From: Coriobacteriia bacterium
Lineage (GTDB): Bacteria > Actinomycetota > Coriobacteriia > Coriobacteriales > Eggerthellaceae
Reading direction: 5' to 3'
Length of the DNA stretch: 64,000 bases
Assembly: GCA_030530215.1 (NCBI GenBank)
Contig: JAUMVJ010000004.1
Location: 1 to 64,000 of the forward strand
Below the pieces are notes generated by a model. It was not told the DNA's origin and searched no databases. It worked only from the letters and a program-made list of their open reading frames with translations. Positions 1-64,000 of this stretch are shown piece after piece. The translations under genes were made by a program, and so were the position numbers. Positions within the stretch are counted from its first letter, which is position 1, and every line of letters begins with the position of its first letter.

Positions 1-411
1 TGGGGCCGTGAGGCGAGGTTCGCGGTTTGCCCGCGGCGGGCTTGCGCGCGCTCCGGGTCCGACGCGCGGTCGCGGCCCGCATTCGGGCCGAAGCGCCTTC
101 TTGGGCGTTTTTCTTTTTTTGGTGCGAGCTGACCCTGATCGCGGTCCGTGCCAGACTTCTTGCGCTTTTTTCGCGAACTGAGTCTCCAAAGGGTTCCTTC
201 CGTGGAGCAGGGCGGCGTGTCTCAGGCTTGGCTACGGTTACCTTATGCCCCATTTCCCATTCGATGTTCAAGGGTTCTTCGTGAATGCAAAAGGTTTATC
301 TGATTCTTAAACGAAGCTCTCATTCGCCGAATTTGTAAGCTGCGCTTTTCTTAGTTTTTTATAATTTTTAGAAAAGAAAACGTGTAATGATGACGAAAGG
401 GGGTTGAGCCT
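1..411. other. Intergenic region at the window edge
   Basis: I see no convincing gene here. The first 110 bases are very GC-rich and contain a hairpin followed by a T-rich run (listed separately), which suggests the end of an operon outside the window. The rest becomes AT-rich towards 300-400 and should hold the promoter of the TetR gene. A short open frame at 27-284 has no ribosome site and an arginine-rich, low-information translation, so I do not call it. Confidence 0.5.
73..120 (+). terminator. Possible terminator of an upstream transcript
   Basis: A 6-bp stem CGGCCC/GGGCCG (73-78 with 85-90) is followed by a weaker GCGCC/GGGCG stem and then a T-rich tract at 108-120. This is consistent with an intrinsic terminator for a gene left of the window, but that gene is not visible. 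Confidence 0.35.
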
Positions 412-1035
412 ATGTCTCGTGTCTCTTCGTCTACTCAATCCAAATTTACTAGTCAGCTTGGCTTTTTGGCTTTAAAGAAAGGCCGTTTGAAAGCAGGGGA
501 GCGCACAAAGTTTAAAATCGCTCGAGCCCTTGAAGAGCTTATGCTCACTGATTCCTTTGCTTCAATTAGCGTGATTCGGATATCTGACGCTGCGGGAATA
601 TCGCGTCAAACTTTCTACAACCACTTTATCGACAAACAGGATTTAGTGGGTTGGATTTACGATCAGATTGATGTCTACACGACATCTCGTATCGGCATTG
701 ACTTAACTTGGGAGGAAGCCGTAAGGACTAAATTGGACTTTATGAAGTCCAAAGAGCCATTTTTCTGTGAGCTTTACAAGGCCGAGGCCGCTGGGCTACT
801 TATCGAGCGATCGGTTGATACGGTCTATCGCTATTACGAGTTAAATTTAAAAAGAATGGCGGGAATTACGCTTTCGGAGATTTCCAAGCTTGAGCTTAGG
901 CAGTTTTGCTATGGCTCTACCGGCTTAGTTTCGGAGTGGGCTCGTACGGGTATGATTGCCGCGGTTGACGAGGTCGTTCGCGTCGAGCGTGCAGCACTCC
1001 CGACTTTTGCCAAGTCGGTGTTTTTGGGCGAATGA
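412..1035 (+). CDS. TetR/AcrR-family transcriptional regulator
   Basis: This is a one-component DNA-binding regulator of 207 residues, a normal TetR length. The N-terminal helix-turn-helix lies at about residues 25-72 and shows the family signature DAAGISRQTFYNHF followed by DKQDLV. The rest is the helical ligand-binding/dimerisation part, which is unspecific in sequence and resembles the DhaS-type C-terminal domain. The start is supported by an AAAGGGGG-like ribosome site about 8 bases upstream. The next gene is an MFS carrier on the same strand after 363 AT-rich bases, so the likely job is control of that carrier and the SDR/CoA enzyme genes beyond it. The ligand is unknown. Confidence 0.85.
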   Translation: MSRVSSSTQSKFTSQLGFLALKKGRLKAGERTKFKIARALEELMLTDSFASISVIRISDAAGISRQTFYNHFIDKQDLVGWIYDQIDVYTTSRIGIDLTWEEAVRTKLDFMKSKEPFFCELYKAEAAGLLIERSVDTVYRYYELNLKRMAGITLSEISKLELRQFCYGSTGLVSEWARTGMIAAVDEVVRVERAALPTFAKSVFLGE

Positions 1036-1398
1036 ACTTTAGGTTAGCAGCTGGGTGACTGCTTATTTGTTCGGCTTTATTGAACGTTATTTTGTAGTAG
1101 CTGTGATGGACGCGTTCAAGCGCTTAAAAATACTACGTTTTAGTTAGACTGTAAAAAAAATTAATAGACATTAAATAAAAAATGTCAAAGAAATTATCTT
1201 CAAAATTGTATCCTTCTTTAAATCTGTCAAAAAATCTAAATAATTCCGATATCAGGGAGCTATCGAAAGTCCTTTTTGGTAAAGTTCAGTAGCGGTCTGC
1301 GGTGACCGTGTCTTCTGAGGGGAAGATGAACACCGTGAAGGAAAACCCATCTAGTAACTAGGAGAGGAAAATATCTCAAAATAACTTAAGGAGGAGTT
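1036..1398 (+). other. AT-rich regulatory gap with candidate operator
   Basis: No gene is seen in these 363 bases. The middle is unusually AT-rich compared with its surroundings and contains an inverted repeat GACATT-N8-AATGTC at 1167-1172/1181-1186, a plausible palindromic site for the adjacent TetR protein. A strong ribosome site (AAGGAGGAG, about 1387-1395) ends the gap. The 3' part from about 1280 looks like a transcribed leader of the MFS gene. Confidence 0.45.
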
Positions 1399-2745
1399 AT
1401 GGCTGAGAAAATCGAACGACAGGGCCTCACGTGGCGTCACTGTGGCGTCGTTTTGACCTGTATGGTTGCCCTGTTCACCTGTGTTGCAATGATCTTCATT
1501 TGTGCTGGTCTTTGCTACCGTCCTGTTGCAGCTCACTTTGGCTGCCAGGTTTCTGACGTTTCGTTCTACATTACGTGCGTCTACATTGGTTCTACTATTG
1601 CACCAATCCCCGCTGCTCGTCTTTACGAGCGTATCAATCCCAAGATCTTCTTTACTGGCGCATTGATTCTGACCACGGTTCCTTACTTCTTCAACAGCAT
1701 GTGGCCTAGCATCCAGATGATGCAGTTCGGTGGCGTCGTCATCGGTCTTGGCCTTGCTGTTCTGGAATACACCATGACCGCTGGTCTTCTTTCTCGCTGG
1801 TTCCACACCAACTACGGTACTGTTATCGGTCTGTCCTTTGCATGCACCGGTGCTGGCGGTATCGTTTGGAACCTCGCTGGTCAGTTTATCTTGGGTCCCG
1901 ACCTGAATGGTTGGACCACCCTTTATCAGCTTTATGCAGTCATCATGGGTGTTTCCACTTTGATCTGCATCCTGCTCTTCGCTAACCGCAACCCTGAGTC
2001 TGTTGGCGTTCTTCCCTTCGGTATGCCCCTGGCTGCCGAGGAGACCGAAGCTGACGGCACCATCGAAGCTCCTGAGGAGCCTGGTTTCACGCTGAAGGAA
2101 GCAACTCGTCTTCCCTTCTTCTACACCATGCTTCTTGGCGCTGGCTGCCTGAACGTTGTTACCACCATGTCTCAGCTGTTCGCAACCTACGTCCAGTTCC
2201 TCGGTCATGAGGGCTGGGAGGGCCAGGCAATCGTTGCCCTGCTGCTCCTCTCCGGTACACTGGAGTCCTGCGCATCCGCTGGCCAGCTGGTCGGTAAGAT
2301 CCTCGTCGGTATCATCGAGTCTCACTCCCTGCTCGCTGCTCAGATCATGGGCGTTTGCGGCGGCGTTCTCGGTCTGCTGATGATTTGGCAGTTCCCCAAG
2401 GTTCTTGGCGAAGGCGGTATCTACCTGATGTTCGCTGGTGGTGCTGTTTACGGTCTTATGTATGCTTGCTCTACTGCAATGCTTCCCTTCCTCGTTCGCG
2501 AATGCTTCGGTGGTAAGGAATATGACCGTATCTACTCTCTCCAGGTTGCTCTGTTCAACCTGCTCGGCGGCTTCGGCGCTACTGCTTGGGCTGTTCTTAT
2601 GCAGACCTACGGCTGGGATGCCTTCTTCGAGTTCGCAATCGCTGAGGTTGTTGTTACCTTCATCCTGATTGCTTACACCGGTATCGCTGCCTACAAGAAG
2701 CGCGAAACCACTTGGTATGTCTCCGACGCTAAGCTTGCTGCCTAG
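1399..2745 (+). CDS. MFS transporter, OFA/oxalate-formate-antiporter-like
   Basis: This is a membrane carrier of 448 residues with the usual twelve hydrophobic segments in two halves. A long central cytoplasmic loop at about residues 205-240 is rich in acidic residues (EETEADGTIEAPEEPG). The first half ends with a conserved-looking segment of the type GTVIGLSFACTGAGG, typical of the oxalate:formate antiporter (OFA) branch, whose members move small carboxylates. The start is fixed by AAGGAGGAG directly upstream. A perfect 11-bp terminator follows the stop. With the SDR and CoA enzyme downstream, it probably imports a carboxylic acid substrate; which one cannot be told. Confidence 0.85.
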   Translation: MAEKIERQGLTWRHCGVVLTCMVALFTCVAMIFICAGLCYRPVAAHFGCQVSDVSFYITCVYIGSTIAPIPAARLYERINPKIFFTGALILTTVPYFFNSMWPSIQMMQFGGVVIGLGLAVLEYTMTAGLLSRWFHTNYGTVIGLSFACTGAGGIVWNLAGQFILGPDLNGWTTLYQLYAVIMGVSTLICILLFANRNPESVGVLPFGMPLAAEETEADGTIEAPEEPGFTLKEATRLPFFYTMLLGAGCLNVVTTMSQLFATYVQFLGHEGWEGQAIVALLLLSGTLESCASAGQLVGKILVGIIESHSLLAAQIMGVCGGVLGLLMIWQFPKVLGEGGIYLMFAGGAVYGLMYACSTAMLPFLVRECFGGKEYDRIYSLQVALFNLLGGFGATAWAVLMQTYGWDAFFEFAIAEVVVTFILIAYTGIAAYKKRETTWYVSDAKLAA

Positions 2746-2791
2746 TAGTCAATGACTTTCTAACTGAGTACTAGATACGTTTTGGGTTTTC

Positions 2792-2832
2792 TTCGGGGAG
2801 GAATTATTTCCTCCCCGAACTTCTTTTCCGTT
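2792..2832 (+). terminator. Intrinsic terminator after the MFS gene
   Basis: A perfect 11-bp stem TTCGGGGAGGA/TCCTCCCCGAA (2792-2802 with 2809-2819) encloses the loop ATTATT and is followed by a T-rich stretch. Transcription into the downstream small gene is probably reduced. Confidence 0.85.
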
Positions 2833-2867
2833 AATATAGTCACGTTGTCTTCAAGAAAGGTTGCTGA

Positions 2868-3125
2868 ATGGCTTCTAATAATTACAAGATCGACCTGCGT
2901 TTGTTGTCCATGATCCTCAACGCTGCAACCGCGGTTATGCTTATCGGCGGACTCATTGTCGGCGTTCAGTGGCAGGTGCTTCTGTTCGTTGGCATCATCG
3001 GTTACACCATGTGGGGCATCGTCAACTACCTTGCTCGCAAGCGCGACAAGAAGGAAGCCGCTCTTCGAGCTGAGCGCAAACGCAAGAAGAATAAGGCAAC
3101 CAAGAACGCTGACGCTCGTCGCTAG
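2868..3125 (+). CDS. Small two-TM membrane protein, unknown
   Basis: An 85-residue protein with two hydrophobic segments, about residues 11-30 and 33-52 (MLIGGLIVGV and LLFVGIIGYTMW). A strongly basic C-terminal tail of about 30 residues (RKRDKKEAALRAERKRKKNK) should face the cytoplasm. AAGAAAGG about 10 bases before the ATG serves as ribosome site. It sits alone between two good terminators, so it is probably a monocistronic gene. I do not recognise a family. Codon use matches its highly expressed neighbours, which supports a real gene. Confidence 0.7.
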   Translation: MASNNYKIDLRLLSMILNAATAVMLIGGLIVGVQWQVLLFVGIIGYTMWGIVNYLARKRDKKEAALRAERKRKKNKATKNADARR

Positions 3126-3521
3126 CCTTCAAACGCAAGCTGGGTTTACGCCTTTAACTTGCCTGTTGGGTCGGTTTTTCTCTCTGATGATTGCGTTTTA
3201 GTGCATTCTTGAAATAGCTTGACTTAAATTACCTCGTCCACTTTGCTGGGCGAGGTAATTTTATGGGCTTGTTTGAGTTGGGCAAACTGATTAGTGCATC
3301 TGTTTAAGAAAAGCAATGTAGCGTGCCTGTGTTGCAAGTTGCCAAGCTGCGAAAGCTTTATGCCTGTTTACTTTCCGAAAGCTGCGCTAGGATAGTTTGT
3401 GTTGAAAGAGTTGTTCGAGATTAAGCCCGTTTTCCAGGCGTTCTCGATTTTGCAGCTTCTTTATTTATCGTGAGTTGAGGGCACAGAGGGGTGGCCCTCA
3501 CCAAGGAAAGGAATTCCTAAA
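3126..3521 (+). other. Intergenic region with terminator and SDR promoter
   Basis: No gene is seen in 396 bases. It holds a strong terminator (listed separately). Further on, TTTACT at 3367-3372 and GATAGT at 3391-3396, 18 bases apart, may be the promoter of the SDR gene. The SDR ribosome site (AAGGAAAGG) lies at about 3503-3511. Confidence 0.4.
3224..3264 (+). terminator. Intrinsic terminator after the small membrane protein gene
   Basis: The 10-bp perfect stem AATTACCTCG/CGAGGTAATT (3227-3236 with 3251-3260) can be extended inward by four more pairs, one of them G-T, leaving a six-base loop. A short T-rich run follows. Confidence 0.75.
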
Positions 3522-4331
3522 ATGGCTGAGAAGTGTGACAAGAAGGTCGTTCTTATTACTGGCGGTGCAATGGGTCAGGGTCGTACGCATGCTGTTGAGC
3601 TTGCTAAGCGTGGCTACAACTGCGTTCTGCTTGACCTTCAGGAGACCACCGACGAGCGCTTCCAGGAGACCGTCCGTTTGGTCGAGGAGGCCGGCGGAGA
3701 AGCTATGGCTATTAAGTGCAATATCTGCTCCACTGAAGAGATGGAAGCAGCCTTTGCTAAGGCTTGGGAAGCTTACGGTCGTCTGGACGTCGTTATCGCC
3801 AATGCGGGTATTTTGAACTTCGGCTACACCTGGGAGCTTGAGGATTCCAAGGTCAAGGCTGCTCTGGCTGTCAATCTTGAGGGCACTTGGCGTACCGACA
3901 AGTATGCTGCTCTGTACATGCGCAAGCAGGGTTATGGCCGCATTATCAACATCTCCAGTGTTTCTGGTCTTAAGGGTACCGAGCAGCTGGCTACTTATTG
4001 CATGACCAAGTTCGGCATCATTGGCCTCACCAAGACTCTGGCTCTTGAGCTTCGCAACTCTGGCCTTCCTATTTACTGCAACGTTGTTTGCCCCACCAAG
4101 GTTCGTACTCCCATGTGCGAGACCGAGACCTACGTCGACTTCGTCAACACTACTATGGGCAAGAACTTTGCAAACTGGCAGGAGATGTTCGACGATGAGA
4201 AGAATCCTGGTGGCGTGAAGTTCCTCAACCCCGAGGACGTTACCGATATGGTTGTCTGGCTTGCTGAGTCTCATGAGGCAACTTTGTTCACTGGCCGCGA
4301 GATCGTCGTTGACAAGGGTGCAATGCTCTAA
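3522..4331 (+). CDS. Short-chain dehydrogenase/reductase (SDR)
   Basis: An NAD(P)-dependent oxidoreductase of 269 residues, classical SDR size. The Rossmann cofactor motif TGGAMGQG is at about residues 14-21, the NAG motif follows the fourth strand (VVIANAG), and the catalytic Ser (ISSVSG) and YCMTK (Tyr-x3-Lys) come in the right order. The acidic residue ending strand 2 (VLLDLQ) suggests NAD rather than NADP. The N-terminus GQGRTHAVELAKRG resembles mycofactocin-coupled SDRs, but the extra insertion that marks that group after strand 2 is not visible. It is followed after 130 bases by a CoA enzyme, so it probably oxidises a hydroxyl group on an acid or acyl-CoA. Substrate unknown. Confidence 0.88.
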   Translation: MAEKCDKKVVLITGGAMGQGRTHAVELAKRGYNCVLLDLQETTDERFQETVRLVEEAGGEAMAIKCNICSTEEMEAAFAKAWEAYGRLDVVIANAGILNFGYTWELEDSKVKAALAVNLEGTWRTDKYAALYMRKQGYGRIINISSVSGLKGTEQLATYCMTKFGIIGLTKTLALELRNSGLPIYCNVVCPTKVRTPMCETETYVDFVNTTMGKNFANWQEMFDDEKNPGGVKFLNPEDVTDMVVWLAESHEATLFTGREIVVDKGAML

Positions 4332-4460
4332 GCCTTCAACTTATGATTCTGCATTCGAGGTGTGGCTTTCTGGCTACACCTCGTTTGTTTTTCAAGGATG
4401 CTCGGGCATAGAATTATCAGATGTTATTCAGGTGATACTTTTGTTGGAGGGGATGAGTTC

Positions 4461-5642
4461 ATGGCTTCTTGCAAACCTTTTGAGGGGCTTTTGATTCTGG
4501 ATCTTTCGCGTTACCTTTTGGGCGGCTATGTCACTCAGTACATGGCCGATATGGGGGCGCGCGTCATCAAGGTAGAGGACACCTCGCGCGGAGATTTCAC
4601 TCGTTTCGAGGAGCCTATGACCAAAGGTGAAAGCTTTTACCACTACGCGCTTGACCGTAACAAGGAAAGCGTTTCCTTTAATCTGAAGAATCAGGATGTG
4701 TTGCAGGCGTTCTACGATTTGGTGAAACGCGCAGATGTGGTGGTAGAGAACTATCGCCCCGGCGTCACCAAACGCCTGGGGGTTGATTACGAGACTTTGA
4801 AGGCTCTTAACCCTCGGATCATCCATCTTGCTTATAGCGCTTACGGTCAGGACGACCCTCGCAGCCAGGCACCCCTGCACGACATCAATTTGGTTGCGCA
4901 GAGTGGCTACTACGATCTGATTCAGGGAAGGGTCCCCGCCATGCCCCCGAGCGACTTTGCGGCGGTTAGCGTTGGCCTGCAGAGTTTGCTCACCGCTTTA
5001 TATCAGCGAGAGCGCACAGGTGAAGGCGTGTTTCTTGACGTCCCGATGTCCGATAGCTTTACCTGGTGGAACAGCTTGCTTGACAGCCGTTGGTTCTTCT
5101 TCGGTGAACAGATGGACCATACCGGTTGCGAATATCCTGCCGTGGGATACAACGTCTACCGCACCAAGGATGATCGCATGATCGCTTTTGGCTTCTACGA
5201 GCCGAAGTTCTGGGAGGCCTTCTTGGCCGACATCGATCGGATGGATCTGAAGGATTGCAACAAAGATCACGTCGATTTGAATCCTCAGGCATATGAGGAA
5301 GTGAAAAAGATCGTTGCATCCAAGACCTATGACGAGTGGGCCGATTGGATGAAAGGTAAGAGCCATTCGATGGCCCTGTGCAAGAACAAGTCGGAGGCGA
5401 TTGCCGAGTCTGTTGCCGACAAGCCGGAGATGCAGGATTTCATCGAATACCCGCGCTTTGGTCGCGTTTTGCAAACCAACGTTCCTCATGTTATCGGTGA
5501 TTTTCGTCCGAGCCTTAAGGAATCGACGGAGCCGCCCTTGCTCGGCGAGCAGACGCTTAAGGTCCTTGGTGAGCTTGGCATGAGTGAGGATAAGGTTTCC
5601 GAACTCTTGAACTGTGGGGCGGTCAAGGCTCCCGAGGTTTGA
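4461..5642 (+). CDS. CaiB/BaiF family CoA enzyme, racemase-like
   Basis: A 393-residue member of the type III CoA-transferase family. The ENYRPG signature is at residues 96-101. A motif HDIN at residues 140-143 and a following PPSDFA with Asp165 match the catalytic His and Asp of alpha-methylacyl-CoA racemases (His126 and Asp156 in the mycobacterial enzyme) better than the formyl-CoA transferase pattern. It may therefore epimerise a 2-methylacyl-CoA, though CoA transfer cannot be excluded. I chose ATG 4461, preceded by TTGGAGGGG, over an in-frame ATG at 4362 whose extra 33 residues are not family-like. It lies downstream of the SDR and is probably co-expressed with it. Confidence 0.85.
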   Translation: MASCKPFEGLLILDLSRYLLGGYVTQYMADMGARVIKVEDTSRGDFTRFEEPMTKGESFYHYALDRNKESVSFNLKNQDVLQAFYDLVKRADVVVENYRPGVTKRLGVDYETLKALNPRIIHLAYSAYGQDDPRSQAPLHDINLVAQSGYYDLIQGRVPAMPPSDFAAVSVGLQSLLTALYQRERTGEGVFLDVPMSDSFTWWNSLLDSRWFFFGEQMDHTGCEYPAVGYNVYRTKDDRMIAFGFYEPKFWEAFLADIDRMDLKDCNKDHVDLNPQAYEEVKKIVASKTYDEWADWMKGKSHSMALCKNKSEAIAESVADKPEMQDFIEYPRFGRVLQTNVPHVIGDFRPSLKESTEPPLLGEQTLKVLGELGMSEDKVSELLNCGAVKAPEV

Positions 5643-5870
5643 TGCTTGAGGCAGCAGGAGGCATGGTGGTAGAGCAGCTCGTCTAGGTACGTGGAAGCGG
5701 ACTTTCGATCCGGATCAATCTTGGTCCAAGCTTTCTGCTCCACCTTGCCCTCGGTGGCTGTACATGGATTGATGCTCTAGCCTTCGGGCTTTCGGTTTCG
5801 GCATGATTGCTTCTGTTGGACGCCGACGACATGTTTTATCGGCTGTGTTCACTGTGCATCATTGAAGAAA

Positions 5871-5902
5871 AATCCCCCCGACAAAATATTGTCGGGGGGA
5901 TT
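5871..5902 (-). terminator. Terminator of the minus-strand tRNA-Val(UAC)
   Basis: A perfect 14-bp inverted repeat (5871-5884 with 5889-5902) encloses a four-base loop. It contains six consecutive C/G pairs, and on the minus strand it is followed by TTTTTC. Its position ten bases beyond the tRNA 3' end on that strand fits. Confidence 0.88.
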
Positions 5903-5911
5903 GGCATTTCA

Positions 5912-5986
5912 TGGTGGCCGATACAAGATTCGAACTTGTGACCTTGTGCTTGTAAGGCACCTGCGCTCCCGCTGCGCCAATCGGCC
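5912..5986 (-). tRNA. tRNA-Val(UAC)
   Basis: The reverse strand folds as a 72-nt cloverleaf plus encoded CCA. The acceptor is GGCCGAT with ATCGGCC, the D arm GCGC/GCGC, the anticodon loop CTTACAA (anticodon UAC) and the T loop TTCGAAT. One mismatch (G27-A43) lies at the top of the anticodon stem. The gene has its own terminator and a plausible promoter. Confidence 0.96.
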
Positions 5987-6000
5987 ATGAAGTAGCGACT

Positions 6001-6029
6001 ATTTTGCCATATTTGTTCTGCGAGTGCAA
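6001..6029 (-). promoter_or_regulatory. Promoter of tRNA-Val(UAC)
   Basis: On the minus strand, TTGCAC (6024-6029) and CAAAAT (6001-6006) are separated by 17 bases and end about 15 bases before the tRNA. This gives good spacing and position for a housekeeping sigma promoter, although the -10 is only fair. Confidence 0.5.
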
Positions 6030-6125
6030 CGCTGCATGATTGCAAAAATGCACGGGGTATAGATGGTTTATTTGTAGGAGGCCCTTTCGTTGTCGGGCAT
6101 GTTTTGGATCTTTGGCAATTTGTTA

Positions 6126-6154
6126 TTGCAAGCCACATGAGGTCTGGCTACAAT
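6126..6154 (+). promoter_or_regulatory. Promoter of tRNA-Val(CAC)
   Basis: TTGCAA (6126-6131) and TACAAT (6149-6154) are separated by exactly 17 bases, about 35 bases before the tRNA. Both hexamers are close to the sigma-70-type consensus. Confidence 0.75.
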
Positions 6155-6189
6155 GAACAAACGCACTTAAGCACTGCTTAAGCAATTGC

Positions 6190-6264
6190 GGGCGCTTAGC
6201 TCAGCGGGAGAGCATCACCTTCACACGGTGGGGGTCGCAGGTTCGAACCCTGTAGCGCCCACCA
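6190..6264 (+). tRNA. tRNA-Val(CAC)
   Basis: A 72-nt cloverleaf plus CCA: acceptor GGGCGCT/AGCGCCC, D stem GCTC/GAGC, anticodon stem TCACC/GGTGG with loop TTCACAC (anticodon CAC), and T loop TTCGAAC. It is divergent from the UAC valine tRNA, about 200 bases apart. Confidence 0.97.
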
Positions 6265-6622
6265 TCGATTTTCAGCCTAGGGTTTGTCCTGGGCTGTTTT
6301 TGTTTTTGGCTTTAGATCTGGGCTCCTTGTGGCTTAAGGAAGGAACTTGGCTTGTGGCGTGTAAACGCGGCCGGAGCCGTAGTTGAAAAGTGCGTCATGC
6401 TCATTCGGTATCTGCGTTCGTAGAAGGTTTTGAGCTGGATCGCGGCCGGGGTGCACCTCGTCGCCCGAATTTCGCGGACGTAAGGAGTTCGTTTCAATTG
6501 GCTTTGGTGCTGTGGTCGTGTTGCAGCAGGGCTGTTACTCTGTTGATATTCCTTTTGGCGACGGGCTTTGTTGGCGCTCGCTGCTGGGAACTATCCTGCA
6601 GGCATCAGACTTAGGCTTAGCT
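6265..6622 (+). other. Gap between tRNA-Val and the amidohydrolase gene
   Basis: After the tRNA terminator I see no firm gene. A possible tiny hydrophobic reading frame starts at TTG 6498, 10 bases after a TAAGGAG-like site, and ends at 6614, eight bases before the amidohydrolase ATG. Its translation has one membrane-like stretch (TLLIFLLATGFVGA). It could be a leader peptide, or chance. Confidence 0.3.
6273..6308 (+). terminator. Terminator of tRNA-Val(CAC)
   Basis: The stem CAGCCTAGGG/TCCTGGGCTG (6273-6282 with 6287-6296, two G-T pairs) has a four-base loop and is followed by TTTTTGTTTTT. Confidence 0.82.
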
Positions 6623-8188
6623 ATGAAGCTTTATGAAGGAACCATTCTTACTGTCGATTCTCGCGATAGCGTAGCGCGTTATCTTGTAGAGGATGAGGGT
6701 CGCATCCTCTACGTGGGCGATGAGCTGCCCGAAAGCTACGCGAGTTTGCCAGTAGTTCATCTTGGCTCTAGGGTCATCTGTCCTGCCTTTGTGGATACTC
6801 ACGAGCATTTGGCGAGCTTTGCGACTTTCCATGCCGGGCTTAACGTTATGAACGCTCGTTCCAATGAAGAGATAAAGCAATTGGTCGCGGATTTTGCCCG
6901 TATTTCTGCAAGTAAAACCTTGATCGCCTTCGGTGCTTCACCTCATTCGGTGTCTGAGGGGCGCTTGCTGACGCGCGCGGAGCTGGATGAAGCCTGCCCT
7001 GACAAGCCGATTATGATGGTCAAATACGATGGCCACGCGTGCGTGGTGAACACCCTTCTTCTAAAGCAGATTGCCGCTAAGGCATCTAAGCTGAGAGGCT
7101 TTCATGCGGATACGGGTGAAATGAACCGGGAAGCCTTTTTCGCGGTGAGCGAATATATCACCAACTCTTTGTCGATTCCTCAGCTGGTAGGCAATATTCA
7201 GCGAGCTATCGACTACCTGGCCAGCAAAGGCATTGGCATGGTTCATACCGTGAGTGGGGTTGGCTTTGCTGGTGATTTGGACGTAAGCCTTGAGAAGTGG
7301 CTCGGCAGGAGCGCGCAAAGTGGTTTTCAGGTGCGCGTTTTCGCGCAATCTATGGATGTCAACGTGGCTTTGAAGAGAAAGCTCCCTCGAATTGGGGGAT
7401 GCTTCGCCTGTGCCTTGGATGGTTGTTTTGGCAGCGAGGATGCTGCGTTGCATGCCTCCTATCAGGGCGGGGCTAATCAAGGTGTTCTTTATTACGATGA
7501 TGAAACTGTGATTGATTTTTGCAAGAAGGCGAATCGTGCGGGCTTGCAGATTGAGATGCACGCCATTGGTGACGCGGCCTTTGACCAGGCATGCAGGGCT
7601 ATTAAGGCCGCCCTTGATGATTTTTGGCGCGATGATCATCGTCATGGAATCATTCATGCTTGCTTGCCTACAAAGGCAGGGCTCGAAATTTGTAAGCGCT
7701 ACAAGATTCAATTTCCTATGCAGACGAGCTTTATCGATTGGCCTCAAGAGCCTGATTCGTATTTGTGTCGGATTTTGGGGGAGGAACGCGCTGTGCGCTT
7801 GAATCCCCTTCGTAGGTATTGGGACGAGGGAATTCGCCTTAGCGCAGGAAGTGATGCGCCTTGCACCGACCCTGATCCTATTCTTTGGATGCAACGTGCC
7901 TGCAACCATTCGGTGCCTTCCCAAAGCTTAAGTCCGCAGGAAGCCTTGCGTATGTGCACCTATAACGGTGCCTGGACTACCTTTGATGAGGATGAGATCG
8001 GTTCTCTTGAAGTGGGGAAGCGCGCGAATATGGCTTTGCTTTCCGGCAATCCCTATGAAGTGGGTACTGCTCGTTTGGGCGAGCTTAAGGTTGAGGGCTT
8101 GATTCTTGATGGCAAACTTTATCGATCTCAGACGCAAGGCCCCCTTGCTGCTGTTTTAAGGGGAATTGCCTCGAAAGAGAGGATTTAG
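6623..8188 (+). CDS. Amidohydrolase, YtcJ-like (Amidohydrolase_3)
   Basis: A 521-residue metal-dependent hydrolase. The N-terminal beta-sandwich (about residues 1-55) leads to the first metal motif DTHEHL. HAIGDAA follows in mid-protein, then RHGIIHACL and AGSDAPCTDPDP (Asp ligand), and the closing sandwich contains IGSLEVGKRANM. This order is that of the YtcJ/NfdA-like branch, which hydrolyses N-acyl or cyclic amide compounds; the substrate is not predictable. I chose ATG 6623 because the beta-sandwich starts there. An in-frame ATG at 6512 would add 37 unlike residues. No clear Shine-Dalgarno precedes 6623, so translation may be coupled to an upstream mini-frame. A terminator follows about 175 bases downstream. 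Confidence 0.85.
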   Translation: MKLYEGTILTVDSRDSVARYLVEDEGRILYVGDELPESYASLPVVHLGSRVICPAFVDTHEHLASFATFHAGLNVMNARSNEEIKQLVADFARISASKTLIAFGASPHSVSEGRLLTRAELDEACPDKPIMMVKYDGHACVVNTLLLKQIAAKASKLRGFHADTGEMNREAFFAVSEYITNSLSIPQLVGNIQRAIDYLASKGIGMVHTVSGVGFAGDLDVSLEKWLGRSAQSGFQVRVFAQSMDVNVALKRKLPRIGGCFACALDGCFGSEDAALHASYQGGANQGVLYYDDETVIDFCKKANRAGLQIEMHAIGDAAFDQACRAIKAALDDFWRDDHRHGIIHACLPTKAGLEICKRYKIQFPMQTSFIDWPQEPDSYLCRILGEERAVRLNPLRRYWDEGIRLSAGSDAPCTDPDPILWMQRACNHSVPSQSLSPQEALRMCTYNGAWTTFDEDEIGSLEVGKRANMALLSGNPYEVGTARLGELKVEGLILDGKLYRSQTQGPLAAVLRGIASKERI

Positions 8189-8512
8189 CTCTGGCAGTGG
8201 GCTACTTCGGTCGGCTTTTTGAGGCTTGCCGAGGGCGTGCTTTTTGCGAGCACTAGGATTTTAGACCTGTCGCCTGGGATTTTGTCTTGACGAGTTTTTG
8301 TATGCTCGATGAGGCTGCTAAGGTTTTCGGCCTGTGCTTCTAATTGATTCATATTTTGTTTGAACCCTGCTTACGAGCAGGGTTTTCTTTGTTCAGAGAT
8401 TTTTCATCTTTGTTTTTAATGCCTTTTTGTTTTCTTTCATGAGGGCGTCAGGGCTTCTTCATATGCACGTCTGGGTTTCTTTTCATCATGGGGTGTGCGA
8501 GAAGGAGGTCGC
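8189..8512 (+). other. Gap between amidohydrolase and tad locus
   Basis: There is no gene in 324 bases. It contains a terminator at 8363-8390. The remaining 120 bases up to the strong ribosome site (GAAGGAGGT, 8500-8508) must carry the tad operon promoter, but I cannot point to clear hexamers. Confidence 0.4.
8363..8390 (+). terminator. Intrinsic terminator upstream of the tad locus
   Basis: A 9-bp perfect stem AACCCTGCT/AGCAGGGTT (8363-8371 with 8376-8384) encloses the stable tetraloop TACG and is followed by TTCTTT. Confidence 0.8.
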
Positions 8513-9364
8513 ATGGAAAAGAAGATGATCGGGATAGCTCTTGTTTGCGGATTGCTATGCGCTGCGTGCTTGTTTGGATATGTGATGTTGCTGCAGCGGC
8601 AGGCGGAGGCCGAGCGTTTGCAAGTGCTTGATCAGTATGGCGGGGAGCAGGTGAGCGTCTTGGTTGCCACTTGCGATATTCAGCCTGGTGAGACGCTTGA
8701 TTCCTCGAACTCAAAGGAAGAGCTGTGGGTGAGCAAGCTTTTGCCGGAGGGGTCCATCACCGAAGCTTCGGAGGGGTGGGGCAAAAAGACCAAGTCCTTG
8801 ATCTTGGCTGGTGAGGTCGTTTCCTCCAAGCGTTTTGAAGGTGATTCGAGCGTTATCGAGATCCCCGAGGGATTTGTCGCTGTTTCCGTGCCTGCAAAGG
8901 ATGTTCAGGCAGTCGGAGGTTTAGTGGCGCCAGGAAACAAAGTTGATGTGTATGCAGTGGGAACGAAAACGAGCTGTCTTGGCGAGGACGTTTTGGTGCT
9001 GGACACAAGCGCGAAGTCGGTTGACGAGCAGACGCAGGCGAAGGTCGAATGGGTGACTTTGGCTGTTTTGCCTGAAAACGCACAAGACTACATTGCCGCA
9101 TCCGAGGCTTTGGAAATTTATTTTACTCTGCCCGCTTCGGCAAAAGAGGTTTCCGCTGGCGAGACCTCGGCCGGGAAGAGTTCTGAAGACGAGTCTAAGG
9201 ATGTCTCTGAGGTTAAAGACTCTTCCAACGGCGCAAAGGATGGGAAAGAAGAGGCTGACGACAAGGAGAGCGCTGACGAGGGCGGCGTCGAGAGTGCCAA
9301 AGGAAGCTCTGCCGATAAAGGGGGCACTGGCGATAAGGGAAATTCGGGCGATAAGCAGAGTTGA
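8513..9364 (+). CDS. cpaB: CpaB/RcpC-like Flp pilus assembly protein with SAF domain
   Basis: The first gene of the pilus locus. An N-terminal membrane anchor (about residues 4-22) is followed by a SAF-type domain (SVLVATCDIQPGETLD) and a second beta domain (about 120-205). This architecture matches CpaB/RcpC, which works at the outer face of the Tad machine. The last 75 residues are a low-complexity tail of Ser, Asp, Glu, Lys and Gly. The 283-residue frame ends at TGA 9364, but an acidic, Ser-rich frame of the same flavour continues in another register to 9479, so the tail may be truncated by a frameshift. ATG 8513 is set by GAAGGAGGT four bases upstream; an in-frame start at 8495 lies before that site. 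Confidence 0.8.
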   Translation: MEKKMIGIALVCGLLCAACLFGYVMLLQRQAEAERLQVLDQYGGEQVSVLVATCDIQPGETLDSSNSKEELWVSKLLPEGSITEASEGWGKKTKSLILAGEVVSSKRFEGDSSVIEIPEGFVAVSVPAKDVQAVGGLVAPGNKVDVYAVGTKTSCLGEDVLVLDTSAKSVDEQTQAKVEWVTLAVLPENAQDYIAASEALEIYFTLPASAKEVSAGETSAGKSSEDESKDVSEVKDSSNGAKDGKEEADDKESADEGGVESAKGSSADKGGTGDKGNSGDKQS

Positions 9365-9371
9365 CGGTTAA

Positions 9372-9479
9372 GGCGAAGATGCTTCTGAGAGCGCTAAGGG
9401 GGGCAGCAATGAAAGCACCAAAGAGGCGAAGGCTAGCAGCACTAGCGAAGAGGCAAATCTGGCGACGAAAAAAGACTAG
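9372..9479 (+). pseudogene. Frameshifted remnant of the cpaB acidic tail
   Basis: Directly after the cpaB stop, register +1 reads 35 residues of the same Ser/Glu/Lys-rich type (GEDASESAKGGSNESTKEAK and on, ending KKD) before TAG at 9477. This composition is not expected by chance. Joining it to cpaB needs both a one-base deletion before 9365 and loss of the TAA at 9369, so it looks like decayed tail sequence rather than a single sequencing error. Confidence 0.5.
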
Positions 9480-9544
9480 ACAGGGTTTACGAGCTTCAGC
9501 TTTGCGATTTCCTGACTAATGGATAGGGGATGAGTGGGAGAACA

Positions 9545-11065
9545 ATGATTACGGAAATGGAAAATGCGCCGGTAGGGCAGGCGCAGCAAAGGCAAGTGCG
9601 CCCGGTTTTGCTTTGCGTGGGGGTCGACCAGATTGCGCCACTTGCAAAACTGGGACTTGGCAGGAAGAACTGGTCGGAATCGTGGATCGGCGTTTGTCAT
9701 AGCTCGCAAGAGGCGCGTGAGCTTGTTGCTGAAAATGAGGGCATTCTTGAGGTTTGGGTTTATGGCTCCAACGACATGGAGGCCATGAACCTTGCGGCTG
9801 GTTTGAAGTTCGAGCGAAATAGCTTGCGGGTATTTTTGCTTGCGGACTCTGGCACCGGATCGTTTATGAGCCGCTGCGATGCCGCGCATATCGTTGCGCG
9901 CGTGGGCTCGAACGCTGTTATAGGTTTATTCGCTTCGGCCGAGCAGGTGTACGGAGGCGCCCCCAAGGCATGTAAAGAAGAAATCGTGCGGCAGGAGGAT
10001 GCTTTCTGCTTGGGCGATGCGCAGGAATCGGGAGCCGTTTCTGCTTATGCGCCGGAACCTCAAAGTAGCCCGTTGCATGATACGCATGGCGCGACTGCGA
10101 AGGTTTTTTCTTCCGCCGGTGGGGAGTTGGATGCCATTCCTGAGCTGGAGGAACCCGCGAGGGCGTTTGCTGGGGGTGGTGTGCCACACGATTCTTCGTC
10201 GCTGGAAACGGTGCCTTTTAAGGTGGTTAAATCTCGTTCGAGCGGGCCTGCAAACCTTCCGACTTCGAACGATTCCTTCGTTTTGAGCGTCGTGAGCGGT
10301 AGCGGGGGCTCGGGCAAAAGCTCGATAGCGGCCATGATCGCTTGCCTGTCTCAGATGGCAGGGGCCAAAACGCTTGTTGTCGATGCTGATTTCCAGTTCG
10401 GAGATGAACCTTGGCTTTTGGGAAGAAAAGCCCCCTTTGACCTGGTGGAGCTTGTTCGACATGAGAATCGAATCGGTGAGCTGGTATGTGAGGGAGGGCT
10501 TCCTGCCGTGCTGTCGGCGCCCGAGAGATTGGAAGACTCAGAGCTTGCCGTTGTTTCGATAAAGCAGCTTGTCGCCCTGGCTCGTCCATATTTCGATGTC
10601 ATCGTTGTGAACACCGGCTCGTTTTGGGTCGATGCCCACTTGGATTTGCTCGAGGTTTCAGACCGAAGCCTGTTCGTGATGGACCAACGCCCAACATCCA
10701 TTCGGTCTTGTGCGCGAGCGATAGAGCTTTGTGTTCGTTGCGGCTTACCCTTGCAGCGTTTTTCCTTCGTTCTTAACGGATGCGGACGGCAGGCTCTACT
10801 GAGTTCATTGGACGCTTCATGTGCGTTGAAGGGGGTCAAAGTAGGGGAATTGCGTGATGGCGGCGACGAGCTTGCCGAGTTGCTGGGGGCTGGTTTGCCT
10901 CTTGAGCTGATTGAGGCAAGGAATCCTTTCGTGATGGACTTGGCTTCTTTCGTTGACGATCTTTTGCCCCTGCCTTCTTCGACGCTGAGGCTTCTTGGCA
11001 AGGGCGGTTCTAAACGGATGCGCCGTAGGCGTCCGCAGAAACCCAAAAGAAGGAGGGCGTCATGA
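9545..11065 (+). CDS. tadZ: TadZ/CpaE-like pilus-localising ATPase
   Basis: A 506-residue protein whose C-terminal half is a MinD/ParA-type ATPase with a deviant Walker A, SGSGGSGKSS (Lys258), followed by VVDADFQFGDE as the second switch. The N-terminal about 135 residues resemble a degenerate receiver domain, as in TadZ/CpaE, which position the Tad secretion machine at the cell pole. A variable linker of about 110 residues separates the parts. The C-terminus is a basic cluster ([16 protein letters not shown]), possibly for DNA or lipid contact. ATG 9545 with GGGAG at 9535 is preferred to ATG 9530, which lacks a spaced ribosome site. The stop overlaps tadA as ATGA. Confidence 0.85.
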   Translation: MITEMENAPVGQAQQRQVRPVLLCVGVDQIAPLAKLGLGRKNWSESWIGVCHSSQEARELVAENEGILEVWVYGSNDMEAMNLAAGLKFERNSLRVFLLADSGTGSFMSRCDAAHIVARVGSNAVIGLFASAEQVYGGAPKACKEEIVRQEDAFCLGDAQESGAVSAYAPEPQSSPLHDTHGATAKVFSSAGGELDAIPELEEPARAFAGGGVPHDSSSLETVPFKVVKSRSSGPANLPTSNDSFVLSVVSGSGGSGKSSIAAMIACLSQMAGAKTLVVDADFQFGDEPWLLGRKAPFDLVELVRHENRIGELVCEGGLPAVLSAPERLEDSELAVVSIKQLVALARPYFDVIVVNTGSFWVDAHLDLLEVSDRSLFVMDQRPTSIRSCARAIELCVRCGLPLQRFSFVLNGCGRQALLSSLDASCALKGVKVGELRDGGDELAELLGAGLPLELIEARNPFVMDLASFVDDLLPLPSSTLRLLGKGGSKRMRRRRPQKPKRRRAS

Positions 11066-12399
11066 CTTTGACGGAGCGTGTTGAGAAAAGTAAGGCGCTG
11101 GCCAGTTCGTGGGGTCAGCTTGAGGTGATCGTTCCTGGGGATGATGTTTTTGAGGAATTCAGAGAGGAGGTTGCCTGTCGCTTGCCTCCTGCGCATGTGG
11201 CTCAGCTGATCAAGCGCAATCCCGTGCAGGCGAGAAGCGAGATACGTCTGACTTGCGAGGAGGTTGTTGAGGATTGCCCTTGGTTCACGCGTGGGGACGA
11301 TGGCGGTAGGCCTTTGATCGAGCGTTACCTCGATTCGATTTTCGGCTTGGGCCCATTGGGACCCTTGATTGCCGACGAATCCATTACCGAGGTCATGGTG
11401 AACGGATATGCTTCCCTTTATTTTGAGCGCGAGGGGAAGCTCGAGCGAGCTCGGTCCGCCTTTTCCAGCGACGAGCAGGTGAGGGCTCTGATCGACCGCA
11501 TCCTCGCCCCACTAGGACGCAGGGTCGACGAGTCTTCACCTATGGTGAACGCTCGCTTGTCTCAAGGTCATCGTGTTAACGCGATCATTCCGCCTTTGGC
11601 TCTCGATGGCCCGGCTCTGACCATTCGAAAATTTCGGAGTAAGGTTTTGTCTCTTGATGAGATGGAGCGAATGGGCTCTTTCGACGTCTCTATAAAGAAG
11701 CTGATGATTTGGGCTGTGCTGAGGCGCTGTAACATTGCGGTTTCTGGTGGAACGGGAAGTGGCAAGACTACTCTGCTCAATGCCTTGTCGTGCGTTATTT
11801 CCCCTGGTGAGCGAATTATTACCATTGAAGATTCAGCTGAGTTGAGGTTCTTCGAGCATCCTCATGTGGTAAGGCTTGAGGCTCGCCCGCGCAATGCGGA
11901 GGGCTTGGGGGAAGTTAGCATTCGTGACCTGGTGATCAACTCCTTGCGTATGCGCCCCGATCGCATCGTCGTCGGCGAGTGCCGCGGGGTGGAGGCTCTG
12001 GACATGCTTCAGGCGATGAACACTGGTCACGACGGATCCCTTACGACGCTTCACGCCAACTCGCCGAGCGAGGTCGTATCTCGTTTGACGACCATGGTCC
12101 GTTATGGAGCCGACTTACCGGTATCGGTTATCGAATCGCAGGTGGCGAGTGCGATCGACCTTGTGATTCAGACGAGCCGCGAGCCTGGAGGCAAACGTCG
12201 TGTGACCGACATCGTTGGCTTCGAACTCGATGAAAAAACGGGCCGCTGCAGGGCTCATCCTTACTACGCCTGGGACATGGTTCGTCGAGTTGGTACCTGG
12301 GTCGATATCCCTCTCTGGGTTGATGATCTTGCTTATCTCGGCATCGCAGAGGAAAAGGAGGTGGAGGAATGGAAGGATCTTCTCTTGCCTGCGGCGTGA
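11062..12399 (+). CDS. tadA: TadA/CpaF secretion ATPase of the Flp pilus
   Basis: A type II/IV secretion hexameric ATPase that powers pilin assembly. In 445 residues it shows the N-terminal domain, Walker [11 protein letters not shown] (Lys235), the Asp box ITIEDSAEL, the Walker B region and His box [11 protein letters not shown], and the Arg finger region before it ([14 protein letters not shown]). Length and motif spacing are normal for TadA. Its ATG overlaps the tadZ stop by four bases and its end overlaps tadB by 31 bases, so the genes are translationally coupled. Confidence 0.95.
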
Positions 12400-13343
12400 T
12401 CTTTGCGGGTGGTTTTGCCTCGGTCTTCTCGTTGGTTTTGGCTTTGAGCATGCACGTTAAGCGGATTAAGCGGGAGCGGTTGAGCGTCGGCGTAATGAGG
12501 GAGGGCGAGACAATCCACGCCCGCCTGATTCGAAACGGAATGAGCGGATTGATGCCTGCGGCGAACATTCTTCTTCGTTTTGGGGCTGTGCGATCATACG
12601 CCGCACGTTTGCTTCGCGCACTTGAGGCCAAGGGTTATAACTCGGGCGAGGCTCAGTTGGTTTCGCTCCTTCTTGCCTTGTTTGCTTTATGCGTAGTGCT
12701 AGGCTCGCTTTGCGCTTTTTCACTGGTGTTCGGTTTGGCTTTGGCATCTTGCGTTGTGGTGATTGTGGGATATTGGGCCAAGCACTCGCAGGAGCGTGCG
12801 GCCGATGAGTTCAAGGAAGCTATCCCTGATGCTCTACGCACGATGCAAGCCTGCTTTTCCGTTGGACATTCCCTTAAGCAAACCTTCGATCAGGTATCCC
12901 AGCGCTCGTACGGACCTCTTTCTGTCCTGTTCGGTAAGGCGGCTGGTGTGTTGGCTTCAGGGGGCTCCGTTCACGATTCGCTTGACTGCCTGAAAGAGGG
13001 AACCGACGATTCGGAGCTTTTGTTCCTATCTACCGCCCTGGAGATCCAGCATCGTACGGGCAGCAGTATTCAACAGGTGCTTGAGGTAACCCGAGGGGTA
13101 GTGGAGGGAGATCTTGAGATGCGTCGCTCACTGCGCACGCAAACGGCGCAAGCTCGTCTTTCGGCCCGCATTGTTACCATCATGCCCTTTGCTCTAGTTG
13201 CCTTGTTTTCATTGCTTTCCGAAGGCTTTCTTACGCCCTTTTTCGAGAGCTTTGCAGGAATTTGCTTGTTAACCTGCGCATTGCTTATGCAGCTCGGTGG
13301 GATTTTGCTGGTAAGAAAGATGCTCAACGTGGGGGTGGTTTAG
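12369..13343 (+). CDS. tadB: TadB inner-membrane pilus protein
   Basis: A 324-residue integral membrane protein with a type II secretion F (GspF-like) domain in the second half: FKEAIPDALRTMQACFSVGH is followed by a helical region and a C-terminal pair of membrane segments. Two membrane segments lie near the N-terminus and around residues 95-135. TadB and TadC form the platform on which TadA acts. The start lies inside the end of tadA and is preceded by GGAGGTGGAGG. The gene ends one base before tadC. Confidence 0.9.
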   Translation: MEGSSLACGVIFAGGFASVFSLVLALSMHVKRIKRERLSVGVMREGETIHARLIRNGMSGLMPAANILLRFGAVRSYAARLLRALEAKGYNSGEAQLVSLLLALFALCVVLGSLCAFSLVFGLALASCVVVIVGYWAKHSQERAADEFKEAIPDALRTMQACFSVGHSLKQTFDQVSQRSYGPLSVLFGKAAGVLASGGSVHDSLDCLKEGTDDSELLFLSTALEIQHRTGSSIQQVLEVTRGVVEGDLEMRRSLRTQTAQARLSARIVTIMPFALVALFSLLSEGFLTPFFESFAGICLLTCALLMQLGGILLVRKMLNVGVV

Positions 13344-14285
13344 ATGCATTCCGCCTTGCTTGCCTCGGGTGTCGCCGCTGCTGGTTTGGGTTCATTCTTT
13401 GCCTGTCTGTCGATGCTCGTTAAGCGAAAAATCGCCCTTCGAAGACGCAAGGCTCAAAAGTCTTTAGGCGTAACCGATGGCTCTATCGGTGGATTGGTCG
13501 TGCTTGAGTCGTCCGAGCTTCAAAAGCGGTTTGTTTCTTCGCTCGTTGTCAAAAGCCAGACGTGCAATGGGCTAGCCGACGAGGGGCTTGGGCGGGTGTG
13601 GGCTTTAGGTTTGGGCTCGGTGGACGAGCTTTTGGTGAAGGCTGGCCTTAAGGGGCGGGTTACGGCTGCAGGAATCGTTTGCGCGAGGAAGCGATGGTCT
13701 CTTAGTTTTGCCTTTTTTGGCTTCCTATTGGGCTTTTTGTTTTCAGAGCTGCTTGCTCTCCTTTTGCTATGCGTTGGTTTTTTTGCAGGGTGGCGCCTGC
13801 CCGTTGTGGCTCTTAAGCGCGAAAAGCAGGCACGCTCTGATTCCGTTGAGCGTGATTTGGCGAGGATGTTGGAGGTGGTCGTCCTTGGTTTGCGCGGAGG
13901 CCTTTCCTTCGATCAGTCAATTTCGTATTACGCGGAATACTTCTCGGGGGGTTTGGCGGCATCGGTTTCCTTGGCTCAAACGCAGTGGTCCTTTGGACTG
14001 CTGGGGCGCGAGGAGGCTCTGTTCGCTTTAGCGGATTCGTACGATTCGCGTTTGGTGCGAGAGGCGGTTGACAGCATTAGCCGATCGCTTAGATATGGAA
14101 CTTCATTGGCTGACGATTTAAGCGATTTGGCGGTTTCCGTTCGCGCTCGTCGTAAGGCGCGTCTTGAGGAGGCTGTTGCCAAAGCTCCGGTGAAGATGCT
14201 CCTGCCTGTTGGCACTTTGATACTTCCGGCAATGTTGATTTTGGTGGTGGGCCCGATCCTGCTTGATCTTATGAATAGGTTTTAG
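13344..14285 (+). CDS. tadC: TadC inner-membrane pilus protein
   Basis: A second GspF-domain platform protein of 313 residues. It has membrane segments at the N-terminus (about 3-22), centre (about 112-152) and C-terminus (LLPVGTLILPAMLILVVGP). The F-type core contains LARMLEVVVLGLRGGLSFDQ and the following Ser/Arg-rich helices. It starts immediately at the base after the tadB stop. The partnership with TadB is typical of Tad loci. Confidence 0.88.
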   Translation: MHSALLASGVAAAGLGSFFACLSMLVKRKIALRRRKAQKSLGVTDGSIGGLVVLESSELQKRFVSSLVVKSQTCNGLADEGLGRVWALGLGSVDELLVKAGLKGRVTAAGIVCARKRWSLSFAFFGFLLGFLFSELLALLLLCVGFFAGWRLPVVALKREKQARSDSVERDLARMLEVVVLGLRGGLSFDQSISYYAEYFSGGLAASVSLAQTQWSFGLLGREEALFALADSYDSRLVREAVDSISRSLRYGTSLADDLSDLAVSVRARRKARLEEAVAKAPVKMLLPVGTLILPAMLILVVGPILLDLMNRF

Positions 14286-14306
14286 TTAAAGGGAAAGGAA
14301 TCGATT

Positions 14307-14528
14307 ATGGAAAATTTGATCAAACGCTCCAACGAGCTGAGCTGCGAGTTCTGCGCGAAGGTTCAGACCTGGGCGCGCCATCTTGCTTGCGAGCGTGGCC
14401 AAGGAACGACGGAGTACGCGATTTTGGTCGGCGTGCTCGTCGTTATCGCCATTCTGGCAATCACCGTTTTTCGCCCTAAGATCCAGGAGCTTTGGGATGC
14501 GATTTCGAGCGGGATCAATGGTTTGTAG
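14307..14528 (+). CDS. flp: Flp-type prepilin (major pilin candidate)
   Basis: A 73-residue type IVb prepilin. It has a 31-residue leader ending in Gly31 and the Flp processing motif G/QGTTEY, with Glu at +5 and Tyr at +6 of the mature protein. The hydrophobic pilin helix AILVGVLVVIAILAI follows, then a short C-terminus, giving a mature pilin of about 42 residues. AAAGGGAAAGG upstream is a strong ribosome site, consistent with high expression. The gene overlaps the next prepilin by 11 bases. The matching prepilin peptidase is not in this window. Confidence 0.9.
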   Translation: MENLIKRSNELSCEFCAKVQTWARHLACERGQGTTEYAILVGVLVVIAILAITVFRPKIQELWDAISSGINGL

Positions 14529-14715
14529 CGAATGCGGGCAATCGACGGTTGAGTATGCGGTGATCATGGCTGCGTTCCTTACGCTTGTCATCGCGCTCGC
14601 CTCTTTGTGGCAGGTGCTTGATGGGGGTGTGTTCGTGGCTCATGCGCTTGCCTCCGCCTCGCATCATCTTACGGGAGTTTTTTCGGGGGTGCTTGCCGAT
14701 GCGTTCCTGGTTTAG
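14518..14715 (+). CDS. Second, very short Flp-like prepilin
   Basis: A 65-residue protein with a leader of only seven residues (MVCSECG) and the motif G/QSTVEY, again Glu +5 and Tyr +6, followed by a hydrophobic segment (AVIMAAFLTLVIALASLW) and a His/Ala-rich end. I infer ATG 14518, inside the end of the first pilin gene, with GAGCGGG upstream. Longer in-frame starts would run through the first pilin. It could be a minor pilin or tip subunit. The end overlaps the next gene by 17 bases. Confidence 0.7.
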   Translation: MVCSECGQSTVEYAVIMAAFLTLVIALASLWQVLDGGVFVAHALASASHHLTGVFSGVLADAFLV

Positions 14716-15217
14716 GGCTTTGCCTTCTTGGGATTCTGGGCAGGCAAGCGTTGAGGGGGCCTTCCTGATTCCGATTCTTTTGATCTCGCTTTTGCTGTTG
14801 CTGCAACCGGGAATCGTATTGTATGACCGCATGGTCATGCATGCTGCGGCATCTGAGGGCTGCCGTCTTCTTGCGACGAAGCCCGCGGGCGAGTCGATGA
14901 AAACGTACGAGGCTGCGGTTAAGCGGGCTCTTGGTGCGGTTCCGGAACAGGATTGCTTTCATGTTCATGGAGGCTCGTGCTCTTGGAAAGTCGAGCTTTC
15001 GGGGAGTGAGGGGTCTAGTCAGGTTTCGGTGACCATTAAAAACAGGTTGAGGTTTTTGCCCTTGTTCGATTGGGGAGGGCGTGCGCTCGGCATCTTGGAT
15101 TCGGATGGCTGTATGGAGCTTGAGGTGAAATCGCAGGCTTGCGGTTGGCCCGCATGGGTTTCTGAAAGCGCGCAGGGAAAGAGCCCAAGGAGGTGGATAG
15201 GCGAATGGAAGCAATGA
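14699..15217 (+). CDS. TadE-like pseudopilin
   Basis: A 172-residue protein with the TadE signature near the N-terminus: SGQASVEGAF then ILLISLLLLL, so Gly-x4-Glu lies directly before the membrane helix, as in minor pilins processed by the Tad peptidase. The remaining 130 residues are a periplasm-facing or surface domain with three cysteines. The start ATG 14699 overlaps the previous gene. Longer in-frame starts at 14585 are unlikely because the motif would then be internal. The end overlaps the next gene by 13 bases. Confidence 0.75.
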   Translation: MRSWFRALPSWDSGQASVEGAFLIPILLISLLLLLQPGIVLYDRMVMHAAASEGCRLLATKPAGESMKTYEAAVKRALGAVPEQDCFHVHGGSCSWKVELSGSEGSSQVSVTIKNRLRFLPLFDWGGRALGILDSDGCMELEVKSQACGWPAWVSESAQGKSPRRWIGEWKQ

Positions 15218-17340
15218 TGAAATTGATCGATGATTTCGTTGCAGGAGAGGACGGCTTTTCAACGGTTGGTGTTGCGATTGCCCTGCTTGTTACTTTGTCG
15301 TTGATTTTTAGTGCGGCTCAGGTGTACGAGATCGATTCCGCCTCGGCCAACGTGCAAGACGTTGCCGATGCCACCGCCCTTGCCTCCGAGAATATGGTTG
15401 GCGAGTTTTACATCGTCGCCTCCGTTTGCGATGCAGTCGTTTTGTCTTTGTCGCTTAGTTCGGTAGCTTGCCTTGGCGTTGGTGTAGCTTGCACCTGTAT
15501 CCCGCCTACTGCTGCAATGGGCGAGAAGCTCATTTCCTTTTCTTCCGATCTTGCCAAGGCGCGAGATATGTTCGGTGCCAAGGCGAATGAGGGATTGAAT
15601 AAGCTACAGAGCGTTTTGCCGTACTTGTCTATGGCCAAAGCAGCTCAAATTGCTGCATCGAACAGCGCTAACGACCATACAAGCTATGCGAGCATCGTCG
15701 TCCTCTCCCCTTTGAAGGGCTCCGACTTAAATGCTTTGAGTTTTTCGGCGGCGGATGATGCTGCGGATGCGGTTGATGACAATCTTGAAGACTTGGAGGA
15801 TGCCGCCGAAAAGGCGGATGATGCAGCTTTAGCGGCCAAGGAGTGGAAGGAAAAAGCTTACGAGGCTGATTCAGGAAGCCGAAACGATTACTGCATGTAT
15901 CAGCGTGCAAAGACTTTGGCGGGATTGAGCGGCTCTAAGAATCCCTATTTTTCATCGGTGGAGACTTGGTCGTTTACCGCAGCTTTCAAACGTGCAAAGG
16001 CGTACTACAAAAAACGTTTGTCCGCAGAGTCGCCCGAGGATTCCTCGGTTATGGAAAAGGCTCGCTCGTCGCTGCGCAAACGAGTATTTAAATTTGCGGT
16101 TAAGCAGATGAAGAAAGGCTACGTTAACGAAAGCGAAAATTCCTTTTCCGCATACTTTCCGCTTTTACCTAAGAACACCTCGGAAATGCGCGATACCGAG
16201 CTCTACACGCAGTCGGTGTATCCGATATACGTCAAGGACGGTAAGCGCGTGATGCATGCTTGGACCGGGTGTCCGGGGATTGAAGGGGCTTCTGCAGGTA
16301 AGGGTTCGATTTCCCAGATGGACTCGGGTGACTACGCAACTTGCGAGCGTTGCGAATTCAAACCCAGCAGCATGGGCAAGGTTCTTGCAGCCTCCACAAA
16401 CATTGAAAACGGCTTTGAGTACTACTATCGCATTGTCGCCGAGGCGGCTGAAGAGTACGAAGACGCAATCGCTCAATTGCAGCCCGCTAAGGAAGAGGCC
16501 AGCAACATAGCGTCCTTTCTATTTGGGAAGATCAAGGATGCGCTTGCGGAGGCGGCTAAGGCACGCATCGCGGTTGCGCCACCGGGTCGAATGGGCTCTT
16601 TGGTGATAACAACTGATGTGTCCCGCCATTCCGCGAGCGACGTTTTTCCTTCCTCGTTCGTTTCGAACTCGGGATCCCTTGGCCCTAGGGTCGCTCTTTC
16701 TTCCGCCTGCTTGCTTAGAGAGGATTCCGCCGAAGGGGAGACCGTTATTTCGACTTTTCTGGATGGCTTTGCTCACGGAGGCGCCGGCCTGACGGGGGCA
16801 GCCGACCGAGCTTTTGACTTATGGTCGGGCATTTTGACGGGCTATTCCCAGGGGCAGCTTGCGCTGGTTCGGACGGTGAAGGAAGCCCTTGACTCGATAC
16901 CTTTTGCCAGCGAGAGCGGTCTGGGCGATTGGGCGGCAGGAAAGCTGACCGGCCTTATAGATGACGCCGGCCTGGAGCCACCCGAGCTGCGCGCCGCGAA
17001 GGCAGTACTTGTCAATTCCGGTGATGTGCTTGCTTATGCGGATGGGTCGTTTGCCGCCCGTTTGATAAGCCTTAAGAAGATGGCGGCCAGCTCGAAGGAC
17101 GGCAGCTTGTTTTCTGGAGCCTTGAGCCAGGCAGAACAGGCGGCTCTGTCCTCGGTTTCCTGGTTGGGGGAGGAAATAGAGCTTGGGTCTATCTCGATTT
17201 TCGATGGTGCGATTGAGCTTCCCGTCGTGCTCACCCTGCCTCCCTGCGTGCAAGGTTTCACCAACGGGGCGATAAGTTCTTTCTTCAGCTCTGTTGCCAG
17301 CTTGGTTTCCAACATTACTGGTGAAAGAAGGTGGGAATGA
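15205..17340 (+). CDS. Large TadG-like pilus-associated protein with Cys/His motif
   Basis: A 711-residue protein. The N-terminus (GFSTVGVAIALLVTLSLIFS) is a TadG-type membrane segment followed by ASANVQDVADATALASEN, typical of TadG N-terminal domains. A second hydrophobic stretch lies at about 75-105. The middle is Ala/Asp/Lys-rich and probably coiled coil. Near residues 351-383 there is a compact His-x4-Cys-x23-Cys-x2-Cys set (H351, C356, C380, C383), unusual for a pilus protein and likely a zinc site. ATG 15205 follows AAGGAGGTGG with good spacing; GTG 15193 lies inside that site and is rejected. The stop overlaps the next gene as ATGA. Exact role unknown. Confidence 0.65.
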   Translation: MEAMMKLIDDFVAGEDGFSTVGVAIALLVTLSLIFSAAQVYEIDSASANVQDVADATALASENMVGEFYIVASVCDAVVLSLSLSSVACLGVGVACTCIPPTAAMGEKLISFSSDLAKARDMFGAKANEGLNKLQSVLPYLSMAKAAQIAASNSANDHTSYASIVVLSPLKGSDLNALSFSAADDAADAVDDNLEDLEDAAEKADDAALAAKEWKEKAYEADSGSRNDYCMYQRAKTLAGLSGSKNPYFSSVETWSFTAAFKRAKAYYKKRLSAESPEDSSVMEKARSSLRKRVFKFAVKQMKKGYVNESENSFSAYFPLLPKNTSEMRDTELYTQSVYPIYVKDGKRVMHAWTGCPGIEGASAGKGSISQMDSGDYATCERCEFKPSSMGKVLAASTNIENGFEYYYRIVAEAAEEYEDAIAQLQPAKEEASNIASFLFGKIKDALAEAAKARIAVAPPGRMGSLVITTDVSRHSASDVFPSSFVSNSGSLGPRVALSSACLLREDSAEGETVISTFLDGFAHGGAGLTGAADRAFDLWSGILTGYSQGQLALVRTVKEALDSIPFASESGLGDWAAGKLTGLIDDAGLEPPELRAAKAVLVNSGDVLAYADGSFAARLISLKKMAASSKDGSLFSGALSQAEQAALSSVSWLGEEIELGSISIFDGAIELPVVLTLPPCVQGFTNGAISSFFSSVASLVSNITGERRWE

Positions 17341-17807
17341 CCATGGGAGTTCCAAGTTTCGCCTCGGTGTGGAAGTTTTTGCTTCGGCGTGGCAAGCGGG
17401 GGCAAATGACCATCGAGTTCGTGGCTGTTTTTCCGGTTCTTTTGGTGGTGGCCCTCATTTCTACGAACGTGGTCCTGTTCTTTTCCGAGTGCGCTGGTTT
17501 TGATCGTGAGTTTAGGCAAGAGGTGGCCAGGCTTGCTCCTTCTCCAGCGTATGGTCAAACGGCGCAAGATGTTGCGAGCCAGATTAGCGGGGATTTGGCG
17601 CACTCCTTTTCTCGTGACTATGTTGATGTTTCAGTGTCGGCAGCTACCTCAGCTGATGGCTTGGCAACTTATGAGGGGGTTATCACCTTTACCCCGACAT
17701 TGTTTGGCGCGGGGCGCTTGACGGGTGCTTTTGGCGTGCAGTTTCCGCGCATGCAGCATCATCGGAAAATCTCGGTTGACCAGTATAAGCCGGGGGTGTT
17801 GCTTTGA
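17337..17807 (+). CDS. TadE-family pseudopilin
   Basis: A 156-residue protein with the TadE motif RGQMTIEFVAVFPVLLV, Gly-x4-Glu preceding the single membrane helix. The remaining domain of about 100 residues should lie outside the membrane. The start ATG 17337 overlaps the stop of the previous gene (ATGA) and has AAGGTGGG upstream; GTG 17331 would leave no site. The stop overlaps the following TTG. Probably a minor pilus component. Confidence 0.75.
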   Translation: MTMGVPSFASVWKFLLRRGKRGQMTIEFVAVFPVLLVVALISTNVVLFFSECAGFDREFRQEVARLAPSPAYGQTAQDVASQISGDLAHSFSRDYVDVSVSAATSADGLATYEGVITFTPTLFGAGRLTGAFGVQFPRMQHHRKISVDQYKPGVLL

Positions 17808-18328
17808 GCGGCCTAGATGCTTTTCGGCGTTTTGCGAGGAACGCCTTGTCGTCAAAATTAATTCGAGCTTCCTTGCTGCTTGTTGTTGGTATTTTCGGGT
17901 TTTTGCTTGCTGGGGGCTTGGTTTCGAGAGCGCTCGACTCGTCTTTGACAAATGCGACCGCGATGTCTGTTGGCGGGTTTGTTTCAGGCGACAAGCTCGA
18001 CTCGTTCCCCGATGGTCTTTGGAAATCGGTTCTAGGTAACGAATCGAATGAGATTCCTGAGTTGTTCGATTCTGAGTTAATAGATTTGTCGGACAGGGAG
18101 GCATGGGTCTCAACTGAGGGGAACGTGCTTGGGTTTTGGTACCCCGCGGCGCCCGGAAAGGCCATGGAGGGCGTTTCCGACGAGCTTGCGGGTAAATCTT
18201 GGACCAAGGTCGATTCCGGCGCGTCTTGCATTGCGTCTTTCGTGAAAAACCAGGGTATTTATCGGTGGTGCTATGTCGTTTGTCAGGGAGAAGGCGAATC
18301 GAGCTTTGTGTCGATGGCGTTTCGTTAG
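17804..18328 (+). CDS. Membrane-anchored protein of the tad locus, unknown
   Basis: A 174-residue protein with one N-terminal membrane segment (about 22-42, ASLLLVVGIFGFLLAGGLV) and an external domain of about 130 residues containing two cysteines. I do not recognise the family. The likely start is TTG 17804, whose codon overlaps the TGA of the preceding TadE gene. Such tight coupling and the shared locus suggest a role in pilus assembly. The TTG start is an inference. Confidence 0.6.
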   Translation: MSGLDAFRRFARNALSSKLIRASLLLVVGIFGFLLAGGLVSRALDSSLTNATAMSVGGFVSGDKLDSFPDGLWKSVLGNESNEIPELFDSELIDLSDREAWVSTEGNVLGFWYPAAPGKAMEGVSDELAGKSWTKVDSGASCIASFVKNQGIYRWCYVVCQGEGESSFVSMAFR

Positions 18329-18370
18329 GTGCACATTTCGAACTAATGGTATTGAAGGAAAGGTGGAGAA

Positions 18371-18727
18371 ATGAAGGATGGGGGAGCTTGCCGAATTTCG
18401 TTCGACGCTCGTGTTTTCGGACGGCTGGGTATTGCCGGTCGTACCCGTTGGCGTTTGCTCGGCTTGTTCGATAAACGATTCGACGGCGATCTGCTTGTTA
18501 TTGCACCATGCCGCAGCATTCATACCTTTGGCATGAAAAGCGCGGTGGACGCAGCTTTCTTCGACCGACATGGTGTGGTGCTTGCGGCAAGGCGCGTGTT
18601 TCCTTGGAGGGTCTTTTCGTGTCGTGGGGCTGAAGGGGTTATTGAACGAGCGGTTGAGGAGACCGAGCTTACATCTCGGTGGTTTGAACCTGGCGACCAG
18701 CTTTGCTTGGCCTGTATGGGTGAGTAG
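18371..18727 (+). CDS. DUF192 family protein
   Basis: A 118-residue protein with the DUF192 core: PCRSIHTFGMKSAVDAAFFD then HGVVLAARRVFPWR. The CxxIHTFGM stretch is the family hallmark. Members are small beta-rich proteins of uncertain function, often next to secretion or pilus genes. AAGGAAAGGTGGAG upstream is a strong ribosome site. There is no signal peptide, so this copy is probably cytoplasmic. It lies between the tad genes and a zinc-ribbon protein on the same strand. Confidence 0.82.
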   Translation: MKDGGACRISFDARVFGRLGIAGRTRWRLLGLFDKRFDGDLLVIAPCRSIHTFGMKSAVDAAFFDRHGVVLAARRVFPWRVFSCRGAEGVIERAVEETELTSRWFEPGDQLCLACMGE

Positions 18728-18887
18728 TCTGTGCACGCTTGCGGCAGAAGCTCGTGCTGCGTTTTCGGCTTGGCGAGCTGCGCGGTTTTTAGGCAATTCA
18801 TTAGGGCAAAGCCCCGGGCTTTCGCACGTATGAAGATAGATAAGGTAAAGCTCCGATTGCGGGGCGGGTGAATCAAGGAGAGTTGAA

Positions 18888-19286
18888 ATGAGCGATTTGA
18901 AGAAGTGCCCGGTATGCGGGTCGAGTTGTTTTTCGGATATGGACGTCTGTTATGGCTGTTTGCACCGATTTGGCAGCGATGAGGCGCTGATTGGGGTTGA
19001 GCCTAAGCTCCTTAGTGGGGCTTTGCCTGCGGGGCCTTCTTTTTACGCTCAGGGCGAACAGACTTGTCTTCCCGCAGTCGAAGATTCGAGTAAGGGAAAC
19101 AGCGCAGGTGCTGTTCTGAAAACATGCGCCACGGATTGTTCTTCGGTCAAAGAAAAAGCCCCGTCATTTGACGAGGGCTGTGGATGCAAGTTTGTCGAGC
19201 AAAAGGATTGTGATTTCGCTCAGATCGAGATCACCGTTCGCATTCCGAAAGATATGAGCTTGTTTATGGGGAGAAGCGTGGCTTGA
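18888..19286 (+). CDS. Zinc-ribbon protein of the tad locus
   Basis: A 132-residue protein. The N-terminus carries four cysteines in zinc-ribbon order (CPVC at 7-10 and CYGC at 21-24). The middle is low-complexity with five scattered cysteines, and the last 25 residues form a beta-strand-like end (FAQIEITVRIPKDMSLFMG). I do not know a name for it. It follows the DUF192 gene after 160 bases and has AAGGAGAG before the ATG. It is possibly the last gene of the pilus operon. Confidence 0.65.
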   Translation: MSDLKKCPVCGSSCFSDMDVCYGCLHRFGSDEALIGVEPKLLSGALPAGPSFYAQGEQTCLPAVEDSSKGNSAGAVLKTCATDCSSVKEKAPSFDEGCGCKFVEQKDCDFAQIEITVRIPKDMSLFMGRSVA

Positions 19287-19335
19287 TTCGATTGGCTTTG
19301 GCGATGAGCGGAAGCCGTGCGTAGCTTGTTCGGGT

Positions 19336-19719
19336 TTACTCGATGCCGATGGATGCTAGGAACGCAAGCCATTTCTCGAAGGCCTCATCGCTGATGCAAT
19401 GCTCGATATGGCAGGCCTCTTCTTCTGCTTCCTCGGGGGAGAGGCCGATCTTCTCGACAAGGAAGCGCTCGAGCATTTTTTCGCGTTTGAGCAGGGCGGC
19501 GCCGTATTCGTATCCAGCTTCGGTGAGGGTGATGTCGCCGTAATAGGGCTGATCGAGCATGCCCGCTTCGCGCAGTGAGGAGATTGCTTTGGAGACTGAT
19601 GCTTTAGACACTTCGAGCTTGTTTGCAACATCGACGGAACGAACCGCTTGGGTTGTCGTTCCGCCAAGCATGACGATGGTTTCGAGGTATTCTTCGTGCG
19701 ACATCGAGACTTTAGTCAT
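19336..19719 (-). CDS. DtxR/MntR-type metal-dependent regulator
   Basis: A 127-residue regulator with an N-terminal winged helix (EYLETIVMLGGTTTQAVRSV, then VSKASVSKAISSLREAGML) and a dimerisation/metal domain with the DtxR-type pattern EACHIEHCIS (Glu, Cys, His, Glu and His ligands). It lacks the SH3-like third domain, so it is MntR-like in length. It probably controls iron or manganese genes elsewhere; neighbours give no clue. The start at 19719 is supported by AAGGAAAGGG. An in-frame start 40 residues upstream lacks family similarity. It is divergent from thrC. Confidence 0.85.
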   Translation of the reverse strand: MTKVSMSHEEYLETIVMLGGTTTQAVRSVDVANKLEVSKASVSKAISSLREAGMLDQPYYGDITLTEAGYEYGAALLKREKMLERFLVEKIGLSPEEAEEEACHIEHCISDEAFEKWLAFLASIGIE

Positions 19720-19892
19720 AAGATGCCCTTTCCTTGCTTGATGACTCGGGCGGGGTAAGCTGCTTTGGCTTAATTTGCTTATACGAAGCGATCCCGTTTT
19801 GCGATGTTCGCCAGCTTGGTATGCTTCGTTGCTCCGCAAGAAGCCTTGCGTGGTTTATACTTCGGAAATCATACCTTACAAAGGAGCATCTT

Positions 19893-21434
19893 ATGCCAAG
19901 CAATCGCTATATTGACACCCGAGGTCGCTGCGGGGAGCCCATCGAATTCACCGAGGCAATCGTGAAGGGTCTTGCCGACGGCGGCGGCTTGTTCGTCCCT
20001 GAGGTGCTCCCTCATTTCTCGCTTGAGGAAATTTTGGCCTTTGCCAAGATGCCCTATCACGCGCGTGCCGCGGCTGTGTACAAGGCGTTCAACACCGATC
20101 TATCTGACGATCTTGTTGATGAGCTGATGGAGAAAACCTATGGCGAGCGTTTCGACACGCCTGAAATTGCCCCCATTACTTCTATTGATGACGATTTCCA
20201 TGTGCTTGAGCTTTGGCATGGGCCGACAAGTGCCTTCAAGGATATGGCTCTGCAATGCTTGCCCAATTTTTTCAGCGCAAGTGCCGCCGAGCTTCGTCGT
20301 CAGGGCAAGATCGATTACGAGTTCCTGATTCTTGTTGCCACTTCCGGTGACACGGGCAAGGGCGCCCTTGAGGGCTTTTGCGATGCCGAGGGGATAAAAA
20401 TAGCTGTCCTGTATCCCGAGGGCGGCGTGTCCGACATCCAGTACAAGCAGATGGCCACCCAGCGAGGCGGCAATGTCATGGTTTGGGCGGTACGCGGCAA
20501 CTTCGATGATTGCCAGACGGGCGTTAAAACCGTTTTCGGCGACGAATCTTTCGCTGAAAAGCTCAAGGCAGAGCATGGCATCGCCTTGTCGAGCGCGAAC
20601 TCTATCAACTGGGGTCGCCTGCTTCCTCAGGTTGTCTATTACGTTTCGAGCTATGCCAAGATGGTCGCCGACGGGAAGGTCGAGGCGGGCAAGCCCATTG
20701 ATGTGTGCGTTCCCACCGGCAATTTCGGCAATATCCTGGCCGCGTGGTACGCACGTCAGATCGGCACCCCCATCGAGCGTTTCGTTTGCGCTTCCAACGA
20801 CAATCACGTTTTGACTGATTTCATCAACACCGGTATCTACGACATCCGCGACCGCGAGTTCATTCTCACGGCGTCGCCCTCGATGGATATTTTGGTGTCT
20901 TCCAACGTCGAGCGTCAGGTGTTCGAGCTGTCGGGCAGGAACTCCTCGCTGGTTGCCGAATGGATGCGTTCCTTGAAGGAAGATAAGCACTTCGAGCTTG
21001 ACCCTGAAACCAAGAAGCGTTTGCAGGAAGACTATTCCGCTGGTTTTGTGGACAACGCCTGTGCCCTGGCTACCATCAAGGAGGTTTTCGAAGGACAGGG
21101 CTATCTTATCGATCCTCATACTGCTGTTGCGATGAAGGTTGCCCAAAACAACAAAGGCAAGAACCCGATGCTTGTCGCATCGACTGCTCATTGGGCTAAA
21201 TTCGGTGTCAACGTGTATCGCGCCCTGCACGGCATTGCGGCAGGCGATCCCCTGCCCGAGGATGTCTGCAAGCTTACCGATTGCGAGCTAAATGAGCTTA
21301 TCGCTAAAGAAACCGGAGTGAACAACATCCCCGCGGGCCTGGCTGAACTCGATTCGCTGCCTATTCGCTTTACTGATGTGATCGATGGCGACATCGATGC
21401 CCTGGAATCCGCGGTCTGCTCGTTTTTGGCGTAG
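19893..21434 (+). CDS. thrC: Threonine synthase
   Basis: A PLP enzyme converting O-phosphohomoserine to threonine. The 513-residue length places it in the longer (class I, enterobacterial/yeast-like) group. Visible features are the N-terminal YIDTRGRCG and ADGGGLFVPE, the PLP-binding Lys in SAFKDMALQ, ATSGDTGKGA, and the phosphate-loop region VPTGNFGNILAAWYA. ATG 19893 follows AAGGAG. It stands alone, divergent from the DtxR-type gene and separated from ruvC by about 130 bases. Confidence 0.95.
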   Translation: MPSNRYIDTRGRCGEPIEFTEAIVKGLADGGGLFVPEVLPHFSLEEILAFAKMPYHARAAAVYKAFNTDLSDDLVDELMEKTYGERFDTPEIAPITSIDDDFHVLELWHGPTSAFKDMALQCLPNFFSASAAELRRQGKIDYEFLILVATSGDTGKGALEGFCDAEGIKIAVLYPEGGVSDIQYKQMATQRGGNVMVWAVRGNFDDCQTGVKTVFGDESFAEKLKAEHGIALSSANSINWGRLLPQVVYYVSSYAKMVADGKVEAGKPIDVCVPTGNFGNILAAWYARQIGTPIERFVCASNDNHVLTDFINTGIYDIRDREFILTASPSMDILVSSNVERQVFELSGRNSSLVAEWMRSLKEDKHFELDPETKKRLQEDYSAGFVDNACALATIKEVFEGQGYLIDPHTAVAMKVAQNNKGKNPMLVASTAHWAKFGVNVYRALHGIAAGDPLPEDVCKLTDCELNELIAKETGVNNIPAGLAELDSLPIRFTDVIDGDIDALESAVCSFLA

Positions 21435-21506
21435 TCATCGCTTAAGGGTCTTGCCTCTGCTTGTCTAAAATCACGACTCTTCTTTGTTCGATTTTCGATT
21501 CGAATA

Positions 21507-21540
21507 CGAACAAATGTGCTAGTATACGAACAAATGTTTG
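21507..21540 (+). promoter_or_regulatory. LexA/SOS box upstream of ruvC
   Basis: CGAAC-AAAT-GTTTG at 21527-21540 agrees with the Gram-positive LexA consensus CGAAC-RNRY-GTTYG. A second copy of the left half with the same spacer, CGAACAAATG, lies at 21507-21516, so the stretch ATACGAACAAATGT is directly repeated 20 bases apart. A TAGTAT -10-like element at 21520-21525 lies between the two, so LexA bound here would block the promoter. Confidence 0.75.
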
Positions 21541-21561
21541 AACTAATGCAGGAGTTCGTTG

Positions 21562-22083
21562 GTGGTAAAGCAGGCGCAACGTGTCATTTTGGGCATCGAC
21601 CCAGGTTTGGCTCATACGGGGTGGGGCGTTGTTTTGCAGCGCGCCTCGAAGATGAGCTGTGTGGCATATGGGTGCATCGAAACGAGCAGTTCAACTTCGC
21701 TCGAGCTCAGGCTTCGCAAGATTTACGAGCAAACGGCGGCTGTCGTCGATCATTACAAGCCTACGTGTGTCGGCATTGAAACGGTGTGGTTCGGCGTGAA
21801 CGTTCAGAGCGCCTTTGCAACGGGGCAGGCCAGGGGGGCCGCTTTGGTGGCCTGTGCTGCTGAGGGTATTGAGGTGGCCGAATTTGCTCCGAGCCAGATT
21901 AAGCTGGCAGTGGTTGGTACCGGATCTGCCGACAAGGCGCAGGTCCAATACATGGTCAAGCAGGTTCTTGGCCTTGATCAGGTGCCTCGCCCTGATCATG
22001 CGGCCGACGCTTTGGCTGCGGCGATTTGCTTTGCGACCCATTCTTTCCCGGGCACTGGGAAAAGAGAGGCTGGTTTATCGTGA
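21562..22083 (+). CDS. ruvC: RuvC Holliday-junction resolvase
   Basis: An endonuclease that cuts Holliday junctions together with RuvAB. At 173 residues it is of normal length, with the catalytic Asp in GIDPGLAHTGWG, Glu in GIETVWFG and the C-terminal Asp pair in DHAADALAAA. GTG 21562 is preferred over TTG 21559, because GGAG at 21551 gives better spacing. The stop overlaps the GTG of ruvA (GTGA), so the genes are translationally coupled. Expression is probably SOS-controlled. Confidence 0.95.
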   Translation: MVKQAQRVILGIDPGLAHTGWGVVLQRASKMSCVAYGCIETSSSTSLELRLRKIYEQTAAVVDHYKPTCVGIETVWFGVNVQSAFATGQARGAALVACAAEGIEVAEFAPSQIKLAVVGTGSADKAQVQYMVKQVLGLDQVPRPDHAADALAAAICFATHSFPGTGKREAGLS

Positions 22084-22673
22084 TTTCGACTTTATGCGGA
22101 GACATTCTTGCGCGCCAGAGCTCTTCGGTGGTCATCGAAGTTTCAGGTGTGGGTTATGAAGTGCTTATGTCTTCCTGCGATTTGGTCAGTTTGCCCGAGC
22201 CTGGCTCAAGAGTGCGCATCCTTACCAAGCTAGCGGTGAGGGACGATTCCCTTTCCTTATATGGCTTCCTTAGCTCTGAGGCGAAGGATGTTTTTGAAAA
22301 GCTTATCGGCGTTTCCGGCGTGGGCCCCAAGGTGGCGCTTGCTGTTCTTTCCACCTATGCGCCCACCGAGGTTGCGAGCTATGTCGCTCTGCAGGATACG
22401 GCAGCCATACAACGCGTGCCCGGCGTCGGCAAGAAGATGGCTTCACGTATTATTCTTGAGCTTAAAGACGGCTTTGAGGGTACGAATGCGGTGTCCCACG
22501 ACGGCGCTGAGCCGCTGCAGCCTCAGCTTGCAAGCTCCTTCGCAGGTGCGCTCGAGGCCTTGCTTTCGATGGGCTTCACCGATACCGAGGCTCGGCTTGC
22601 TCTGAAGGGTTGCCCCATCGACGGCTCCGAGGCCGTTTTGCTGCAATATGCGCTCAAAAGACTGGGAGACTAA
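22080..22673 (+). CDS. ruvA: RuvA Holliday-junction-binding protein
   Basis: A 197-residue junction-binding subunit. It has an N-terminal OB-fold region (GVGYEVLMSS), two helix-hairpin-helix motifs (GVSGVGPKVA and VPGVGKKMASR), a flexible linker, and a C-terminal domain that contacts RuvB (EALLSMGFTDTEARLAL). I infer GTG 22080 overlapping the ruvC stop. The upstream in-frame ATG 22026 would add 18 residues lying in ruvC. ruvB follows six bases after the stop. Confidence 0.95.
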   Translation: MISTLCGDILARQSSSVVIEVSGVGYEVLMSSCDLVSLPEPGSRVRILTKLAVRDDSLSLYGFLSSEAKDVFEKLIGVSGVGPKVALAVLSTYAPTEVASYVALQDTAAIQRVPGVGKKMASRIILELKDGFEGTNAVSHDGAEPLQPQLASSFAGALEALLSMGFTDTEARLALKGCPIDGSEAVLLQYALKRLGD

Positions 22674-22679
22674 TTACTT

Positions 22680-23753
22680 ATGAGTGGCGAGTTCAAGATA
22701 GAGAGCGTGTTGTTCGATTCAGGTGAGGCGAGCCCCAGTGCCTGTGATCGGGCTGGTCGTACCACGTCAACTGAGCTGGTTGAGGAAGACCTTGCCCTTG
22801 ATCGCAGCCTGCGCCCCAAATATTTAGGCGATTACCTGGGTCAAACCAAGGTGAAAGAAAGCCTTTCGATCGTAATCGAGGCTGCCAAGCGCCGCGGTGA
22901 GGCAGCGGATCATATTCTATTCAGCGGCCCGCCGGGTCTTGGCAAAACCACGCTTGCAAGCGTGGTTGCAAACGAGATGGGTGCACACATTAAAACAACC
23001 AGTGGTCCGGCTATAGAACGCACGGGAGATTTGGCGGCCATTCTTACCAATCTCGAGGAAGGCGATGTTCTTTTCATCGATGAGATTCATCGTATGAATC
23101 GCATGGTTGAGGAAGTCCTCTATCCTGCTTTGGAGGATTTCGTTCTCGACATTGTTGTAGGGAAGGGCCCTGCTGCGCGGTCGATTCGTTTGGACTTACC
23201 ACGGTTCACTCTTATTGGTGCAACCACGAGGACCGGTCTTTTAACGGGGCCTTTGAGAGACAGGTTCGGTATCGCATTTCGTCTTGATTACTACAGTCCC
23301 GAAGAGCTTTCTCAAATTGTGGTTCGTTCTGCTTCGATTTTGGGCGTCGACATCATGGAAGAAGGTGCTCTGGAAATCGCTCGCAGGAGTCGCGGTACGC
23401 CTCGATTGGCCAATAGGCTGCTTAAGCGCGTAAGGGATTGGGCTCAGGTAAAGGGTGATTCCGTGATAGACGAGGATTGCGCAGCTCAAGCCTTAAGTTT
23501 CTTTGAAGTTGATTCCTTGGGATTGGACCCTATGGACAATCGCATCCTTGGCTTACTCTGCGAGCAGTTTGCCGGACGTCCCGTTGGCTTGTCGACCCTA
23601 GCCTCGGCTCTGTCTGAGCAACCTGACACGATCGAGGATGTGTACGAGCCTTATCTGCTGCAGCAGGGATTGCTTATGCGCACCCCGAAAGGTAGGCAAG
23701 CTACGGCCCGCGCTTTCAACCATTTGGGTATTATTGCCCCCGAGGGTATTTGA
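22680..23753 (+). CDS. ruvB: RuvB branch-migration helicase
   Basis: An AAA+ motor of 357 residues. Walker A is [13 protein letters not shown], Walker B is FIDEIHRMN, sensor 1 is IGATTRTG, the Arg finger is in LRDRFG and the C-terminal winged helix follows ([16 protein letters not shown]). About 35 residues precede the conserved start of the family ([12 protein letters not shown]), a modest N-terminal extension of unclear use. Order ruvC-ruvA-ruvB is conserved and all share one transcript. Confidence 0.97.
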
Positions 23754-23767
23754 CGAAGGAGCGCTTG

Positions 23768-24175
23768 ATGTTCACCCAGGATTACCTGATGCGCATGATT
23801 TTGGAATTGGCCGGAGCCATACGCAAAAGTTTTCTTACTGCCAAGGAAGACAACGACCCGGAGGGCGCAGCGCAGCTCTTGGAGGCCACCCTCGACGGTG
23901 CCACCGAAATGGACTCCAGCCTGCTTTTAAGTTTGGAGCCTGATTCCATGGCTGCCATGCTGCAGATTTCAGGTTCCGATCCTCAGCTCATGACCTATGT
24001 TTCGCGCATCCTTTTGCTTGAGTCCCACTATCTTAAAATGGCTCAACGTCATTCCGAAGCGGAGCTTAGGCACGGTCAGGCCTTCGCCGTCGCCAAAGCC
24101 TTCGGTATCCCTTTGTCCGAAGGCGACGTCGAGGAGCCTAAGATGAATTGCTTCCTCGATTCGCAGATAAACTAG
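23768..24175 (+). CDS. Small helical protein, DUF6483-like
   Basis: A 135-residue, probably all-helical cytoplasmic protein beginning MFTQDYLMRMILELAGAIRK. The start resembles proteins annotated DUF6483 in Firmicutes and Coriobacteria, but I recall the family only loosely. ATG 23768 has GAAGGAG upstream; an in-frame TTG at 23750 overlaps the end of ruvB. It is the last gene before a strong terminator and is probably co-transcribed with ruvCAB. Confidence 0.6.
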   Translation: MFTQDYLMRMILELAGAIRKSFLTAKEDNDPEGAAQLLEATLDGATEMDSSLLLSLEPDSMAAMLQISGSDPQLMTYVSRILLLESHYLKMAQRHSEAELRHGQAFAVAKAFGIPLSEGDVEEPKMNCFLDSQIN

Positions 24176-24228
24176 GCAAATTTATTTGAAGCTAGCCTCG
24201 CAAACTCAAAAAGCCAACAGCATAAAGA

Positions 24229-24275
24229 GCCGCCGCTCCTTTCCTGCGTTTAAGAAAGGGGCGGCGGCTTTAATC
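24229..24275 (+). terminator. Terminator of the ruvCAB operon
   Basis: The 15-bp stem GCCGCCGCTCCTTTC/GAAAGGGGCGGCGGC (24229-24243 with 24254-24268, one G-T pair) is followed by TTTAATCTT. On the other strand it is preceded by a T-rich run too, so it may work in both directions. Confidence 0.82.
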
Positions 24276-24297
24276 TTCGCGTTTGAATCCATGATTC

Positions 24298-24331
24298 GGT
24301 TTTAAAGCCGAGGATTATTGGCTTTAAAACC
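24298..24331. repeat. Perfect 12-bp inverted repeat near the queH-queA 3' end
   Basis: GGTTTTAAAGCC and GGCTTTAAAACC (24298-24309 with 24320-24331) are perfectly complementary around a 10-base spacer. It could be a second terminator hairpin for queH-queA on the minus strand. The T-tract expected for an intrinsic terminator is weak. Confidence 0.55.
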
Positions 24332-24372
24332 TTGGGCTCTACTAGGCCCAGAGCCTTATGATTTGGCAGACC

Positions 24373-26070
24373 CTAGAGCCTTATGAACATCGCATCGCCG
24401 AACGAGAGCATGCGATAGCGTCGTTTGATGGCATGGCGGTAGGCGCGCATCACGTTGTCTCGGGTGCTGAATGCGCTCACAAGCATCATTAGCGTGGAAC
24501 GGGGCACGTGGAAATTAGTGATCAGCTGATCAACCACGTGGAATTCGTATCCTGGCAGGATGAAAAGATTCGTTGATTCGCGATCACGTGCGCGTAGCTC
24601 GTCGTTCTCTTTGTCCCAAGCCGATTCGAGCGACCTAACGCTGGTGGTTCCTACCGCGATCACGCGTCCGCCACGTTCTTTGCATGCTTTGATAGCGTCG
24701 ACGGTACGTTGAGGCACGGTGTAGAACTCCGTGTGCATTGCGTGATCGCGCGGGTTTTCTTCGTCGACGATGCGGAAGGTGTCAAGGCCAACCTCCAGAT
24801 GGACCGTTTCCCATTCAATGCCTTTTGCCTTAAGTCGCTCGATAAGCTCGGGCGTGAAATGCAATCCCGCCGTCGGAGCCGCTGCCGATTTCTCCTCGCG
24901 GCTGTATACCGTCTGGTACATCTCCTCGTTGCCTGCATAGCCCTTGATGTAAGGAGGCAGGGGAGTGTGGCCAACGGCATGAAGTGCTTCGTCAAGCGAT
25001 GCGCGTGTTGTGCTCAAGCGTGCAAGGCGCTCGCCCTTCTGCCCGCCCTCGACCCAGTCGATGATCTCGGCGCTTAAGGCAATCTCTCCGTTTTCATCGG
25101 TGAAATCAACCAAAGCCCCAGTTCCGGGCTTGAGTCTTTTGCCGGGACGCACAAGGACCTCCCATATCGCGGAAGCATCTTTCTTTGGCTCTACGTCGAA
25201 GCGCTCACGCAAAAGGAAAACCTCGGCCGAGCCGCCCGTACCTCGTTTTTGTCCAAGCAGTCGTGCCGGCATAACGCGCGTCTCGTTTGCTACGAGCAGG
25301 TCGCCCGGTTGCAAATATTCTTCGATGTCCTTAAAAATGCGGTCTTCTATCGCACCGGTGTCTCTTTTCGTGACAAGCATCCTGCATTCGTCGCGGATGG
25401 GGGCAGGTTCCTGGGCGATGAGTTCCTCGGGAAGGTCGTAGTCGAAATCGTCGGTTTTCATATTGAGCAGTTTCTCTTTTCGTTTGAGCTCTTTTGCTTT
25501 CTTGCGTTCGAGTTTGCGTCGTTCTCGGTCGGCTTTGGCCTCTTCGATGGACCAGCGGCATCCGCAATAATTCTGTCGGTACATCCCGAGCTCGCGGCTG
25601 CGCGTCGTAGCTGCAGGGTAGTAGGGGCGGTAATCGTTGTGGATGGGGGTAAGGCCTGAATAGGCGCCGCAGGCTTCTTTTAGCTCTTCGCCGCAAACCT
25701 CGAAGAGCTGATAGGGGCTTACGGCCAAGGTGGTACCGAGCGCATCGAAGCCGTGCTTGTGAGCATATGCCGCAGCGCGCTCGAGTCTGAAACGGTAGCA
25801 GGCTCGACATCTGCGCGCGCGGGGGTCGTTGGGGCTCCAGGCTTCCTTTATGAGCGTTTCCCATTCGTCGTTGTCCCAGCTGTCGCTTACGACGGGGATT
25901 TCGTTAGTGTGCGCCCATGCGAGCAGCGTGTCCAAGCGCTGTTGATATTCTTCGGCGGGCTCGATATTGGCGTTGCTGAAGAAGATCGTGATGTCGTGGC
26001 CTTCTTCAGCGAGCAGGCGATAGGGCTCTAGGGAGCAGGGACCGCAGCAGGCATGCAGCAAAAGCTTCAT
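24373..26070 (-). CDS. QueH-QueA fusion (epoxyqueuosine reductase / tRNA ribosyltransferase-isomerase)
   Basis: One 565-residue frame. Residues 1-175 are QueH (DUF208): LLLHACCGPCSLEP with Cys8, Cys9 and Cys12, then RRCRACYRFRL (Cys88 and Cys91), and YCGCRWS (Cys169 and Cys171). A Lys/Arg/Glu-rich linker spans about 176-203. Residues 204-565 are QueA: FDYDLPEELIAQEPAPIRD, then NETRVMPARL, and AGLHFTPELIE. QueA makes epoxyqueuosine from preQ1-tRNA and QueH reduces it to queuosine, so the fusion joins consecutive steps. Met204 (25459-25461) could be an internal start, but no strong ribosome site is seen. No stop lies between the parts. tgt, the preceding step, lies 1.1 kb away on the other strand. 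Confidence 0.92.
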   Translation of the reverse strand: MKLLLHACCGPCSLEPYRLLAEEGHDITIFFSNANIEPAEEYQQRLDTLLAWAHTNEIPVVSDSWDNDEWETLIKEAWSPNDPRARRCRACYRFRLERAAAYAHKHGFDALGTTLAVSPYQLFEVCGEELKEACGAYSGLTPIHNDYRPYYPAATTRSRELGMYRQNYCGCRWSIEEAKADRERRKLERKKAKELKRKEKLLNMKTDDFDYDLPEELIAQEPAPIRDECRMLVTKRDTGAIEDRIFKDIEEYLQPGDLLVANETRVMPARLLGQKRGTGGSAEVFLLRERFDVEPKKDASAIWEVLVRPGKRLKPGTGALVDFTDENGEIALSAEIIDWVEGGQKGERLARLSTTRASLDEALHAVGHTPLPPYIKGYAGNEEMYQTVYSREEKSAAAPTAGLHFTPELIERLKAKGIEWETVHLEVGLDTFRIVDEENPRDHAMHTEFYTVPQRTVDAIKACKERGGRVIAVGTTSVRSLESAWDKENDELRARDRESTNLFILPGYEFHVVDQLITNFHVPRSTLMMLVSAFSTRDNVMRAYRHAIKRRYRMLSFGDAMFIRL

Positions 26071-26106
26071 GGTTCGGTTAATGCTCCTTTCGATTTGACC
26101 TTAATT

Positions 26107-26135
26107 TATCAGCCTTGGTTTAGGAAACATATAGT
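26107..26135 (+). promoter_or_regulatory. Candidate promoter of the HAD-tgt leader
   Basis: TTATCA (26107-26112) and TATAGT (26130-26135) are separated by 17 bases. Start of transcription would be near 26142, giving an untranslated leader of about 200 bases before the HAD gene. Confidence 0.5.
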
Positions 26136-26141
26136 ACCATC

Positions 26142-26340
26142 ACACACTATGGAAGGAGTCTAGCTTAGGCTCATTCCCCACGCCGGGCTTATGCGAGCCC
26201 AGGCGGCGGACAAGCCGCAGGTCATATGCGTTTTCCGTTTGGATGTGCGCTAGGGCCGCCGAAAGCCAGTCCATGGTTCTCAAAATGAGCTTCGGCTCAA
26301 ATGGCTTGCCCGGTTTTATTAGCCTCGTGAAAGGTGATTG
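26142..26340 (+). ncRNA. Structured leader, candidate riboswitch or ncRNA
   Basis: The region between the promoter and the HAD gene is dense in pairings. A long-range stem CCGGGC/GCCCGG (26183-26188 with 26308-26313) encloses GGCGGC/GCCGCC (26202-26207 with 26255-26260) and AAGCCA/TGGCTT (26263-26268 with 26302-26307). The last contains the hairpin TGAGC-TTCG-GCTCA (26286-26299). The 5' strand of the closing stem can alternatively form GGGCT/AGCCC (26185-26189 with 26196-26200), so two exclusive folds exist. I do not recognise a known riboswitch consensus. An independent small RNA is also possible. Confidence 0.4.
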
Positions 26341-27135
26341 ATGGAAGACCGATCGTACCAGGCCATATTTTTCGATCTTGACGGAACTCTACTTCCCATG
26401 GATATCGATAATTTCCTTAAGAAATATGGCGTTCAGCTGGGTAAATTCTTTGCCGATGAGGGCTTCGACGACCCTCAGGGTTTGGTGAAGAAGGTGTTTA
26501 CCTCAACGGCTGTCATGTGCGACGAGCACGAGGGTCTTACCAATAAGGAGGCTTTTTGGGAAGCCTTCGAAAAGGACACCGGTTTGAGCCAAGAGCTCAT
26601 GGAGCCCAAGATGTACGAGTTCTACCGCGGTCCATACAACGACATCGCTGCCGACTTGGCTCCTTTCCCGCAGGCTGCTTACGTTGTTAAGCTTCTTCGC
26701 AAGAAAGGCTACCCCCTCTACCTCACAACCATGCCCATTTTCCCCACCACCGCTGTCCGTGAGCGCATCGGGTGGGTTGGGCTCAACGAAGGCGATTTCG
26801 AGCGCATGACTACCTACAGCAATTCGTCTCACGTCAAGCCGAGTCTCGATTACTACCAAGAGAACCTTTCCTACGCCGGACTTAAGGGCGAGGACGTTTT
26901 GATGGTGGGCAATAACACTTCCGAGGATCTGGCGGCCATGGAGCTTGGTTGCGATGCCTTCTTGGTTACGGACATGTTGATCGACCCCATCGATTACGAT
27001 CTGTCGCAGGTTCGTCACGGTTCCTTCGATGATTTTGTTAGGTTTGCTGAATCCCTGCCCGACTGTGAGCCTCATGAGCTTGATTTTATGAGCTTGCTCG
27101 AAATGGGTACCGAATTCCAGGATGATGAGGAATAG
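26341..27135 (+). CDS. HAD-family hydrolase
   Basis: A 264-residue haloacid-dehalogenase-type phosphatase. Motif I is FFDLDGTLL (nucleophile Asp and acid Asp), motif II is LYLTTM, motif III is Lys in HVKPS, and motif IV is VGNNTSEDLAAM. A helical cap lies at about residues 20-90. The substrate is a small phosphorylated compound that cannot be named. Start ATG 26341 with GAAAGG upstream; TTG 26338 is possible. It is followed three bases later by tgt, so the two are one operon. Confidence 0.88.
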   Translation: MEDRSYQAIFFDLDGTLLPMDIDNFLKKYGVQLGKFFADEGFDDPQGLVKKVFTSTAVMCDEHEGLTNKEAFWEAFEKDTGLSQELMEPKMYEFYRGPYNDIAADLAPFPQAAYVVKLLRKKGYPLYLTTMPIFPTTAVRERIGWVGLNEGDFERMTTYSNSSHVKPSLDYYQENLSYAGLKGEDVLMVGNNTSEDLAAMELGCDAFLVTDMLIDPIDYDLSQVRHGSFDDFVRFAESLPDCEPHELDFMSLLEMGTEFQDDEE

Positions 27136-28284
<1,149 letters not shown>

Positions 28285-28416
28285 TAGAAACAGCCCTTTT
28301 TCGCGGTATTATGAACAATTGCATATTCGCGTAGTGCGTCCTTTTGCCTTTACTGGTGGGCAAAGCGCGCTGTTTTGTTTATTTAGGTAATGAAAGCGAT
28401 TCCAATAGGGGAGCGT

Positions 28417-31400
28417 ATGTCTGAAGAAAATAACGAGCAAACATCGGGAGAGGACGAGGCTCTGAAGCTAGAGCCCGAAGCCGTCGCAGACGAACCAGAG
28501 GACGCTTCGTCTGAGCCCGAAGCTGGCAATGCCCAGGTTGAAGCCGTCAAGGGCCAGGCCGAAGGCGACGAGGCAGACTCCGAGGCCGAAGACGCCAAGA
28601 AAGCCGATTCGCCTTCTGAGGATGCTTCGAGCAAGAAGGGTTCCGAATCCGATAGCGAAGACGAGGGTGCAGCTGGCAAAGCCGAGGAAGCCCCCGCTCC
28701 CAAGTTCAAAGCACGTGGTAAGGTCGACAAGAAAGCAAAGGGTCCCAAGCCCACGCGCGAGGAGAAAGCTGCCGCTAAGGTTTTGAAGGGCCAGCGCAAA
28801 GAGCGCGCGAAGGCTCAGAAAAAGGCCGACAAGCACGAGCGTTCCGTCAGCATTGCCAAGGAAAACGCCCGCCGCGCTGCCAAAAAGAAGAGTAAAGTCA
28901 AAAACCCGAATCGTCGCAACGTGTGGCTGATCATTCTCACCACCTTGCTCGTTATCGGCGCATGCTTCGCCTTCATTCCTCCTCAAGAGAAGATCAACCA
29001 GGGCTTGGACGTTCAGGGCGGCTTGTCGGTTGTCCTTTCGGCAAACACCACCGACGGCTCCGATATCTCCTCTGAAGACCTTGAGAAGTCTCGCTCGGTC
29101 ATCGAGAGCCGCGTTAATGCGCTCGGCGCCTCCGAGGCGGTTGTCCAGGTTCAGGGCAACAATCAGATTCTGGTTCAGATCCCTGGCATGACTGATGCGG
29201 AAACCGCACTGAACACCATCGGCAAGACGGGTGTTCTTGAGTTCGCTCGCGCCGACTCGTTCACCAACGATGAGGACAAGAGCGCGATTTCCAGTGGCTC
29301 TTATGCAAGCCAGCAGACCTTTACTGATGATTTCGGTAATTCTTTCCAGGGGTCTCAGACCACGTATGCCGACGTTAAGGGCAGCTACACCCCGCTGATT
29401 ACCGGCGAGAACATCACGAGCGTCAGCGTTGATCGCGCTTCCGAGACCGGCACCGATTACGCCGTTAATATCAAGCTCGACTCCGAGGGTACCAAGGCTT
29501 TCGCGGAGGCCACCAAGGAGCTTGCATCCGATAAGGGCCAGATCGTCATCATCCTCGACGGCCAGATTCAAAGCGCGCCCGCCGTTCAGTCCGAGATTAC
29601 CGGCGGCGAGGTCTCCATCACCGGCAACTACACCCTGAAAGAAGCTCAGGCTCTGCAGACCGTCCTCGAGTCCGGTTCGCTGCCTGTGAGCTTTAAGTAC
29701 GAGCAAAGTCAGGTTGTTGGTCCTACCCTCGGTCAGGACGCACTTGCGACCGGCGTGCTTGTCGCACTCATCGGTCTGATCCTGGTTATTCTCTATCTTT
29801 TGTTCTTCTACCATGGCCTGGGCTTGCTGACGGCTGCCGCGATGGCTGTGTTTGCGATCCTCTACATGGGCTTGCTTGGCTTGCTATCGTCGCTGGGCCT
29901 GTTCAGTTTGTCCCTTGCAGGTTTGGCCGGCGTCGTTTTGACGATCGGCATGGCTGCCGACTCCTCGATCCTGGTCTTGGAGCGCTTCCGTGAGGAAATT
30001 CGCATGGGTCGCAGCGTTCGCGCCGCATCCGTCACCGGCGTTCGCCACGGCATCCTGACATCCATCGACGCCGACTTGGTCACGCTCGTATCTGCGCTTA
30101 CCTTGTTCTTCCTGGCAAGTGCTTCGGTTAAGGGCTTCGGCATGACCCTTGCCTTGGGCATCATCTGCGACATCGTCATGATGCTTATCCTCAAGGCGCC
30201 TTTGGTTCGCCTGCTTGCTCCTATCTCCATCGCTAAGCATCCTGGCTTCTGGGGAGTTAAGGACTGCGAGAAGGCGGCCCCCGTTTACGCTGAGCTCACC
30301 GAACTGCAGAACACCCCCAACCCCGAGCCCTCCATGGTTTCCGAGGTGGCGGACCACTTCAAGGCGGTAAAGGGTCGCTTCATCAAGAAGGACATCAACT
30401 TCATGGGTGCACGTAAGTATCTGCTTACCTTCTCTGCATGTTTGATTGTTCTTTCCTTCCTCGTGGTAGGCGTGAAGGGCGTCGACTTCGGCATCGAGTT
30501 CGTTGGCGGCACTTCTATCACCTTTAGCGATACCGGCGACGTTACTGCCGATCAGATGCGCTCTGCCTTCGAGAAGGTTGGCGAGACCGACGCCGTTATC
30601 CAGACCACGGAATCCAATGGTGCGAACGGCTTCCTGATCCGCACCACCACCACTTCTGCCGAGGATGCTGCTTCGCACGCTCAGTCCGTTGCCAGCTCGC
30701 TTGGCCTGTCCACGAATTCCTATCAGGTAAGCACCATCGGTCCCGACTGGGGCGCGAGCGTCATCAATTCGTCTTTGATCGCCTTTATCGTTTCGCTGTT
30801 CCTGATCATCTGCTACATCGCGGTTAGGTTCGAGTACAAGATGGGCGTCATGGCCGTCATCGCTTTGCTGCACGACCTTATCATCGTGGTGGGCATTTAT
30901 GCGCTGGTCGGGCGCGAAATCACGCCTAACACCGTTGCGGCTCTTCTTACCATTTTGGGTTACTCGCTCTACGACACCGTCGTCGTTTTCCACCGCATCA
31001 ACGAGAACATGAAGGAATCCAAGGTCAAGGCAACCTTCCTTTCTATGGCCAACCATTCCATCAACCAGGTCTTCATCCGTACGATCAACACCACAACAAC
31101 CTCTCTTGTTCCGGTTATCGCAATGTGCCTGTTCGGCGGAGAGACCCTGCAGGACTTCGCGTTCGCAATGGTCATCGGCTTGGTCTCCGGCTCTTACTCT
31201 TCCATTTGCGTCGCAACGCCTTTGTTCTGCATCTGGAAATCTCGCGAGGAAGTTTTTGCCAAACTTCGCCGCAAGCTGGGCGATGCGGTTGAAATCTTCA
31301 CCTTTGCAAGCACGCCCGTCCTGGCCCTGAGCGCACCTGGTACTTCTGGTGCAGCTGGCGTTTCCGCCCAGGCTGCAACTTCGGCTGCCGCTGGCGATGA

Positions 31401-31533
31401 GGCCGGCAAGGGCGAGTCAAAGGCAACAAGCGCCGAATCGTCCGACGCTTCTGCCGAGACAGAGAAGAAGTTCAAGCCCAAGCAGAAGGCCTCCGATACC
31501 GGCCGTCCGCGTTATCGTCGTAAGAAGAAGTAG
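28417..31533 (+). CDS. secDF: Fused SecD-SecF protein-export subunits with charged N-terminal extension
   Basis: A 1038-residue protein-translocation motor component. The SecD half starts with a membrane helix (about 169-186) and the motif QGLDVQGG, and ends in five more helices. The SecF half begins INFMGARKYLL and VDFGIEFVGGTSITF. Together this gives the expected twelve membrane segments. The N-terminal extension is unusual: residues 1-93 are very acidic and 94-167 very basic, and all are cytoplasmic by topology. The C-terminus is a basic low-complexity tail. ATG 28417 follows AGGGGAG; an in-frame ATG at 28390 would add nine residues. A DUF1292 gene starts eight bases after the stop. Confidence 0.93.
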   Translation: MSEENNEQTSGEDEALKLEPEAVADEPEDASSEPEAGNAQVEAVKGQAEGDEADSEAEDAKKADSPSEDASSKKGSESDSEDEGAAGKAEEAPAPKFKARGKVDKKAKGPKPTREEKAAAKVLKGQRKERAKAQKKADKHERSVSIAKENARRAAKKKSKVKNPNRRNVWLIILTTLLVIGACFAFIPPQEKINQGLDVQGGLSVVLSANTTDGSDISSEDLEKSRSVIESRVNALGASEAVVQVQGNNQILVQIPGMTDAETALNTIGKTGVLEFARADSFTNDEDKSAISSGSYASQQTFTDDFGNSFQGSQTTYADVKGSYTPLITGENITSVSVDRASETGTDYAVNIKLDSEGTKAFAEATKELASDKGQIVIILDGQIQSAPAVQSEITGGEVSITGNYTLKEAQALQTVLESGSLPVSFKYEQSQVVGPTLGQDALATGVLVALIGLILVILYLLFFYHGLGLLTAAAMAVFAILYMGLLGLLSSLGLFSLSLAGLAGVVLTIGMAADSSILVLERFREEIRMGRSVRAASVTGVRHGILTSIDADLVTLVSALTLFFLASASVKGFGMTLALGIICDIVMMLILKAPLVRLLAPISIAKHPGFWGVKDCEKAAPVYAELTELQNTPNPEPSMVSEVADHFKAVKGRFIKKDINFMGARKYLLTFSACLIVLSFLVVGVKGVDFGIEFVGGTSITFSDTGDVTADQMRSAFEKVGETDAVIQTTESNGANGFLIRTTTTSAEDAASHAQSVASSLGLSTNSYQVSTIGPDWGASVINSSLIAFIVSLFLIICYIAVRFEYKMGVMAVIALLHDLIIVVGIYALVGREITPNTVAALLTILGYSLYDTVVVFHRINENMKESKVKATFLSMANHSINQVFIRTINTTTTSLVPVIAMCLFGGETLQDFAFAMVIGLVSGSYSSICVATPLFCIWKSREEVFAKLRRKLGDAVEIFTFASTPVLALSAPGTSGAAGVSAQAATSAAAGDEAGKGESKATSAESSDASAETEKKFKPKQKASDTGRPRYRRKKK

Positions 31534-31541
31534 GAGGCATT

Positions 31542-31868
31542 ATGCGCGAAGGTTCTGCACCTAATTTTTGTCCTCCCGTTGAAGAGGGCATGGTGTTCAC
31601 GTTCGAGGACGCCAAGGGCGATTTAACCTACTTGGAATTCCTGGGGATCATCATTCATCAAGATCGCCAGTACGCCTGTTTCTTTCCTGTCGCACAGGGG
31701 CAAGAGCAGGGTACGGGGGATTCCGGCGAGATCGTGATCTTGGAAGTCACCGAGTTTGACGAAGAAGAGTGCCCGACTGGTTTCGAGCTTCCCTTGGATG
31801 ATTCCATACTCGAAGAGGTCTACCGGGACTTCATGCAAGCCACCAAAGATCTGTACGATTTCGAGTAG
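31542..31868 (+). CDS. DUF1292 family protein
   Basis: A 108-residue acidic protein of the DUF1292 (YrzB-like) family. It has a beta-rich core (VFTFEDAKGDLTYLEFLGII, then ACFFPV and IVILEVTEFDEEE) followed by a helical end (LEEVYRDFMQ). The function of the family is unknown, and members often sit near RNA or ribosome-related genes. TAGGAGGC precedes the ATG. It follows secDF closely and precedes a terminator, so it is the last gene of that transcript. Confidence 0.78.
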   Translation: MREGSAPNFCPPVEEGMVFTFEDAKGDLTYLEFLGIIIHQDRQYACFFPVAQGQEQGTGDSGEIVILEVTEFDEEECPTGFELPLDDSILEEVYRDFMQATKDLYDFE

Positions 31869-31895
31869 CCTCGGCAGGATTTTGAGCATCATTTG

Positions 31896-31949
31896 TCCCA
31901 GCCTTGGTTTCGCAGCGTTGAAGTTGCGGGATCGGGGCTGGGATTTTTT
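31896..31949 (+). terminator. Terminator of the secDF-DUF1292 transcript
   Basis: The outer stem TCCCAGCC/GGCTGGGA (31896-31903 with 31936-31943) is followed by six T. Inside it, CGCA/TGCG can extend the structure. Confidence 0.8.
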
Positions 31950-31997
31950 GCGGGCAAGGCATTTTAGCTGCTTTGGGTTTTCTGCGAAAATGGTTTT

Positions 31998-33320
31998 ATG
32001 TCAGTGAAGTCTGAAAATCTTCTATTTGCAAATCTTTGCGCCACCTGCGTCATTTTGGCCCTGCTTGCCACAGCGCTTAATACCGCCTTGCCAGCAATTG
32101 GGCTTGGGTTAGGGGTCGACGACGCTACCGTGCAATGGCTAGTGAGCGGTTATGCGCTTGCTCTTGCGGTGTTCATGCCCGCTACGGGCTATTTGGCAAC
32201 GCGTTTCCCTTCCCGGCCTCTCTACTTAGCTGCAGTGGCGCTTTTTTGCCTTTGTTGCGCCGCTTGCGCCCTCAGCTCTAATTTTCCTTTGATCATGCTG
32301 GCCCGCATTGGTCAGGCTGCGACGAACGCCCTTGTGTCGAATCTCACTCAAGTTTCGATCATGCGTATGTTTCCTAAAGAGCAGAGAGGTGTACGCATGG
32401 GCTGGTTTGGCTTGAGTGTTGGCTTCGCGCCCGTAGTTGCGCCTGCTCTGGGCGGTTTGATTGTCGACACTCTTGGATGGCGGGCCCTGTTTGCCCTTGT
32501 AGGTTGCGCGGCGCTGCTTTGTCTTTTGGCCGCCTTTCTGCTGATGAAAAACACGTTTGCGCTTAACCCCAAGAAGATGGATGTACCCAGTTTCGGCCTG
32601 AGCATCTTTGTTTTCGGCGGATTAGCTATTGGCTTGGGCCAGCTTCCTTCAAAGGGCCTGCTCGACCCTGCGTCCATCATCGCTATTCTTTTGGGCCTTG
32701 CCGCTTCTTTTGCTTTCGTTCCGCGCCAACTGCGCGCTCAAGACCCTTTCTTAAATCTTCGTTTGCTGAAGAGGGAATCTTTTGCCCGCGCGGTCCTTGG
32801 ATCGTCTGCGCTCTACGCTTTGATGATGGGTGGAGCTGCCGTTTTGCCCCTGTATTTACAAGGGGATTTGGGCTGCAGTGCTTCGGTAGCCGGTTTGGCA
32901 GTGCTTCCAGCTGCTTTGCTTATGGCTTTAGTTAGCCCCGTGGCGGGAAAGATTTTCGATGTATGCGGCATGCCCCTTGTTGCCTTTGCAAGTATGTTGC
33001 TTTTGCTGGTGGGTAATTTGCTTATGTGCGTGCCTGGTCTAAACGAAAGCGTTTTCTGGGCTGCGTTCTGTGCGTCGCTGCGCTATGCCGGCATTGGCTT
33101 TGCGCAGATGCCTTTGGTTACTTGGGGCAACAATTCAGTGTGCGATAAGGACATGCCGCAGGCAACAGCGATGCTCACCACATCAAGGAATGTCTTCGTC
33201 GCATTGGGCGTGGCTGTCTTCGTTGGCGTGCTGAATTCCGCGGGGCTCGAATTTGCCTTTGCGAGTATGGCGGCGCTCTCTTCGGTTTTGTTGGTGGCCT
33301 GCAAAAAGGAAAATTCCTAG
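31998..33320 (+). CDS. MFS drug-exporter-type transporter
   Basis: A 440-residue membrane protein with about twelve to fourteen hydrophobic segments. The first helix region ends LNTALPAIGLGLG, then TVQWLVSGYALALAVFMPAT, and antiporter-like motif C appears as APALGGLIVDTLGWRALF. This fits the drug:proton antiporter (DHA) families; the specificity cannot be told. It starts 48 bases after a terminator with a weak ribosome site, so its expression may be low. Confidence 0.83.
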   Translation: MSVKSENLLFANLCATCVILALLATALNTALPAIGLGLGVDDATVQWLVSGYALALAVFMPATGYLATRFPSRPLYLAAVALFCLCCAACALSSNFPLIMLARIGQAATNALVSNLTQVSIMRMFPKEQRGVRMGWFGLSVGFAPVVAPALGGLIVDTLGWRALFALVGCAALLCLLAAFLLMKNTFALNPKKMDVPSFGLSIFVFGGLAIGLGQLPSKGLLDPASIIAILLGLAASFAFVPRQLRAQDPFLNLRLLKRESFARAVLGSSALYALMMGGAAVLPLYLQGDLGCSASVAGLAVLPAALLMALVSPVAGKIFDVCGMPLVAFASMLLLLVGNLLMCVPGLNESVFWAAFCASLRYAGIGFAQMPLVTWGNNSVCDKDMPQATAMLTTSRNVFVALGVAVFVGVLNSAGLEFAFASMAALSSVLLVACKKENS

Positions 33321-33498
33321 TTACTTCGTATTTTTTATCTGTCTGCGCGATGAGCTGGGGTTCGGGGCTTTCGGCCGTTTCGCAAAAAGAAGGTAAAGCA
33401 ATTTTGGTTTTAGGCCATTGCAAGGTATCTTGTAAAAATCAAGGCATGGATGCCAGCAAGGGAGAGCACCATGCGTTATTTGGATTTGGGTGGAACCG

Positions 33499-36222
33499 AT
33501 GGAAGAACGTAAGAATTTGGCCGATTGTCTGCTGCGTGCGTTTTTGAGTATCGTACTCGTTTCTACGCTCTGCTTCGTGGTGCCTACCACGGCTTCAGCA
33601 GAGGGGGCAAACGATGCGGATTCGCCGAGCGGCGCCGTTGACGGCAATGGCTCAGACGATGGCAGCCAAGGCACAGACGACGCCGATCAGGCCGCAGGCG
33701 ACACAGGCGATTCCGGTCAGGGTGCGGACGGCGAGGACGAGTCCGCCGAAGTTTGTGATTACGAGAGCCAGAATTTCGCAAACTTGTATGACGCGGGTCA
33801 GCTTGAACTGCCGGAAGGCGCTAAAGCCGAAACTGTGGCTCTCGACGAGAGCGCTAATGGATTGTTGCTAAGCGGTCCTGCCGATGCGCTGGCCACCGAT
33901 GGCATCGGAGTTACCAAAACGTTTAACTTCGATGATAAAGAAGTGGTTAGCCGTATCCGCGTTCAGGCGGTAACTGCGCGAAAGACGAGCGCGAAGCTTG
34001 CCTGCTATCTTGATGGCGAGCTTTTGAGCACCTTTGAGCTGAGCACTCAGAAGAAAAAAGGAAATTGGGATCCGGGCACGGAGGATTACTGCCTCGACAT
34101 AAGCAAGAAGAGCATTACCGGCGAGCATAGCGTTTCCTTCAAGATCATCGACACGGGAAAGACGGGCTCGAGCGAAACCCAGCAGATATTGCTCAAGAAC
34201 TTTGAGTTCATGAAGTTCTCGGTGCCGGTTATCAATTTCAACATCGATGAATCCAAAGGCCATACCGTTGCCGATATGAACTCCTCCGACGACCACAGCG
34301 TGGAGTGCTACGGCAGCATCGATATAAGCGTCCCTGATAATTGGACCAGCGAATACACGGGCAAGCACGAGGAAAGCCAGAGCTACGAACTTGACTACGT
34401 GCGCGGCCGCGGCAATTCGACCTGGGGTGCCAACACGACGCACAGGCCCTACAAGGTAAAGCTCGACAAGAAAGCCGGCTTGCTGGGCATGGGCAAGAGC
34501 AAGCACTGGACTTTGATTGCGAACTACTACGACAACTCCCAGTTGCATAACAAGATGACCTATTGGTTGAGCGAGCAGTTGGGGATGGAGTACACCGTCA
34601 AGCTTGAGCCGGTTGAGGTCGTGATGGACGGCGAGTATTACGGTAGTTATTACCTGTGCGAGCAGGTACGCGTTGGCGAAAGCTGCATCGATATCGATGA
34701 TTTGGAGTCTGATGAGGGGCGCAGTGCCACAGAAGGCTCAACAATCACAGGCGGCTATCTTTTGAATCTAGGCGAGAGCGGCAGTTCCAAACAGGATTTC
34801 GATACTCAGGATGCTTCGATCAACTGGAGCATCGAAAGCCCTAGCTTCGACGAGCACTCCGAAGCTGCCCAGGAAGCTCAGTACAACTACATCAAAAACT
34901 ACATCGACGAAACCGAGGAGGCCCTGTATAGCGATACCTTCAAGAACAGTGAAGGCAAGCGCTACGACGAGTACTTGGACTTGGATTCCTCGGTCGACTA
35001 CCTGTGGCTTCAGGAGTTCACCATGAATGGTGATGCCTACGCCGGCGGTAGCACCTATTTGTACAAAAAGCGCGATACGGAACAGCCTGGTAAGCTCTAT
35101 TTCGGTCCTGCCTGGGACTTCGATTACGTTGCTTGGGGCAACCTCGACTACGATGACGAAGAGACGGGCGACACCGTTGAAGCCAAGGTTGCCGATTGGT
35201 CCCAAAACGGCAAGATGTGGGTCGGACGTCTGCTCAAGGACGAGGTGTTTGCTAGCAAGTTCATTTCTCGCTGGAAAGCCTTCAAGCAGAAGCTTGACGA
35301 GCTCTTTGAAGAAGGTGGCCAGTTCGATTGGTATAAGCAGCGTATAGAAACAGCAGTTTCTTACAATTGCGAAAAATATGGCTTTACCGAGCATTTCGGG
35401 GCCGATACCGCCACCGACGTCACCTTTGACGATGAAACGCAGCGTCTGCGCAATTGGGTTCAGCTGCGCGAAAAGTGGGTCGATGCCCACCTGGAGCAGT
35501 TGCGTCCCGACAAATACACGGTTACCTATAAAAACGGCAGCAGTGTCCTAAAGACCGAGACTATCTACGCCGGTGACTGTCTGGTGCCCGAGTGCGAGGA
35601 GCCAACCAAGGAAGGCTCCACCTTCGTGGGCTGGCAGATTAGCTACCACGCCAGCTTGGAGCAGTACCTGAAAGCCAACAGCCTTACCTGGGACGAGCTG
35701 GTTAAGCAGGTCGGTGAAACCGAGGCAAACAAGATCAAAGAGAACGGCTACAGCTTCTCTACCATCTACGAAGAGGGAGCCGACGGCATTCCCATCCCGG
35801 GCGACGTTACGGTAAGTGCCGTCTTCAAGGCCAACAAGTCCGATTCGGGCTCAAGTACCAAGACGAGCTCCCTTTTGGGTTCCATCATCACCAAGAAGGG
35901 CATCCGCTATCAGGTGACGTGCACCAAAGCTTCCTTTGGTCGCAGCGTCAAGGTCGTGGGCTTATCCAACAAGAAGAAAAAGTCGATCACCATCCCCAAG
36001 AGCATCAAGATCAAGGGAAAGAAGTACCTGGTGACCGAGATCGGAACCAAGGCTTTCGCTGGTTGCAAGAAGCTCAAGCTCGTGAAGATCAAGTCCAAGA
36101 GCCTGTTCGTACGCAACAAGACCTTTAAATCTCTGCCCAAGAAGGCCAAGGTCAAGGTTCCCAAGAGCAGCCTTAGGCACTACAAGTCGGTGATTAAATG
36201 CCGTAAGGTGCGCAAGCTTTAA
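33499..36222 (+). CDS. Secreted CotH-type kinase-fold protein
   Basis: A 907-residue exported protein. Its signal peptide is LLRAFLSIVLVSTLCFVV with cleavage after TASA, followed by an Asp/Ser/Gly linker. CotH-domain marks are RGRGNSTWGA, RPYKVKLDKK, KHWTLIANYYD and GPAWDFDYVAWGN, the last with the catalytic DxD of CotH spore-coat kinases. A repeat-like segment YTVTYKNGSSVLKTETIYAG then GSTFVGW resembles InlB B repeats. The last 100 residues are very Lys-rich (TKAFAGCKKLKLVKI is BspA-like). ATG 33499 follows GGGTGG; GTG 33490 is also possible. A terminator follows. Confidence 0.82.
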   Translation: MEERKNLADCLLRAFLSIVLVSTLCFVVPTTASAEGANDADSPSGAVDGNGSDDGSQGTDDADQAAGDTGDSGQGADGEDESAEVCDYESQNFANLYDAGQLELPEGAKAETVALDESANGLLLSGPADALATDGIGVTKTFNFDDKEVVSRIRVQAVTARKTSAKLACYLDGELLSTFELSTQKKKGNWDPGTEDYCLDISKKSITGEHSVSFKIIDTGKTGSSETQQILLKNFEFMKFSVPVINFNIDESKGHTVADMNSSDDHSVECYGSIDISVPDNWTSEYTGKHEESQSYELDYVRGRGNSTWGANTTHRPYKVKLDKKAGLLGMGKSKHWTLIANYYDNSQLHNKMTYWLSEQLGMEYTVKLEPVEVVMDGEYYGSYYLCEQVRVGESCIDIDDLESDEGRSATEGSTITGGYLLNLGESGSSKQDFDTQDASINWSIESPSFDEHSEAAQEAQYNYIKNYIDETEEALYSDTFKNSEGKRYDEYLDLDSSVDYLWLQEFTMNGDAYAGGSTYLYKKRDTEQPGKLYFGPAWDFDYVAWGNLDYDDEETGDTVEAKVADWSQNGKMWVGRLLKDEVFASKFISRWKAFKQKLDELFEEGGQFDWYKQRIETAVSYNCEKYGFTEHFGADTATDVTFDDETQRLRNWVQLREKWVDAHLEQLRPDKYTVTYKNGSSVLKTETIYAGDCLVPECEEPTKEGSTFVGWQISYHASLEQYLKANSLTWDELVKQVGETEANKIKENGYSFSTIYEEGADGIPIPGDVTVSAVFKANKSDSGSSTKTSSLLGSIITKKGIRYQVTCTKASFGRSVKVVGLSNKKKKSITIPKSIKIKGKKYLVTEIGTKAFAGCKKLKLVKIKSKSLFVRNKTFKSLPKKAKVKVPKSSLRHYKSVIKCRKVRKL

Positions 36223-36298
36223 GGTTGAATCTCTCCAACGCCCCAACGCGCGCTTGCTTGCCGGCAAAGTTTGCGCACGTATCGCAAAGCGAATAGGG

Positions 36299-36326
36299 AA
36301 GGACCCTGCGGGGTCCTTCTTTTTGT
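36299..36326 (+). terminator. Terminator after the CotH-type gene
   Basis: The 8-bp stem AAGGACCC/GGGTCCTT (36299-36306 with 36311-36318) with loop TGCG is followed by CTTTTTG. Confidence 0.82.
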
Positions 36327-36390
36327 TTGAAGCGGTTCTGATAAATATTCGGAAAGAACACAAAACCTACATAATTAGTAAAAAAAATCC

Positions 36391-36419
36391 TTGACGAAGG
36401 GGGGGTTCACACATATATT
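36391..36419 (+). promoter_or_regulatory. Promoter of rpoBC
   Basis: TTGACG (36391-36396) and TATATT (36414-36419) have a 17-base spacer, preceded by an A-rich tract at 36378-36387 that could act as an UP element. The 5' untranslated leader is about 50 bases. Confidence 0.8.
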
Positions 36420-36474
36420 TTAGTATTTGTGTTTTTAGCCAACAACCCGGTTCCATCGAAGGAGGAAACAGTTC

Positions 36475-39987
<3,513 letters not shown>

Positions 39988-42900
39988 ATGTCCGAATTTG
40001 ACGTCAATAATTTCGACGCGATCCGCATTTCCCTCGCAAGTGCGGAGGATATCCGCGGTTGGTCCCGTGGCGAGGTCAAGAAGCCCGAGACCATCAATTA
40101 CCGTACCCTCAAGCCCGAGAAGGACGGTCTGTTCTGCGAGAAGATCTTCGGTCCCACCAAGGACTGGGAGTGTGCCTGCGGTAAGTACAAGCGCATCCGC
40201 TTCAAGAACATCGTTTGCGAGCGCTGCGGCGTCGAGGTAACCCGTTCTAAGGTCCGTCGCGAGCGTATGGGCCATATCGAGCTGGCTACGCCCGTTTCCC
40301 ATATTTGGTACTTCAAGGGTTCGCCTTCGCGTCTGGGCTATCTGCTTGACATTCCCCCCAAAGAGCTTGAGAAGGTTCTTTACTTCGCATCTTCCATTAT
40401 CACCTCGGTCGACAAAGAGGCCCGCGACGAGGACGTCGAGGACCTGCGCGACGAGCTTGCTGCCGACCTTGAGGAGATGGACGCTGAGCGCGATCGCCTG
40501 ATCGAGTCGGTCCGCCGTATGTCTGTCGACTACGTTCCCGCCGAGGACGAGTTCGTTGACGAGTTCGAGGACGAGGAGCGCTTGAGCCCCGAAGAGGTTG
40601 AAGACGAAGTCTCCGACATCTACGAGGAGTTCAACGAGCGCAAGGAGCTTCGTTCCAGGGCACTCGACGAGTTTCTGAAGATCGAGCCCAAGCAGCTCGT
40701 CTCCGACGAGGCTCTTTATCGCGAGATGCGCCTTAACTACTCCGATTACTTCAAGGGCGGCATGGGTGCCGAGGCTGTTCGCGACCTTCTTGACGCCCTC
40801 GACCTCGAAGAGGTCGCCGAGGAGCTTCGCGAGATTGTTTCCACCGGCAAGGGTCAGAAGCGCACTAAAGCCATCAAGCGCATGAAGGTTGTCGATGCAT
40901 TCCTGCATTCCGACAACAAGCCTTCCGACATGATCCTCGACGTTATCCCCGTCATTCCTCCCGATCTGCGTCCTATGGTCCAGCTCGACGGCGGTCGTTT
41001 CGCAACGTCCGACCTGAATGACCTGTATCGTCGTGTCATCAACCGCAACAACCGCCTGAAGCGTCTGCTTGATCTTGGTGCCCCCGAGATCATCGTCAAC
41101 AACGAGAAGCGCATGCTCCAGGAAGCTGTCGACTCCCTGTTCGACAACGGCCGTCGCGGTCGCCCCGTCACCGGTCCTGGTAACCGTCCTCTGAAGTCCC
41201 TCTCCGACAACCTGAAGGGCAAGCAGGGTCGTTTCCGCCAGAACCTCTTGGGTAAGCGCGTCGACTACTCCGGCCGTTCCGTTATCGTCGTTGGCCCCAA
41301 CCTGAAGCTGCACCAGTGCGGTCTTCCTTCCCAGATGGCGCTCGAGCTCTTCAAGCCCTTCGTTATGAAGCGTTTGGTTGAGCTTGAGTACGCTGCCAAC
41401 ATCAAGGCAGCCAAGCGTGCCGTCGACCGTGGCGCCACCTATGTTTGGGACGTCCTTGAGGAAGTCATCACCGAGCATCCCGTGCTTCTGAACCGTGCAC
41501 CAACCCTGCACCGTTTGGGCATTCAGGCATTCGAGCCCGTCCTGGTCGAAGGTAAGGCCATCAAGCTGCATCCGCTGGTTTGCACGGCCTTCAACGCCGA
41601 TTTCGACGGCGACCAGATGGCTGTTCACGTGCCCCTGGGCAACGAAGCCCAGGCCGAGGCGCGCGTTCTCATGCTTTCTGCCAACAACATCAAGAGCCCG
41701 GCTCATGGTCGTCCTCTGACCGTTCCTACTCAGGACATGATCATCGGTCTGTATTACCTCACCGCTGCTCGCGACGGATTCCCGGGCGAGGGCCGTGCGT
41801 TCATCGACTTCGACGACGCTCTGCGCGCCTACGATGCTCGTGCCGACGTTGACCTGCAGGCTAAGGTCTGGGTCCGCCTGAACAAGGACACTCAGGTTGC
41901 CGACGCCCGCGAGCAGTACACCGAGCACAAGGCTGGCGAGCGCATCGAGACCACGATCGGTCGCATCACCTTCAACAACGTGCTGCCCGAGGACTATCCC
42001 TTCCTCAACTACGAGATGAATAAGTCCGAGATCAGCTGGCTTGTCGAGGACTGCTGCAACCGCTACACGACCTCGCGCATGGAGCCCATCCTGGACGGTC
42101 TTAAGGCCGCCGGTTTCCACTATGCAACTCGTGCAGGCGTTACCGTCTCCGTCTACGACGCAACGATCCCGCCGCAGAAGCCCGCCATCCTGGCTGCTGC
42201 CGACGAGCAGGTCGCCGTTATCGACGAAGAGTACGAGATGGGTCTTATGTCCGATGGCGAGCGTTACCAGCAGGTCATCGATGTGTGGACCAAGGCCAAC
42301 GAAGAGGTCGGCGACGCTATGGCCGACAACTTCGACCGCTTTAACCCCATCTACATGATGGCTTTCTCCGGTGCTCGAGGTAACATCAAGCAGATTCGTC
42401 AGCTTGCCGGTATGCGCGGTCTGATGGCAGACCCCCAGGGCAACTACATCGAGACTCCTATTAAGGCTAACTTCCGCGAAGGCCTGTCCGTCTTGGAGTA
42501 CTTCATTTCCACCCACGGCGCTCGTAAGGGCCTGGCCGACACCGCTCTGCGTACCGCAGACTCCGGCTACCTTACCCGTCGTCTGGTCGACGTTGCCCAA
42601 GACATCATCATCCGTGAGATCGACTGCGGCACCTGCGATGGCACCGTTGCTCCTCTGCGTGGCGATAAGGGCGTCGACGCGATGCTCGTTGGCCGTTGCT
42701 TGGCCGAGCCTGTTGTCAACCCCTCCACGGGCGAGATCCTGGCCGAGAAGGATGAGTACATCACTTCCGTCCATCAGCTCCAGGAGTGGGACGCTCTGGG
42801 TGTCGAGACCCTGAAGCATCGCTCCGTCATGACCTGCCATTCCGAGCATGGCATCTGCCAGAAGTGCTACGGTTGGGACTTGGCTACCAGCCGCCCCGTC

Positions 42901-44382
42901 AACATCGGCACTGCGGTCGGCATCATCGCCGCTCAGTCCATTGGCGAGCCTGGCACCCAGCTCACCATGCGTACCTTCCATACCGGCGGCGTCGCGGGCG
43001 AAGACATCACCATGGGTCTTCCTCGTGTCACCGAGCTTTTCGAGGCCCGCAAGCCCAAGGGCTTGGCAGTTCTTGCCAAGGTCTCTGGCGTCCTGCAGGT
43101 TCGTGGCGACAAGCAGTCCAAGACTCTTACCGTCCACGATCAGGAAGGCAACATCCAGGAGGAAGTCGTTTCCGCACGTGCTCAGCTGATGCCCGGCGTT
43201 TCCGACGGCTGCACCGTCACTATCGGCCAGCAGCTCACCAAGGGTTCCGTGAACCCGCATGAGCTTCTTGCGCTCACCGATGCCGACACCACTTTGCGCT
43301 ACATCGTTTCCCAGGTTCAGCACGTTTACGTGTCCCAGGGCGTCGACATCAACGACAAGCACATCGAGGTCATCGCACGTCAGATGCTTCGCAAGATCAC
43401 CGTTACCGACGCAGGCGACTCCGAGCTCATGCCTGGCCGCCAGGTCAATCGCTTCGAGTTCGAGAACGTTGCCAATAACCTGGTTCTCGAGGGCAAGAAT
43501 CCTCCCGTGGGTCAGCCTTTGCTCCTTGGTATCACCAAGGCGTCCCTGGCAACCGACTCTTGGGTTTCCGCGGCTTCCTTCCAGGAAACCACCAAGGTCC
43601 TTACCGACGCCGCTATCGAGGGCAAGGTCGACATCCTGCACGGCCTTAAGGAAAACGTCATCATCGGTAAGCCCATTCCTGCGGGTACCGGCCTCGAGCG
43701 TTATCGCAAGGTCGGCCTTACCTACAAGGGCGTTCCCACCGAGCAGGTGGAAGGCGATGCGCTGCCCGATTCCGCTCCTGCCGCTCTGCGCGACATCGAG
43801 GAGCTCCTTCCCAAGGAGCAGGACTGGGCGCTCGACGGCGAGGGCTACCTTGCTCCCGGCTCTGATTATGCAAGCTATTTCGCATCCATCGGCGGCCGTC
43901 GTGCCAACAACCTCACCGACGAGGAAGCACGTCTCTACATCTACGACGACCTGGGAGTTTCTCAGCGTTGGGCCAACAAGTTCTCCGAGGCCGGCATCGA
44001 GACCGTTGCCGACTTGGTCGGCCGTACCGAAGATGAGCTTCTGCGCATCGAGGGCATCGGTGCCAAGGCCATCGAGGAACTGAAGGCGGGTCTTGAGGCT
44101 CATAACCTTTCCCGCGTTATCGAGGACGACCTTAATGCGTCTCGCGACGACGTGAGCCAGCTGCTCGACATGGTCTTCAGCCCCGATGACAGCGTCCTCA
44201 TCGGTGGCGAGTCTCGCGTCTCCTACGACGATGACGAGGAGATGCTTGGTGAGGCTTTGCCTCCTCGCTCTTATCAGCGCAACCTCGACGAGCTTGACGC
44301 GCTTCTCGGCGGCGACTTGGGCTTCGGTCTCACTTCTGCCAGCGAGGAAGCTGCCTCTAATGCTGAACAGCAGCAGGAGTAA
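39988..44382 (+). CDS. rpoC: RNA polymerase beta-prime subunit with C-terminal alpha-CTD-like domain
   Basis: The 1464-residue beta-prime subunit. The zinc site has Cys62, Cys64, Cys77 and Cys80, and the active-site motif [12 protein letters not shown] carries Asp538, Asp540 and Asp542. The familiar C-terminus is reached near [14 protein letters not shown], yet about 230 residues follow. Residues 1318-1374 ([29 protein letters not shown] and [11 protein letters not shown]) align with the RpoA C-terminal domain, keeping Arg1327, Asn1330, Gly1358, Lys1360 and Glu1364 at DNA-contact positions. An acidic tail ends the protein. The extra domain could bind upstream DNA or a partner protein. Confidence 0.97.
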
Positions 44383-44426
44383 GGCGTAAGTCTTAGCTTT
44401 TCAGGCAAGGCATAAGCGGCTTGTCC

Positions 44427-44459
44427 GGAGCCCAGGGGTGATGCCCCTGGGCTCCTTTT
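44427..44459 (+). terminator. Terminator of rpoBC
   Basis: A perfect 12-bp stem GGAGCCCAGGGG/CCCCTGGGCTCC (44427-44438 with 44444-44455) with a five-base loop is followed by TTTTA. Confidence 0.88.
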
Positions 44460-44557
44460 AGTTACAGCTCATCTGCAATCGCCATTTCAAAATGAGTGCG
44501 CTATTATGAACCAAGTTCATTCACGGGGGCATATCGTCCCTTTTCCCTAGGAGAAAC

Positions 44558-44995
44558 ATGACATCCAAGACATTTATTCCCGAAGGGGAATCGCTTGCTC
44601 CTGCGGTAAGCCAGATTGGCAACACGCTCGAGACGCTCGCGCACACCATCCATGCTCGTCGCGGTGCCGGCGAGGAAAGCTATACCTATCGTCTTTTGAA
44701 TGGCGATTTGGACAACCTTTTGAAGAAGCTGGTCGAGGAAGCTCACGAGACCACACTTGCCGCAAAAGATTGCGCGCGTGTGGACGCCTCCTTGGGCGAC
44801 GTCGATCATTTGCGTTACGAGGCAGCTGACGTTGTGTACCACTTGATGGTCCTTCTGGAGCGTGAGGGTATTGCCCTCGATGAGTTTGCAGCTGAGCTTA
44901 ATGCACGTATGACCTCAGAAGAGCTTTCAAAGAACGCGGGCGCCATTCGTCTGAAGCCCGAATACCGCAACCGCGGCAACCATGTGGAGAAGTAG
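44558..44995 (+). CDS. hisE: Phosphoribosyl-ATP pyrophosphatase
   Basis: The second step of histidine synthesis: hydrolyses PR-ATP to PR-AMP. In 145 residues it has the MazG-like helical fold with SYTYRLLNGDLDNLLKKLVE, EEAHETTLAAKD and EAADVVYHLMVLL, carrying the acidic metal ligands. The about 30-residue N-terminal stretch before it is longer than in many HisE proteins. A TATTAT -10-like element lies at 44502. It is separate from any his operon in view and precedes glmM. Confidence 0.9.
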   Translation: MTSKTFIPEGESLAPAVSQIGNTLETLAHTIHARRGAGEESYTYRLLNGDLDNLLKKLVEEAHETTLAAKDCARVDASLGDVDHLRYEAADVVYHLMVLLEREGIALDEFAAELNARMTSEELSKNAGAIRLKPEYRNRGNHVEK

Positions 44996-45004
44996 GGGGG
45001 AGCT

Positions 45005-46351
45005 ATGGCAAAACTTTTTGGGACCGATGGTGCGCGTGGCGTAGCCAACACAGAGCTCACCTGCGACATTGCTTTCAAGCTTGGCCAGGCTGCGGTTGCC
45101 CTCTTCGGCAAAACTGTGGTGGTAGGTAAGGACACGCGTTTGTCGGGCGATATGCTCGAGGCCGCTCTTGGTGCGGGCGTCATGAGTCTTGGTGGCACGG
45201 TTTTAGCCTGCGGTATCATCCCGACTCCGGGCGTTGCACTCCTGGCGCGCGAGCTTCATGCCGATTGCGGCATTGTTATCAGTGCAAGCCACAATCCGCC
45301 TGAGTACAACGGCATCAAATTCTTCGATGCTCAGGGCTTTAAACTTTCCGATGAGCGTGAGGCCGAGCTTGAGGCTTTTGTTGCCCAGGGTGGCGCGGCG
45401 GCTTCCGATTTGCCTTCCGGCGATGCCGTGGGCGTGATCGTTCCGGTGGAAGATGCCTGCGAGCTCTACATTCGTCATGCCATTAATACGGTCGCCGACG
45501 AGGACCTGCCTTTCGATGAGCTTAAAATCGCCCTTGATACTGGGCACGGCGCCTCTTCGCTTACGACGGCCCGCGCCCTGGAAGAGCTTGGCGCCGAAGT
45601 GCTTGTTATCAACGACGATTTCAGCGGTACAGACATCAACGTCGAGTGCGGTTCAACCCATCTTGAGCCCTTGAAGCAGCTTGTTGCTGCAACGGGAGCA
45701 CGGGTAGGCATTGCTCACGATGGCGACGCGGATCGCGTTATGCTCGTCGACGCTGCCGGCAACGAGATCGATGGTGATGTGGTTGAGGCCGTGTGCGCGC
45801 TTGACCTTAAGCGCCGCGGGCTTCTTGCGGGCAACACCGTCGTCTCAACGGTGATGTGCAATCTGGGCTTTACCAAGTGCATGGAGGAAGCTGGGATCAG
45901 CATCGTTCAAACCAATGTGGGCGATAAATATGTTTTGGCGCAGCTGCGCGAGGGCGGCTACTCCATCGGTGGCGAACAAAGCGGCCACATGATCTTCCTT
46001 GAGCATAATTCCACAGGCGATGGCCTTATCACCGCCTTGCAGTTCCTGGCTGCGGTTTTACGCCAGGGTGTCAGCGTGGCCGAGGCAGCATCGGTTATGA
46101 AGCACTTTCCCCAGGAGCTTATCAACGTTCGTGTGACCGACAAGCATTCCGTTACGCAGAACCCTGCGGTTGCAAGCATCATTGCTGCCAAGAACGAGGA
46201 AATGGCCGGCTCCGGCAGGATCCTCGTTAGGCCTTCGGGCACCGAGCCCTTGGTTCGCGTTATGGTTGAGGCCCCAACCCATGAAGATGCTCATGCAGTC
46301 GCTCAGGCCATCGCCGACGTCGTCGAACGCGAAATGGGCTTGGGCGAGTAG
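45005..46351 (+). CDS. glmM: Phosphoglucosamine mutase
   Basis: Converts glucosamine-6-P to glucosamine-1-P, the substrate of GlmU (encoded at 54.5 kb). The 448-residue length is standard. Features are LFGTDGARGVAN, the phosphoserine loop ISASHNPPEYNG, the metal loop DGDADRVML, and the phosphate-binding RPSGTEPLVRVMVE. It starts nine bases after hisE with GGGGGGAG as ribosome site. Terminated by a strong hairpin. Confidence 0.97.
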   Translation: MAKLFGTDGARGVANTELTCDIAFKLGQAAVALFGKTVVVGKDTRLSGDMLEAALGAGVMSLGGTVLACGIIPTPGVALLARELHADCGIVISASHNPPEYNGIKFFDAQGFKLSDEREAELEAFVAQGGAAASDLPSGDAVGVIVPVEDACELYIRHAINTVADEDLPFDELKIALDTGHGASSLTTARALEELGAEVLVINDDFSGTDINVECGSTHLEPLKQLVAATGARVGIAHDGDADRVMLVDAAGNEIDGDVVEAVCALDLKRRGLLAGNTVVSTVMCNLGFTKCMEEAGISIVQTNVGDKYVLAQLREGGYSIGGEQSGHMIFLEHNSTGDGLITALQFLAAVLRQGVSVAEAASVMKHFPQELINVRVTDKHSVTQNPAVASIIAAKNEEMAGSGRILVRPSGTEPLVRVMVEAPTHEDAHAVAQAIADVVEREMGLGE

Positions 46352-46395
46352 TCATTCTTTTTAATTCTCATCGCAGCGCTTCGTCATAAGAAGAA

Positions 46396-46440
46396 AACGA
46401 GTGCCTCCCTTATGCGACAGGGGAGGCACTCGTTCTTTCT
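46396..46440. terminator. Bidirectional-looking terminator after glmM
   Basis: A perfect 14-bp stem AACGAGTGCCTCCC/GGGAGGCACTCGTT (46396-46409 with 46421-46434) has T-rich flanks on both strands (TCTTTCT on +, CTTCTT on -). Confidence 0.85.
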
Positions 46441-46644
46441 TGCCTTGCCTGCGTAGCGGCCCTAGCATCCTTTTGCGTTGTACGGTGGGGGATTTTCCGG
46501 AATGCGGAGGCGCACCGTTAACAGGCGACATTTCAGGGTGCTCTATAGCCCCACAGTCTCGAAAGCGAGGAAACGCTCGTGAAATTAATGTATGCTATAC
46601 GTGTTTCAGTCGATAAAAGCGCACTTGAGAGCAGGATTTACTGT

Positions 46645-48289
46645 ATGGAGTACATAAAGAATCGCTGGGCTATCTGCCTAGCTGCCTTGCTGCTTGCCGG
46701 GATTGCCTTCTTCGGGGGGGTTGTTAGGCGCCACCCAACCCGCCTGGGCGGATGACGATTCAAGCGAGGAAACCTACAACGTGTCCGTCACCGGCACCTA
46801 TCGTCAGAGCGAGGCTTACTCCATGCTCGCGATGATCAACGAGTTCAGGACGGCGAAGGTCGACGAGAGCGACCCAGCGACGCCCTGGGTATGGGGCGGC
46901 TCCGACGGCACCGAGAAGGTCCATTACAACAACCTCGGAAAGCTGAAGTGGAGCACCAAGCTGGAGAAGATCGCCATGCAAAGGGCGGCGGAATGCGCTC
47001 TTCGCGGAGATCACCGCAGACCCAACGGAAAATATTGGGCGACCGTGGACGAGGACCTCGGACTGGACTGGGGTATAGGCCGCAGCGAGAATCTGTCGGG
47101 GCATCTCGGCGGGCTGGACTGGGGTAACGGCACAGCGGACGACGCCTTCGTAGGGCTGAGGGAGGACGACAACGAGTACGGCTACCAAGGGCATCGCCTG
47201 AACATGCTCGGCAACTGGGCCTCCGTCGGCATCGCGTGCTTCGAGGTTGCCGGTGACAGATACTGGGTTCAGGCGTTCGGCAACGACGACGTCTCGGCCA
47301 CCTTCCCGTTGGCCGACGGTACCAAAACGGTTCAGGTGGAGATGAGCCCCCGCTACGTCGCCGAATTCAGCCTGACCTCGCCTTTCGTCCTCTCCCTTTC
47401 GATGGGCTCTAACTGCACGTCGGCGCTGCCTGTCTCGGTCAAGGAGGAGTTCGATTCCACCGGGGTTGAGTTCACCGTCCCGCTGTCCGCAGAGGGATGG
47501 ACCGTGGAATCCGGCTCCGACGTGGTCAAACTTGAAGACGGGTCGATAACCGCGTTGAAGTCGGGCAAGGCGGTCATCAGCAACACCGTCCTCGGGTCAA
47601 AGACCAATTGGACCGTTTCCGTCACCGACCGCGAAACACCGACGGTGACCAATTTCCCCAACAGCAAGACGACGAGCCTTTCGTCCAAGACACTCGCACT
47701 CTCCCCTGAATGCAACTCGACGGGGACAAGAAGCTTCAAGTCTTCCGACGAGTCTGTCGCGACCGTGTCCTCCGCCGGTGTCGTGACGCTGAAGAAAGCA
47801 GGCACCACCAAGATCACGGTAAGCTACGCCGGTACCGATGTTTACGAGCCGGCATCAGCGAGCTGCAGCCTCACCGTTACGAACAGCAACGTGAACACCG
47901 ATTCGTGGACCAAAGACCCCGACAAGGAGAACACCTGGACCACTCCCGACGGAAACCAAGTGATCGTGACCCCGGGAACCTCTACCGTCACAAAGGTCTC
48001 CGCCCCCGCCAAGACCTCGATCTCGAAGCTCGCCAAGGCCAAGAAGGCCTTCACCGTGAAGTGGAAGAAGAAGTCGGGCGTCGCGGGCTACCAGGTCCGC
48101 TACTCCCTGAAGTCCTCCATGAAGGGCTCCAAGACCGTCACGGTGAAGTCGGCCAAGGCCACCTCCAAGAAGGTCTCCAAGCTCAAGAAAAAGAAGAGGT
48201 ACTACGTTCAGGTGAGAACCTACAAGATGGTGAGCGGCAAGACCTACTGGTCCGGCTGGTCGGCCAAGAAGTCGGTCAAGACCAAGTAG
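46645..48289 (+). CDS. Secreted CAP/SCP-domain protein with frameshift in the signal peptide
   Basis: The main frame (from TTG 46694) lacks a complete signal peptide. In another register, ATG 46645 starts a good one (WAICLAALLLAGIAFFGG) that runs into a stop. Removing one base of the seven-G run at 46714-46720 joins both and yields a cleavage site TQPAWA/DDDSS. Mature parts: a CAP domain (ECALRGDHRRPNGKYW and GYQGHRLNMLGNWASVG), an Ig-like Big_2 domain (RSFKSSDESVATVSSAGVVT) and a very Lys-rich fibronectin-like C-terminus (KKKSGVAGYQVRYS). Either a sequencing error, a recent mutation or a phase-variable gene. Confidence 0.75.
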
Positions 48290-48311
48290 GGATTCAGGGC
48301 TTGAAGGCATG

Positions 48312-48343
48312 AAAAAAGGGCGGCTCCTGGGAGCCGCCCTTTC
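48312..48343 (-). terminator. Terminator of the ferredoxin-like gene
   Basis: The 11-bp stem AAGGGCGGCTC/GAGCCGCCCTT (48316-48326 with 48331-48341) with loop CTGG is followed by six T on the minus strand. It may also stop + strand transcripts of the CAP gene. Confidence 0.85.
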
Positions 48344-48357
48344 GCTAGCCGTCAACC

Positions 48358-49110
48358 TTAATCCTGCTCGACGATATGACCGTCGGTCGAGATGATGGTG
48401 GTTGAACAAGGGATGCTTTTACCGGATTTCAGGATGGCGTTTCGAGTGGCTGCGTCGATGCCAGCACAGCAGGGAACCTGCATACGCAGCACCTCCACGC
48501 TTTCGATGTCGTTGCACGCGAAGATCATGCCGAGCTTCTCCGAGTAGTCGACGCCATCAAGCTTCGGACAGCCGATAAGCGTGATTTTGCCTGCCATAAA
48601 TTTGTTGTGGAAATCCCCGTAGGCGAATGCGCAGCAGTCGGCAGCAATCAGCAGCTTGCACCCCTGCAGGTAGGGGGCCGTCGGCGGGACCAACTTGATC
48701 TGGCAGGGCCATTGCCCTAATTGCGAACGGCGTGCCAGGGCTTCCCTTTTGCCGGAGATCAGATTGCCGAGTTCATCTTCGCTGGGCGCTGGCTTGGTTT
48801 GCAGGCTTTTAGCTTGAGTGCTCGGGCAGGCGAAGCCTGCGGGCATGTTTGCGTGCGAATCGGCTTTCGCCTTCGCCATCTGCGCGGCTATTACAGCCGC
48901 TTCGTTGTACGGGGTGGCTTCGCGCCACACGAAGCTTATGGCATCTTGCGGACAGCTGGGCAGGCAATCGCCCATGCCATCGCAGAAGTCGTCGCGCAAA
49001 AGCGTTGCTTTGCCATCAACAAGCCCCAGCGCGCCCTCATGGCAGGCATTGACGCAAAGGCCGCAGCCATCGCATTTTTCGTGGTCGATCTGTATCACTT
49101 GACGCTGCAT
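48358..49110 (-). CDS. Ferredoxin-domain iron-sulfur protein
   Basis: A 250-residue cytoplasmic protein. The first 65 residues form a 2[4Fe-4S] ferredoxin: CDGCGLCVNACHEGAL, and the second cluster CDGMGDCLPSCPQDAI. The remaining part has further cysteines (ADCCAFAYGDFHNKF, IGCPKLDG and VPCCAGID), as in proteins annotated 4Fe-4S binding protein next to hydrogenases or hybrid-cluster protein genes. It could be a redox sensor or carrier; no partner gene is adjacent. ATG at 49110 follows TGGAGGA; an in-frame start five residues upstream is less supported. Confidence 0.82.
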   Translation of the reverse strand: MQRQVIQIDHEKCDGCGLCVNACHEGALGLVDGKATLLRDDFCDGMGDCLPSCPQDAISFVWREATPYNEAAVIAAQMAKAKADSHANMPAGFACPSTQAKSLQTKPAPSEDELGNLISGKREALARRSQLGQWPCQIKLVPPTAPYLQGCKLLIAADCCAFAYGDFHNKFMAGKITLIGCPKLDGVDYSEKLGMIFACNDIESVEVLRMQVPCCAGIDAATRNAILKSGKSIPCSTTIISTDGHIVEQD

Positions 49111-49249
49111 GATTCCTCCAGACAACGCAGGTGGCTCTTCAATCGGGATAAGCTTAACGAATTTGTGCTACACTGACGAGTCGCGTAAGCATATTTGTGC
49201 AGTAGGGGAGTCCCTCTGCGTAACGATACTCATCCGAAGGGAAGTGCAA

Positions 49250-50047
49250 ATGTCCGGACATTCAAAGTGGGCAACCACCAAGCATCGCAAGGCAGCCCAG
49301 GACGCAAAGCGTTCCGCTTTGTTCTCCAAGCTGTCTCGTAACATCACCGTTGCGGCTAAAGAGGGTGGCGACCCGAATCCAGACAACAACGCTTCTCTGG
49401 CTGCCGCTATCGACAAGGCAAAGGGCTACTCCCTGCCCAAGGATAAAATCAAGACCGCTATCGACAAAGCCTTCGGCACCGGCAAGGACGCCGCAAGCTA
49501 CGAAACCAAGGTCTACGAGGGCTATGGTCCTTGCGGCATCGCTGTCTACTGCGAGGCTCTGACCGATAACCTCAATCGCACCGCTGCCGACGTTCGCTCT
49601 GCTTTTACCAAGCATGGCGGCAACCTGGGCACCAGCGGTTCCGTTGCGTTCCAGTTCGAGCGCAAGGGCCAGATCCTGGTCGAGAAGGTTATCAAGTCCG
49701 AGGAAAAGAAGGTCGCTGACAAAGAGAACGCCGTCGACGAGGACGAGTTCATGTTGGCCGTTGCCGAGGCTGGCGGCGAGGATTACGAGGATGGCGGCGA
49801 CGAGTGGATCGTCTACACCGGTGCCTCCGACCTGCATGCAGTGAAGAGCGCTCTTGAGGAGCAGGGTATCGAGATCAAGGGCTCCGAGCTCACGATGATC
49901 CCCACCACGCCCACCGTTGTCACTGCCGACGAGGCCCGTAAGGTCATGCGCCTGATCGATCGCCTTGAAGAGCTTGAAGACCTTCAGAACGTCTACCACA
50001 CCATGGAGATCACCGAGGAGGTTGCTGCTGCTCTCGACGAGGAGTAA
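49250..50047 (+). CDS. YebC/PmpR-family regulator
   Basis: A 265-residue member of the widespread YebC family (TACO1-like), which bind nucleic acid or ribosomes and help translation of proline-rich stretches. Marks are MSGHSKWATTKHRKAAQDAK, SLSRN-like N-terminal helices (FSKLSRNITVAAK), DNLNRTAADVRSAFTKHGG and LVE/DEDEFMLAVAEAGGEDY. An acidic/basic insert (EKKVADKENAVDEDE) is slightly longer than usual. ATG 49250 has GAAGGGAAG upstream. Confidence 0.94.
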   Translation: MSGHSKWATTKHRKAAQDAKRSALFSKLSRNITVAAKEGGDPNPDNNASLAAAIDKAKGYSLPKDKIKTAIDKAFGTGKDAASYETKVYEGYGPCGIAVYCEALTDNLNRTAADVRSAFTKHGGNLGTSGSVAFQFERKGQILVEKVIKSEEKKVADKENAVDEDEFMLAVAEAGGEDYEDGGDEWIVYTGASDLHAVKSALEEQGIEIKGSELTMIPTTPTVVTADEARKVMRLIDRLEELEDLQNVYHTMEITEEVAAALDEE

Positions 50048-50093
50048 GCGCAATCTTCTTTCAAAGAACAGCCAGGGTTTCTTTGGCTAATAG

Positions 50094-50120
50094 CGAGCCG
50101 CTTCGTGCGGCTCGTTTTCT
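50094..50120 (+). terminator. Terminator after yebC
   Basis: The 8-bp stem CGAGCCGC/GCGGCTCG (50094-50101 with 50107-50114) with loop TTCGT is followed by TTTTCTTTTT. Confidence 0.88.
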
Positions 50121-50320
50121 TTTTGCCGACGCTTCTTGGCGGTCTTTCCGGTAGGAGGAAATGCAGGGGGAATCGCAAGATGAGCAATAGAGCAAGAATC
50201 ATGCGTAATCGTCGTTTTATTTTCGGGCAAGAAACATATCCTGTGATATCATTTCTAACTAGTTCTTACAGCATTAATCGCACTACTTAAACACACCACA
50301 TGCTAAGGGGCCAACACTCA

Positions 50321-51331
50321 GTGTCTAACACTGCCAACATCTTGTCTTTTGCCGACGCGAGAGCTTCTGCTCCGCGTTTTCGTGATTCTCGGGCAAAAAC
50401 AAAAACCCCTGATCAATCAGTAATTTCATCGGCATCTCCTCGTCAGGCTTCTCGCGCTCAAAGGGGTTCCCATGCTCGCATGAGCGCGCTCTCCGTCGAC
50501 GGGCGCGCCACCCAGGTCAGGCGAGATGCTGCTTCTCGCGGCTTCGAGGCAAATGCTTCGGCCAGGCATGCGTCATCGCGCATGTCCATGGGGGCTTTTT
50601 CCGAAGAAGAGGAACGCCGCCTAGAGGCAAGGGGCAACGCTGCGCATAGCGCGCGCAGTTCTCGCGCACCGCGTCAAAAGAGCGAAACAGCCTTCGGTAA
50701 GCTCACACATAAGATGCGCTCCGCGAAGGCCGAGCGTCTTTTTGAGCGCAACGTGCCAACAAGCGACGCTCGTTCCTCCCAGCCCGAGCAGTCGAGCCGT
50801 GCCGCCCTCTACGAGATGAAGATGGGCAAAGATCATCGTCGTTCCGCCCACATGCAGGATGATGCCAAATCGGGCAAATCCCGCTTTTCCTTCGCGGGGT
50901 TCAACCCCTTGTCTTTGCTCGTCGGCACCAAGGGTGGTCAGTGGGCATGCGTTGCGATGATCGCTATGGCGTTCTCGGTTTTCATTCTGCATCAACCCAT
51001 CGCCGACTGGTATAACGAAGGCCGCTCCCTGCAGCAGCTTCAGGCTCAGTACGAGATAAGCTCCGCCGAATACGAGCAGGTAAAGGCCGATGTGGACTAT
51101 CTTTCCACCGATGAGGGCTTAGCGGACTACGCGCATGAGCAGCTTGGCTGGCTTAAATCCGGCGAGCATTCGGTCAACGTGGTTGGCCTGGATGGCGAGG
51201 AATCTCAGTCCTCAACTTCGTCAAGCTCGGCCAGCACTACTCAGTCCCTCGCCCTGGCTTCTGCTAAGGCTCAAACTCCTGATACCTGGTATTCGGGAGT
51301 GTTGGATGTGATCTTCGGCTATGAAGGCTAA
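50321..51331 (+). CDS. FtsB/DivIC-like septum-formation protein
   Basis: A 336-residue bitopic membrane protein. About 200 residues of basic, Ser/Ala/Arg-rich, probably disordered cytoplasmic tail precede a single membrane helix (VAMIAMAFSVFILHQ). A coiled coil (QQLQAQYEISSAEYEQVKAD) and a short DivIC-type end (YAHEQLGWLKSGEHSVNVVG) follow. FtsB/DivIC proteins belong to the divisome with FtsL and FtsQ. GTG 50321 with AAGGGG upstream is preferred; ATG 50300 is possible. The end overlaps the Ppx/GppA gene by 11 bases. Confidence 0.8.
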   Translation: MSNTANILSFADARASAPRFRDSRAKTKTPDQSVISSASPRQASRAQRGSHARMSALSVDGRATQVRRDAASRGFEANASARHASSRMSMGAFSEEEERRLEARGNAAHSARSSRAPRQKSETAFGKLTHKMRSAKAERLFERNVPTSDARSSQPEQSSRAALYEMKMGKDHRRSAHMQDDAKSGKSRFSFAGFNPLSLLVGTKGGQWACVAMIAMAFSVFILHQPIADWYNEGRSLQQLQAQYEISSAEYEQVKADVDYLSTDEGLADYAHEQLGWLKSGEHSVNVVGLDGEESQSSTSSSSASTTQSLALASAKAQTPDTWYSGVLDVIFGYEG

Positions 51332-52262
51332 ACGCTTCGCTGCAATCGATATCGGAACGGTGACTTGCCGTCTTCTTGTTGCCGACGTCGTTGACGGATC
51401 GCTTGATGAGCATCTTCGTCGCGTTGAGATCACCAATTTGGGGCAGGACGTCGACAAGACGGGCGTCCTTCGCGAAGACGCTATTGGGCGCGTTTCTCGC
51501 ACTATTGCCGAGTATCGAAGCTGCATCGACGCCTTACAGCCGAAGGGTGAGCCTGAAATTCCCGTTACCGCATTGGCCACAAGCGCTTCCCGCGACGCGA
51601 AAAACGCCCAGGAGCTTATTGATGAGCTGGCCAAATCTCGCGTGTCACTCTGTGTTATTCCAGGGGAGCGCGAGGCGGCGCTTTCTTTCAAGGGCGCCTC
51701 GAGCGCGTACACGGGCGAGCGTTTGCTCGTTGTCGACGTTGGCGGCGGCTCCACTGAGCTGGTGTTCGGGCGCGGCGGCGAGGACCCTGAGTTTCGTCAC
51801 TCCTTCGACATCGGTTGCCGCAGGGTGACCGAGCGCTTCTTGCCTAGCGACCCCCCGACGGCTAAGGAGCTGGACGCCGCCGCGGCCTGGATTCGCGAGA
51901 CGATGAAACCTGTCGTCGCGCGCGCTTTGGCCGAGGGCTGCGCTTGCGATCGTGTTGTGGCAGTGGCGGGAACCGCGACTTCCATGGTTTCCATCGATTC
52001 CAAGATGGCTGTTTACGATCCTGCTCAGGTTGATGGGTCTTTCGTGAGCCTTGAAACTCTTAAACGTATTTACGCAGAGCTCGCTTCGATGCCTTTGGCC
52101 GAGCGTGAGCGCGTTGTGGGCCTTGAGCCTAAGCGCGCCCCCGTCATCGTGGCTGGTGCGCTTATCTTGCAGATCGTGCTCGAGCTTGTTGGCGCCCCGG
52201 GTTTCACGGTGAGCGAATCCGATATCTTGCAGGGCATTATCATGGACGCCGCTGGCTTATAG
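51321..52262 (+). CDS. Ppx/GppA phosphatase-family protein
   Basis: A 313-residue member of the sugar kinase/actin-like Ppx-GppA family, which hydrolyse polyphosphate or pppGpp. Two glycine loops are visible (AAIDIGTVTCRLLVAD and VVDVGGGSTELVFGRG), plus a short phosphatase-like C-terminus. Length fits the short Ppx1/Ppx2-type actinobacterial forms. It starts inside the end of the previous gene. With relA/spoT in the same region, a link to alarmone or polyphosphate turnover is plausible. Confidence 0.9.
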   Translation: MKAKRFAAIDIGTVTCRLLVADVVDGSLDEHLRRVEITNLGQDVDKTGVLREDAIGRVSRTIAEYRSCIDALQPKGEPEIPVTALATSASRDAKNAQELIDELAKSRVSLCVIPGEREAALSFKGASSAYTGERLLVVDVGGGSTELVFGRGGEDPEFRHSFDIGCRRVTERFLPSDPPTAKELDAAAAWIRETMKPVVARALAEGCACDRVVAVAGTATSMVSIDSKMAVYDPAQVDGSFVSLETLKRIYAELASMPLAERERVVGLEPKRAPVIVAGALILQIVLELVGAPGFTVSESDILQGIIMDAAGL

Positions 52263-52319
52263 CAGCAGTTTAGGCGTTAGGCTCGTTTAGCTGTTACAAT
52301 ACGGCAGTACGCAACATAG

Positions 52320-52405
52320 GGGAGCGTGGCGGAATTGGCATACGCAGTGGACTTAAAATCCACCGGTCTTCGATCTTGTGGGTTCGAGTCCCACCGCTCC
52401 TACCA
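52320..52405 (+). tRNA. tRNA-Leu(UAA)
   Basis: A class II tRNA with long variable arm, encoded CCA and a G1-U72 wobble. The acceptor is GGGAGCG/CGCTCCT, the anticodon stem GTGGA/TCCAC with loop CTTAAAA (anticodon UAA), and the T loop TTCGAGT. A TACAAT -10 element lies at 52295-52300. Confidence 0.95.
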
Positions 52406-52451
52406 GTTGTTTAACTAGTGATTTCGCCGCCCTGAAAGGGGATTGTTTTTT

Positions 52452-53552
52452 ATGCAAGCAAATCCTGAGCTTTTGTTTTCCGTAGACGAACAGAAGCTGC
52501 GTGCTCTTTGCGACAATCTTGCCGACAGTCTTTCCAAGGTCGAAAAAGGCTCTTTCGAGGATTACCTTGAGAAGTGTGCCGACGCTATGGGCGACATCAT
52601 CAATTCTTTCATCCCTAAGGGTTCTCATCCCGATATGTGGACTTATCTGTACGGCCCTTTGACCTCGTACAGCCAGAACGCCGGCAAGCGTCATCGTCCT
52701 TTGATCTGCGCCATGGCCGCCATGGCCGTCGGCGGCGATTGGAGGAAGTCTTTGTCCGCGGGCGCGGCGATCGAGCACTTTCACACAGCGGCGCTCATTC
52801 ACGACGACATCGCCGATGACGCTGAGCTTCGTCGCGGTGAGCCGTGCTTCCACCTGAAGGAAGGCGAAGGCCTCGCTATCAACGCGGGCGATCTTGGCTT
52901 GGCTGTTGTCAACGGCATCGTGATGTGCGATCCCCATCTCTCGGATTCCGAAAAGGTGCGCGTTTCTCTCGAGCTCGTGTCCATGGCTTGCTCCACCGTT
53001 GAGGGGCAGGCGCTCGATATCGGCTGGGCGCGCGACAACCGCTACGATCTGAGCATCGACGATTACCTTCTTATGGCGCGCCACAAGACCGCCTATTACT
53101 CAGGCGGTGTGCCTTTGGCCATCGGGGCTATCGTTGGCGGCGGTACCGACACTCAGGTTGAGGGCTTGCGCTCCTTCGGCATGGCCACGGGCCTTGCCTT
53201 CCAGATCCAAGACGACCTTCTAAACTTGGTAGGAACTAAAGAGGCCAAGGAAAAGGATTATCGCTCGGATATCACCGAGGGCAAGCGCACTTTGGTTGCA
53301 GTCCATGCCCTGGCCCATTCCCCTGAGCGCGATCGCTTGGAGGAGATTCTTTCTTCCAAGGCCAAGGATCCAGAGCTTCTGGCCGAGGCGGTTCGCATCA
53401 TGCAAGATGCGGGCTCCATCGATTACGCTCGCGACTACGCTCAAAAGCTCGTTGCCGAGGCTAAAGAAGAGCTCGCGCCCATCATCGAACACACCGATGC
53501 TTACGACCAACTTGTCTCAATGGCTGATTGGTTCGTGAGCCGCTTGAAGTAG
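52452..53552 (+). CDS. Polyprenyl diphosphate synthase
   Basis: A 366-residue trans-prenyltransferase making the isoprenoid carrier or quinone side-chain precursor. The first Asp-rich motif is IHDDIADDAELRRG, and the Arg/Lys of the pocket lie in GKRHRP. The second motif is FQIQDDLLNLVG (DDxxN rather than DDxxD). The product chain length cannot be fixed from the sequence. ATG 52452 has GAAAGGGG upstream; TTG 52443 is less likely. The next gene begins seven bases after the stop. Confidence 0.93.
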   Translation: MQANPELLFSVDEQKLRALCDNLADSLSKVEKGSFEDYLEKCADAMGDIINSFIPKGSHPDMWTYLYGPLTSYSQNAGKRHRPLICAMAAMAVGGDWRKSLSAGAAIEHFHTAALIHDDIADDAELRRGEPCFHLKEGEGLAINAGDLGLAVVNGIVMCDPHLSDSEKVRVSLELVSMACSTVEGQALDIGWARDNRYDLSIDDYLLMARHKTAYYSGGVPLAIGAIVGGGTDTQVEGLRSFGMATGLAFQIQDDLLNLVGTKEAKEKDYRSDITEGKRTLVAVHALAHSPERDRLEEILSSKAKDPELLAEAVRIMQDAGSIDYARDYAQKLVAEAKEELAPIIEHTDAYDQLVSMADWFVSRLK

Positions 53553-53559
53553 GTTTCAC

Positions 53560-54477
53560 ATGGAAGCCATTAAACCCCATGATCGCGGAGCTGCCGTTGC
53601 CGATGTGCAGCGTCGTTTAGCCGATCTTGGATATTTGAACGAAAACCAAGTTACTCAGACCTTCGATGCCGATACCGTGTTGGCCGTGAAGTCTTTTTGC
53701 TCCGATCACGGTTTGGAGCCAATCGACTACGTGGATCAGCAGGTTTGGTCGCGCCTCGTTGACGCTGGCTTTCAGATGGGCGACCGCAATCTCTACCTGC
53801 GTGTGCCCTTTTTCCATGGTCACGATGTCGAGGTTCTTCAGTCGGCTCTTTCGGCTCTGGGCTTTTCCACAGGCAATATCGATGGCATGTTCGGCGCCCA
53901 TACCGAGGAGGCCCTGCGTCGCTTCCAGTTGAACATGGGTCTTCCCGACGATGGCATCGCCGGTTCCATGACCTTCAGGGCCATCAATAACCTTGCTCAC
54001 TCCTGGCGCGAGAAGAACGCGCACACCCCTGTGGTCAACATGGGCTTTGCGCGCGCTTCCGAGGCGCTCGAGCTTAACTTCCTTTGTCTGTTCGGAACCG
54101 AGGATTTGCCTCGACTGGTGGCTGCTCGCATGTCCAATCTTGCCATGGCCACCAATCCAAATTCCAAGGTTACTAGCGCCGAATCGCTTAACGTTGCACC
54201 CGAGGACTCAACGATGTTCCTGCAGATCCTCGGCGCCGATCAGGCTCCAGCTCCGGGCGTTCCGACGGTCGATCTGGAGCCGAGCGACACTTTGGTTCTT
54301 CGTCTGACCCAGGCCTTCCGCTCTACGGGAGCGAAGCCGGGCTCTCGCGTTGCCCTTCGTCTTCCGGGCGATGCCTGGTGTGATGCGGGCGTGGAGCGCA
54401 CGGCGCAGCATTTCGCGATCATCTTGCTTGATGCCATTTGCTCGGCAAGCCTGATCCTTCACGACGAACGAAAGTAG
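53560..54477 (+). CDS. Protein with two peptidoglycan-binding domains
   Basis: A 305-residue protein without signal peptide. PG_binding_1 repeats lie at about 1-65 (HDRGAAVADVQRRLADLGYL) and 80-150 (DVEVLQSALSALGF, then DGMFGAHTEEALRRFQLNMG). The rest (about 150-305) matches no motif I know; catalytic amidase residues are not apparent. Mycobacterial CwlM has the same repeats plus an amidase fold and acts in the cytoplasm to activate MurA, so a regulatory envelope role is possible here. The location between the prenyl synthase and glmU supports this; it is inference. Confidence 0.78.
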   Translation: MEAIKPHDRGAAVADVQRRLADLGYLNENQVTQTFDADTVLAVKSFCSDHGLEPIDYVDQQVWSRLVDAGFQMGDRNLYLRVPFFHGHDVEVLQSALSALGFSTGNIDGMFGAHTEEALRRFQLNMGLPDDGIAGSMTFRAINNLAHSWREKNAHTPVVNMGFARASEALELNFLCLFGTEDLPRLVAARMSNLAMATNPNSKVTSAESLNVAPEDSTMFLQILGADQAPAPGVPTVDLEPSDTLVLRLTQAFRSTGAKPGSRVALRLPGDAWCDAGVERTAQHFAIILLDAICSASLILHDERK

Positions 54478-54483
54478 ATACCA

Positions 54484-55839
54484 ATGAATGCAGCTGCACT
54501 TATTCTTGCCGCTGGTGCTGGCACCCGCATGAAATCTTCTAAGCCCAAAGTAGCTCATGAGATTATGGGAAAGCCTCTGGTTAGGTGGGTTGTCGATGCG
54601 GCCCACGGCGCTGGCCTTTCTAAACTTGTGGCCGTTGTGGGCCATGGCCGTGAGCAGGTAGAGCCCTTGCTCAAGGATGTTTCGGTTGTAGTGCAGGAAG
54701 AGCAGCTTGGAACGGCGCATGCGGTTAACGTGGCGCGTGAGGCTCTTCTCGGCGAGTGCGATTCGCTGGTGGTTCTTACCGGCGACAGCCCTTTGGTAAC
54801 TTCCGAGACCATCGCCAAGCTTGTTTCCCTTAGAGAGGAGCGCGCTGCTGGTGTCGTGGTGCTTACCATGCAGGCTGAAGACCCCACCGGCTACGGGCGT
54901 ATTGTTCGCGATGCCGAGGGTCAGGTTGCCGCAATCGTTGAGCAGAAGGACTGCACCCCCGAGCAAGCTCTGATCACCGAATGCAATTCCGGCTTCTACT
55001 GCTTTGACACCAAGCTTCTGTTCGACGCCTTGACCGAGGTTTCCACCGATAACGCCCAAGGCGAGTACTACCTTACCGACGTTTTGGCCATTGCCCGCGC
55101 AAAGGGCAGGGAAGTTCTTGGTCTTTTGGCCGCCGACAAAGACGAATGTCTTGGCGTGAATTCGCGCAGGCAGCTTGCGCAGGCGACGAAGTCCCTGCAG
55201 CGTCGTATTAACGGCAAGCATATGGATGCCGGCGTCACCTTCTGGGACCCCGACACCTGCTGGATCGGCCCTGATGTTGAAATTGCACCTGACGTTGAGA
55301 TTCTTCCTCAGACCATCATCGTCGGTTCTTCCAAAATCGGCTCCGGTACGGTTGTGGGCCCCTGCTCTCGCTTGACCGATACCGTGGTGGGTGCCGATTG
55401 CGTCATCGATGAGACGGTAGCTATCGAGGCCATCATCGACGACGAGGTTGAATGTGGCCCCCGCGCCTACCTGCGCCCCCAAACTCATATGTGCAAGGGT
55501 TCCAAGGCCGGCACGCATGTCGAGATTAAGAAGTCCACCATCGGCGAGGGTTCCAAGGTTCCTCACCTTTCCTACATCGGCGATTGCACCATGGGTTCCG
55601 GCGTCAACATCGGAGCGGGTTCCATCACCTGTAACTACGATGGCGTGAAGAAATGGCCCACCGTTATCGAGGACGACGTCTTCGTTGGCTCGGACACGAT
55701 GATGGTTGCCCCGGTGAAGCTCGGTCGTCACTGCTTGGTCGCCGCCGGATCGGTTGTCACCAAAGACGCAAGCCCCGAGTCTCTTATTCTTGCTCGAGCG
55801 CGCCAGGTGGAAAAAGAAGGCTGGAACGAAGGCAAGTAA
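54484..55839 (+). CDS. glmU: GlmU bifunctional UDP-GlcNAc pyrophosphorylase / acetyltransferase
   Basis: Makes UDP-GlcNAc from GlcN-1-P. The N-terminal uridyltransferase domain carries ILAAGAGTRMKSSKPK and LTGDSPL. The left-handed beta-helix acetyltransferase half shows hexapeptide repeats (e.g. IGSGTVVGPCSRLT, VNIGAGSITCNYDG) with the catalytic His/Lys region FVGSDTMMVAPVKLG. Total 451 residues, normal. It follows the PG-binding-domain gene by six bases and precedes prs after 89 bases. Confidence 0.97.
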   Translation: MNAAALILAAGAGTRMKSSKPKVAHEIMGKPLVRWVVDAAHGAGLSKLVAVVGHGREQVEPLLKDVSVVVQEEQLGTAHAVNVAREALLGECDSLVVLTGDSPLVTSETIAKLVSLREERAAGVVVLTMQAEDPTGYGRIVRDAEGQVAAIVEQKDCTPEQALITECNSGFYCFDTKLLFDALTEVSTDNAQGEYYLTDVLAIARAKGREVLGLLAADKDECLGVNSRRQLAQATKSLQRRINGKHMDAGVTFWDPDTCWIGPDVEIAPDVEILPQTIIVGSSKIGSGTVVGPCSRLTDTVVGADCVIDETVAIEAIIDDEVECGPRAYLRPQTHMCKGSKAGTHVEIKKSTIGEGSKVPHLSYIGDCTMGSGVNIGAGSITCNYDGVKKWPTVIEDDVFVGSDTMMVAPVKLGRHCLVAAGSVVTKDASPESLILARARQVEKEGWNEGK

Positions 55840-55847
55840 TTTCTACG

Positions 55848-55875
55848 CTGACAAAACGTTCGTTAGCGTTACTAT
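55848..55875 (+). promoter_or_regulatory. Candidate promoter of prs
   Basis: CTGACA (55848-55853) and TACTAT (55870-55875) have a 16-base spacer, so prs may have its own start site besides read-through from glmU. Confidence 0.5.
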
Positions 55876-55928
55876 GGCTAAGGTTGGATTGGGCGCATAA
55901 AGCGCACGTTTGATAGAGGTATTTCACT

Positions 55929-56894
55929 ATGAGCAACATGACTAAGAGCCTTGCGGTGTTTTCTGGCTCCACGTACCCCGAATTCGCCAAGGAAGTGGCG
56001 CGCTGTTTGGGCGTCGAGCTTGGCAAGGTTCAGCTCGAGAAATTCGCCAACGGTGAAATTTACGCTCGCTACCTCGAGACGGTTCGTGGTGCAGACGTCT
56101 TCATCGTCCAGTCCATTTCCGGCGACGTCAACGAGTCGCTCATGGAGCTTTTAATCATGATCGATGCAGCCAAGCGCGCCTCTGCACGCACGGTGCACGC
56201 CGTCGTTACTCATTACGCCTACGCTCGCCAGGACCGCAAAGCGGCTGCGCGCGAGCCTATTACCGCCAAGCTGGTGGCCAACCTCCTTACGACGGCTGGC
56301 ATTGACTCCATCATCACGATGGACTTGCATCAGGGCCAGATTCAGGGCTTCTTTGATGTGCCTGTTAACCATCTGTCTGCTCTGTGGACTCTGGCCGAGC
56401 ATATCAAGACCAAGGATCTCGACGCCGACAACATGGTGGTCGTTTCTCCCGACCTCGGTCGTGCCAAGGCCGCCAAGAAGATGTCCAACATCATCGGCTG
56501 CGAGATGGCTATCCTCCACAAGGAGCGCCCGAAGCACAATCAGGCCGAGGTTACCGCTCTTATCGGCGATGTCGAGGGTAAGGTTTGTATCCTGAATGAC
56601 GACATGATCGACACCGGCGGATCTGTGGTTGCCGCGGTCAAGACCCTCAAGGCCAAGGGCGCAAAGAGCGTTTACGTTACCTGCACGCATCCCGTGTTCA
56701 GCGGTTCTGCTCTTGAGCGCCTGAACGACCCCGATATCACTGAGGTCATCGTTGCCAACACCATCCCCGTCGACGAGGAAAATGCGGGCAAGGTCCACGT
56801 GATCTCCGTTGCTCCCTTGTTCGCGCGTGCTATCCAGAACGTTTTCGGCAACACCTCCATCTCCGAGATGTTCGATCCCAACTTCGCGCTGTAG
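55929..56894 (+). CDS. prs: Ribose-phosphate pyrophosphokinase
   Basis: Makes PRPP from ribose-5-P and ATP. The 321-residue class I enzyme has the ATP site around YAYARQDRKAA, the PRPP site DDMIDTGGSVVA, the metal-binding His/Asp region DLHQGQIQGFFD, and FANGEIYARY. It is the source of PRPP also used by hisE-related steps. The weak ribosome site (GATAGAGGT) is a little far from ATG 55929. pth follows after three bases. Confidence 0.97.
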   Translation: MSNMTKSLAVFSGSTYPEFAKEVARCLGVELGKVQLEKFANGEIYARYLETVRGADVFIVQSISGDVNESLMELLIMIDAAKRASARTVHAVVTHYAYARQDRKAAAREPITAKLVANLLTTAGIDSIITMDLHQGQIQGFFDVPVNHLSALWTLAEHIKTKDLDADNMVVVSPDLGRAKAAKKMSNIIGCEMAILHKERPKHNQAEVTALIGDVEGKVCILNDDMIDTGGSVVAAVKTLKAKGAKSVYVTCTHPVFSGSALERLNDPDITEVIVANTIPVDEENAGKVHVISVAPLFARAIQNVFGNTSISEMFDPNFAL

Positions 56895-56897
56895 TTC

Positions 56898-57476
56898 ATG
56901 TTCCTTATCGTTGGCTTGGGCAATCCAGGCGAGGAGTACGAGCATACGCGTCATAACGCTGGCTTCGAAGTGGTCGACCGCTTGGCCGAGGAAGCTCATG
57001 TCAATTACTGGAAGAACGCTTGTGGTTCCTTGGTTGGCGAGGGAAGGCTGCCCCTTGGGGGCGGCAAATACGAAGATGTGGTGCTGGCCAAGCCTCAAAG
57101 CTTCATGAACCTATCGGGCGGACCGGTTGCCAAGCTTTTGAAGCAGTATGCCATTGCGCCTGATCAGTGGATCGTTGTCCACGATGAGCTTGATATTCCT
57201 GCTGGTAGCGTGCGCGTGAAACGCGGCGGCGGCCATGCGGGTCACAACGGGCTTCGTTCCATAATCGATAAGGCAGGAACGCGCGATTTCCTTCGCGTTC
57301 GAGTAGGCGTCGGGCGTCCTCCCGGACGCATGCCTGTTCCAGATTTCGTGTTACAGGTTCCTCGCAAGGATGCGATGGACGACTTTGTCGCTGCCTGCGA
57401 TCGTGGCGCCGAGGCTGCCAAATCGCTTATCGCCGTTGGGCTCGAGAAGTCGCAGCAGGTGTACAACCAGCGCTAG
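56898..57476 (+). CDS. pth: Peptidyl-tRNA hydrolase
   Basis: Rescues tRNA from stalled peptidyl-tRNA. The 192-residue Pth1 type has VGLGNPGEEYEHTRHNAGFE with catalytic His, MNLSGGPV, VVHDELDIPAG and GGHAGHNGLRSI. It begins three bases after the prs stop, and the pair is a common actinobacterial arrangement. It is followed by about 150 bases before the RecJ-helicase gene. Confidence 0.97.
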   Translation: MFLIVGLGNPGEEYEHTRHNAGFEVVDRLAEEAHVNYWKNACGSLVGEGRLPLGGGKYEDVVLAKPQSFMNLSGGPVAKLLKQYAIAPDQWIVVHDELDIPAGSVRVKRGGGHAGHNGLRSIIDKAGTRDFLRVRVGVGRPPGRMPVPDFVLQVPRKDAMDDFVAACDRGAEAAKSLIAVGLEKSQQVYNQR

Positions 57477-57627
57477 CTTCAATTTCATAGATGCTCTTCT
57501 GATTCTTTTGTTCGATTCTTGAGCTACGGGCTGCCGTTTCCCGATGGGACGTTTTTGGGGCACGCGTAGCTTTCCAGGTGTGCGACAATGGGGAAGAAAA
57601 AAGTCTTCAGCGAATCAGGTTTGCACT

Positions 57628-60600
57628 ATGTCAGCACGTATCAGCATTCTGCCCGCGGACAAGTCCGTGGCGGAAACCCTCAGTGAGGAACTGGGGTTTC
57701 CCACTTTCATCACCACCGTTATGGTTGCTCGGGGCATCACCGATGTTCCCAGCGCCCAAGTTTTTCTTGACCCATCGCTTGATAGGGATTGGCTCGATCC
57801 CTATTCGATTGCGAACATGTCGCAGTTGGCCGATTGCCTTTCCGAGGCGATTCTTCAGGAAAAGCGCATTCTTGTCTTTGGCGACTTCGACCTTGACGGC
57901 ATTTCCGCTACCACCATCATGACGCGCGGCCTGCGCGAGCTCGGTGCCGAGGTGGTGCCCTTCATTCCGCTGCGCTTTGAAGAGGGCTACGGCTTAACCG
58001 ATGCCTCCATCAAGCGTGCGCTAAGCTACGAGCCTGATGTTCTGATAACCGTCGACAACGGCATTGCGGCAAAAAACGAGGTCAAGCAGCTTATCGATGC
58101 TGGGGTCGAGGTTCTTATCACCGATCACCATGAGCCTGCTGATCTTGTTCCGGAGGGGGTTGCGGTAGTCGATCCCAAATGCGGCGACTGTGAAAGCTCC
58201 ATCCTTGCAGGAGCCGGGGTTGCACTTAAGGTTATCCAGGTTATGGGTGGGCGCTTCGGCAAGCCTAATCTGTGGCTCGATCTGGTAGACATGGCGGCTC
58301 TTGGCACGGTCGCCGATTTGATGCCCTTGGTGGGCGAGAACCGCGCCTTGGTTGCCGCCGGAGTGAAAAAGCTCAACACCGAGCCGCGCCCCTGCGTTGC
58401 CGCGCTCATCGGAGCATCGGGGCAGACGGGCAAGGCCCTTACGGCGTCTAACTTAAGCTTCTCTTTAATCCCGCGTCTAAATGCTGCGGGTCGTATGGGT
58501 AATGCGCAGTTGGCGCTGGATCTTTTGCTCGAAGATGATTTTCAGCGTGCTTCCGCATTAGCTCAAGAGCTTGAAGAGACAAACACTCGCCGCCGCCAGA
58601 TCGAGGCCGAACTGGCTGAGGTTGCTCTTGCCCAAGCCGAAGAAACCCATGAGGGTAAACGCGTCGTCGTTGTTGCCGGCGAGGGCTGGCACGAAGGCGT
58701 CAAAGGCATCGTCGCCTCCCGTTTAACTTCAAAGTACGGCGTGCCTTCCTTGCTTTTCACCATTGACGGGGACGAGGCGCGCGGATCGGGAAGAAGCGTT
58801 GGTAGCGTCAACTTGTTCGAGGCTGTTCGCTCATGCGAAGATCTGCTCACGCGTTTCGGTGGGCACGAGGCTGCCGTCGGCGTTACCCTTCCCACGGCGA
58901 ATCTTCCTGAGTTCACCCAGCGCCTGAACGAGCACATGATGAGCTTGCCTGCCGAGGATTTCCTTGCGCGCCTTGAGGTTGACGCTGTGGTCGATTTCTC
59001 CGAGCTTGACCTGGGCAACGTCGCCTTGCTTGACCGCTTGGCTCCCTTTGGCCAGGAAAATAGCCAACCGCGCTTCTTAGCTCATGGCGTTTCTATCGTT
59101 CAGGCCCGCGCGGTCGGTGCCGACAAGAACCACCTTTCCTGCACCTTGAGCGACGGAAGCGATTCGCTCAGCTGCATTATGTTCCACTGCCCCGATATCG
59201 ATGCTTTGCTCTCCTGCCATTCTGTGGTCAATGCGGTGTTCCAGCTTCAGATCGACGAATGGCGCGGGCGCCGATCGGTAAAGGCCGTGCTTTCCTCTCT
59301 TGAACCCGTTGAGCCTTGCTGTGCCTTGGAGGCCTGTCTTGACGATGAGAAGGTTTCCTATGTGGGCGAACTTGTCGATTGCGCCGAGCGCACGCATGCG
59401 GGCACCGGCTTTCCCTTTAGATCACAGGCTTTGGATGCAAGCTTGTCGGAGCGCCGTCGCGAATGGTCCGAGATCGCAAAAGGCGATCAAACTCTTCTTC
59501 GTCAGGCTTTGATTCAGTCTTTCTTGGGAGAGGGGAGCCTTCACGATTCTCAGCTTCGTTCTTTGGAGCTTTTGGATCAAGGGGCTTCGGTGCTTTCCGT
59601 TATGGGGACGGGTCGAGGCAAATCCCTGATATTCCAACTCCATGCTATCGAGCTTGCGTTGAAATCCGATAAAGCGAGCTTGTTCGTGTATCCTCTGCGC
59701 GCTTTGGCTTCCGACCAGGCTTTTCATCTGATGCGCACCGTTGAGCCTTTTGGCTTGTGCGTTAAAGTGCTTAACGGTGATACCTCAACGGATGAGCGCA
59801 CCGAAATCTTTGCGGGTTTAAGCGAAGGCTCGGTTGACATCGTTCTTACGACGCCGGAGTTCCTCGATGCGCATTCCTCGCATTTTGCAAAGTCTGGTCG
59901 CATCGGCTTCGTTGTGGTTGATGAGGCTCACCATGTTTCAACCTCCCGTGCGGGCTTCCGACCTAGTTATCGTCGTTTTGCGCAGATCGTGGACGAATTG
60001 GGCAAGCCTCAGGTTCTGGCAGTAACCGCAACAGCCGATGCCGGGGTGCTTGAGGCGGTTAAGGCCGATTTGGGCATCGAGGCGCTGGTAACCGACAAGC
60101 ATGAGCGCGAGAACCTTTCCATCGACGATCAGCGCAACATCCGAAAAAAGGAACGCTATTTGGCGAATCTTGTTGTGCAGGGCGAAAAGACAATCGTCTA
60201 CGTCAATTCCCGTGCCGAGAGCATCTCTTTGGTTCGCGACCTGCGCTCTCGGGTGCCGCAGATGGCGCCCTTAATTGGTTTTTATAACGCCGGCCTTACC
60301 AAAGATGAACGCATGCGTATCGAGGAATTCTTCCGCAAGGACGAGCTTCAGGTTTTGGTTGCAACTTCGGCCTTTGGTGAGGGCATCGATGTTCCTGGGG
60401 TTCGCCACGTGGTTCTCTACCATCTTCCCTTCAGCGAGATTGAATTCAACCAGATGAGCGGACGCGCTGGTCGCGATGGCAAATCGGCAACGATTCACCT
60501 TTTGTTCGGCAGGCAGGATGGCGAATTGAATGCCGGCATCCTGGCTCTTGCGGCGCCCGATCACGACGCAATGGGTCGAATCTACCGTGAGCTAAGGCGT

Positions 60601-60948
60601 CGTCAGCGCCAAGCAGGAACGGGTGTTTTCGCGCTCACCTGCGACGAGCTTGCCTATTACGCCAGCTCTCTTCTTCCTTCATCAAGGATCGATCCCGCCC
60701 AGGCTTCTTGCGCTCTGTCTGTGTTCTCTGAGCTGGGATTGGTCAAGCTGGGTTCGCTTCCCTCAAATGCCACCGAGGTTGTTACCGTTCATGTCGTAGA
60801 CTATGGGGGAAAGGTCGAGCTCACCGATAGCGTTAGGTATCGCGAGGGCTTAGACGAAATCGCTGAATTCAACGATTTCAGCGAATGGGTGCTCAAGCGT
60901 TCGGTCAAGGTTCTGCAAGAGCGCATTCGTAGGCCTCTTTTGCCTTAA
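57628..60948 (+). CDS. RecJ exonuclease fused to a RecQ-like helicase
   Basis: One 1106-residue frame. RecJ half (about 1-590): DHH motifs FGDFDLDG (Asp86, 88 and 90), TVDNG (Asp144) and TDHHEP (166-168), DHHA1 RFGGHEAAVGV, then an OB-like part. Helicase half (about 630-990): Walker A GTGRGKS (Lys665), DEAHH (765-769), and motif VI region QMSGRAGRDGKS. The tail has a winged-helix-like LTCDELAYYASSLLP. RecQ unwinds and RecJ degrades 5' ends in RecF-type repair, so the fusion links both. ATG 57628 has only a weak site; upstream in-frame residues are not conserved-looking. Confidence 0.92.
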   Translation: MSARISILPADKSVAETLSEELGFPTFITTVMVARGITDVPSAQVFLDPSLDRDWLDPYSIANMSQLADCLSEAILQEKRILVFGDFDLDGISATTIMTRGLRELGAEVVPFIPLRFEEGYGLTDASIKRALSYEPDVLITVDNGIAAKNEVKQLIDAGVEVLITDHHEPADLVPEGVAVVDPKCGDCESSILAGAGVALKVIQVMGGRFGKPNLWLDLVDMAALGTVADLMPLVGENRALVAAGVKKLNTEPRPCVAALIGASGQTGKALTASNLSFSLIPRLNAAGRMGNAQLALDLLLEDDFQRASALAQELEETNTRRRQIEAELAEVALAQAEETHEGKRVVVVAGEGWHEGVKGIVASRLTSKYGVPSLLFTIDGDEARGSGRSVGSVNLFEAVRSCEDLLTRFGGHEAAVGVTLPTANLPEFTQRLNEHMMSLPAEDFLARLEVDAVVDFSELDLGNVALLDRLAPFGQENSQPRFLAHGVSIVQARAVGADKNHLSCTLSDGSDSLSCIMFHCPDIDALLSCHSVVNAVFQLQIDEWRGRRSVKAVLSSLEPVEPCCALEACLDDEKVSYVGELVDCAERTHAGTGFPFRSQALDASLSERRREWSEIAKGDQTLLRQALIQSFLGEGSLHDSQLRSLELLDQGASVLSVMGTGRGKSLIFQLHAIELALKSDKASLFVYPLRALASDQAFHLMRTVEPFGLCVKVLNGDTSTDERTEIFAGLSEGSVDIVLTTPEFLDAHSSHFAKSGRIGFVVVDEAHHVSTSRAGFRPSYRRFAQIVDELGKPQVLAVTATADAGVLEAVKADLGIEALVTDKHERENLSIDDQRNIRKKERYLANLVVQGEKTIVYVNSRAESISLVRDLRSRVPQMAPLIGFYNAGLTKDERMRIEEFFRKDELQVLVATSAFGEGIDVPGVRHVVLYHLPFSEIEFNQMSGRAGRDGKSATIHLLFGRQDGELNAGILALAAPDHDAMGRIYRELRRRQRQAGTGVFALTCDELAYYASSLLPSSRIDPAQASCALSVFSELGLVKLGSLPSNATEVVTVHVVDYGGKVELTDSVRYREGLDEIAEFNDFSEWVLKRSVKVLQERIRRPLLP

Positions 60949-60975
60949 GTCGCACAAAAACGAGGGAGTAGTACC

Positions 60976-63294
60976 ATGGCCACTGATGTTATTCAGTTAA
61001 CGGTGGATCCAAGCATACAATCATCCACCGCCGCCCCCATGGGGTCCAACCCTGATGTGCGCTTTCAGGACTTGCTTGGCATGGTTACCTATCTTGAGCC
61101 CGAGGAGTGCGATAAGCTGGGTCGTGCTTATGCTTACGCGCGCGAGATGCATCACGACCAGCGCCGTAAGTCGGGCGAGCCCTTCGTTTTACATCCTGTT
61201 GAGGTTGCCATTATCCTCGCCGACCTTCATATGGACGTCGAGACTTTGTGCGCGGCCTTGCTGCACGACGTGGTCGAGGACACCGAGGCAACCAAAGAAG
61301 ATGTTGCCGAGATGTTCGGCGCGTCCGTTGCCGAGCTGGTTGACGGCGTTACCAAAATCACCAAACTCAAGGTCGGCGACCTAACCGACGAGCAGGCGCA
61401 AACCTATCGTAAGATGCTCGTCGCCATGAACAACGACATTCGCGTCGTCGTCATCAAGCTGGCCGACCGTCTTCATAACATGCGCACTCTTTCCGCTTTG
61501 CGTGAGGATCGCAGGATCTACAAATCGCACGAGACGCTTGAAATCTATGCCCCTATCGCGCATCGCTTGGGCATCAGCTCCATCAAATGGGAGCTTGAAG
61601 ATTTGTCTTTCTTCTATCTGGAGCCGGCAAAATTCAAACTCGTTTCGCGCATGGTGTCGGAGAGCCGCCCCCAGCGTGAGGCATATCTGGGCTCCATTCT
61701 GAAAATCCTCCACGAGGAAACCGAGAAGCTCGGTATCGACGCTCAGCTTATGGGCAGGCCCAAGCATCTTTATTCCATTTACAAGAAGATGGCCAATCAG
61801 AAGAAGGGCTTTTCTGAAATCTACGACCTTATTGCCGTTCGCGTGATCGTTCAGACCGTGAAGGATTGCTACTCGGTTCTTGGTGCTGTGCACACGCTTT
61901 GGAACCCCATGCCCGGGCGTTTCAAGGACTACATCGCAATGCCCAAGCTCAACATGTACCAAAGCTTGCATACCACGGTCATCGGCCCGGCAGGCAGGCC
62001 TCTTGAAGTGCAGATTCGCACCGAAGAGATGCATCGCAAAAGCGAATACGGCGTTGCTGCTCACTGGCGCTACAAGGAAAAGGGCAAGGCCGATGATTTT
62101 GACCGTCAAATCGCTTGGTTGCGCGAGATGGTCGACTGGCAGGACGAAACCAAGGACTCCCGTGAGTTCCTGAAGTCCTTAAAGGTCGATCTTGCTCCCA
62201 AGGAAGTGTTCGTCTTCACGCCCAAGGGCAAGGCGATGAGCTTGCGTGCGGGCTCGACTCCGGTCGACTTCGCCTATGCGATTCACACCGAGGTCGGCAA
62301 TCGCTGCGTGGGTGCCAAGGTCAACGGCGCCATCGTGCCTTTAACCTATGAGCTTCAGCAGGGCGATCGCGTCGAGATCCTGACGCAGAAATCGGCCACC
62401 CCTTCGCGCGACTGGCTCAATTTCGTCAAAACCCCCTCGGCGCGCTCCAAGATCCGCAACTTCTTCAGCAAGGCAACGCGTTCCGACGACCTTGCCGCAG
62501 GCCGCGATAAGCTTGGCCGCGAGATGCGCAAGCATGGCTTCGGCATCTCCAACGCAAACGCGACGCGCGCCCTGAAGGAAGTCTCGGAGACACTTGGGTA
62601 TCGGGCTCCCGACGACATGTTCGTATGCCTGGGCAATGGCAAAGAAAGCACGCAGCACGTTGCCAATCGTCTTCTTAAGATTCTGGTATCGGATTCCGAG
62701 GAGGAATCGAGCCTTCCTGTTTCCGACCTTGGGATGTCCACCGGCAAGATGCCCCCGATGCTCACGAGCGTCAAGCGTCCACGCCGCAAAGCTAAAAGTT
62801 CGAACGGCGTGATGGTTCAGGGTTTGGACGATGCCGCGGTTCGTCTTTCGCGCTGTTGCAACCCTGTTCCCGGCGACGAGATTATCGGCTTCATCACGCG
62901 TGGCAGGGGAGTGTCGGTTCATCGCGCCAGCTGCCCCAACGCCAAGGACCTTATGAATCATCCGGAGCGCATAATCCCCGTTTCCTGGGCTCAGGCGGGC
63001 GAGGTTCCGCAGGATTCCGCCTTCAACGTCGAGGTGATCGTCGAAGCCGTCGACCGCATGAACCTCCTGATGGACGTTGCAAAGGTCTTTTCCGAAAACG
63101 GGGCCAACGTCATTGGGGCCAATACCATTACCCACAAGGATGGCATCAACGAGATGCGCTTCCTGTTCCAAATCAGCTCGCCTGCGGCAATTGATCGGAT
63201 ATTGAAGGGCTTGCTCGAGGTTGATAGCGTCTTCGGCGCTCGCCGCGTCGTTCCCGGCGCCCCCTCGAGGAAGCAACGTGGAAGGAAGGCTTAA
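60976..63294 (+). CDS. RelA/SpoT-type (p)ppGpp synthetase/hydrolase
   Basis: A bifunctional Rel of 772 residues. The HD hydrolase domain is intact (HPVEVAIILADL and LLHDVVEDT). The synthetase domain contains RPKHLYSIYKKM and YQSLHTTVIGP. Then come TGS (VFTPKGKAMSLRAGSTPVDF) and a C-terminal ACT domain (VDRMNLLMDVAKVFSENGAN). Both activities are therefore likely. It follows the RecJ fusion by 27 bases with AGGGAG upstream and abuts the metallo-hydrolase gene. Confidence 0.96.
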   Translation: MATDVIQLTVDPSIQSSTAAPMGSNPDVRFQDLLGMVTYLEPEECDKLGRAYAYAREMHHDQRRKSGEPFVLHPVEVAIILADLHMDVETLCAALLHDVVEDTEATKEDVAEMFGASVAELVDGVTKITKLKVGDLTDEQAQTYRKMLVAMNNDIRVVVIKLADRLHNMRTLSALREDRRIYKSHETLEIYAPIAHRLGISSIKWELEDLSFFYLEPAKFKLVSRMVSESRPQREAYLGSILKILHEETEKLGIDAQLMGRPKHLYSIYKKMANQKKGFSEIYDLIAVRVIVQTVKDCYSVLGAVHTLWNPMPGRFKDYIAMPKLNMYQSLHTTVIGPAGRPLEVQIRTEEMHRKSEYGVAAHWRYKEKGKADDFDRQIAWLREMVDWQDETKDSREFLKSLKVDLAPKEVFVFTPKGKAMSLRAGSTPVDFAYAIHTEVGNRCVGAKVNGAIVPLTYELQQGDRVEILTQKSATPSRDWLNFVKTPSARSKIRNFFSKATRSDDLAAGRDKLGREMRKHGFGISNANATRALKEVSETLGYRAPDDMFVCLGNGKESTQHVANRLLKILVSDSEEESSLPVSDLGMSTGKMPPMLTSVKRPRRKAKSSNGVMVQGLDDAAVRLSRCCNPVPGDEIIGFITRGRGVSVHRASCPNAKDLMNHPERIIPVSWAQAGEVPQDSAFNVEVIVEAVDRMNLLMDVAKVFSENGANVIGANTITHKDGINEMRFLFQISSPAAIDRILKGLLEVDSVFGARRVVPGAPSRKQRGRKA

Positions 63295-63981
63295 ATGTCT
63301 CTTGAGCTTGTTCGCAGCAAGGGCGGCCTGGCCGTCAAGGGTGCTTGCGTTGATATCTCGTTTCTGGTGCTCGGCCCTATCGAAAACAACACCTATTTTA
63401 TTTCCGGGAAGGATTCCCTGATCGTGGTTGATCCCTCGTGTCAGGCCAAGAAGATCCTGGATTTTCTTGGTGGCAAAAAGCCCGATGCTATTTTTGCTAC
63501 TCATCATCATCACGACCATGTAGGAGCCTTAGCTGAGCTTCGCGAGAAAACCGGCGCTCCCGTTTATGCGTCGGCCATCGATGCGAAGATCATCGAGAAT
63601 CCCGATTTGTATCCTTCTTACGGCGGCAAGGCTAAAGCCTGCAAGGTTGACAAAAGGCTGCGCGACAAGGACAAGGTGAAAATCGGGGGCATGACCTGGC
63701 AGGCCATTCTTACGCCAGGGCACACGCAAGGCGGCATGTGTTTCTACCTTCCAGGCGAAGAGGGCAGCGATCCTTCCGGCTGGAATGTTTTGGTTTCGGG
63801 GGATACTTTGTTCTGCGGCTCCATTGGACGCACCGATTTCAAGGGTGGAAGCATGCCCGACATGCAGCGATCGCTGCGTCGTTTGGCCCAGCTGCCCGAC
63901 CGTACCCTTGTTTTGCCGGGGCACAATGCTCTTACCACCATTGCCGACGAGCAAAAGCGCGTATTCCGCTACTACTGCTAA
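63295..63981 (+). CDS. Metallo-beta-lactamase-fold hydrolase, glyoxalase II-like
   Basis: A 228-residue MBL-fold hydrolase with THHHHDHVGA (first metal site), LTPGHTQGGMCFY, SGDTLF with the bridging Asp, and LVLPGHNALTT. This is the glyoxalase II/persulfide dioxygenase-like subgroup; the substrate could be a thioester or polysulfide and is not fixed by the motifs. It starts at the base after the relA stop with GGAAGG upstream. Its end lies 19 bases before the window edge. Confidence 0.88.
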   Translation: MSLELVRSKGGLAVKGACVDISFLVLGPIENNTYFISGKDSLIVVDPSCQAKKILDFLGGKKPDAIFATHHHHDHVGALAELREKTGAPVYASAIDAKIIENPDLYPSYGGKAKACKVDKRLRDKDKVKIGGMTWQAILTPGHTQGGMCFYLPGEEGSDPSGWNVLVSGDTLFCGSIGRTDFKGGSMPDMQRSLRRLAQLPDRTLVLPGHNALTTIADEQKRVFRYYC

Positions 63982-64000
63982 GAGGCCCTTCGCGGGGTGC

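Follow-up and report, generated by a model that had tools for sequence, protein, structure and literature searches.

The window (the whole 64,000-nucleotide stretch of DNA analysed, from an actinobacterium of the Eggerthellaceae) carries queH and queA as one open reading frame, and its product is, with high probability, a bifunctional QueA/QueH enzyme for two consecutive steps of tRNA modification. The C-terminal QueA domain would turn preQ1-tRNA and SAM into epoxyqueuosine-tRNA, and the N-terminal QueH domain would then reduce epoxyqueuosine-tRNA to queuosine-tRNA, the two domains being tethered by what is probably a basic helical tail already present in coriobacterial QueH. An earlier note on this DNA had placed the QueH cysteine motifs and a full QueA in a single frame, which is borne out by the reading frame and its Pfam and NCBIfam matches; its reading that consecutive enzymes are joined here is likewise supported.

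The fused gene, its domains and its surroundings

The locus contains the following features:
24373..26070, minus strand: queH-queA fused open reading frame of 565 amino acids, with an ATG start at 26070 and a TAG stop at 24373-24375
26084..26090, minus strand: Shine-Dalgarno sequence AAAGGAG 5' of the queH start (−7.8 kcal/mol)
25543..26064, minus strand: QueH domain, residues 3-176 (Pfam PF02677, E 2.7e-49)
25462..25542, minus strand: basic linker formed by residues 177-203 (net charge +7), corresponding to the tail at the C-terminus of unfused QueH
25459..25461, minus strand: codon of Met204, at the start-codon position of unfused queA, with a weak upstream Shine-Dalgarno sequence (−2.9 kcal/mol)
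24379..25461, minus strand: QueA domain, residues 204-564 (NCBIfam PRK00147, 427.7 bits; TIGR00113, 371.2 bits)
26338-27135, plus strand: HAD-family hydrolase gene between tgt and the fused gene
27139..28284, plus strand: tgt, for the preceding pathway step, a divergent neighbour (Pfam TGT, E 4.5e-152)

The computed molecular mass of the QueH-QueA product is 64.7 kDa. The PF02677 match scored 168.1 bits (curated cut-off 23.5) and spans profile positions 1-174 of 175. The cysteines of the QueH domain are found at positions 8, 9, 12, 88, 91, 169 and 171, in agreement with the earlier note, and all seven are invariant in an alignment of seven fused proteins. The scores of the QueA domain exceed the cut-offs of both NCBIfam profiles (267.45 bits for TIGR00113, an equivalog profile matched over its full length), and the Pfam Queuosine_synth match covers residues 207-563 (E 3e-127). 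Both domains are present in a predicted structure modelled from 42 sequences (mean pLDDT 87.9, pTM 0.72), whose PDB matches are QueA 1yy3 and QueH 7lc5; the model carries no inter-domain confidence. The closest named relatives belong to the Eggerthellaceae and other Coriobacteriia. No second copy of either domain was found in the genome of the window (G000; 1.47 Mb, 63.6% complete). Because this genome is so incomplete, claims of absence lean mainly on G003, a member of the same genus that is 99% complete.

The stand-alone QueH of T. maritima (DUF208, PF02677; 7lc5) is matched by the QueH domain with an E value of 1.1e-19 (phmmer). Its C9 and C10, the CxxC pair and the CGC motif are aligned with those of the fused protein, and the predicted fold of the QueH domain is similar (TMt 0.85). 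The two differ in that T. maritima QueH has Asp13 where the fused protein has Cys12, and in that the latter is additionally joined to QueA; according to the titles of PDB records, mutant structures of the T. maritima protein at Asp13 and Cys9 have been solved. Stand-alone QueA (TIGR00113; 1yy3, and 1vky from T. maritima) is matched over its full length, beginning at the usual start methionine and ending at the C-terminus, and the fused protein adds the 203 residues of QueH domain and tail in front of it.

A single helix, with the linker included, is predicted at residues 172-202. The tail that follows the CGC motif in 117 distinct unfused QueH proteins has a median length of 41 residues (range 6-182) and a median composition of 26% Lys/Arg, 17% Asp/Glu and 29% Ala. 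As judged from sequence, the linker is this usual Lys/Arg/Ala/Glu-rich coriobacterial QueH tail, shortened and continuing into QueA. The charged linker to which the earlier note had drawn attention is thus real but not specific to the fusion, the tails of unfused QueH being alike. Unfused QueH tails of the Eggerthellaceae type were mostly 60-110 residues long among those displayed, compared with 33-34 residues for the linker in this genus, so that part of the tail appears to have been deleted together with the stop codon and the spacer. The 78-residue linker of another fused locus, L067, looks like the result of simple stop loss.

The start of tgt lies 1,068 bases past the 5' end of the fused frame on the opposite strand, in agreement with the 1.1 kb given previously. 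In G014, a gene that looks similar to the HAD-hydrolase gene (L113:3159-4103) is likewise in divergent orientation to the fused gene. SecD and SecF form one open reading frame of 1,047 amino acids (28390-31533, plus strand) with a charged N-terminal extension of ∼170 residues, and no yajC was found in the short gap after tgt. The 141-residue open reading frame after ruvB (23750-24175, plus strand) has no Pfam match. Two tRNA-Val genes stand back to back at 5912-5986 (minus strand) and 6190-6264 (plus strand), with anticodons tac and cac. No preQ1 riboswitch was detected at gathering scores in the window, for which Rfam gives three tRNAs only; scans of the window for promoter-like and terminator-like patterns were uninformative.

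Distribution and origin of the fusion

The fused frame is uninterrupted in all four genomes of the genus (G000-G003). The other three are 71-81% identical, and the distance from the YCGC motif to DFDY is exactly 36 codons in each. Fusion was found in 8 of the 138 genomes of the family: besides the four of this genus, three of six in g52 (one of them, L181, readable only to the contig edge) and one of three in g12. For the order the count is at least 10 among 395 genomes, including G599 (one of 16 in g317; a stop-free full-length match) and G041 (fused up to the contig end); it is a lower bound because it is based on the matches listed, and many of these genomes were scored by reported stops and frames rather than by reading the DNA. 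Eleven genomes of the family that had a long open frame but no reported stop were inspected directly; the genes are separate in all eleven, as they are in G004. In a phylum sample of 396 genomes, a stop-free match across both domains was seen in G000 and G003 only; in 17 genomes outside the order the match to both domains is interrupted only by 1-3 stop codons, the genes being in-frame tandems. Among 80 named loci, seven are fused.

Elsewhere in the order queH and queA are mostly separate genes, often in tandem, and such tandem pairs, the putative precursors, are common among relatives. The pairs of other Coriobacteriia (Slackia, Collinsella) share gene order, orientation and the tail with the fused gene and are presumed to be ancestral; their two genes are kept apart by a stop codon and, in most cases, by a spacer or a short overlap. 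The fusion would have arisen in the ancestor of the genus when a tandem queH-queA pair lost its spacer, the queH stop codon and the last part of the QueH tail. At four loci of relatives (L154, L177, L182 and L183) queA begins a few bases before queH ends, which suggests translational coupling without fusion. Searches for a phage, plasmid or viral origin gave no candidate source: none of 50,697 phage records covers ≥80% of the query, the one plasmid record of 251 matching ones that does is a replicon of Collinsella on which the two genes are separate, and none of the 24 pattern matches in viral contigs encodes a relative.

In the QueA tree (127 rows, 10 of them fused, including the long, partial row of L114) six changes of fusion state are needed, every one forced by well-supported branches, which indicates that the fusion recurs. 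The tree does not distinguish gain from loss; repeated gain is the simpler reading, fused rows being the minority. The four members of the genus form one clade in the QueA tree (support 99). In the QueH tree G000 and G002 stand apart from G001 and G003 (two changes), and the stem of the G000/G002 branch is 0.48. Constraining these QueH domains to a single genus clade carries a cost of 19.8 log units (p-AU 0.056, with 38 rows hand-chosen post hoc). Either QueH evolved fast in G000 and G002, or the QueH domain was replaced in one branch, or there were two fusions; a single fusion is favoured because the junction length is identical throughout the genus.

Because queH and queA are tandem neighbours, in many cases with only a few bases between them, a stop loss or small deletion would join them with little consequence. 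The fusion may accordingly be a near-neutral by-product of gene order, with domains that work independently, to which we give about an even chance; this is compatible with a bifunctional protein and competes with a selected coupling of the two steps. The common tandems, with in-frame pairs split only by stops in the 17 genomes outside the order, speak for it, as do the at least six state changes, the mixed state of close relatives in g52, g12 and g317, and a linker that is a pre-existing QueH tail, while the conservation of the fusion and of its junction length in all four genus members, together with apparently decayed internal initiation (see below), counts against it. Such genus-wide retention is nevertheless compatible with neutrality and shows only that there was no return to two genes.

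Function and possible coupling of the two steps

QueA acts on preQ1 at tRNA position 34, to which it transfers ribose from SAM with isomerisation; the product is epoxyqueuosine-tRNA, and QueH reduces epoxyqueuosine (oQ) to queuosine in tRNA. The intermediate between the two enzymes is a modified tRNA, so that any channelling would be the hand-off of a macromolecule. Both activities and a single protein product are inferred. QueG was not found above the cut-off in any of the 11 genomes searched, G003 included, and the fused protein is therefore predicted to be the sole epoxyqueuosine reductase; tgt was found in all 11. Full-length QueC is encoded in G000 (C9:2377-3024) and G002 (about 200 bits), whereas in G003 QueC matches are weak only (30 bits at best), and de novo synthesis of preQ0 may thus vary within the genus.

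In principle, the fusion could have been selected for a hand-off of the tRNA from QueA to QueH in which epoxyqueuosine-tRNA is not released. The steps are consecutive, fusion has been repeated in one and the same orientation and the linker is basic and predicted to be helical, but most relatives are unfused and the basic tail is equally present in unfused QueH; we consider this explanation rather unlikely. Gain or loss of the fusion among close relatives does not suggest a strong requirement for the channelling or fixed stoichiometry that the earlier note had inferred. A more specific version is doubtful indeed: the tRNA would pass from QueA to QueH along the basic helix, with oQ-tRNA never accumulating, and the tail of unfused QueH would dock tRNA or QueA and so favour repeated fusion. 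Overall, coupling of QueA and QueH is possible, and tandem gene order alone could be sufficient to account for the fusion.

The bifunctional MnmC of E. coli similarly combines two enzymes for consecutive steps of wobble-base modification in one polypeptide; the base, the chemistry and the protein families are different from those of QueH-QueA. Fusions were reportedly among the evidence that first linked DUF208/QueH to queuosine in the paper naming QueH (Zallot et al. 2017). The QueH-QueA type of fusion may already be on record. No description of it was found in passages of PMC8204110, PMC5372724, PMC5615194, PMC1282579 and PMC11130926, subscription journals being mostly outside reach, and a term search of PMC4921024 returned no queuosine term.

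Translation of the junction and the internal start

Purifying selection acts on both domains, with pN/pS values of 0.13-0.22 for QueA and 0.22-0.43 for QueH. For the junction (YCGC to DFDY) the coding frame of the two sister pairs has pN/pS values of 0.37 and 0.27, compared with values in the same pairs of 1.26 and 1.55 for frame +1 and of 0.81 and 0.91 for frame +2; counts over 27 codons gave 0.29-0.44 for six pairs. The pooled Fisher p for selection on the junction was 1.9e-7 (rounded counts, two sister pairs). Since pN/pS is low in the coding frame and not in the other two, the junction is concluded to be translated as protein.

An internal start at Met204 would give two products, the full-length protein and free QueA. 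The ATG is kept at this position, that of the unfused queA start, in three of the four genus members, and other fused lineages (L047 and L113) have an internal ATG with a strong Shine-Dalgarno sequence (−8.6 and −6.5 kcal/mol). The pairing energy at Met204, however, is close to the median of −2.7 kcal/mol for 266 internal ATGs in 42 genes of the window, 47% of which equal or beat it, and that of unfused queA was −5.8 to −9.8 kcal/mol in six of the seven relatives examined and −3.4 kcal/mol in the seventh; all these energies were predicted from sequence, using a generic anti-Shine-Dalgarno tail. In G003 the start codon is missing entirely, with no ATG, GTG or TTG in the stretch that begins 40 codons ahead of DFDY and ends 22 codons beyond it. 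Among other fused loci, L035 and L036 have no start codon within 29 codons before DFDY, and L114 none within 15 codons. The weak Shine-Dalgarno sequence of Met204 and the missing start codon of G003 indicate that free QueA has probably been lost in this genus, and the production of two proteins, which the earlier note had named as the alternative, is quite improbable here; in some other fusions free QueA may persist. The further alternative of an assembly or sequencing error that masks a stop codon between the domains, for which the draft state of the genome would speak, is practically out of the question, since the same fused frame, with identical junction length, is found in the three other members of the genus.

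The fusion is thus genuine, though only a minor departure from an established pathway. In this genus a separate QueA is probably no longer produced, and the queuosine pathway itself is unchanged by the fusion. Within one order, unfused, newly fused and long-fused QueH and QueA form a natural series for tracing how the internal start was lost, and the single-chain enzyme allows one to ask whether the last two steps of queuosine synthesis are coupled on the tRNA.

Follow-up and report, generated by a model that had tools for sequence, protein, structure and literature searches.

The recJ gene of the window, the 64,000-nucleotide stretch of a Coriobacteriia contig (JAUMVJ010000004.1) that was analysed, encodes a RecJ nuclease and a RecQ-like SF2 helicase in a single protein, and the fusion was confirmed to be genuine. 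It is conserved across the class Coriobacteriia and is also found in other Actinomycetota and in scattered Bacillota. A preliminary description had read one frame of 1106 residues as RecJ joined to a RecQ-like helicase, an assignment borne out by Pfam, by TIGR00644 and by best matches in the RecQ family. The class-wide occurrence of the fusion, the HIRAN domain of its relatives and the dead helicase remnants in Bacillota RecJs lay beyond its view. The new elements are the series of decaying helicases in the Bacillota and the origin of the domain PF10141 that the series suggests.

Domains and motifs of the fusion protein

The frame from 57544 to 60948 on the forward strand was open from end to end with no interruption, and the start codon at 57628 fits the homologs, whose alignment begins at approximately residue 27 of the longer frame. 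Five Pfam domains, DHH, DHHA1, RecJ_OB, DEAD and Helicase_C, were matched, each above its cut-off (Table 1). The protein passed the curated RecJ test, TIGR00644 (recJ, NCBIfam), with 480 bits against a cut-off of 396.9 over residues 54-584. The domain search of the helicase half against RecQ and other SF2 groups, suggested at the outset, gave RecQ as the best curated family (NCBIfam, 190 bits, residues 656-1010), although the scores were below the curated cut-offs, 190 versus 640 bits for TIGR01389 and 181 versus 220 bits for TIGR00614. The nearest solved sequence relatives of this half were RecQ, WRN, RECQL4 and RECQL5 (E 2e-35 and weaker).

Table 1. Coordinates of the fusion gene, its domains and motifs, and its neighbours in the window
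Feature	Position	Strand	Remarks
pth, peptidyl-tRNA hydrolase	56898..57476	+	Pfam PF01195
RecJ-helicase fusion gene	57628..60948	+	1106 aa; ATG 57628; longer open frame from 57544
DHH phosphoesterase domain of RecJ	57865..58308	+	Pfam PF01368, 83.6 bits
DHHA1 domain	58657..58935	+	Pfam PF02272, 52 bits; motifs GSGRS, FGGH
RecJ OB domain	58978..59292	+	Pfam PF17768, 89.4 bits
Disordered linker	59317..59445	+	pLDDT <50 over most; HIRAN site in most relatives
Helicase RecA-like lobe 1	59506..60048	+	Pfam PF00270, 85 bits; high pLDDT in model
Walker A, GTGRGKSL	59605..59628	+	
Walker B / motif II, DEAHH	59920..59934	+	
Helicase RecA-like lobe 2	60049..60513	+	Pfam PF00271, 86 bits
Motif VI, QMSGRAGRDG (arginine finger)	60451..60480	+	
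C-terminal winged-helix-like tail	60514..60945	+	homologous to Bacillota RecJ end (PF10141)
relA/spoT-type (p)ppGpp synthetase	60976..63294	+	conserved neighbour; Pfam, synteny
gloB-like MBL-fold hydrolase	63295..63981	+	conserved neighbour; synteny

The DHH domain contained the motifs DFDLDG, VDNG, TDHH and GTVAD, which were kept in 65 homologs, and the catalytic aspartates and histidines of these motifs were invariant across the alignments. All of the SF2 core motifs I-VI of the RecQ type were present in the helicase half; Walker A, Ia, II (DEAHH), III, IV, V and VI, together with the RecJ motifs, were retained nearly without exception in the same 65 homologs. The helicase catalytic residues noted in the preliminary description are thus in place, and the loss of key residues on alignment that it had envisaged as a counter-case was not seen. 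A decaying pseudogene was ruled out by the intact, conserved motifs. Between relatives, the helicase half was conserved almost to the degree of the nuclease half. The aromatic-rich loop of RecQ was altered, and Pfam gave no match to RecQ-Zn, RQC or HRDC in the fusion protein, in agreement with the earlier remark that the zinc cluster and HRDC were missing. Neither HIRAN nor PF10141 was matched by Pfam in the window protein; one relative gave a weak PF10141 match.

In an AlphaFold2 model of the fusion (pLDDT 88.7), RecJ was followed by a disordered linker, both RecA lobes and a terminal segment resembling a winged helix. The folds of the model matched RecJ structures (Z 53) and RecQ-family helicases (Z up to 27.6) in Foldseek and VIA-align comparisons.

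Distribution, gene neighbourhood and host genome

A phylogenetic survey, also suggested in the preliminary description, found the fusion throughout the class as well as in other Actinomycetota and scattered Bacillota. In the family of the window, all 60 genomes searched had a match, nearly always full length and in a single frame, and the shorter matches were mostly contig ends. In the class as a whole, 146 of 149 genomes had a match, including 123 of the 123 good ones; the three without were incomplete genomes. The frames in the class were mostly 1100-1300 aa among the matches listed. Complete genomes from across the family and the class carry the fusion, so it is neither a chance event nor an assembly artefact. 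Another Actinomycetota family carried the fusion in four genomes, with one additional contig-end case. A scan of named genomes located it in Candidatus Oleimmundimicrobium, Orenia metallireducens, MAGs labelled Thermincola and other Bacillota MAGs, and long fused frames were present in about 20 of the 199 genomes around a Thermincola MAG, which were taken as Bacillota.

Most copies of the fusion outside the window's family had a HIRAN domain between the OB domain and the helicase, detected by Pfam (E 8e-16 to 2e-8) and by a local HMM. It was present in the sister lineages, in the Bacillota copies and, within the class, in many members outside the window's family, but absent in the window's family itself and in a Collinsella-like family (f3). 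The window's family has lost the domain. The HIRAN of HLTF is a reported binder of 3' ends and of DNA resembling a fork (PMC4666394), and by analogy the HIRAN of the relatives probably docks the fusion on a 3' end or a fork. A stand-alone ORF of 657 aa with the arrangement HIRAN-helicase-tail and no RecJ was also encountered (L199:1471-3441, forward strand, genome G582). It adjoins an ORF resembling a phage recombination or replication gene and could be a mobile form of the module.

The gene order around the fusion is prs-pth-recJ-relA-gloB. The recJ-(apt)-relA-gloB neighbourhood, whole or partial, was found in Actinomycetota and Bacillota with the fusion and likewise in Listeria, Vescimonas and Monoglobus, in which recJ is unfused, indicating that the recJ locus is orthologous. 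The fusion is the ordinary, vertically inherited recJ gene of the lineage. In one fused Bacillota genome, the relA gene 3' of recJ was split over two overlapping frames, possibly by a frameshift (L194:6869-9282).

No second RecJ was found in the window's genome, a 64%-complete assembly, which had one separate canonical RecQ with HRDC, RQC and Zn domains. The preliminary description had allowed that separate RecQ and RecJ proteins might accompany a decaying fused copy; the separate RecQ is there, but the fusion is the only RecJ and is intact. A search for AddA in this assembly gave UvrD/PcrA-like matches only. A congeneric genome that is 99% complete (G046) had an AddA-like gene (UvrD and PDDEXK, 1274 aa) side by side with an AddB-like gene (PDDEXK, 910 aa; L093:2064-8575, reverse strand). 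The AddB-like protein has a possible cysteine cluster, and the pair, which scored below the AddA_Gpos cut-off, appears to be a divergent AddAB.

The C-terminal tails of Bacillota RecJs

A search for recJ in 119 genomes gave frames of approximately 580 to more than 1200 aa, of which 30, along with five records from a plasmid collection, were scanned with separate HMMs. At the intact end of the resulting series, the arrangement was RecJ-HIRAN-RecA1-RecA2-tail. In one protein (L226) the helicase was dead and HIRAN was retained. In seven others (L239, L235, L232, L237, L219, L220 and L234), one or both lobes could still be detected or aligned, and Walker A, DEAH, V and VI had been lost. Only lobe 2 and the tail remained in L218, and further states were the Listeria and Paenibacillus types, a tail alone (Vescimonas) and no tail. 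The dead forms had lost all of the catalytic motifs, although the flanking strands were recognisable in most. The Bacillota RecJs form a decay series that runs from an intact helicase, through a dead helicase with its fold kept, to a dead lobe 2 and tail.

Several comparisons connect these tails to the fused helicase. In bridging sequences, Helicase_C or DEAD was matched together with PF10141. An alignment of 17 Bacillota RecJ tails, which includes Listeria PF10141, matched the alignment of fused helicases in hhalign profile-profile comparison over 250 columns spanning lobe 2 and the tail, with a probability of 99.8% and an E-value of 4.3e-29, the E-values of these tail comparisons being those of single comparisons. 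Compared with the fused helicase, one Paenibacillus tail by itself reached a score of 60.7 (maximum 23.9 in 100 shuffles). The score of the Listeria tail alone was not significant, and its connection to the fused helicase runs through the alignment and PF10141. In a PDB search, the 17-tail profile recovered residues 563-754 of S. aureus RecJ (8y30; E 1.2e-11) and, more weakly, reached lobe 2 of the DEAD-box proteins Vasa and DDX3X; the short tail alone matched the lobe-2 ends of RecQ-family proteins and not 8y30. VIA aligned 623 residues of 8y30 to the model, up to residue 1067, compared with about 520 for most other RecJs. These profile comparisons argue that PF10141 of Listeria and S. aureus RecJ is the remnant of a dead second RecA lobe and its tail. 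Literature searches found no explanation for this C-terminal domain of Firmicutes and S. aureus RecJ, and those on RecJ-RecQ fusions and on HIRAN with RecJ returned nothing relevant.

The VIA-align match of Deinococcus RecJ (5f56) also ran into the helicase region, to residue 959 of the model. Its domain IV might be a relic too; the 17-tail sequence profile gave no match to it.

Among the fused proteins, nuclease and helicase distances were correlated (r 0.88; permutation maximum 0.35), and this co-variation indicates that the two halves were inherited together. The Coriobacteriia were a single clade in a tree of the RecJ core (100/100), and the fused, dead and tail-only forms of the Bacillota were interleaved on a weak backbone. 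Given the weak backbone, one ancient fusion followed by many losses is the favoured history without being proven; the simplest reading is an old fusion and repeated loss in the Actinomycetota and Bacillota. The interleaving on a weak backbone and the stand-alone HIRAN-helicase-tail gene would also accord with the opposite course, in which the PF10141 tail is not a relic, RecA-like and winged-helix segments came first and the helicase was assembled on them, or fused separately, in some lineages. That course is quite improbable, because the intermediates still show the strands of the two lobes, and one of them HIRAN, but none of the catalytic motifs, and because the tails begin at the DxR...K segment that precedes motif IV, the place predicted if lobe 1 was lost. 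Loss from an old fusion is the preferred account: it is likely that the RecJ at the stem of the Actinomycetota and Bacillota was a RecJ-HIRAN-RecQ-like protein that stayed functional in the Coriobacteriia and a few Bacillota and became, as PF10141, a pseudo-helicase in Staphylococcus, Listeria and probably Bacillus, where it may bind DNA or partners. Most Bacillota would have lost the helicase, leaving the dead RecA lobe 2 and winged-helix tail, and would use RecQ in trans. For the C-terminal domain of Firmicutes RecJ, that of S. aureus included, the decay series supplies both an origin and a role open to testing.

Proposed function and relation to known systems

The textbook pair of RecJ and RecQ works as separate proteins; motors of the RecQ type move 3'-5', and DNA degradation by RecJ proceeds 5'-3'. 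It is quite likely that the fusion is a resection enzyme, a RecJ 5'-3' exonuclease tethered to a RecQ-like helicase, that works beside RecQ and AddAB and whose relic in the Bacillota is PF10141. With the polarity expected from RecQ homology, the helicase would move 3'-5' on the 3'-ended strand and displace the 5'-ended one for degradation by the RecJ tethered to it. At an end with a 3' tail, a gap or a fork, motor and nuclease would travel the same way, inward. At gaps, stalled forks or broken ends, this would yield a 3' overhang for RecA. The fusion should make unwinding and 5' degradation coupled in cis.

The altered aromatic-rich loop and the missing RecQ-Zn, RQC and HRDC elements leave room for a helicase that unwinds weakly or chiefly translocates. 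The same features, the separate RecQ in the genome and the HIRAN of the relatives, which points to forks, would suit an active ATPase that is not a resection helicase but strips SSB or RecA or places RecJ at forks, RecJ then cutting solely pre-existing single strands. We regard this as unlikely, given that all of the SF2 motifs and the RecQ-type core are conserved across two phyla and that the closest solved folds are RecQ-family helicases. The preliminary description had gone further and proposed a self-contained resection machine that may replace RecBCD/AddAB-type processing. Of that proposal, coupled 5' resection is kept here as the most sensible reading. The replacement is left without support by the separate RecQ in the genome and the AddAB-like pair in the same genus. 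It is very improbable that the fusion is the sole resection machine in place of RecBCD/AddAB and RecQ: the UvrD/PcrA-like matches obtained for AddA in the window's own incomplete assembly would agree with it, but that assembly has a canonical RecQ and the nearly complete congeneric genome carries the adjacent AddA- and AddB-like genes. The resection enzyme would act alongside RecQ and AddAB, not instead of them.

Other roles were considered and rejected. A role in defence was set aside, as PADLOC matched mainly RecQ-like helicases (PsyrT, DpdF) along with cores of other helicases and the locus is a housekeeping one. The listed phage matches were cores of RecQ-like helicases and spanned no more than 62% of the query, and a phage origin was dismissed.

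The Coriobacteriia comprise gut and environmental bacteria; with RecJ and a RecQ-like motor in one chain throughout the class, they provide a simple system for testing whether unwinding is coupled to 5' degradation. The fusion shares the DHH-DHHA1-OB core and its catalytic residues with bacterial RecJ (TIGR00644; E. coli, Thermus, Deinococcus and S. aureus 8y30) and adjoins relA as in the Bacillota, but adds a complete helicase and tail, of which S. aureus RecJ retains just a dead remnant. With the RecQ family (E. coli RecQ, WRN, RECQL5) it has in common the RecA1-RecA2 core, the motif set and the closest folds, and it differs in lacking the Zn-binding, RQC and HRDC domains, in its aromatic-rich loop, in having a tail of its own and in its position behind RecJ. 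B. subtilis has the same pair of activities in two separate proteins, RecJ acting with RecQ or RecS in trans for resection, beside AddAB (PMC10804225). In Bacteroidota, recJ and recQ are adjacent yet separate genes (L115:1447-5097, Parabacteroides; also L113 and L114), an arrangement that links both activities independently.

S. aureus DinG, with its N-terminal exonuclease (PMC12345164), also combines a nuclease and an SF2 helicase in one chain. Its polarities, however, 3'-5' for the exonuclease and 5'-3' for the helicase, are opposite to those predicted for the fusion, its nuclease is unrelated to RecJ and its helicase is of the XPD type. HLTF/Rad5 likewise links HIRAN to an SF2 motor, an arrangement shared by most relatives of the fusion, but is a eukaryotic SNF2 dsDNA translocase without RecJ, and the window protein is without HIRAN. 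AddAB and RecBCD pair an SF1 UvrD-type helicase with a PDDEXK nuclease, whereas the fusion pairs an SF2 helicase with a DHH nuclease.
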